A DNA stretch of 34,848 nucleotides from Sulfurimonas sp. SAG-AH-194-C20 (GTDB lineage Bacteria; Campylobacterota; Campylobacteria; Campylobacterales; Sulfurimonadaceae), in NCBI RefSeq assembly GCF_029215975.1, contig NZ_JAEMVD010000012.1, forward strand, positions 1 through 34,848. Direction: 5' to 3'. Positions 1 through 34,848 of the stretch are shown in pieces (the first letter of the stretch is position 1; the number at the start of each line of letters is the position of its first letter). A program made the position numbers and the translations under genes. The notes beneath the pieces are model-generated. The model was not told where the DNA came from. It ran no database searches and worked only from the letters and a program-made list of their open reading frames with translations.

Positions 1-95
1 ACTAGTATCAGTAAAGCACCAATAACTGGAATCAGCATTGGAGCGAGTGTAATAAGGTTGAGTGATTCTAAAGAAACATTAACTGGACTTAACAT
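1..95 (-). CDS. nuoN: NADH-quinone oxidoreductase subunit N, N-terminal fragment (truncated by window edge)
   Basis: Minus strand reads ATG TTA AGT CCA GTT AAT... = MLSPVNVSLESLNLITLAPMLIPVIGALLIL; start overlaps the nuoM stop (TAATG); position after nuoM. Confidence 0.8.
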   Translation of the reverse strand, partial: MLSPVNVSLESLNLITLAPMLIPVIGALLIL

Positions 96-1645
96 TAGTG
101 TGCCTCCTTCGCTGTAGTTTTAGAGATAACAACACCAGAAATATTTGGTATTCTCATTTTTGCTTCGTGTGAAGTTGCTTTGTTGTGCATCAACTGAACA
201 ACTGCTTCAACAGAGTTATTTATCGGATCAAGGACAGGTTTAGGATATATACCTAACCATATAGTAATGATAGATAAAGGTATAAGAGCTAAAAGCTCAC
301 GCTTATTTACATCTGGAAGATTTCTATTAGCTTCATTTGTAATTTCACCATAAAATATCTTTTTAAACGCAGTAAGCATATAAATCGCACCAACGACAAT
401 AGCAATTCCAGCTAAAAGAGTTAAGATGTGAGACTGCTGATAAAAACCGAGAAGTGAAAGGAACTCACCTACAAAGTTAATCGTTAAAGGCATACCTACT
501 GAGGCCATAAGCATTAGACCAAAGATAGTTGCGTATCTAGGCATAACATGTGCAAGACCACCAAACTCACTCATAAGTTTAGTGTGGCGTCTATCATATA
601 TAACACCAACTAGTAAAAATAAAGCTCCTGAAACTACACCGTGAGCAATCATTAAAAAGATTGAACCAGAGATACCTTCAACATTTAATGCGAATGTACC
701 AAGAATGATAACACCCATGTGTGATACAGATGAGTAAGCAACAACTTGTTTAATATCTTTTTGTGCATAAGCAACCATCGCAGTGTAGATAATCATGATA
801 ATCGCAAGAATTGCAATCGGGTACATGAAAAATACTGAAGCGTCAGGAAACAGTGGCAGAGAAAAACGGATAAATGCATATGTACCCATTTTAAGTAAAA
901 CAGCTGCTAGTATAACCGAACCGATTGTTGGTGCTTGACCGTGTGCATATGGCAACCACGTATGAAATGGAAACATTGGTACTTTGATGGCAAAACCAAC
1001 AAAGAATGCTGCAAATAACCATAACTGAAATGATTCAGGAAGGATAAGTCTATACCAGTCAAGGATTGCGAATGACCATACACCAGTTGCTTGGTAAAAG
1101 AAGTAAGCCATAAAAAGCATACCAACAAGCATAACAAGAGAACCTGTAAAAGTATAAAGGAAGAACTTAACAGATGCATATATACGTAAAGGACCACCCC
1201 ATGCACCGATAAGATAAAGCATCGGTACTAGGGAGAGTTCCCAAAATACATAAAATACAATCGCATCAAGAGCAGCGAATACACCAATCATTGTCATCTG
1301 TAAAAACAGAAGTGTAATAATCATGTTTTTAATACTATGAGTTGGTGAAAGTGAAGCTATACCAATCATAGTAAAAAATGAAGCCATAATAATGATAAAT
1401 AATGAGATACCATCAACACCTAAAATATAGTTAATACCAAAAGATGGCACTAAAGCCATATGCTCCATAAACTGCATACCAGATACATTGTTGTCAAATG
1501 AGAACCATAACCATAAAGACAGAGCAAACTCAATAGCTGCAACAGCAGTACCATAAGCTCTCATGCTCTCTTTGTTTATCATAAATCCCATAATTCCTGC
1601 GAATGCTGGGAAGAAAATTAAAATACTTAAAATATGATCTAACAT
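95..1645 (-). CDS. nuoM: NADH-quinone oxidoreductase subunit M
   Basis: 516-aa polytopic membrane protein with proton-pumping subunit motifs (HTWLPYAHGQAPTIGSVILAAVLLKMGTYAFIR); operon context. Confidence 0.95.
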   Translation of the reverse strand: MLDHILSILIFFPAFAGIMGFMINKESMRAYGTAVAAIEFALSLWLWFSFDNNVSGMQFMEHMALVPSFGINYILGVDGISLFIIIMASFFTMIGIASLSPTHSIKNMIITLLFLQMTMIGVFAALDAIVFYVFWELSLVPMLYLIGAWGGPLRIYASVKFFLYTFTGSLVMLVGMLFMAYFFYQATGVWSFAILDWYRLILPESFQLWLFAAFFVGFAIKVPMFPFHTWLPYAHGQAPTIGSVILAAVLLKMGTYAFIRFSLPLFPDASVFFMYPIAILAIIMIIYTAMVAYAQKDIKQVVAYSSVSHMGVIILGTFALNVEGISGSIFLMIAHGVVSGALFLLVGVIYDRRHTKLMSEFGGLAHVMPRYATIFGLMLMASVGMPLTINFVGEFLSLLGFYQQSHILTLLAGIAIVVGAIYMLTAFKKIFYGEITNEANRNLPDVNKRELLALIPLSIITIWLGIYPKPVLDPINNSVEAVVQLMHNKATSHEAKMRIPNISGVVISKTTAKEAH

Positions 1646-1648
1646 ATA

Positions 1649-3574
1649 CTAAACTCCTAAACCTGATAAGATAGTAGCTATCTCACCAGAATATCTAGCT
1701 GCTAGTCCAAAAACTACCGCTAATGATAGTAGTGCAACTGTACCTGCAACCATCCATTTTAACATTGTAGAAAGATTTCCACTCTGCATGTGTCTCGTGT
1801 TTTGACCAGTGCTATAGAAGATATTTGCAATACCATCAACACTAGCATCAACAATTTTTTTATCAACATTTTCCCATAATACAACAGAAAGTTCTCTATA
1901 TGCCTTAACAATATACTCTTCATAAAAGTATGGAATGTAGTACTGATTTATAAGTAGTTTATAGAAAAAGTTGTTTTCCATTTTACTTGTTCCATCAGGC
2001 ACTTTAATACTAGAACTCATATATTTTTTATATGCAAAGAAAATACTAAGAAGAACAAATACTTGTGTTCCAATAGTCATAATCCAGTATGTAAGGTGTG
2101 AATGAATATGATACTCAGTAGCTGGTAAAAGTTCAGTTACCATTTCAAAGAACGGCATTTTCATAGTAAAACCAGCAATAATAGCTAGAATTAAAAGAGG
2201 GCTCATTGCAATTAGCATAAACTTATATGCTTCATGTGGGTGAAATCCAAGTGCTGTGTGTCTATCTTCACCGTGGAAAATAAGAGCGATAATTCTAAAA
2301 GAATAAAATGCAGTTAAACCAGCAGTAAGTAAAAGAACTGTGTAAATTATAAAATGGTGATCAACAAATGCAACTTCTAAGATTAAATCTTTTGAGAAGA
2401 AACCTGCAAGTGGGAAAATACCAGCAAGAGCAACAGATGCTAATGTCATCATAATCATCGTACCTTTCATAGTCTTACCTAACCCACCCATCTTAAATGG
2501 ATCAAGTTCGTTGTTCATAGCATGCATAACATTACCACCACCAAGGAAAAGAAGTGCTTTAAAGAATGCGTGAGCCATAAGGTGAAAGAGTGCAACCCAG
2601 TAAGCTCCAAGTCCAGCAGCAGCAAACATATAACCTAGCTGGGATAATGTTGAGTAAGCGATAACTCTTTTAATGTCACGGTTAACAAGTGCCATAGTTG
2701 CAGCAAAAATTGCAACAAATGCACCAAGACTAGCTATAAAAAGACCAACATTAGGAATCAATGCATATAACTCATGTGAACGAACAACAAGATAAACACC
2801 CGCTGTTACCATCGTAGCTGCATGAATAAGTGCAGAAACAGGAGTTGGACCTTCCATCGCGTCTGCGAGCCATGTATGAAGTGGGAACTGAGCCGACTTA
2901 CCCATAGCACCGATGAAAAGGAAAATACCAATCCATGTAAGTGTTGCATGATCTAAATTATGAAATGCTGCAAAAGCACCATCATACTGAAGTGTACCAG
3001 TATTCCAATATACAAGAAAAATACCAATTAACATTCCAAGGTCAGCAATACGATTCATTATAAATGCTTCGTTTGCCGCCCATGTTGCTGATTCTTTATG
3101 AAACCAAAATCCGATGAGTAACCAAGAACAAAGACCAACACCTTCCCAACCGATAAAGAGACCTGCGAAGTTATCACTCATAACAAGAATCATCATTGAG
3201 AAAACAAATGCTGAAAGATAAGAGAAAAATCTGTTAAATCCAGAATCATGATCCATATAACCGATAGAGTAAATATGAACAATAGTTGAAACAAGAGTAA
3301 CAACCATCATCATAGTAACAGAAACTTCATCCACTACAAAACCAAAAGGAATGTAAAGATTACCAGTTGCCATCCAAGTCATTAACTCAACATGAACAAT
3401 CTCTCCCGTACCAAGTATATGTGTTAAAAGTATAGAACTTGAAACAAATGCAGAGAATATAAGTAAACTAGCTACTATTCCTACAAATTGCTTCTTAGGT
3501 GTTGTAGTAAATAGTGCTGCAAAAAGTGAACTCACTAATGGTGCAAAAAGCGCTATATATAAATATTTTTCCAT
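1649..3574 (-). CDS. nuoL: NADH-quinone oxidoreductase subunit L
   Basis: 641 aa; HTWLADAMEGPTPVSALIHAATMVTAGVYLV motif; operon context. Confidence 0.95.
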   Translation of the reverse strand: MEKYLYIALFAPLVSSLFAALFTTTPKKQFVGIVASLLIFSAFVSSSILLTHILGTGEIVHVELMTWMATGNLYIPFGFVVDEVSVTMMMVVTLVSTIVHIYSIGYMDHDSGFNRFFSYLSAFVFSMMILVMSDNFAGLFIGWEGVGLCSWLLIGFWFHKESATWAANEAFIMNRIADLGMLIGIFLVYWNTGTLQYDGAFAAFHNLDHATLTWIGIFLFIGAMGKSAQFPLHTWLADAMEGPTPVSALIHAATMVTAGVYLVVRSHELYALIPNVGLFIASLGAFVAIFAATMALVNRDIKRVIAYSTLSQLGYMFAAAGLGAYWVALFHLMAHAFFKALLFLGGGNVMHAMNNELDPFKMGGLGKTMKGTMIMMTLASVALAGIFPLAGFFSKDLILEVAFVDHHFIIYTVLLLTAGLTAFYSFRIIALIFHGEDRHTALGFHPHEAYKFMLIAMSPLLILAIIAGFTMKMPFFEMVTELLPATEYHIHSHLTYWIMTIGTQVFVLLSIFFAYKKYMSSSIKVPDGTSKMENNFFYKLLINQYYIPYFYEEYIVKAYRELSVVLWENVDKKIVDASVDGIANIFYSTGQNTRHMQSGNLSTMLKWMVAGTVALLSLAVVFGLAARYSGEIATILSGLGV

Positions 3575-3578
3575 CTAT

Positions 3579-3887
3579 TTATCCTCTCATACTTGTCATA
3601 GTATCTAAGTCAATTGTACCATGGCGCTTGTGCCAAACAATAAGTAAACCTAGTCCTACAGCCAACTCAGAAGCAGCGATTGCAATTACAAAAAATGCAA
3701 ACATCTGACCCGTTAAGTCACCATAGTAGTGTGAAATTGCTGCGAAACCTACATTAACTGCGTTAAGTAAAATTTCTGTTGCAAAAAAGAGCATAAGAAG
3801 ATTCTTTCTACGCATTACACCTATTAAACCAATAGCGAATAGTATAGTAGAGAGAACAAGATAATGATTTAAACCAATTTCCATCAT
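3579..3887 (-). CDS. nuoK: NADH-quinone oxidoreductase subunit K
   Basis: 102 aa, three TM segments, NLLMLFFATEILLNAVNVGF; operon context. Confidence 0.93.
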   Translation of the reverse strand: MMEIGLNHYLVLSTILFAIGLIGVMRRKNLLMLFFATEILLNAVNVGFAAISHYYGDLTGQMFAFFVIAIAASELAVGLGLLIVWHKRHGTIDLDTMTSMRG

Positions 3888-4459
3888 GAGAGTACCTTCT
3901 TATTTTTTTCATCTTCAATTGCTTGTATCTCTTGAGCATTGAGTAAAGTAAGAGATAAGTCCATCTTCTTACCTGCAAGAACAATACCTGCAACCATTGC
4001 TACTAAAAGCATAATAGCAGCAACTTCAAATGGAACAAGATACTTAGTAAAAAGGACAAGTCCAACCATTTGAGTATTTCCTGCACCTTCTATCACTGGA
4101 TAGAAAGCTTGCATATTTGTAGAGATGATAGGAGCTGAGAATATAGCTACTATCATAACTGCAGCGAGTACACTTAATCCAACAACTATGTATTTGTTAC
4201 CATGCTTCTCTTTTACTTCACGTGTTGTATCAAAGAACATCATACCAAAGGCATATAGTGCCATAACAGCACCTGTGTAGACGATAATCTGTACCGCACC
4301 TAAAAAGTCAGCACCTAAAATAAAGAAAAACGCTGAGATAAAAATCATTCCTGCGGCTAATGCACTCAGTGCATATAACGCTTGGGCTGTTGTTACTGTA
4401 ATCCAAAACATCGTTATAGTTAAAAATGCAAATAGATAAAATGCTACTGCTTCAAACAT
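3884..4459 (-). CDS. nuoJ: NADH-quinone oxidoreductase subunit J
   Basis: 191-aa membrane protein with ADFLGAVQIIVYTGAVMALYAFGMMF motif; overlaps nuoK start. Confidence 0.93.
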   Translation of the reverse strand: MFEAVAFYLFAFLTITMFWITVTTAQALYALSALAAGMIFISAFFFILGADFLGAVQIIVYTGAVMALYAFGMMFFDTTREVKEKHGNKYIVVGLSVLAAVMIVAIFSAPIISTNMQAFYPVIEGAGNTQMVGLVLFTKYLVPFEVAAIMLLVAMVAGIVLAGKKMDLSLTLLNAQEIQAIEDEKNKKVLS

Positions 4460-4471
4460 TGTCCAATCTCC

Positions 4472-5089
4472 TTAATATGATAGAGGTGTTTTCTTAACAC
4501 GCTCATCTTCATGTGGTGTAATAGCACCAAAACCTTCGAACTCTTTTTGAGCATTTGCTTTCATCACATCAATCGGAGTAAGCATATAGTCATAGTCAAC
4601 AAAATGTTCACGTTGGTCTGAAGCATTTTCATACTCACCACCATGAGTAATAGCTAGCTCAGGACAAACCTCTGCACAGTATCCACAGAAGATACAACGT
4701 CCAAGGTTAATCGTATACTCAGTAACCTCTTTACGAGACTCTTCATCTATTTTTGTATCCATACGAATACAATCAGAGATACAAATTTTCTCACAAAGTC
4801 CACAACCAATACAACGCTCAGCATCAGACTCCCAAAGACGTTTCATCTCATGAACTGCACGATAACGTGGTCCAATAGGCATTTTTTCTTGGGGATAAGA
4901 GATAGTATGAATATCAAACTTTATCATCTCTCTCATGACTACCCATAAACCAACAAAAAGCTCTAGTCTAAATGTTCTTTGTACTATACGTTTGAATTTT
5001 CCCCAACCATCAGTTGGATAATCTTCAATGTCTACCATAAAGTAGCCGTTATCGGCTACATTTCTATTATTAAATTGTTCCATCATCAT
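4472..5089 (-). CDS. nuoI: NADH-quinone oxidoreductase subunit I (2x[4Fe-4S])
   Basis: Two ferredoxin motifs: CIGCGLCEKICISDC and CIFCGYCAEVCP; operon context. Confidence 0.94.
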   Translation of the reverse strand: MMMEQFNNRNVADNGYFMVDIEDYPTDGWGKFKRIVQRTFRLELFVGLWVVMREMIKFDIHTISYPQEKMPIGPRYRAVHEMKRLWESDAERCIGCGLCEKICISDCIRMDTKIDEESRKEVTEYTINLGRCIFCGYCAEVCPELAITHGGEYENASDQREHFVDYDYMLTPIDVMKANAQKEFEGFGAITPHEDERVKKTPLSY

Positions 5090-5092
5090 CCC

Positions 5093-6076
5093 TTAAAACA
5101 TCATCACAAAACCAGTGATAACTACGTTAATCACTGCTAATGGCATAAGTACTTTCCAACACAACCACATAAGTTGATCTGGTCTAACATCTGGCCATGC
5201 AGCTCTTACCCATAAAAAGAAGAAGAAGAAAAATGCCATTTTACCAAATAGTGCTAAAGCACCAAAGATACTTCCATCACCAAAACCACCTAAAAAGATG
5301 ATAGGGATAACAAAAGATATAAAGAACATATTTGCATACTCACCGATGAAGAAAAGACCCCATCTCATACCAGAGTACTCAGTACCAAAACCATCAATAA
5401 TCTCATGATCATTTGCGATTAGGTGAAATGGTGTACGACCAGTCTCAGCAAACGCAGCAATCCAAAAAAGTATAAATGCTAAAGGTTGAGACCAAAGAAT
5501 CCAACCGTTTTCAATTTGATAGTTGTTAAAATCAATAAGAGATAAAGAACCTACCATCATAATAGGAGCTAAAATCGAAAGACCAGTTACAACCTCATAA
5601 GAAATAAACACCGCAGCCGCACGAGCAGCTGAAAGTAGTGAAAACTTATTTGCTGAAGCCATACCACCAAGAAGAGGACCAAAAAGGCCAACTGCCATAA
5701 CACCAAGTACATATAAAATACCGATATTAATATCAGCAACTATTGGATGTACTTCATAACCAAACACTGTAAATGCTGGTAAAAAAGGAATTGCAGCTGC
5801 CGCCATAAATGCTGTCGCCGCTGTAATAACTGGTGCAATTTTAAAGATAGGTGCTACAACATTTGTAGGAATAATATCTTCTTTTGTAAAAAGCTTGATA
5901 CCATCAGCTCCAACTTGAAGCAGTCCAAATGGACCTACGTTTGTTGGCCCAAGACGACGTTGCATAAATGCAAGTATCTTACGCTCAAAGTATGTACCAA
6001 TTCCCGCTAATGCTGAGAATACAAGTAAAATCACAACGACCTTTATAACCGTTTCAATTAAATATGCCATATCCAT
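5093..6076 (-). CDS. nuoH: NADH-quinone oxidoreductase subunit H
   Basis: ERKILAFMQRRLGPTNVGPFGLLQ and AETGRTPFHLIANDHEIIDGFGTEYSGMRWGLFF motifs. Confidence 0.95.
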   Translation of the reverse strand: MDMAYLIETVIKVVVILLVFSALAGIGTYFERKILAFMQRRLGPTNVGPFGLLQVGADGIKLFTKEDIIPTNVVAPIFKIAPVITAATAFMAAAAIPFLPAFTVFGYEVHPIVADINIGILYVLGVMAVGLFGPLLGGMASANKFSLLSAARAAAVFISYEVVTGLSILAPIMMVGSLSLIDFNNYQIENGWILWSQPLAFILFWIAAFAETGRTPFHLIANDHEIIDGFGTEYSGMRWGLFFIGEYANMFFISFVIPIIFLGGFGDGSIFGALALFGKMAFFFFFFLWVRAAWPDVRPDQLMWLCWKVLMPLAVINVVITGFVMMF

Positions 6077-6079
6077 ATA

Positions 6080-8569
6080 TTACACCTTTTGTATCGAAGC
6101 ATTAGCAAAACGATAAGCGTTCACTAAAGCTCCTGAGTTTAATTTTGAATCAAATGTTGGAAGTACTGTGATATTTCCTGCAATTTTGTTATCACTAACA
6201 ATATTTGCAGTAAGTTCACCAGTGTCAGTTTTTACACTAACACTGTCCCCTTCATTAAGTTCTGAAGATTCTAAGAACTCAGCACTCATGTAAACACCAC
6301 TTTTCTCATCAAGATTTGTAGTAGTGTTTGTAAAGTCTGTAAACTGTCTTACAGGATTAGCTAGGTAAACGAGTGAACCTTCTAAAACGAATGCTTCATC
6401 TATTTTACTAACACTCTCATCACTAGAAGCATCAACACTTAAGTTTTCTAACTTATATCCACGTATCTCTTCACCAGCATTTGTATAGTGATCTGGAAGT
6501 GAGTCAAATTCTTGAGCTTCAAAACCATCAATAGCACCTAACTGTACAGTGTAATCAATTGTATTTTCTGCAGCTAAACCTAATGCATTTGCAATGTCAT
6601 TAAGTGTGTAGCCACCATAAGGGAGTGCTGCGTTTGTAGGATTAACATTTTTGTTAATACTTGTCAGTGTTCCCTCTTGTTGATTTATAGCTGGCATATC
6701 AAGATCGCCATCACCTAAACCACTAAGAACAAAATCAGCAGTTGTGTTGTAACCAACTGCATAAGAACCAGAAGTTTCACTTAATTCATTTATCATCGCA
6801 ACACCCAAAGTATTTGTAAGTGTAGGAATCATAATAAGTTCAAATGCTGAGTATTTTTCAACTAAAGCAACTAAACGTGCAAGATTTTTAGAATTTGGAT
6901 GATTATAAAGGTCAGGACCAACAATCATAGAGAATGTGTCTTTTTTCTTCATAAGCTTAGCAAATGTTTCCATAAAGTTGTCATCCATTCCAAGCATACT
7001 AAGTAATCTGTTATCATCAACTTCAACTTCTTTACTTACTTTTTTAGGAACCATTTTAGTTTTTTCTACTTCAACTTCTTCTTCTTCGCCAGTCTCTTCA
7101 TTTACTTTCATCTCTTTAACGATTTCAACAACTTTTTCTTTGATACTTTCAGTTACTGTAACAGTTTTTGTAGAGTGAAATGATGCTAAGTACTCGACTA
7201 TGTCAGTTGGTAGTTTTTCTTTATCTCCAAAGAGGTCAAGCACTAAGTAAAGTGCTGTCTCTTCTTGAAGTGGCTTGTGGTTTACACAAACTATGTTTTT
7301 ACTTAGTCCTGCAATGATTGGATCTACCACAGGGTGAAAATAAAGTGCCGCTCCCTTGTTTGTAGTTAAAGAGTTGTTAAGAGCATATCTTGCATTTGGA
7401 TTATCAGTTTTAATAGCTGTTCCGATACTTACAACAAAGTTAGAGTTCATAGCAGTTTTTAAATCACTTCCATAAAGGCTAGTTCCACTTACAGCAGAGT
7501 AGTCATTTAAAAATGTCTGAAAAGATCTTGCTTCATCATTAACAAGCTTGTATCCAAACTTATTTTTGAGAGTTTCAAGTATAAATGCTTCTTCATTTGT
7601 AATAGTTGAAGTAAACTTAATAGTATCAGCTTTTTTGAATGCTTCAACTGCCGCTGCAAATGCAACTTCATCTTTTACAACATCTCTATTTTCATAATCA
7701 AAACCGTAACGACCAGCACCACATAATGATACATAGTTCCATTCATTCATAACACGGTAGATTTTCTCATCTGGATTGTGAATGCTTGTATGTTTAACAT
7801 CATAAGATATTTGACAACCAGCAGAACAGTGTCCACATGTAGCAGGGATACTTTTAAGCTCCCAAGAGTTTGACTTATACATAAACTGAGTATTAACTAA
7901 AGCTCCAACTGGACAAACAGCAGCACACTCACCACAAGATGTACAGTCTAGTTCATCAGTACCATTAGTTAGACCAATGACCGACTTGTTAAGTTTGTTC
8001 CACATTGCATATGCATCTTTAGGCATACTCTCTTTAAAGTCTGCATTGAGTGGGTCACCACCACGAGCAATTGTTGTAAGCGAGTTATCACCAATCATAT
8101 CTTTACAAGCAGTTACACAACGCTCACAAACGATACAAAGACCCGGATCGTAATGAAGATGACCCCAATCATGTGAAGCTCTATCAACATCAGCAACTGT
8201 ATAACTTTGAGAATCAACACCAATTTCTAGTGTATAGTTCTGAAGTTCACACTCACCTGACTGATCGCATACACCACATTGAAGAGGATGATTTACATCA
8301 TATACTTCCATGATTGCACGACGTTCTTTTTCAATAGTTTCAGTCGTTGTTGTGATATTCATACCATCTTTAGCTTTAGCATTACAAGCATACACCTGTT
8401 TCCCATCAGCTTCTACAAGACAAATACGACAAGCTAAAGTAGGACTACATCTTGTTAAGTAACAAATTGCAGGTATGAAAATATCATTCGCGCGTGCTGC
8501 ATTGAGTACAAACTCACCCTCTTGTGTAATAATCTCTTTTCCGTCTATATTTATAGTTACATTACTCAT
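6080..8569 (-). CDS. nuoG: NADH-quinone oxidoreductase subunit G (large Fe-S/molybdopterin-like subunit)
   Basis: N-terminal 2Fe-2S (CYLTRCSPTLACRICLVEADGKQVYAC), HPLQCGVCDQSGECELQ, CIVCERCVTAC, CTSCGECAAVCP and CGHCSAGCQ motifs; operon context. Confidence 0.93.
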   Translation of the reverse strand: MSNVTINIDGKEIITQEGEFVLNAARANDIFIPAICYLTRCSPTLACRICLVEADGKQVYACNAKAKDGMNITTTTETIEKERRAIMEVYDVNHPLQCGVCDQSGECELQNYTLEIGVDSQSYTVADVDRASHDWGHLHYDPGLCIVCERCVTACKDMIGDNSLTTIARGGDPLNADFKESMPKDAYAMWNKLNKSVIGLTNGTDELDCTSCGECAAVCPVGALVNTQFMYKSNSWELKSIPATCGHCSAGCQISYDVKHTSIHNPDEKIYRVMNEWNYVSLCGAGRYGFDYENRDVVKDEVAFAAAVEAFKKADTIKFTSTITNEEAFILETLKNKFGYKLVNDEARSFQTFLNDYSAVSGTSLYGSDLKTAMNSNFVVSIGTAIKTDNPNARYALNNSLTTNKGAALYFHPVVDPIIAGLSKNIVCVNHKPLQEETALYLVLDLFGDKEKLPTDIVEYLASFHSTKTVTVTESIKEKVVEIVKEMKVNEETGEEEEVEVEKTKMVPKKVSKEVEVDDNRLLSMLGMDDNFMETFAKLMKKKDTFSMIVGPDLYNHPNSKNLARLVALVEKYSAFELIMIPTLTNTLGVAMINELSETSGSYAVGYNTTADFVLSGLGDGDLDMPAINQQEGTLTSINKNVNPTNAALPYGGYTLNDIANALGLAAENTIDYTVQLGAIDGFEAQEFDSLPDHYTNAGEEIRGYKLENLSVDASSDESVSKIDEAFVLEGSLVYLANPVRQFTDFTNTTTNLDEKSGVYMSAEFLESSELNEGDSVSVKTDTGELTANIVSDNKIAGNITVLPTFDSKLNSGALVNAYRFANASIQKV

Positions 8570-8581
8570 TTATCTACTCTC

Positions 8582-8587
8582 ATTATA
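8582..8587 (-). promoter_or_regulatory. Possible internal -10 element (TATAAT) upstream of nuoG
   Basis: Minus strand TATAAT 12 nt before the nuoG ATG, in the only sizeable gap of the nuo operon; no -35 confirmed. Confidence 0.35.
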
Positions 8588-8649
8588 TTAGATTTTAAAA
8601 ATTTATAGAGAGATACACACATAGTGCTAAAATCACTCTAAATTATGAT

Positions 8650-8699
8650 GAAACTTGTAAGTTTCGATATTTATAACATACTAAAATATATAAATATCG
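8650..8699. repeat. Two adjacent inverted repeats in the nuoG / NuoE-like intergenic gap
   Basis: GAAACTT-GT-AAGTTTC at 8650-8665 and CGATATTTATA-N13-TATAAATATCG at 8665-8699, both perfect arms. Confidence 0.7.
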
Positions 8700-8726
8700 C
8701 TACCCACTACAAGAACACAATAAACC

Positions 8727-8954
8727 CTAGTCTTTCTTAACAACGATAGTCCAGTCGACTTCGTTAAATTTTAGTGAGTTGTAAAGCTCATAGCCAGACT
8801 CTTTTACTAAGTCTGCACTTCTTTGAACTGGAGTAAAGTCACCGATTTCAAAAATAAAAATCAATGTTTCAGTTGCCTTATGAGTCTCAGCTAAAATCTC
8901 TTTCATGCGAGGCTCAAAATCATTTTTTAAGTGTCTTAAATCATATCTTTTCAT
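8727..8954 (-). CDS. Small NuoE-like Complex I accessory protein (HP1264/Cj1575-type)
   Basis: 75-aa ORF, start overlaps the nuoD stop (TAATG), occupies the NuoE position between nuoD and nuoG; assignment by synteny and size. Confidence 0.65.
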   Translation of the reverse strand: MKRYDLRHLKNDFEPRMKEILAETHKATETLIFIFEIGDFTPVQRSADLVKESGYELYNSLKFNEVDWTIVVKKD

Positions 8955-10195
8955 TATCTATCAACCTCTCCAAAAACTATGTTAGTTGTACCAATAATAG
9001 AAACAACATCTGGAATATAATGACCAGGTAAAAGGTCAGTTAAAATACCCGTGTGCCAAAAAGATGGAGCACGAAGTTTTAATCTATAAGGGTATGGTCC
9101 ACCTTGAGAGTTTATGAAGAAACCAAGCTCACCTTTTGGTGATTCAGTAGCAATATAAACTTCACCAACTGGTGGTCTCATACCTTGAGTTACAAGAACA
9201 AAGTGTTGCATCAAAGAGTAGTTTTGAGTCATAATATCTAGCTTTGGAGCTGAAATATACTTTGGTGCATGAGCCATTAACTCAGTTTGACCATTTTTAA
9301 CTGTCTCTTCATACATATCTATTGTTTGATAAAGAATTTTTGCAGTCTCTCTCATCTCTTCCATGTAAACACGGTAACGAGCAAAGTTATCTCCCTTGTC
9401 TGAGTAAGGAACATTAAACTCTATCTCGTCATATAACTCATACGGCTCTTCTTTACGAATGTCCCACTGAACGCCAGATGCTCTTAGCATTGGACCAGTA
9501 CAACCCCATGAAAGTGCCATCTCTGTAGATATAGTTCCAACTTCTTCCATTCTCATTAACCAAATACGATTTGTATCAAGTAAATCTTCATAGTCTTTGA
9601 TATTTGCTGGAAGCTTATCAAGGAATGTTCTAAGTTGAGTGATAAAACTATCTTGAATATCAAGAGGAACACCACCAATACGAATAGCAGCATGCGTTAA
9701 ACGAGCACCACAATAGCCCTCAATAATGTCCATTAAATACTCACGTTCACGGAATGCATAAAGGAAAACAGTCATTGCACCAATATCTAGTGCAGTTGTT
9801 GCAAGCCAGAAAAGGTGAGACATAAGTCTGTTAATCTCTAAAAGCATCATACGAATAACTTTTGCACGACGAGGAACTTCTACATCTATAAGTTTTTCAA
9901 CTGCAAGAGCGAAACCATAGTTGTTTGAAGATGAAGCAATGTAATCCATACGGTCAGTCGTAGGCATGAACTCATTATATATCATGTTCTCAGCCATCTT
10001 CTCCATACCACGGTGTAAGTAACCAACATCTGGATGTGCTTTTACTATCTGCTCTTGTTGAAGGTGAAGCATTAAACGCAGCTGCCCGTGAGCAGAAGGG
10101 TGTTGAGGACCAAAGTTTAATATAAGTTCATTATCTTCACGATCGAAAGTAATATTTTCAAAAAATGGTGTTAATCTATTTTTTACCTGTGCCAT
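8954..10195 (-). CDS. nuoD: NADH-quinone oxidoreductase subunit D
   Basis: [23 protein letters not shown] and [19 protein letters not shown] motifs. Confidence 0.96.
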
Positions 10196-10206
10196 TATCT
10201 ACCGCC

Positions 10207-11013
10207 CTATCTTTGTGGATCATCAATAATTTTTGATGCATCTTTTGTAAATTTCTTGACGAGGAAAACGCCACCCTCTTCTTGATAATCTTGCTTATTA
10301 GGCTCTTCATTACCAGTAATCTCAGTGCCTTTAGGTACTTCAAAACCAAGGCGAGCAAAACGCTCACTGTCATATCTGTCAACTCTTGCAGTATCACGAA
10401 TTTCAGGTCCGATTACATCACGAGCTTCTTTACCATAAATCTTATCTACTTCATACCAAGCAGCAAACTCATCACCCTCTAGTGGGTAAGTTTTAAGAAG
10501 TGGATTTCCTTGCCAGTCATAAGGAAGTAAAATACGTTTCATAAATGGGTGGTTGTTTGCTTCGATGCCGAACATATCAAACATTTCACGCTCACTCCAG
10601 TCAGCACAGCGAAAAAGTGACTCAACACTATCTACTGCCTCACCTTTGTTGATAAAAAACTTTATACGAAGACGCTTGCGTTTAGTCATAGAAAGCATCT
10701 GATAAAAAATCTCAAAAGTGTTATCTTTAGCTAACCAATCGATTGCAGACATTTCACTCAGTTGCGTATATGTCAATTCATCTCTTAAAAATTCTAAAAC
10801 ACCATAAATATCATTTGCATTAATGTAAACAACCATCTGCCCAACTTGAATAAAAGACTCTTTTACTTCAAATTTAGCTTTAAGTGCTGCTAAATCTGCA
10901 GCAAAAACCTCATCAGTCTCTACTTCTTGTTTAGGAACTTGTGGTGCAACATAGTATCTGTCAGTGTAGTAAGATTTTGCTTGTACATCATCTTTGGGAG
11001 TATATGCTCTCAT
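10207..11013 (-). CDS. nuoC: NADH-quinone oxidoreductase subunit C
   Basis: WSEREMFDMFGIEANNHPFMKRILLPYDWQGNPLLKTYPL motif; operon context. Confidence 0.94.
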   Translation of the reverse strand: MRAYTPKDDVQAKSYYTDRYYVAPQVPKQEVETDEVFAADLAALKAKFEVKESFIQVGQMVVYINANDIYGVLEFLRDELTYTQLSEMSAIDWLAKDNTFEIFYQMLSMTKRKRLRIKFFINKGEAVDSVESLFRCADWSEREMFDMFGIEANNHPFMKRILLPYDWQGNPLLKTYPLEGDEFAAWYEVDKIYGKEARDVIGPEIRDTARVDRYDSERFARLGFEVPKGTEITGNEEPNKQDYQEEGGVFLVKKFTKDASKIIDDPQR

Positions 11014-11014
11014 A

Positions 11015-11524
11015 TTACATCAACCTTTTTGGCTTTTGTGCATTGCCAGCTTTGTTTGCACGTATTTTTTTCTGTAGTAACATTACACCATACTGAAGTG
11101 TCTCAGGACGAGGTGCACAACCAGGAAGGTATAAATCAACAGGAATAACACGGTCACAACCTTGAACAGTTGCATAAGTGTTAAACATTCCACCAGTATT
11201 TGCACATGAACCCATGCTTATAACCCATCTAGGCTCAGTCATTTGATCATACAATCGCTTAATAAACTCAGCATGTTTTTTTGTAAGTGTTCCAGCAACG
11301 ATCATAACATCTGCTTGACGAGGAGATGCACGGAAAATAGTACCGTATCTATCGAAGTCAAAGCGAGAAGCACCAGATGCCATCATCTCAATACCACAAC
11401 AAGCAAGACCATAAGTCAGTGCCCATATAGAGTTTGAACGTCCCCAGTTTACGATTTTGTCAATCGAAGTAAGTGCAACGGGAAGTCCACCATCTTGTGT
11501 ATAATTTACTTTATGTTGTGCCAT
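11015..11524 (-). CDS. nuoB: NADH-quinone oxidoreductase subunit B
   Basis: [27 protein letters not shown] and [10 protein letters not shown] motifs; start chosen at internal MAQHKVNY (ORF track begins 11545). Confidence 0.93.
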
Positions 11525-11895
11525 TGAAGGGCTCCTTTTTTCCATGCGTATACAAAACCAATTAAAAGAAGTAATATAAACATTAACATCTCAGCAAAAC
11601 CAAACCAACCAAGTAGTTTAAAGTCTACTGCCCATGGAAACATAAAAACTATCTCTACATCGAAGAGTAAAAAAAGTAATGCAAAAAGATAAAACTGTGG
11701 AGAAATTCTGTTTGGTTGTTTAGTAATTTCTGGTCCACACTCATAAACTGAGAGTTTAATTTTTTCGCTATCTTTACGTGCAAGTGCACGACTTGCCAAA
11801 CGAGCAACGACTGTCGTCCCTATAAATGCACCGAATGTCATTACAAATAGTACAAATACACCAAAATATGGGTTTGGGGTCACTATATGCTCCAT
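11506..11895 (-). CDS. nuoA: NADH-quinone oxidoreductase subunit A
   Basis: [40 protein letters not shown] motif; first gene of the operon. Confidence 0.94.
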
Positions 11896-12086
11896 ATAAC
11901 CTACCTTCTAAGAATTAAAAGTTATATTTATAATAAATATAACTCTTTAAAATATTTGTTTTCCATCAAATAATTGAGGAAAAAACAGTTATAGAACTAT
12001 ATCAAAAACTGTATTAAATTATGATTTTATTGTGATGAAGAATAAGGCAGTGTGTAAATTTGTAATATATGAGGATTTATGTAAAA

Positions 12087-13823
12087 TTACTTACTCAAGA
12101 ATCCCATAGACTTTTCACTGTCAAAATTTGCATCTTTTTCTCTCGCAATTTCATCAATAAAATCTTGTGTACTAAAGAGCGGTTTTTTTCTCACTGCAAC
12201 TTTATACGCTGTATTTTTAACAATTAAACTTATCTGTCCACCTGTTAAGGCATAAGTAGACAGCTCATTCATGTCAAATTTTTTCTCATAAGGAGCTTCT
12301 TTAGGTAACATCAGTTCCCAAAGTTGTAAACGCTGGTCTTTATCTGGTTTTTTAAACTCTATCTTGTAGTTAAAACGCCGAGAAAAAGCTTTATCTATGT
12401 TTTCTAGCAGGTTTGTAGTAGCTATAAGCATTCCACGAAAGTTTTCTATCTGTTCTAAAAAGATGTTTTGCATCTGGTTATGCATCTGATCTGCACCTGT
12501 GATAGTCCCTGAACTTCTTGCACCTAAAAACTGATCTGCTTCATTTAGTAAAAGAATGGGCTCTGTTTTTGTTTTTTCACTAAGTTCATAAAAAGTATCA
12601 AAAATCTTACGAACATTTTTTTCACTCTCACCCACATACATAGAGAGGATTTTTGAACAGTCAAACGCAAGGACTTGGCGTTTAAGTGACTTTGCAAGAG
12701 AGTATGCAGTCATTGTCTTACCCGTTCCAGCAGCACCATAAAAGATGATACGAGCATCAATACCACTCTTTTTATCTTTTATACCCCATTTTACGAGACG
12801 TGCCACTACTTCTTTATCTACTTGTTGCATTAAGTTGTCAAGTGTCTCTCGTGTTTTGTCATTGAGTACAACTTCATCAAGAGAAGTTTCACTGTCTATA
12901 AGTTCAAAAATATCTTGTTCTTCTATAAGTGCTCCAAGTTTTAAACGAGTTACTTTTTTTCTCTTTTGTGGGTGAATAATACTTTGAAGTACATCATCAA
13001 CTATGTAAAATGCACGGCTTATTCCACCAAAAGGATTCAGCATCTCTTCATAGTCTATGATTTCACTGCTTAAAAGGTTTGCACCATCTTCTAGTAAAGA
13101 ACGATTTTTGATGCGTTCATAGTCATCTAAAGAGATTAAATCTATAAGAGCATTCATCTCTCGTAGCGAAGCATCCGTTGCACTATACTCTTCACGAAGC
13201 AGTGCTATGAATATCACTTCTTCTAAATTACTCATCTTTTTTACTTTAAAAAACTTGTCAAGTACTAGGTTCTCTGAGGTTTGTGCCACTCTCTCGTCTA
13301 TACGGGTTTCAAGAAGTTTCATCTTTGTTTGAAGCCTATCTATCCCTAAAGAGTGTTCATGTACATTTTGACGAATAACAGACATCTTTTGGTAGAGTTC
13401 TATACGAAAAAACTGATCTTGAAGATACTCTAAGTGATCGGCATAAGGTTTTACATCTGGAAGATCAGACTCTAGTGAGCCCTCTTGGAGTAAACGCAAG
13501 AATGAGGGAGTCAGACCTACTGCTGTGTTTAATAGTTCAAGTGGTGTAACTTCGGAAATCTTCATAGGCGTAAAACTTTGCTGGTGAATCCAACCGAGTT
13601 CAAGAAGATTTTTGAGTTTGCTTAAGTGCTCTAAGTGTTCAAAGTTTTGAACACTATAAAGTTCTTGAAGAAGCGTAAGAACAAGAAAATCATCTTCCCC
13701 TTGCATATACTTTTGTGCTAAGAACTGAAGCATCTCTGCTTCAATTTTACTACATTTGAGATGGGCAAAAACTGTAGTTTTTTCCACATCTTTTTGAGAT
13801 AAAAAGTTTACTAAATTTTTCAA
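12087..13823 (-). CDS. AAA family ATPase
   Basis: Walker A GAAGTGKTMTAYSLAK, Walker B-like PILLLNEADQFLG, ATTNLLENIDKAFSRRFNYKIEF sensor/arginine region; unassigned N-terminal domain. Confidence 0.85.
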   Translation of the reverse strand: MKNLVNFLSQKDVEKTTVFAHLKCSKIEAEMLQFLAQKYMQGEDDFLVLTLLQELYSVQNFEHLEHLSKLKNLLELGWIHQQSFTPMKISEVTPLELLNTAVGLTPSFLRLLQEGSLESDLPDVKPYADHLEYLQDQFFRIELYQKMSVIRQNVHEHSLGIDRLQTKMKLLETRIDERVAQTSENLVLDKFFKVKKMSNLEEVIFIALLREEYSATDASLREMNALIDLISLDDYERIKNRSLLEDGANLLSSEIIDYEEMLNPFGGISRAFYIVDDVLQSIIHPQKRKKVTRLKLGALIEEQDIFELIDSETSLDEVVLNDKTRETLDNLMQQVDKEVVARLVKWGIKDKKSGIDARIIFYGAAGTGKTMTAYSLAKSLKRQVLAFDCSKILSMYVGESEKNVRKIFDTFYELSEKTKTEPILLLNEADQFLGARSSGTITGADQMHNQMQNIFLEQIENFRGMLIATTNLLENIDKAFSRRFNYKIEFKKPDKDQRLQLWELMLPKEAPYEKKFDMNELSTYALTGGQISLIVKNTAYKVAVRKKPLFSTQDFIDEIAREKDANFDSEKSMGFLSK

Positions 13824-13831
13824 ATCTTTCC

Positions 13832-15067
13832 TTAGAATTTATAGCCTAAACCAGCCGAGATAAGAAGTGCATTTGTATTACTAAAAGTACCATCTATTCC
13901 ATTAGTATTTACAGCTCCAGAAATTGTTCTATCCTCTTTCATAGAGTAAAGTGCAGATAAGCCAACATCAATGCTATCGTTAATTTTATAACGTCCACCC
14001 AGGGAGAAAGAGAGAGAATCACTTCCTGGTGATTCAAAGTTAAGTGTTGACTCTGGTGTTGGTGTTTCATCTATTACCGCACCAGCCATTAATTTTAAGT
14101 CATCAAGCTCCTGTGTTATACCTATACGAAAAGCATTTGTATCTTTCCAGTTTTTAGCTACTGAAGCACCCCATACAGCATTTACAGAAGCATTTATACT
14201 TGAATCATACTCAAAATCAAGTGATTCATAAGAAGACCAATATGTAATATCGTACACAAATTCTACCGTCGTTTTTGTAGAAAATGTGTATGCAGCTGCA
14301 GCACTAAAAGTAGCTGGCAGAGGTACAGTAACTGAAGCATCACCACTATAGCTTTGTCCAAGTGCTACTAAATCCGCACTACCTTGTACAGTTAAAGCAA
14401 TTTTTGAGCGGTATGTTACTGCTAGTTCTAAATCGTCTATAGGGTGATATGCGAGTGCAAGATTATACCCATAGTCTAATGAATCTCCTGTCATATCACG
14501 AGAAAGGGCTCCAATATCACTTCTTACTCCATCACTTTTAACAACACCACTAGTATGTACCATTCTAAAACCAAATGCCATAGCTAAGTCATCTGTAATT
14601 TCATAAGCTACAGTAGGGTTTACTTCTATTATTCGCAAAGTGAATTCTTCTGAAACTGTCTTAGCAGCACCTGATTTCCATTCTCGTGTTAATCCACCAG
14701 GGACCACAATACTTAAACCAAGTCTAACACCATTTTCGCCAAGTTTAGGGGATACATAATGGACAGATGGAATAATAAAAGTTTGTTCCTCAGAAGTTAA
14801 AGGATCATTACCCGTAGTTGAAGTAGATACAGTACCATTAAACTTTGTTGCACTTAAACCTATATACATTAAGTCTAACTCTAATTGATTTGCATCTTCC
14901 ATAAAAATCATATTTGCTGGATTGTCATAAGCTGCATCTGCACTGCTTGTATGTGCAACATTCGCACCACTAAGGGCAACAGAATTTGTTGAAGTCTCCG
15001 GAATTTTATATCCACCTGCCATTAACATAGAACTTGCCACAAGTGACATCATAAGTATTTTTTTCAT
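13832..15067 (-). CDS. OmpP1/FadL/TodX-family outer membrane transport protein
   Basis: Signal peptide, ETSTNSVALSGANVAHTSSADAAYDNPANMIFM N-terminal motif (FadL hatch-like), C-terminal aromatic YKF. Confidence 0.85.
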   Translation of the reverse strand: MKKILMMSLVASSMLMAGGYKIPETSTNSVALSGANVAHTSSADAAYDNPANMIFMEDANQLELDLMYIGLSATKFNGTVSTSTTGNDPLTSEEQTFIIPSVHYVSPKLGENGVRLGLSIVVPGGLTREWKSGAAKTVSEEFTLRIIEVNPTVAYEITDDLAMAFGFRMVHTSGVVKSDGVRSDIGALSRDMTGDSLDYGYNLALAYHPIDDLELAVTYRSKIALTVQGSADLVALGQSYSGDASVTVPLPATFSAAAAYTFSTKTTVEFVYDITYWSSYESLDFEYDSSINASVNAVWGASVAKNWKDTNAFRIGITQELDDLKLMAGAVIDETPTPESTLNFESPGSDSLSFSLGGRYKINDSIDVGLSALYSMKEDRTISGAVNTNGIDGTFSNTNALLISAGLGYKF

Positions 15068-15116
15068 TTTTTCCCTTTTATTTCTTTTTCTAAGATAGAT
15101 ACTACACTATTGTTTC

Positions 15117-16004
15117 TTAATTTTCAAAACTATACAGAAGTTCTATCTCCTCTTTCCAAATAGTATCATCAATTGTTTCTAAAACCAGAGGTATATCGTT
15201 CATTCTTTCATCATTCATTAAAAACCTAAAAGCATCAAGTCCTATCTCGCCTTTTCCAAGTGAGTGGTGTCTATCTACATGAGAGCCAAGAGGTGGTTTA
15301 GAATCGTTTATGTGCATCCCCATAAGGTACTTAAAGCCTACTACTTTTTCAAACTCAGCCCAAGTTGCATCATAAGTCTCTCGTGTTCTTATGTCATACC
15401 CTGCTGTAAACATATGACAAGTATCTATACAAACACCGATACGAGACTTATCTTCCACCTTTTCTATGATGTGTGCTAAATGCTCAAATCTCCAACCAAG
15501 GTTACTTCCCTGTCCTGCTGTATTTTCTAGAACTGCACTTACACCCTGTGTTTTATCAAGTGCTATGTTTATAGACTCTGCTATGACATCCAAACATACA
15601 TCTTCTATAGGTTTCATAATCTCCACGTTTTCTTTATCGCTCTTTTTTACCTTAGTCAAATGACTTCCCGGATGAAAGTTCAAACGGTCTAGTCCAAGCA
15701 GAGCACAGCGCTCTAACTCATCTATAAACGCAGCTCGAGATTTTTCTAGTTTTTCAACTTCAGGATGTCCTAGGTTTATAAGATACGAGTCATGAGGAAG
15801 AATATGTTTTGGAAGTATCCCACTTTTGTCTAGTGCAGATTTAAACTTATCTATAGTCTGTGTGTCTAAGTCTTTTGAAACCCATTGGCGTTGGTTTTTA
15901 GTAAAGAGTGCAAATGCTTTTGCCCCTATGGCCTCCGCGTTTGCTACAGCATTAAAGACTCCACCACTTGCCGAGCAGTGTGCCCCTACAAATTTCTTAC
16001 TCAT
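15117..16004 (-). CDS. nfo: Deoxyribonuclease IV (endonuclease IV, AP endonuclease)
   Basis: [94 protein letters not shown]. Confidence 0.95.
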
Positions 16005-16477
16005 TTTATATCCTTAATTTTAAATAGTATTTTGTTCTTTTTATCTTTAAAGTAAATCTCATTTGAACTTACTTTATAGTGTATATCTACATCTTTGTTT
16101 TGTATTTTTTGTATAAACCCATCAGTAGTTTTTGTGAAGTTTAAGCCATCATAAATAGCCTGCCCAAGAAAAATATTTTGCAAAATTGTATCAGGATAAT
16201 TTTCATTTAAATACTCAGAGTTAAAACTACTACGAAGCATACAGCCTTCATTAAGACAAATGAGATTATTTATCTCTATATTTTGTACATTTATTCCTGC
16301 TGTAAATAGTTCTAAACGTACAGAATTATTAGTGTTTTTGAAATATGCCAAATCTGAAAATTTTAGTTTTGATGTTTTTATTGTAATGATTTTTGAAGTA
16401 GAATGTGTGTAGTTTTTCATACTACAGGCACTTAAAAAAAATGCTAAAATGAGTATGATATATTTTATATGTAGCAT
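16001..16477 (-). CDS. Small putative lipoprotein of unknown function
   Basis: Signal peptide with lipobox LSAC; ATGA overlap with nfo. Confidence 0.65.
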
Positions 16478-16547
16478 ATCAGTTGCCTTAATTTTGTTTA
16501 AAAAAGATTTTGTGATTATAACATTTTTGAAGAGGTAGTATAAGAGT

Positions 16548-16580
16548 ATATTTACTATGCTTATAAAGCATAGTAAATAT
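16548..16580 (-). terminator. Stem-loop just downstream of the TrxR-like gene
   Basis: Perfect 14-bp inverted repeat ATATTTACTATGCT-TATAA-AGCATAGTAAATAT, 2 nt past the stop codon; only a weak T-rich tail on the minus strand. Confidence 0.6.
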
Positions 16581-16582
16581 TG

Positions 16583-17599
16583 TTATTTTAGTTTAGAAAC
16601 GATACTTTTAACAGCATCACTTGCATGGTTAAAAGCAAGTGCAATACTTCCTTGATCCGTCACAACATCACCGATAGTGTAAAGACCTTCAACATTTGTC
16701 TCAAATGTAGCTTCATCATAAACAGGAACATCCCACTCACCAGTTTTAACACCAGAGTTTACAAGTAAATCTTTAGGTGTAGTTCCACCAAGTGCATATA
16801 CTGCTCTATCATACTCAGCGTTTGTACCATCAGTAAAGTTTACTTGAATTTTTCCACTTTCAGATTGTTCAACACTCTCGATATCAACACCCATTTTATT
16901 ACGAATTTTTCCGTTATCTAGGTACTTAGTACACATTTCAGTATTAAGAGGATTCATACGTGTGATTTCAGCTTTACGGTAGTTAAGTGTTACAACACAA
17001 TCTTGCATATCTTCTAGTTCAACTAAACCATAAGCATACTCACCAGCAGTATCTCCACCACCAACAATCATAACTCTTTCGCCATCTTGAACCTTAGAAA
17101 GATTAAAGTTTAGTAATGGTCTAATATCTTTTGGAAATTTATACTTTGGCTTATTTGGTTTGCCCATACGTCCCACTGAAAGAATTACATTTTTAGCTTT
17201 AATGCTTTCTATGCCTTCTGCGACTGCATCATGACCAAAAACCATCTCAAAAAGACCATCTTCACCCTTAGTTACTCTTATGATATCATGGTTATACTCA
17301 AACTTATCAAGTACACCCGCAGCATTAAGTTTATCATCCATTTGTTGGATATAATCTTCTTTAGAGCACTCTTCAAAAGAAACATTACCAGTAAACTCAA
17401 ACTTGATTCCCATCCAGTCTTTATCAACACGTTTACCTTTTTTATAGAACTTATGAATCATGTCATTGTGGTGAGGTGCTTTATCTATAACAACAATGTT
17501 TTCAACACCTGCAAGTTTTGCCTCTATTGCTGATGCCATCCCGCCAGGTCCTGCCCCAATTATTGCGATGTCTACTATCTTTCCATTTTCGTGAATCAT
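16583..17599 (-). CDS. FAD/NAD(P)-binding oxidoreductase, thioredoxin-reductase-like without CxxC (FqrB/YpdA-like)
   Basis: IGAGPGGMASAIEAKLAG and IVGGGDTAGEYAYG dinucleotide-binding motifs, terminal TIGDVV motif; no CxxC in the 338 aa. Confidence 0.8.
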   Translation of the reverse strand: MIHENGKIVDIAIIGAGPGGMASAIEAKLAGVENIVVIDKAPHHNDMIHKFYKKGKRVDKDWMGIKFEFTGNVSFEECSKEDYIQQMDDKLNAAGVLDKFEYNHDIIRVTKGEDGLFEMVFGHDAVAEGIESIKAKNVILSVGRMGKPNKPKYKFPKDIRPLLNFNLSKVQDGERVMIVGGGDTAGEYAYGLVELEDMQDCVVTLNYRKAEITRMNPLNTEMCTKYLDNGKIRNKMGVDIESVEQSESGKIQVNFTDGTNAEYDRAVYALGGTTPKDLLVNSGVKTGEWDVPVYDEATFETNVEGLYTIGDVVTDQGSIALAFNHASDAVKSIVSKLK

Positions 17600-17859
17600 T
17601 TTTTTTCCTTTGAATAAGAGCTTTTATGTGAATTATCAACACATACTCTAAAATATAGTTGTGAAATTATAGTATATTTTCATTAAAATATCTATGTATT
17701 AAGTAACAAAAAAGTTTTTTGCTTCAATTATACACACATGGATAGATACTTCTGTTTTTTTTATTCAAAAAAAGTTGGCAAATTGCCATATTATATTAAC
17801 TATCTCAAAAAGAATGCTACTATTAGTAACAAATTAAATTATTCTTATAGGTTAAACAC

Positions 17860-19131
17860 TTGAAAATACATATTGACATCGACTGTTTTTTTGTTAGTGC
17901 TGCTCGTATTATAGAGCCTGAACTAGAGCATAAAGCAGTGGCTATTGGAGGGAGGAGTGATACTAAGATATTTAACAAAGATGCCAAAAACCAGACTGTA
18001 AACTTTGAAAATAGTGGTAGTTTTGTACCTACATTTTATAAGGCTTATGAAAAGAAAGATGACGATATAGCTTCTTTTACTGATTCCGATGGCAAAATAC
18101 GAGGTATATTAACAACCTCCTCCTATGAAGCACGCTCTTTTGGTATAAAAACAGCCATGACTATCCGTGAAGCGCTACAACTCTGCCCTCATCTAATCAT
18201 CAAAGCACCAAACATGTCTTTGTATCAAAAACTCTCTCATGAACTTCATGAGTTTTTATGCTCTAAGATTCCTCTAGTTGAACAAGCTAGCATCGATGAG
18301 TTTTATGGAGATTTGACAGGCTGGATAAAGGATGAAGATATACCCGCATTTATAGACTCACTTCGGCACGAGATACTTCATGTCATAAAACTACCCGTGT
18401 CCATAGGAGCTGCTCCAACAAGATACATAGCAAAACTTGCCACTACATATGCAAAACCTTTTGGATGCAAAGTCATAGATAAGTATAACTTTGATGCTTT
18501 TGTAAACCCTATCGAAGTTGGGGCATTTGCTGGAATTGGTAAAAGTATGAAGCACAAATTCAACTCTGCTCAGATTCATACACTTGGTGACATTCGGAAA
18601 CGTAGAGGAACTTTAGAGTCATGGGGACCTTATGCCACAGATTTATATAAACGTATCAACGGCGAGGTCGATGCACCCATTAAGACTACACATAGAAGAA
18701 AGTCCATCGGTATAAGTCGAACCTTCGACTCTTTGTATGATAGACTTGAGCTTAAACGCAGGGTTCATGTTCTAGTTCGCCACCTCTCTTATGCTATCTT
18801 AAAACTCGATGTCATACCTACTGTATTTCATCTTGGTATAAGTTATGAAATGAATCAAAAATCACATAAAAATATCTCTTTAGCAGAACTCTTTACAGAA
18901 AAAAAATTTGACTCATTATGTTTAAAACTTTTTCATGAGGCAGATACACAAAAAAGGCTCAAAGTAATCCGACTAAGTATAACTTGTTCTAGTTTTACAC
19001 GAGATTCTAAAAAAGAACTCTCACTCATAGGGTTTCACGAAGAGCAGAAGATGCGAAAACTTACAGAACAAACACAAATTTTACGAGAAAGATATGGCAT
19101 TGATACACTAAAGTGGGGAAGTGAAATGTAA
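17860..19131 (+). CDS. dinB: Y-family DNA polymerase (DinB/UmuC-like)
   Basis: TTG start; MKIHIDIDCFFVSAARI, TTSSYEARSFGIKTAMTIREALQLCP, SIDEFYGDLTG, SIGAAPTRYIAKLATTYAKPFG. Confidence 0.88.
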   Translation: MKIHIDIDCFFVSAARIIEPELEHKAVAIGGRSDTKIFNKDAKNQTVNFENSGSFVPTFYKAYEKKDDDIASFTDSDGKIRGILTTSSYEARSFGIKTAMTIREALQLCPHLIIKAPNMSLYQKLSHELHEFLCSKIPLVEQASIDEFYGDLTGWIKDEDIPAFIDSLRHEILHVIKLPVSIGAAPTRYIAKLATTYAKPFGCKVIDKYNFDAFVNPIEVGAFAGIGKSMKHKFNSAQIHTLGDIRKRRGTLESWGPYATDLYKRINGEVDAPIKTTHRRKSIGISRTFDSLYDRLELKRRVHVLVRHLSYAILKLDVIPTVFHLGISYEMNQKSHKNISLAELFTEKKFDSLCLKLFHEADTQKRLKVIRLSITCSSFTRDSKKELSLIGFHEEQKMRKLTEQTQILRERYGIDTLKWGSEM

Positions 19132-19143
19132 CAGATAATGAGC

Positions 19144-19149
19144 TATAAT
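19144..19149 (+). promoter_or_regulatory. Candidate -10 element (TATAAT), predicted leaderless start of the DUF234-like gene
   Basis: TATAAT with 7 nt before the ATG at 19157; no Shine-Dalgarno. Confidence 0.5.
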
Positions 19150-19156
19150 ATCTACT

Positions 19157-20095
19157 ATGACAAACTCTAAACTCCTTGAGCAATTTCGCTCTTTTTATTT
19201 TCGTAATTATCCAGATGATATGGAGACTCAGATCTCTTACTTCTCTGTTTTTGGTGGTTTAGGATGGGACATAGATACTTCAAAACCAATAGATGAATTA
19301 ATCCAAGAGATTATCCTTGAGAATTTTGATATTTTAAATGCAAAAATAGAAGAGTTAATAGATACAGAGCCAACACACAAGCGCTTACTTCAAGCACTAG
19401 CAGTTGGTGATAGAAGAATCTTCTCTGCGTTTAAGAGAGCTGGACTTAACAATGGAAATGGAGGGGGAGCTCTTAACTACCTTCAAGATATCGGGCTTAT
19501 TCAGATGGAGTACTCTCGTGAACGCCACCCAAGAGAGGTAAACCCAAATGCAAAACTCAAACGCCGTGAGGCAAGACATAGAATCTCACATAAAGTACTT
19601 TTTGCGCATCCATTTGTTAGATTTTGGTTTTATTTTATAGTTCCACAGATAACAAACATAAGAAAAAAGAACTATGAACTTCTTCATGTAAATATTGAAG
19701 CTCATTTAAACAGTTATACAAGTTTAGTTTTTGAAGAGTTAAGTGAGGTTTTACTTAACTATAACCTACGTGATGCCCAGATAATTAGTTCTGGAAGTTA
19801 CTGGGATGCAAACTTAGAGATAGATATTTTAACCCTTACTAATGATAACAAAATATATGTAAGTGAGTGTAAATGGAAAAATCATATCATTAATAAAAAA
19901 GAGTTACATAAATTAAGTGAAAAGTGTGTCAAACTAAATATTATTCCAACTCAAATAATTTTCTTTTCTAAACGTGGGTTCTCTAAGGAACTCATGCAAC
20001 TAAAAAGTAGTGCCCTTGCACTTTACAGCGCCGAGGACTTTGAAGCCTTAGTCAAAAGCACTTCAAAAGACTCTCTCATAGAGAACTTTATCTAG
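19157..20095 (+). CDS. DUF234-like protein with PD-(D/E)XK-nuclease-type C-terminal region
   Basis: FRSFYFRNYPDDMETQISYFSVFGGLGWDID, HPFVRFWFYFIVP typical of DUF234 regions; EIDILTLTNDNKIYVSECKWK fits D-x(n)-ExK. Confidence 0.7.
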   Translation: MTNSKLLEQFRSFYFRNYPDDMETQISYFSVFGGLGWDIDTSKPIDELIQEIILENFDILNAKIEELIDTEPTHKRLLQALAVGDRRIFSAFKRAGLNNGNGGGALNYLQDIGLIQMEYSRERHPREVNPNAKLKRREARHRISHKVLFAHPFVRFWFYFIVPQITNIRKKNYELLHVNIEAHLNSYTSLVFEELSEVLLNYNLRDAQIISSGSYWDANLEIDILTLTNDNKIYVSECKWKNHIINKKELHKLSEKCVKLNIIPTQIIFFSKRGFSKELMQLKSSALALYSAEDFEALVKSTSKDSLIENFI

Positions 20096-20892
20096 CTCAC
20101 AATTCTCAGTGCCGTATAAGCTTCTTGAAGTAGTTGAAACTTTTGAGTGTAGTGTTCAACCATATGTGGTGCTTCATGAATTATTTTGTCAGGGTGGTAC
20201 ACTTTTGTAAGTTTTTTATATGACTTTTTAAGTGCATCTTGACTCGCCCCAACTGGACATTCAAGAACCGTATAAAAGAGTGTGTGTTCATCCTCTTCTT
20301 CTTTGCATAAATCCCCAAAACTAAAGTTTGCAAAATCACTATAAAGTTTAGACATAAAATGGTTGTCATATGTATACTGAATCTCATAGTGTAAGATATG
20401 GCGTTTGTTAAGGGCACGTTCTAATCTTGCCTTAGCTTTAAAGTCTGAAACATCTATCACAAGTGAGAGGTCAGTTCCACGTTCTACATACACTTCTAAC
20501 TGTGAACGCATATAGTTTAGTACCCAAGTATTTGGTGATTTTAATGAAATAAGTACAGTATCTTTATCGTAAGCATATAGGTTTACTTTTATAACTTCAG
20601 GTTCTTGTAGTTTTTCTAGTTCTATTTTTATGGGTTGTGTCCCATACTTTAACATACTTCTAAGAAAAAACTCATGATTAAAGTCATGTGTTTTAGCATG
20701 ATGCTCACTAAGTTGCTGAAGAAACTCTTCTCTTACCTCTGTTAGTGTTTCATTGCGAAAGACAAGTACTGCTTTTGGTAAAAAGAGCATACCACGTGAG
20801 TGATGATTTAAAAATTCTTTCATCCATGGAGTATTTAGAGTTGCAAAGTCTGTTGTGATAAGAATGAGATTATTACATAATACAATGTTCAT
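20092..20892 (-). CDS. Protein with C-terminal DnaJ (J) domain
   Basis: LFYTVLECPVGASQDALKKSYKKLTKVYHPDKI...YTQKFQLLQEAYTAL at the C-terminus with HPD motif. Confidence 0.82.
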   Translation of the reverse strand: MNIVLCNNLILITTDFATLNTPWMKEFLNHHSRGMLFLPKAVLVFRNETLTEVREEFLQQLSEHHAKTHDFNHEFFLRSMLKYGTQPIKIELEKLQEPEVIKVNLYAYDKDTVLISLKSPNTWVLNYMRSQLEVYVERGTDLSLVIDVSDFKAKARLERALNKRHILHYEIQYTYDNHFMSKLYSDFANFSFGDLCKEEEDEHTLFYTVLECPVGASQDALKKSYKKLTKVYHPDKIIHEAPHMVEHYTQKFQLLQEAYTALRIVS

Positions 20893-21020
20893 ATATCCTA
20901 CCTTCTTGCATGGTTTTTCATAAGTTAAGCAATATTAGTTCCACCTTGTATCTTTCTTTACTCTAGGTATGTTAGTTTCTACTTCTAATATACTTTCATT
21001 TTATTTATAGGTATTTTTTG

Positions 21021-21026
21021 TATAAT
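21021..21026 (+). promoter_or_regulatory. Candidate -10 element (TATAAT) upstream of purF
   Basis: TTTTTTGTATAATTC about 40 nt upstream of the purF start, with AAGGAT Shine-Dalgarno before TTG. Confidence 0.5.
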
Positions 21027-21065
21027 TCTACTAATAAATGACTATTAGATGAACAAGGATTTAAT

Positions 21066-22427
21066 TTGCGCGAAGATATAAACGAAAAGTGTGCTGTTGT
21101 TGGGATTTTTGGACATGAAGAGGCTTCTAAACTAGCTTACTTTTCACTACACTCTTTACAACACCGTGGACAAGAAGCTGCAGGTATCAGTTCATCTGAT
21201 GGAAAAAAACTCCATACTATTAAAGACCGCGGTCTTGTTATGAGAGTTTTTAATGAAGATAAACTAGAAACACTCAGTGGTTCATCTGCTGTAGGGCATA
21301 CACGCTACTCAACTGCTGGAGATGATTCTATCCTTGATGCACAACCTGTATTTGCTCGTTATGATCTTGGTGAGATGGCTATTGTTCATAATGGTAACCT
21401 GACAAATGCAGAAGAAGTGAGAAATCAACTCATCGAAAAAGGTGCAATTTTTCAAACATTTATGGATACTGAAAACCTTATCCACCTAATCGCTAAAAGT
21501 TCTAAAAATAAACTTGTAGATAGAATCGTAGATGCAGTTCAAAAAATTGAAGGGGCTTTTTCTTTAGTCTTTTTAAGTAGAACTAAAATGTTTGCAATGC
21601 GAGATCGTTTTGGTTTTCGTCCTCTTAGTTTAGGTCGCCTTCCAAATGGTGGTTATATCGTTGCAAGTGAGACTTGTGCATTTGACCTCGTTGGTGCTAC
21701 ATTTGTTCGTGATGTTGAACCGGGTGAACTACTTATCTTTGAAAAAGACAAGGCACCACAAAGTATCAAGGTTTTCGAGGCTACTCCTAAACACTGTATT
21801 TTTGAGTATGTTTATTTTGCTCGCCCTGACTCAACTGTTTTTGGTCAGTCTGTTTATCAAATGCGTAAAAATATGGGAAAAGAATTATCTAAGATAGAAC
21901 CTATTGAAGCTGACGTAGTCATACCTGTACCAGATGGTGGTGTGCCTTCTGCTATTGGCTATTCCCAAGCAAGTGGTATCCCTTACGAGATGGGAATTAT
22001 GAGAAACCATTATATCGGTCGTACTTTTATAGAACCAACACAAGAGATGCGTGACTTAAAAGTGAAGATGAAACTCTCTCCTATGATAGATGTCATCAAA
22101 GGAAAGCGTGTTATCGTAGTTGATGACTCTATCGTTCGGGGTACAACTTCTCGTCGTATCATCAGAATGTTAAAAGAAGCAGGTGCTAGTGAAGTTCATA
22201 TGCGTGTTTCATCTCCTCCAACCACTGATCCATGTTTTTACGGTGTAGATACTCCAAGTAAAGACAAACTAATCGCGGCAAACATGACAAACCAAGAAAT
22301 CTGTGACTACATAGAAGCTGATTCGTTAGCCTACCTTGATGAAGACTCACTTTTACGTAGCGTGAACTCTACTGTAAGTGAAGAAAAGTACTGTACGGCA
22401 TGTTTTACAGGGAAATACATAGTTTAA
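21066..22427 (+). CDS. purF: Amidophosphoribosyltransferase
   Basis: TTG start; CAVVGIFGHEEASKLAYFSLHSLQHRGQEAAGI, VGHTRYSTAGD, VIVVDDSIVRGTTSRRII. Confidence 0.96.
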   Translation: MREDINEKCAVVGIFGHEEASKLAYFSLHSLQHRGQEAAGISSSDGKKLHTIKDRGLVMRVFNEDKLETLSGSSAVGHTRYSTAGDDSILDAQPVFARYDLGEMAIVHNGNLTNAEEVRNQLIEKGAIFQTFMDTENLIHLIAKSSKNKLVDRIVDAVQKIEGAFSLVFLSRTKMFAMRDRFGFRPLSLGRLPNGGYIVASETCAFDLVGATFVRDVEPGELLIFEKDKAPQSIKVFEATPKHCIFEYVYFARPDSTVFGQSVYQMRKNMGKELSKIEPIEADVVIPVPDGGVPSAIGYSQASGIPYEMGIMRNHYIGRTFIEPTQEMRDLKVKMKLSPMIDVIKGKRVIVVDDSIVRGTTSRRIIRMLKEAGASEVHMRVSSPPTTDPCFYGVDTPSKDKLIAANMTNQEICDYIEADSLAYLDEDSLLRSVNSTVSEEKYCTACFTGKYIV

Positions 22428-23386
22428 TGGAACAAATATACACATACGGTGGCTATCTCAAGAAGAAGTTTAATGCTAAGGTTTATAAAGTTGGGATAAA
22501 TATCTCAGGATTTACTTGCCCTAACATAGATGGAACAGTTGCTAAAGGTGGCTGTACTTTTTGTGAAAATGACTCTTTTTCTGCCAGTACTGATGAAGTT
22601 CAAGAGCTTAAAAGTTTCCATTTAAACCTTGACTCACTTGAAAACCCATACCTAGATAAACAACTCTTGCAATTAGAACAACAATTTTCTGCCATATCTT
22701 CGCGCCAAGCAAGAGAGTACGGAGCAGAGAAGTTTTTAGTGTATTTTCAATCTTTTACAAATACATATGCACCATTTGAAACACTTAAAGCTCTTTATGA
22801 GAAAGCTCTTTCGTTTGACAATGTAGTAGGACTCAGCATTGGAACTCGCTCTGATAGTATCACTCAAGAGACACTTGATTATCTTGCTGAGTTGTCAAAA
22901 AAGAGTGAGATTTGGCTTGAGTTTGGAATACAGTCTGTTTACGATGAAACACTTATCAAAATAAATCGTGGTCATGATAGTGCGAATGTTAAAGAATGGA
23001 TTATCAAGTCTAAAAAGGCAGGTATAAATGTCTGTGGACACTTAATCTTTGGTTTAGCAGACGAAACACAAGAGATGATGCTAGAGACTTCACGGGCAGC
23101 TTACGAGTGGGGGATAGACTCTGTTAAGTATCATCCTCTTTATGTAGTAAAGAGAACCGCGCTAGCAAATGAATACAAGCGTGGAGAGTTTACCCCTATT
23201 AGTGAAGAAGAGTACCTTGATGTTTTAGTGAAGTCCATAGAGATGAAACCTGCGAATGTTCATGTTCAAAGAATCACGGCAGGTCTTGATGATGACTCAC
23301 TTCTAGCACCTGCGTGGTGTAGAAATAAAAATATTCAAGTGAAAAATATTAATAAAGCACTTAAAAAAGTTGGTTTAAAGTACTAA
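22427..23386 (+). CDS. TIGR01212-type radical SAM protein (YhcC-like)
   Basis: CPNIDGTVAKGGCTFCENDSF cluster motif, YFQSFTNTYAP, WLEFGIQSVYDETL; start taken at ATG overlapping the purF TAA (TAATG) rather than 22400. Confidence 0.9.
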   Translation: MEQIYTYGGYLKKKFNAKVYKVGINISGFTCPNIDGTVAKGGCTFCENDSFSASTDEVQELKSFHLNLDSLENPYLDKQLLQLEQQFSAISSRQAREYGAEKFLVYFQSFTNTYAPFETLKALYEKALSFDNVVGLSIGTRSDSITQETLDYLAELSKKSEIWLEFGIQSVYDETLIKINRGHDSANVKEWIIKSKKAGINVCGHLIFGLADETQEMMLETSRAAYEWGIDSVKYHPLYVVKRTALANEYKRGEFTPISEEEYLDVLVKSIEMKPANVHVQRITAGLDDDSLLAPAWCRNKNIQVKNINKALKKVGLKY

Positions 23387-23389
23387 AAT

Positions 23390-23935
23390 CTAGTGTCCCC
23401 AAACCTTAGCAAACTGTGCTGTACTTCTAAAATATGGTGGGTATCTAAAGTAGACTCTAAAAGATTGCGATGTTCCAGGTTTTAGGTTCGTAGCGACTAC
23501 AAACTCTTTCGTTACTGACTGAGGTTTACTAACCTTGTTAAATCCACTTGTAAAGAAATCAAAGAAACCACTGGCTTTATAAAAGTTACCACCTTTTACA
23601 TTTCCTGTAGCATGTCCTCGGTTGACAAGTTTCAACTCAAATGTAACCACCCCAATTTTGTGTTTTCCTTCGTTTCTTACTATTCCGGTATAGACAATCT
23701 GTTCAGTGCTAAGTAAGCGTTTGTTTTTTAGCTTATGAAGCTTTACGACCTTCGTATACTTATCAACCACTATCACAGAAAAACCTGCTAGAAAAAGGCA
23801 CATGACTGCAACCGATATAAACATACCTACTTTAACTTTTGCTTCATCTTGTTTCATAGCACCAATTGTACCCGCAATAAAGATGAGAAAAATCACCCCA
23901 AATGTTATAAAGTGCCAGTAATTTAAAGTTGTCAT
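23390..23935 (-). CDS. DUF2393-like membrane protein
   Basis: Two N-terminal TM segments then a beta-rich domain with 'LKPGTSQSFRVYFRYPPYF'; ATGA overlap with the upstream paralogue. Confidence 0.6.
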   Translation of the reverse strand: MTTLNYWHFITFGVIFLIFIAGTIGAMKQDEAKVKVGMFISVAVMCLFLAGFSVIVVDKYTKVVKLHKLKNKRLLSTEQIVYTGIVRNEGKHKIGVVTFELKLVNRGHATGNVKGGNFYKASGFFDFFTSGFNKVSKPQSVTKEFVVATNLKPGTSQSFRVYFRYPPYFRSTAQFAKVWGH

Positions 23936-24444
23936 TTACAATCTGCTCCCAGTGAAATATTATAATCTTTAGAATATCTAAACGGCTCAACAATAATCTT
24001 AAATTCTCGAGTTTCTGATTTTCTTATATCCATCTCTATAATCGACATTTTTTTAAATGGTTTTAATTTTTTTAGATAGTTTTTGAGCTCATTTGAACTT
24101 ATAGCATAAGCACTCGCTGTTATTTTACACTCTTTAAAATTCTTATTTGATTCATTTGTGAGTACACCTTTGACTACCACTGCTTCCATAAACTGAAGTC
24201 GCTTTTGGCTCAAAAGTTTGCAGGAGTTTTTAAAAAGTGTTTCATGTAGTTTTACGTAGCCCAAAGTTGGACCAAGAAGAAGAGTTGAAAAAGCGAGTAG
24301 TATAAAAAGTACTGCTAAAATAAGCTTTTTTCTAAGCACGATTCCAAGTATAATAAAGAGAAGAAAAAGAACAAAAGCACTTCCAAATAGTAGATAATCC
24401 CATTTAATAAGTCCATCTATAAAAAGAGTGATTTTAGAGTTCAT
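23932..24444 (-). CDS. DUF2393-like membrane protein (tandem paralogue)
   Basis: Same architecture: TM segments then VKGVLTNESNKNFKECKITASAY and ETREFKIIVEPF. Confidence 0.6.
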   Translation of the reverse strand: MNSKITLFIDGLIKWDYLLFGSAFVLFLLFIILGIVLRKKLILAVLFILLAFSTLLLGPTLGYVKLHETLFKNSCKLLSQKRLQFMEAVVVKGVLTNESNKNFKECKITASAYAISSNELKNYLKKLKPFKKMSIIEMDIRKSETREFKIIVEPFRYSKDYNISLGADCK

Positions 24445-25124
24445 TAGTCCTCTCTTGCGTTTTTCTCAGCGATTCCACTCATGTCAAATCTACGAGCAAG
24501 TTCTTGTTTAATTCTATCCGGAGAGATATTTTTAACAGCTAATGCAACAAGCATATGGTAAGTTAAATCAGATGCTTCATAAATCATTTCAGCTTCATCA
24601 TTATCTTTGTATGCAAAACAAAATTCACCGGCTTCTTCTACAACTTTTTTCAAAATTGTATTGTCACCTTTACTCATAAGTTTTGCTGTCCAAGAACTTT
24701 TAGGGTCAGCCAACTTTCGCTCTTGTATAGTATGATAAAGAGTATCTATAACACCATAAGCAGCAGTAGTATCTACTTCAACTTTAGAGTTTGCTTCACC
24801 TGATTCAAGCTCTGTGAAAAAGCAAGATTTACGACCTGTGTGACATGCGACACCTTCTTGTGTTACTTTTATAAGAAGAGTATCATTATCACAATCTATA
24901 CTAAATGAGTGAATCGCTTGTGTGTGTCCACTACTTTCACCCTTTTTCCAGATGCGTTGTTTTGAGCGAGAAAAGTAGTGTGCAATTTTTGTGCTTAGTG
25001 AGAGTTCTAATGCTTCTTTATTCATATAAGCCATCATCAAAATCTCATTTGTGCTTACTTCTTGAACTATCACAGGAAGAAGTTCAGACTTCTCCCAATC
25101 CACTCTATCTACTGCGTTTATCAT
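24444..25124 (-). CDS. hisIE: Bifunctional phosphoribosyl-AMP cyclohydrolase / phosphoribosyl-ATP pyrophosphatase
   Basis: EILMMAYMNKEALELSLSTKIAHYFSRSKQRIWKKGESSGHTQ, GVACHTGRKSCFF; C-terminal HisE KKVVEEAGEFCFAYKD. Confidence 0.95.
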   Translation of the reverse strand: MINAVDRVDWEKSELLPVIVQEVSTNEILMMAYMNKEALELSLSTKIAHYFSRSKQRIWKKGESSGHTQAIHSFSIDCDNDTLLIKVTQEGVACHTGRKSCFFTELESGEANSKVEVDTTAAYGVIDTLYHTIQERKLADPKSSWTAKLMSKGDNTILKKVVEEAGEFCFAYKDNDEAEMIYEASDLTYHMLVALAVKNISPDRIKQELARRFDMSGIAEKNARED

Positions 25125-26209
25125 TACTTAGCCGTAGTTCTTTGTCTAGCATTTTTTGTATCTACCCAGATGTTTGGTGTAGATCCACCAGGAGTTAAGA
25201 AGATTTTGGCATCACGGTTTACACGAAGTGCTTCATTAAACTTCCCTTGAACTTTAATCTGTTCTAGTTGTAAGAGTCTAGGAGTTAAAGACTTACTTAT
25301 AAGAATATTTGCTTTTGCTTTTGCATCAGCATTAATCGTAATTGCATCCGCTTTACCTTGAGCTTCAATACGAGCTTGCTGTGCAACACCACGTGCTTCT
25401 GCAGCACGTTTAAGTGCTTCTTGTTTTACACGTTGAACATCTTGTTCTGCTTTTTGAACCGCTTGTTTAGCAATCTGTACTGCTTCGATTTGTTCTTTTA
25501 CTTTTGTAGGTAAAACGATATCACGAAGTTGTACCGACTGAAGTACTGCTGGAGTGTTTTTAAGATTTGCAACACTATCACGGATACCCGCTTCTATCTC
25601 TGAACCTAAGTCATTTCTCATTTGAGTAAGCGCTTCTGCATCATACTTTCCAATAACATTACGAACTACATCACGAACAACAGGATTGATGATTTTATCT
25701 TCCCAAGAAAATCCCCAGTTAGAGATAGTCTGTGCAGCAAACTCTGAGTTAAGTCTATACTGAACAGTGAGTTCAATAGAAACAGGAAGTGAACGCTTAT
25801 CAAGCACAGTAATGGCTTGTTTAGCAACGATGCCTGATGTGTTGGAGTTATTCTCAATACGGTTAGCATAGTTAATAATACGGACCTTAGTATCTACAAC
25901 ATAAACCTTTTGGATAATAGGAACGATAAAGTGAAGTCCAGGAAGAAGTGCTTGGTCTTGATACTTACCGTTTGTACTTAAAATACCGCGCTGTCCCTCT
26001 TCGATGATAGTAAAAGGTTTTGCTAAAACTAACATAACAACAACTGCTATAAGAAAGTAAACTAACCCTGATTTTCCACCAAAGTCTGGCATTTTTGGCA
26101 TTTGTGGAACTGTTGGACCATTCCCTCCGCCTGAACCACCTGAAGACTTCTTTTGTCCTCCACCTTCACTCTTTTTTTTGTTAAAATAATCATTCATATC
26201 TGATGCCAT
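25124..26209 (-). CDS. SPFH-domain / prohibitin-like membrane protein
   Basis: Single TM after Gly/Ser-rich N-terminus, EEGQRGILSTNGKYQDQALLPGLHFIVPIIQKVYVVDTKV, coiled coil KQAVQKAEQDVQRVKQEALKRAAEARGVAQQARIEAQGKADAI. Confidence 0.87.
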   Translation of the reverse strand: MASDMNDYFNKKKSEGGGQKKSSGGSGGGNGPTVPQMPKMPDFGGKSGLVYFLIAVVVMLVLAKPFTIIEEGQRGILSTNGKYQDQALLPGLHFIVPIIQKVYVVDTKVRIINYANRIENNSNTSGIVAKQAITVLDKRSLPVSIELTVQYRLNSEFAAQTISNWGFSWEDKIINPVVRDVVRNVIGKYDAEALTQMRNDLGSEIEAGIRDSVANLKNTPAVLQSVQLRDIVLPTKVKEQIEAVQIAKQAVQKAEQDVQRVKQEALKRAAEARGVAQQARIEAQGKADAITINADAKAKANILISKSLTPRLLQLEQIKVQGKFNEALRVNRDAKIFLTPGGSTPNIWVDTKNARQRTTAK

Positions 26210-26238
26210 TGTAAATTTCCTTAGTTTTATTTAATTTT

Positions 26239-27159
26239 TTAGTCTATATATGTTAGGTAATGTTCGTATTTTTTATTACGTCCAAACACTATATCAAAGT
26301 AAGTTGACTGAATTTTTTCCGTCATCTCACCACGGCTTCCACAACCGATAGTTCTAGCATCAACATTCGCAACTGGCGTTATCTCAGCAGCAGTTCCTGT
26401 TAAAAATGCTTCATCAGCTACATAAACCTCTTCTCGAGTGATACGACGACGAACTACTTTTATTCCAAAGTCTTCTGCCATCTCGATAACCATTTTTTGA
26501 GTAATAGAAGCTAGTGAATTATCATTTGGAGGAGTAATTAACTCTCCATTTTTCACCATGAAAAAACAAGCTCCAGATGCTTCAGCTACATAACCTTGGT
26601 CATCTAAAAGAAGTGCTTCATCATATCCACAGTCAATAGCTTCATACTTTGCCATTTGTGAGTTAAGATAATTAGCAGTTGCTTTTGCTTTTCCCATGTT
26701 TGAAGTGTTTGCAGGTCTTGTCATGGAAGCGATTTTAAGTCTAATCCCATTTTTAAGACCATCTTCTCCAAGATAAGCACCCCATTCCCAAGCAGAAAGT
26801 ACAGTCTCAACTGGAGCATCTTTATGGTAAACACCCATAACACCATAACCTAAAAATGCGAAAGGGCGAATGTAGACATTATCTCCTACAAACTCATTCT
26901 TCTTAACAAGTTCAATCTGTGCAGCGTTTAGCTCTTCAACTGAGTAAGGGATGTCAATAAGTGTCATTTTTGCAGACTCTTTAAGTCTTGAAGTATGCTC
27001 ATTAAGGCGAAAAATCGCGTAACCCTTTGCAGTTTTATATGCTTTTGTTCCTTCTATTACACCATTTCCATAGTGTAATGTGTGTGAAAGTACATGTACT
27101 TTGGCATCTTCCCAAGCAACATACTTTCCATTCATCCAAATATATTTGGCAGCGTCCAT
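26239..27159 (-). CDS. ilvE: Branched-chain amino acid aminotransferase
   Basis: YIWMNGKYVAWEDAKVHVLSHTLHYGNGVIEGTKAY, GYDEALLLDDQGYVAEASGACFF, FLTGTAAEITPV. Confidence 0.95.
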   Translation of the reverse strand: MDAAKYIWMNGKYVAWEDAKVHVLSHTLHYGNGVIEGTKAYKTAKGYAIFRLNEHTSRLKESAKMTLIDIPYSVEELNAAQIELVKKNEFVGDNVYIRPFAFLGYGVMGVYHKDAPVETVLSAWEWGAYLGEDGLKNGIRLKIASMTRPANTSNMGKAKATANYLNSQMAKYEAIDCGYDEALLLDDQGYVAEASGACFFMVKNGELITPPNDNSLASITQKMVIEMAEDFGIKVVRRRITREEVYVADEAFLTGTAAEITPVANVDARTIGCGSRGEMTEKIQSTYFDIVFGRNKKYEHYLTYID

Positions 27160-27236
27160 AAATTCTCCATACTTTTATAATTATGCTTATTCTATCTAAA
27201 ATGCTATTCATATAGTATTAACTCTAAGAATATTTG

Positions 27237-27259
27237 TATATAATTGCAGTAATTATATA
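27237..27259. repeat. Inverted repeat TATATAATT-GCAGT-AATTATATA in the first desaturase promoter
   Basis: Perfect 9-bp arms; overlaps candidate -10 TATAAT (27239-27244). Confidence 0.6.
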
Positions 27260-27277
27260 CTATTAGGGAAAAATAAA

Positions 27278-28441
27278 TTGGCACAATATACAGACTATAG
27301 AGACGTAAATCAAGAGCAACTTCAAGTTGACATAGATGAGATAAAAAAAACAATCAAGGTGGGTGAAAAAGACTTTAAACACCTACTAAAACTAGAAATG
27401 TGGGGACGATTCTCAACGCTCCTTGGTGCATTTGCAATCACATCTGTTATCATTCTTGATGCTCTTACTTTAGATATATCTCAACTTTCATTTTGGTTTT
27501 TTGGACTAGCAGGTGTTGTTCTTATGGGTATAGGAAATGTCTCACGTTGGGCAAATGTAACCCACCCTATTTTGCACGGTGCATATGACAAAGTCCCAAA
27601 TATCCCTTTTCGTTACACAAAAAAAGGTTTTGCAGTAGGGAATAGAAGATGGTTAGACTGGTTTGACTGGATAAAACCTGAGGCATGGGCATATGAGCAT
27701 AACATCATGCACCATTATCATCTCGGTGAACTTGACGACCCTGATAATGTCGAAAAAGATGTGCAGTGGATTCATGATATGAAAGTACCAATTTTTGTAA
27801 AGTATCTTGTAGTTTTATTTTTTGCTTCTATCTGGAAAATCGCTTATTATGGACCAAATACACTGAGAATTTTAGAAAATAAAGAAAGAATTGCTAAAGG
27901 CTTAGAACCTACAACTGATTATGAAATCTCTCCTTTTACAAAAAATGGTAAATCCTTATGGTTAGAGTATATTCTCCCTTATGGACTCTTCCGTTTTGCT
28001 TTTATTCCACTACTATTTTTACCACTAGGGGCAGCAGCCGCTAGTAGTGCTTTAGTTTTTATGTTACTTGTTGAACTCTATGCAAATCTTCACTCATTTC
28101 TCGTAATCGTTCCAAACCACTCAGCAGAAGACATTTATCAGTTCTCTACTCCACATAAAACGCAGGGTGAGTTCTACCTTAGACAGATTATGGGAAGTGT
28201 AAACTACAACACTGGAAATGATGTAATAGACTACTTACATGGATTTTTAAACTATCAAATCGAGCATCATCTTTTCCCAAATATGCCACTCTCTTTTTAC
28301 CAAGAGATGCAACCCATAGTAAAAGAGATATGTAAAAAGCATAACTTAGAGTATCGTCAAGAGTCAGTATTTAAAAGAATGGCAATGACATTAGAGTTAA
28401 TGGTAGGAAAGACGAAAGTATTACGAATAGATGGTATATAA
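27278..28441 (+). CDS. Fatty acid desaturase (QIEHH type)
   Basis: TTG start with AGGGA upstream; His boxes HNIMHHYH and NYQIEHHLFPNMP; multiple TM segments. Confidence 0.88.
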   Translation: MAQYTDYRDVNQEQLQVDIDEIKKTIKVGEKDFKHLLKLEMWGRFSTLLGAFAITSVIILDALTLDISQLSFWFFGLAGVVLMGIGNVSRWANVTHPILHGAYDKVPNIPFRYTKKGFAVGNRRWLDWFDWIKPEAWAYEHNIMHHYHLGELDDPDNVEKDVQWIHDMKVPIFVKYLVVLFFASIWKIAYYGPNTLRILENKERIAKGLEPTTDYEISPFTKNGKSLWLEYILPYGLFRFAFIPLLFLPLGAAAASSALVFMLLVELYANLHSFLVIVPNHSAEDIYQFSTPHKTQGEFYLRQIMGSVNYNTGNDVIDYLHGFLNYQIEHHLFPNMPLSFYQEMQPIVKEICKKHNLEYRQESVFKRMAMTLELMVGKTKVLRIDGI

Positions 28442-28446
28442 AAAGT

Positions 28447-28464
28447 CTAGAACAGTTGTTCTAG
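28447..28464. terminator. Hairpin between convergent desaturases (probable bidirectional terminator)
   Basis: CTAGAACA-GT-TGTTCTAG; minus strand continues ACTTTTTATA, plus strand TACTCTTTTA; minus-strand gene stop codon lies within the stem. Confidence 0.75.
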
Positions 28465-29447
28465 TACTCTTTTAATGCATCATTTATCTGAATATAAGCC
28501 TCAACAGGTGTTGTTTCAAAATAAGCGATATTATGTGTATTAGCGAATGTCTTTGTCATCTCTTGCACCTTTAAGAGATTAAAACGCGGGGCTTTTGGGA
28601 AGAGATGATGTTCTATCTGTGTGTTAAGTCCACCATAAAACCAATGCACTAAAAAACCACCTTTAAGTGAACGAGAAGTTCGCATCTGTAACTCCATCCA
28701 TGAAAACTTTTTCCCTTCTTCATAGTCAAACACTTCACAGCCTAAATGATTTGTTATAAAACCAAACGCAAGCCATGGAGAGAGGACAAGGTTAAGTGTA
28801 GCTAACACTATCAAAGCATCAGTCAGTGGAAGAAAGTAAAAAACAGTTCCCCATATAAGTGGCCAATGAAGAAGCATCAAAGCAAATTCACCCCATAGTT
28901 TTCTTTTTATAACAAAACTATATGACTGTGCTATAAACGCAGGATACATAAAGAACATAGCACCCCAAAAAATGATGTGTTTGTACTTCTTTATAAAAGG
29001 GCTATTACCCTTGTTGTTTGGAGTAAATGCACCATCAAGTGCCCAGATGTCTTCATCCTTTTCTAAAACATTACACCAAGTATGATGATTTACATTATGC
29101 TTGAAGTCCCACCATGAAGAGCTGTTTGAGAGGATAAGTGCTGAGAATGGGTATGAAAGCTTAAAAGAGAGTGACTTACTTTTAAAGTATTGTAAATGTA
29201 ACATGTCATGAGATACAAATACAGCACGAGTAAAGATAACTACCATAAATAACCCCAGTCCAAACGCAGCTAAGTGAGGACTAGAACCCACCATATCCCA
29301 ATTTGATACAATACTAAAAACTACTGCTAAACTAATAAAAATTGCAAACATCTCTATAGTTCCTCGTACCGGTGCTCTATCTAAAAGTCCACTTGCACGA
29401 ACCTCCGCTTTTAACTCATTGAAATTATCTGGATAAACTGACGACAT
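28461..29447 (-). CDS. Fatty acid desaturase (QIEHH type)
   Basis: His boxes HDMLHLQ, HNVNHHTW and NTQIEHHLFPKAPRFNL. Confidence 0.88.
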   Translation of the reverse strand: MSSVYPDNFNELKAEVRASGLLDRAPVRGTIEMFAIFISLAVVFSIVSNWDMVGSSPHLAAFGLGLFMVVIFTRAVFVSHDMLHLQYFKSKSLSFKLSYPFSALILSNSSSWWDFKHNVNHHTWCNVLEKDEDIWALDGAFTPNNKGNSPFIKKYKHIIFWGAMFFMYPAFIAQSYSFVIKRKLWGEFALMLLHWPLIWGTVFYFLPLTDALIVLATLNLVLSPWLAFGFITNHLGCEVFDYEEGKKFSWMELQMRTSRSLKGGFLVHWFYGGLNTQIEHHLFPKAPRFNLLKVQEMTKTFANTHNIAYFETTPVEAYIQINDALKEY

Positions 29448-29555
29448 CCACTCACCTTATGTAAAAATTTATAATTATTATAACAATTATATCAAGATTA
29501 ATCTGAATGTATAGAATTTTTTAAACTGAAGTTGTAGGAGTTAGTATTTTATAAA

Positions 29556-29590
29556 ATAAGAGAAGGCTTGGTTCAAGAGCCTGCTCTTAT
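29556..29590 (-). terminator. Stem-loop downstream of the porin gene
   Basis: ATAAGAG...CTCTTAT outer stem with inner AGGC.TTG/CAA.GCCT; minus strand continues TTTTATAAAA. Confidence 0.6.
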
Positions 29591-29636
29591 AAGGAGAAAT
29601 GAAATTTGTTTGTCTATAGTTATTTACCCTGTGATT

Positions 29637-29663
29637 TCAGTTCTTCTTTAGAAGAAGAACTGA
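29637..29663. repeat. Perfect 12-bp stem with 3-nt loop spanning the porin stop codon
   Basis: TCAGTTCTTCTT-TAG-AAGAAGAACTGA on the plus strand; includes the terminal Phe-Phe-Phe-stop codons. Confidence 0.8.
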
Positions 29664-31003
29664 GATGTGAGTTTTATTGTATTTACAGTTCTTTCTCCAT
29701 CTTTAAGTGCGGTTCCATATTTTTCAGTTTGATACACTAAACCAGCTTTGATTGAGTTACCTTTTAAGTACCAGTTTACACCAGCTGTTGCTGCTGTATA
29801 GTCATAACCATCAGTACCTTTGAACTTATCCCAAGACTCATATCTAACAAATGGAGCAAGATAGTTTAATGATTCTATAACATACTCACTCGTTGCATAC
29901 CAACCATTTGATTTACCTAGTTCAGCTAAACCCCATGCTTTAACAACACCATCAAACTCGAAGTACTCAGCTTGAACAAAAAGACCTTTATAGTGTGCAG
30001 ACATTTCTAAGTTTGTTAATGTATGGTCAATTTTCTGCGAAACCACACCATCATCATAGTTAATATTATTGCTAGCCCAGTATGCAGCACCTATCTCAAA
30101 GTGTTTACCCTTAGCAAAGTATGTTTCTGTTCTTGAAGTCTCTTCCCAACCATCAAATGGAGAGAGTACTACTTTTCCACCATAGAAGAAACTACCTTGT
30201 GTTAAACCACCAAAGTTATTTTCTTTACTAAGTGTACTGCCTGAAGCATCTTTCATTTTACCAGAGTAAACACCATCACCTGTTGCTACTTGATAATGAA
30301 CTTTCTTTTCCCAGTTACCGTATGCTTGGATATTTGTTCCACGTCGGTTATGTGTAATGTACTGTGCTGCTTCATCAGCTACTTTTGGTCTATCATATGC
30401 AAGAACTCTAGCAGACTTCACAGTTTCAGTACGAGAAATATCGATTTTAGCACGGTAAAGTTTGAAGTTTACTAAAGATGTGTTAAATGGTTTTTTGATT
30501 TTCACATAAGCATCACCAACGTTAAAGCCTTGCTCACCTTTATCTTCAAAGTTTGCTTTATCATTTCTAACATCCATTACAAAAGAAGTCCACTTGTTAA
30601 AACCAGCAGCTACTTCAAAACGAACACGGCGAAGGTAAGCATCAGGTACACTAGACTTTGACTTAACACTTCCATCAGGATTATAATTTGTTGTATCTGC
30701 ATTTTGGAATGTACCTTGAATACGAACACCCGCTTTTAACCACATATCTGAGTTGTCATCAGCTACAAACTTCATGTTGATGTGAGTCTGTTTTCCAAGT
30801 AAAAAGTCAGGAGACTTTTGATCAACGATAGTGATTGACTTCTTTGGAGACGCAACACTTTTCATATCAAGTGCAGTACGATCAGCTGCAGGAGCAGTAA
30901 ATACTTGACCATTAGCATCTTGGTAAAATTTAATTTCATCTGCGTTTACAGATAAAGAAGCTACAGTTAAAGCAGCAATAGTTGATAAAACAATCTTGTT
31001 CAT
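29648..31003 (-). CDS. Outer membrane porin (phosphate-selective porin O/P-like)
   Basis: Signal peptide, beta-strand-rich sequence, C-terminal Phe (TSQFFF); divergent from pstS with a shared promoter motif. Confidence 0.75.
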   Translation of the reverse strand: MNKIVLSTIAALTVASLSVNADEIKFYQDANGQVFTAPAADRTALDMKSVASPKKSITIVDQKSPDFLLGKQTHINMKFVADDNSDMWLKAGVRIQGTFQNADTTNYNPDGSVKSKSSVPDAYLRRVRFEVAAGFNKWTSFVMDVRNDKANFEDKGEQGFNVGDAYVKIKKPFNTSLVNFKLYRAKIDISRTETVKSARVLAYDRPKVADEAAQYITHNRRGTNIQAYGNWEKKVHYQVATGDGVYSGKMKDASGSTLSKENNFGGLTQGSFFYGGKVVLSPFDGWEETSRTETYFAKGKHFEIGAAYWASNNINYDDGVVSQKIDHTLTNLEMSAHYKGLFVQAEYFEFDGVVKAWGLAELGKSNGWYATSEYVIESLNYLAPFVRYESWDKFKGTDGYDYTAATAGVNWYLKGNSIKAGLVYQTEKYGTALKDGERTVNTIKLTSQFFF

Positions 31004-31038
31004 TTGAATTTCCTTGAGTCTTATTTTTAAGTTATGGA

Positions 31039-31070
31039 AGTATATTGCAAAGCGATTACATTATGGTTAC
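31039..31070 (-). promoter_or_regulatory. PHO-box-like promoter of the porin
   Basis: Minus strand GTAAC-CATAAT-GTAAT then 10 nt then TATACT (31044-31039). Confidence 0.7.
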
Positions 31071-31145
31071 AGCAGGAAATATAATGTATAATGTTACCGA
31101 CAGAAGGCTCTTATATATGTAAGGCTTAAGATGCCAAACTTCCTT

Positions 31146-31177
31146 GTAACTAAAGCGTAACCCAAGTGTTTTATAAT
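31146..31177 (+). promoter_or_regulatory. PHO-box-like promoter of pstS
   Basis: GTAAC (31146-31150)-TAAAGC-GTAAC (31157-31161), 10 nt, TATAAT (31172-31177). Confidence 0.75.
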
Positions 31178-31209
31178 TTCAGCACTTAAACATAAAAAGG
31201 CTTAGATAA

Positions 31210-32259
31210 ATGATAAGTGATAAATCACAATGCAAAAAACCACTAAATGGTTTTCGTACCAAACTTATAAGAGTAGCACTAGCAAGTACAATGCTCCTTA
31301 CATCACTAAACGCGAACGATGTTCTCAAAGGTAGTGGAGCGTCTTTCCCATATAGTGTTTACCAAAAATGGATTAAAGCTTACAACAAAGAAACAGGTAT
31401 AAAAATTGACTACATAAAAAAAGGTTCTTCAAAAGGTATCAAAGATGCTAAAGCTCGTGCAGTTAATTTTGCTGGAACAGACAAACCTTTAAGTCCTAAA
31501 GTGCTTCGTAAAAATAAGCTTTATCAGTTTCCTGCTGTTGTAGGTGCAATCACAATGGGATATAATCTTCCTGGTATAAGGGGGCTCAAACTATCTCGCG
31601 GAGCAACGGTAGCTATCGCTAATGGTAGTGCTAAGTACTGGGATGATGCAGTTATTGCTTCTGCAAACGTAGGACTTAAACTTCCACACGAAAGGCTTAC
31701 ATTTGTTCACCGTGCTGATGGTTCAGGAACTACATATAACTTCACTTACTACCTTTCAAAAGTAGACAAAGAATGGAGAAAAACATTTGGTGCTAAAAAG
31801 TCCCTTAACTGGCCTGGGAATCATCATATTGGCGGGAAGACAAACTCTGGTGTTGCGGCACTTCTTAAACAGACTACATACTCAGTAGGATATATCGACT
31901 ATGCTGATGCTAAAAACAACAACATCGCTATGGCAACAGTAGAAAATCGTGAAGGTCACTTCATCTTACCAACACTTAAGTCTTTTCAAATGGCAACTGC
32001 AAAAGCAACACTTAATCCAAAAAGAGATTTTTATGCTGTGATCACTGATCCAAAAGGTGCAGAGTCTTACCCTATGGTAGCTGCTACATTTATCTTAGTA
32101 CCAGCAGAAAAAACACAGATGAACAAAAAAGTTACTGCCTTTTATGACTGGTGTTATACAAATGGTCAAGATATTGCAAAAGGTCTAGGTTTTGTTCCAT
32201 TACCCAAATCTTTAACTGCTAAAATTCACACTTATTGGGCTAAAAAAGGGATTAAATAA
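31210..32259 (+). CDS. pstS: Phosphate ABC transporter substrate-binding protein
   Basis: LKGSGASFPYSVYQKWIKAYNKETGIKIDYIKKGSSKGIKDA, DKPLSP, VHRADGSGTTYNFTYYLS, GYIDYADAK. Confidence 0.95.
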   Translation: MISDKSQCKKPLNGFRTKLIRVALASTMLLTSLNANDVLKGSGASFPYSVYQKWIKAYNKETGIKIDYIKKGSSKGIKDAKARAVNFAGTDKPLSPKVLRKNKLYQFPAVVGAITMGYNLPGIRGLKLSRGATVAIANGSAKYWDDAVIASANVGLKLPHERLTFVHRADGSGTTYNFTYYLSKVDKEWRKTFGAKKSLNWPGNHHIGGKTNSGVAALLKQTTYSVGYIDYADAKNNNIAMATVENREGHFILPTLKSFQMATAKATLNPKRDFYAVITDPKGAESYPMVAATFILVPAEKTQMNKKVTAFYDWCYTNGQDIAKGLGFVPLPKSLTAKIHTYWAKKGIK

Positions 32260-32279
32260 TATTATTAGTCTAGTTGTGC

Positions 32280-32285
32280 TATAAT
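32280..32285 (+). promoter_or_regulatory. Candidate -10 element, predicted leaderless start of the 568-aa gene
   Basis: TATAAT with 7 nt before the ATG at 32293; no Shine-Dalgarno. Confidence 0.5.
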
Positions 32286-32292
32286 TCTCATT

Positions 32293-33999
32293 ATGAACAA
32301 TATTTTATCACATTCGTTAACATTCAAAACAGACTCTCTCACTTCTCAAACAGGTAAACTAGAAAACATCCTCTACTTGAGTGATGAGAATAGTTCTAAA
32401 CATTTTGTGCAATACATTCAGTACCATGAAAACAATGATGATTCAATTGATGTAAGACATATTAGTATAAAAGTAGATAGGTCTTATTTTTTAGAAATAG
32501 CAAATATTTGTATAAGTAATAAAGAGAGAAGAAGACACTTTTTTTCTACCTTAGGAAAACGGCGTTTTGGTGCTTCAAACAAACATTTAGATTGCTACTT
32601 CGCGCATTTAGATTTTAATGAAAAGTCTCTCCATCAAAAATACCTCAGCCATTATGAATATATAGAGTTTGAGCCTTGTCACAGTATTACTACAAAGTAT
32701 TCTACAAATAAGTATCGTATTTATATCCAAGAAGAGGAAAACCTACATATAGTTTTTTTAGACCAACTAAATATATCATCAAGAAAAAAAATACATAAAA
32801 TATTTTGTACAGACCTCAGCGATGATGACTTAGCTTTATATAATGGCATTACAACTTCATCTCAAAAAATTAACTATATTTTTAATAAAATAGGAAAGCA
32901 TTACTTTAAGAACTTAACAGCGACTCATCTTCAAAGAACTAAACAGTACAAAACAAATGAGGACTTAGCTCTTTCAATGCTTATTAAAGATTCTCAGGCG
33001 ATGGAGAGAAGTTCACGTATTCAGGATAATACTACTTTTAGAAAACTTCAAGAAAAACAAAATGATATGAAGCCTATTTTAGATGCCCTTTATAAAGAAG
33101 CAAACAAATTTATTCTAAACCCATGTGCTCAGACAGCTGAACTTTTCACTAGAGAACTTCAAATGTTTCAAGTATGCATAAAAGGTATAAATGGGCTTAA
33201 AGATATTTCGGATTATCTACAAGAGGTTTACGAACTAAGCACCAAAAATACAATTTCTTACTTACTTTCAAAAGATGATGAGGACTTACAAGATATATTT
33301 TTATATGTACTTGAAGTTTTTCACACATGGAATAAGCATCTTTTTGATGAAAATGAAGATATAAAATCTTTTAATTCTGTATCTATTGATTTAGCTGATG
33401 CTTTTCGTTACTTTGTTGATGTATGTTATAAATTTAAACATGACTATAAATGTACTGATGCTGAAGAAGAGATACAAAAAGAGGTAAGTACTGCACTTGA
33501 GTTAGAAACTCAGCAAGAGCCAGAGAATGAACTAACAATTAAAACACCTGTTTATACCTCTGCTCAAAGTTATTTTGCCGAAATCGACCTTGATTCAGAG
33601 GTTTATGATGAACTTCTTGAACTCGAAAGAGAAGTAGATGTTCTTAGCTATGCATCCTCATACAACGAAGATATAAATGCTACTCTTATTAACTTTTTTG
33701 AAGGTTACACAAGGGTACTAAATCCTCTTTTTGAGTTTAAAGATCTTAGTTACTCTCTTATGCTACTCACACAAAAACTAACAGACTACGAGATAGATGA
33801 AAACAGTGAAATGCTTCTTATTTTAATGCGAGGATTAATTTCAGATTTACTCGAGTGGAAACGCTCTGTTTTAATCGAGCAAACTGCTGAAGATATTCAC
33901 TTTATGGATAAATCTTTTTACTCTAACATTGCACAAATCGAGATGTCTTTAGATAGTAATGACTTAGCCGAAGATGATGGTGAGATGGAGTTTTTCTAA
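32293..33999 (+). CDS. Uncharacterised protein encoded between pstS and pstC
   Basis: 568-aa ORF, no family recognised; basic/aromatic N-terminal half, acidic helical C-terminal half ending DDGEMEFF. Confidence 0.8.
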   Translation: MNNILSHSLTFKTDSLTSQTGKLENILYLSDENSSKHFVQYIQYHENNDDSIDVRHISIKVDRSYFLEIANICISNKERRRHFFSTLGKRRFGASNKHLDCYFAHLDFNEKSLHQKYLSHYEYIEFEPCHSITTKYSTNKYRIYIQEEENLHIVFLDQLNISSRKKIHKIFCTDLSDDDLALYNGITTSSQKINYIFNKIGKHYFKNLTATHLQRTKQYKTNEDLALSMLIKDSQAMERSSRIQDNTTFRKLQEKQNDMKPILDALYKEANKFILNPCAQTAELFTRELQMFQVCIKGINGLKDISDYLQEVYELSTKNTISYLLSKDDEDLQDIFLYVLEVFHTWNKHLFDENEDIKSFNSVSIDLADAFRYFVDVCYKFKHDYKCTDAEEEIQKEVSTALELETQQEPENELTIKTPVYTSAQSYFAEIDLDSEVYDELLELEREVDVLSYASSYNEDINATLINFFEGYTRVLNPLFEFKDLSYSLMLLTQKLTDYEIDENSEMLLILMRGLISDLLEWKRSVLIEQTAEDIHFMDKSFYSNIAQIEMSLDSNDLAEDDGEMEFF

Positions 34000-34004
34000 C
34001 TTTT

Positions 34005-34036
34005 GTAACCTTAACGTAACCGAACTTCTATAAAAT
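34005..34036 (+). promoter_or_regulatory. PHO-box-like promoter of pstC
   Basis: GTAAC (34005-34009)-CTTAAC-GTAAC (34016-34020), 10 nt, TAAAAT (34031-34036). Confidence 0.7.
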
Positions 34037-34042
34037 TTCACT

Positions 34043-34848
34043 ATGGAAAAAATATTTCAAAGACTTGCACTCTCAAGTGCATCACTTGTGTTTATTCTAC
34101 TAGTAGGTATCTTTATCACTCTGTATATAACTGCTAAACCTGCAATTGATGAGTTTGGATTTAACTTCATTACAGATTCTCACTGGAACAAGAATGTTGT
34201 TTTAGAAGCAGAAGATGACATGATGCTCGATGAAGATGACATGATGCTAGATGATGAAGATGACCTCATTACAAAGACTATCTATGGTGGACTTGTGCCC
34301 ATAGTAGGGACACTACTTACAACTCTTATAGCTCTTGCATTTTCACTTCCTATCGCAATGGGCATAGCAGTATTTCTAGCAGAAATTGCCCCTAAAAACA
34401 TCTCCGACATTGTCGGTATTGCCATTGAACTTTTAGCGGCTATTCCCTCCATCATCTTTGGTATGTGGGGACTTTACTATTTTGCCCCTATCATCGCTGA
34501 CTTGTTTGGTGGGTATCAAGTCTCACTTCTTACCGCTGGACTTGTACTTGGTGTTATGATACTTCCCTTTATGGCAGCCATCACAAGAGATAGTATGAAC
34601 ACAACTCCTGGGGTTTTAAAAGAGTCTGCTTATGCACTTGGGGCTACAAAGTTTGAAGTCATAAAGGACATCATCTTTCCATATTCTAAGGTCGGTATCA
34701 TCGGAAGTATCATCTTAGCACTTGGTCGTGCTTTAGGTGAAACTATGGCTGTTGCTTTTCTTATAGGTAGCATTTTTGTTCTACCAAGTAAGATTACAGA
34801 CCCAACTATCTCTATCCCTGTTGCGATGGCAAACAACTTTGGTGAAGC
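34043..34848 (+). CDS. pstC: Phosphate ABC transporter permease, truncated at window end
   Basis: ATG at 34043 reads MEKIFQRLALSSASLVFILLVGIF...IYGGLVPIVGTLLTTLIALAFSLPIAMGIAVFLAEIAP...AAIPSIIFGMWGLYYF...ALGATKFEVIKDIIFPYSKVGIIGSIILALGRALGETMAVAFLIG; open to the end of the window. Confidence 0.94.
   Translation, partial: MEKIFQRLALSSASLVFILLVGIFITLYITAKPAIDEFGFNFITDSHWNKNVVLEAEDDMMLDEDDMMLDDEDDLITKTIYGGLVPIVGTLLTTLIALAFSLPIAMGIAVFLAEIAPKNISDIVGIAIELLAAIPSIIFGMWGLYYFAPIIADLFGGYQVSLLTAGLVLGVMILPFMAAITRDSMNTTPGVLKESAYALGATKFEVIKDIIFPYSKVGIIGSIILALGRALGETMAVAFLIGSIFVLPSKITDPTISIPVAMANNFGE
34211..34264 (+). repeat. In-frame 21-bp tandem repeat within pstC (EDDMMLD x2 plus partial third)
   Basis: GAAGATGACATGATGCTCGAT / GAAGATGACATGATGCTAGAT (20/21 identical) then GATGAAGATGAC. 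Confidence 0.9.

Follow-up and report, generated by a model that had tools for sequence, protein, structure and literature searches.

Three promoter sites with a shared architecture were found in the window, by which we mean the whole 34,848-nucleotide stretch of contig NZ_JAEMVD010000012.1 of Sulfurimonas sp. SAG-AH-194-C20 (assembly GCF_029215975.1) that was analysed. These sites are very probably PHO boxes at which a PhoB/PhosR-type response regulator (L025) replaces the −35 element and switches on a porin gene, pstS and pstC under phosphate limitation. The sites, their geometry, their conservation, the genes downstream of them and the encoded regulator/kinase pair were all observed directly.

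Promoter sites and genes in the window

The porin site lies on the reverse strand at positions 31039..31070 (GTAAC-CATAAT-GTAAT-N10-TATACT; GTAACCATAATGTAATCGCTTTGCAATATACT), the pstS site on the forward strand at 31146..31177 (GTAAC-TAAAGC-GTAAC-N10-TATAAT; GTAACTAAAGCGTAACCCAAGTGTTTTATAAT) and the pstC site, also on the forward strand, at 34005..34036 (GTAAC-CTTAAC-GTAAC-N10-TAAAAT; GTAACCTTAACGTAACCGAACTTCTATAAAAT). This agrees with the original prediction, which had claimed an identical layout at these three promoters, and the flanking bases which it described as common to pstS and pstC (TTGTAAC ... GTAACC.AA ... ATTTCA) are also present. A nuance absent from that prediction is that the three sites differ in their placement relative to the start codons, the distance from box start to start codon being 67 bp for the porin, 64 bp for pstS and just 38 bp for pstC. 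The features of a PHO box that were found are tandem direct repeats with an 11-bp period (in the window sites and in the family-wide gap histogram), a last repeat approximately 10 bp upstream of a sigma-70 −10 and in the place of the −35, and a position upstream of phosphate-acquisition genes, with the sites being rare elsewhere. The repeats read GTAAC or GTAAT, and have neither the CTGTCAT letters of the E. coli-type PHO box nor the GTTTC letters of the Campylobacter jejuni PhosR box.

At the porin promoter a third repeat-like sequence, GCAAT, extends the 11-bp step and overlaps the −10. The porin-side site is kept in the close relatives L037-L039, where the third repeat is GTAAT. The closest relatives have such a third half-site before the porin gene, but it was found at 0 of 43 pstS sites, and we rejected it as a general feature.

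The porin site precedes a gene which is divergent from pstS and encodes an outer-membrane porin-like protein of 451 aa (29648..31003, reverse strand); this protein had no Pfam match, and its NCBIfam match to porin ExtI was weak and below cut-off. The phosphate-binding protein gene pstS (31210..32259, forward strand) matched TIGR00975 with 305.6 bits against a cut-off of 205; the closest named relative of its product is from Sulfurimonas sp. SAG-AH-194-C21 (87% identity), and a second locus, L038, encodes a protein with 88% identity. The phosphate permease gene pstC (34043..34846, forward strand; TIGR02138, 243.1 bits against a cut-off of 196.45) is cut by the contig end. Between pstS and pstC lies a 568-aa ORF without an assigned function (32293..33999, forward strand), for which no Pfam or NCBIfam match was found and whose only relatives among all loci fetched were in the close Sulfurimonas loci L037, L038 and L039.

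Because the pstC −10 ends 6 nt before the ATG and no ribosome site is present (window positions 34005-34046), the pstC mRNA originating from its own box is predicted to be leaderless. The same short arrangement was found at pstC in L037, L038 and L044; in other relatives the box-to-start distance was 58-73 bp. RNA structure at the pstC start was not significant (z = 0.63). Transcription from the pstS promoter may also continue through the 568-aa ORF into pstC. For the porin and pstS, a start approximately 7 nt past the −10 would leave a normal leader with a ribosome site.

Frequency of the motif

In a genome-wide search of the kind originally proposed, exact matches to GTAAYN6GTAAYN10TAWAMT were found three times in the whole assembly (1,629,092 bases, 66% complete), and these were the porin, pstS and pstC sites only. 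Allowing up to 2 mismatches, 4 matches were seen within the window, including the 3 exact sites, where 0.72 were expected. Across 151 family genomes, GTAACN6GTAAYN10TAWAMT gave 136 matches, as counted from the matches listed, compared to 8 for the reversed pattern, a 17-fold difference. At the reversed-pattern rate of approximately 0.05 per genome the Poisson chance of three matches is approximately 2e−5, or 2e−4 with the rate doubled, figures which exclude the clustering of all three sites in 3 kb. The extended pattern TGTAAYCN5GTAAYN10TANNNT was found 5, 3 and 4 times in three complete or nearly complete genomes, a total of 12 compared to 0 for the control. The motif is thus not at background frequency before unrelated genes, which the original prediction had named as the result that would count against it, and the genes concerned are mainly of Pho type.

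Relaxed patterns with 1-2 mismatches gave no convincing extra site in the genome itself, and the sole 1-mismatch match (C78:25961) had no suitable downstream ORF. Since these one- and two-mismatch matches were at background, the signal rests on the exact sites. That background level is what would be seen if the sites had arisen by chance, the genome being AT-rich, or were promoter flanks passed on by descent to which no regulator binds. However, the exact matches exceed the reversed controls to the extent given above, none were found in control stretches of the same loci, and the sites are conserved at non-homologous promoters with fixed geometry. We therefore give this explanation almost no credence for the window, and for the family it is already refuted.

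We inspected the downstream gene at 42 family sites, and most of these genes start 55-70 bp past the box. Among them are pstC (n = 13), pstS (3 close homologues), a further phosphate-binding protein (L072), Pho/porin-type proteins of the outer membrane, a phosphate transporter of PHO4 type (L066), a chemoreceptor (L080) and a protein in which an acyltransferase is joined to a GNAT domain (Acyltransf_2 + Acetyltransf_5; L204, and L079 by similarity). We take this domain make-up to be that of OlsF-type ornithine-lipid synthases. The boxes before the acyltransferase-GNAT fusion and the chemoreceptor suggest that lipid remodelling and phosphate taxis lie within the regulon of family genomes. It should be noted that a few exact family matches precede genes without an evident phosphate role (prepilin-like, DUF3450 and TonB-type).

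Geometry across Campylobacterales and in other bacteria

From 100 genomes of the order we took 20-kb stretches surrounding pstB and measured the spacing of two TGTWAY hexamers upstream of pstS, pstC, phoU and porin homologues. In these 100 genomes the spacing was 11 bp in 55 pairs, with no other distance occurring in more than 3, and control stretches taken another 300 bp upstream had no 11-bp pairs. Of 81 sites, 75 had their best −10-like hexamer 10 nt past the second pentamer, in a set with one genome per species where box calls required a −10 and a ribosome-site-like start and are thus biased to canonical sites. In E. coli MG1655 the pstS promoter has the sequence CTGTCATAAAACTGTCATATTCCTTACATATAACTGTCACCTGTTTGTCCTATTTT; its repeats fall on an 11-bp lattice, and 10 nt separate the last pentamer, GTCAC, from the −10. 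This 10-bp position has been described for the PHO boxes of E. coli (PMC1906773). The shared spacing bears out the earlier suggestion that a PhoB-type box stands in place of the −35. Since the 11-bp lattice and the 10-nt spacing are as in E. coli pstS, the architecture in the window is, judged from the sequence, that of a classical PHO box.

The box had originally been described as differing from that of E. coli. The letters do differ, but not by far: GTAAY and GTCAY are one base apart, and both systems have direct repeats on an 11-bp lattice, a last pentamer 10 nt before the −10 and a TGTNAY core. At the third base of the pentamer E. coli has C where A or T is found here, and E. coli pstS has four lattice positions whereas the window pstS and pstC sites have two repeats. 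The box had also been called a lineage-specific PHO box; the comparison supports the PHO-box part of this description, but the lineage appears to be most of the order rather than Sulfurimonas, with further drift in some families. On the evidence of these genomes, GTAAY-N6-GTAAY-N10-(−10) is very probably the PHO box of Campylobacterales.

Similar layouts exist in other phyla. The cyanobacterial SphR box (CTTAACCT, with 3-bp linkers) shares the 11-bp repeat period and has an AACC core resembling GTAACC (PMC1906773), but it lacks the GT, at least 3 repeats are reported, and both phylum and regulator are different. The PhoP box of Streptomyces coelicolor (GTTCACC-N4-GTTCACC) shares a 7-bp repeat, a 4-bp spacer and a GT start with the window sites (PMC4832192), but has TCACC in place of AACC and belongs to a GC-rich lineage. 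We found no description of a GTAAC-type PHO box in Sulfurimonas or its relatives in the openly accessible literature.

Candidate regulator

The genome contains 12 Trans_reg_C (OmpR-type) matches. One of these, L025, is a 222-aa response regulator on contig C5 whose best family is PhoB (TIGR02154); its score of 168.2 bits is below the curated equivalog cut-off of 296.2, and we therefore refer to it as PhoB/PhosR-type and not as PhoB. The best family of the adjoining kinase is PhoR (TIGR02966; 140 bits against a cut-off of 334). L025 alone among the 12 matches carries the helix KTVNVAIKRLK, which differs from that of E. coli PhoB by D196N, H198A and R203K. A regulator 87% identical to L025 lies directly after pstSCAB-phoU in L037, and regulators of this class are linked to pst in many families. 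The N196-x-A198-x-x-R201 helix, the PhoR-like partner kinase and the pst/phoU linkage in relatives place L025 among PhosR-type Campylobacterales regulators. As its best family is PhoB, its neighbour is PhoR-like and its relatives are linked to pst, L025 is likely to be the cognate regulator. The contig end truncates the pst cluster in this assembly, and L025 is located elsewhere, not beside pst. At 66% completeness, the assembly could lack a second candidate regulator.

One or two further PhoB-like response regulators were seen upstream of the porin in three loci of relatives (L037:3000-4365, L038:3080-4385 and L052:2982-3662), and in L037 and L052 a GTAAY-type box lies before the first of these. 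In the Sulfurimonas loci L041, L180-L182 and L184, pstB-phoU is followed by a kinase with no adjacent regulator, and the N-V-A regulator is encoded elsewhere.

A different OmpR-family response regulator, answering to another signal such as envelope stress, might happen to control pst and porins; there are 12 Trans_reg_C matches to choose from, and in L037 two more regulators resembling PhoB lie upstream of the porin gene. However, in this genome the N-V-A-R201 helix is confined to L025, the class of L025 is encoded beside pst/phoU in many families, genomes with a different class of pst-linked regulator have different repeats (TTTACA), and the counterpart pair in C. jejuni is known to be PhosR. 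We consider such a regulator improbable.

The preferred reading, that L025 acts at the three sites, would work as follows, with binding, phosphate dependence and activation taken by analogy from known PhoB biology. At low phosphate the PhoR-like kinase would phosphorylate the PhoB/PhosR-type regulator (here L025), which would bind the two direct repeats as a head-to-tail pair of winged-helix domains, the 11-bp distance putting both repeats on one face of the DNA helix. With 10 bp between the end of the second repeat and the −10, the box would take the place of a −35 element; the regulator would recruit sigma-70 RNA polymerase, with transcription starting approximately 7 nt after the −10, and the porin, pstS and pstC would be switched on. 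The Campylobacterales letters (TGTAAYC repeats) are plausibly set by D196N and H198A relative to the E. coli recognition helix, and a further change from V197 to I/T would accompany the GTWTC boxes of Campylobacteraceae.

Box letters and residue 197

Repeats were GTAAY in most families, including that of the window, and GTTAY in one (f5). GTTTC or GTATC repeats were found in f3, together with a few f2 genomes; we read f3 as Campylobacteraceae on the basis that C. jejuni is in it. One f3 genome was identified as C. jejuni by primers from PMC6250842, of which the four for pstS/pstC and both for phosR match without mismatch. C. jejuni PhosR is reported to control pstSCAB (PMC3197622). The C. jejuni pstS box is TGTTTCCAAAATGTTTCC (GTTTCC-N5-GTTTCC), so that the GTTTC-type PhosR box which the original prediction had named can be read in the sequence, and the PhosR helix is KTINIALTRLR. 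This box is like those of the window in geometry, bacterial order, regulator class (N196, A198, R201) and target genes, but unlike them in its repeats (GTTTC and not GTAAY) and in residue 197 (I and not V).

In regulators of the L025 class residue 196 is N or rarely T, residue 198 is A or rarely T, and residue 201 is R; the E. coli PhoB helix, checked against 1GXP/3T72, is RTVDVHIRRLR. In PhoB-DNA crystals R201 hydrogen-bonds a guanine, and T194 and V197 contact thymines (PMC3973317). We found that residue 197 was V with A at the fourth pentamer base and I/T with T (34 and 11 genomes respectively, with one exception). When regulators away from pst were added, V occurred with GTWAY in 43 of 43 genomes and I/T with GTWTC in 16 of 17, these counts being of genomes with callable boxes (leaving out, for example, G167, G297 and G339). 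Fisher tests on genome counts gave 1e−9 for the first set and 1e−13 for the extended set, values which are overstated by kinship. Since residue 197 changes at most twice on the regulator tree, which yields one or two independent pairs, genome statistics overstate the association and it has no significance after phylogeny. D196N was dropped as an explanation for the fourth pentamer base after alignment to the E. coli pstS promoter; residue 196 could at most be related to the third base.

The association between residue 197 and the box is suggestive of recognition. Tentatively, and with rather less than even confidence, we propose that the change from V197 to I/T rewired the Campylobacteraceae PHO box from GTWAY to GTWTC, atop an older, order-wide change at 196/198 which turned the third base from C to A/T. 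There is an even chance that helix and box are instead associated by shared ancestry, with the Campylobacteraceae regulator and boxes having drifted together (e.g. by shortening of the loop before the helix or AT drift). The few changes on the tree are as expected from this, I/T regulators also have a shorter loop ahead of the helix, and mixed half-sites occur with both residues. On the other hand, residue 197 is a base-contacting position in PhoB, and the 43 of 43 and 16 of 17 genomes obey the rule.

A contrasting class was found in 18 genomes (mostly f2, with some f3 and f6), where a different pst-linked regulator has D196, H198 and usually T201 in place of R201. No GT box was found in these 18 genomes, and most have TTTACA repeats at 11-, 22- and 33-bp steps upstream of the pst operon, located approximately 60-120 bp upstream of its first gene (L093, L113, L114, L189-L192 and others). 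The loss of R201 together with the G that it reads fits the known contact. TTTACA repeats resemble Firmicutes-type Pho operators, and this regulator and its repeats are probably a second, separately acquired Pho system.

Discussion

The PHO-box layout is as known from E. coli; what appears to be different here are the letters, which vary by family together with a single regulator residue that contacts the DNA. If recognition through residue 197 is true, the order preserves a natural series in which operator and regulator changed together at many promoters, and the mixed half-sites (GTAAC/GTATC and GTTTC/GTTAT) would be intermediates. With regulators forming a graded series beside an operator that is already well studied, the role of a few helix residues in base recognition could also be tested directly. 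The box provides a usable sequence signature for the Campylobacterales phosphate regulon, by which Pho genes may be predicted from genomes, those of sulfur oxidisers from vents and sediments and those of Campylobacter alike. Beyond pst, the matches already cover a PHO4 transporter, a chemoreceptor and a fused acyltransferase of a type that serves to make phosphorus-free ornithine lipids.
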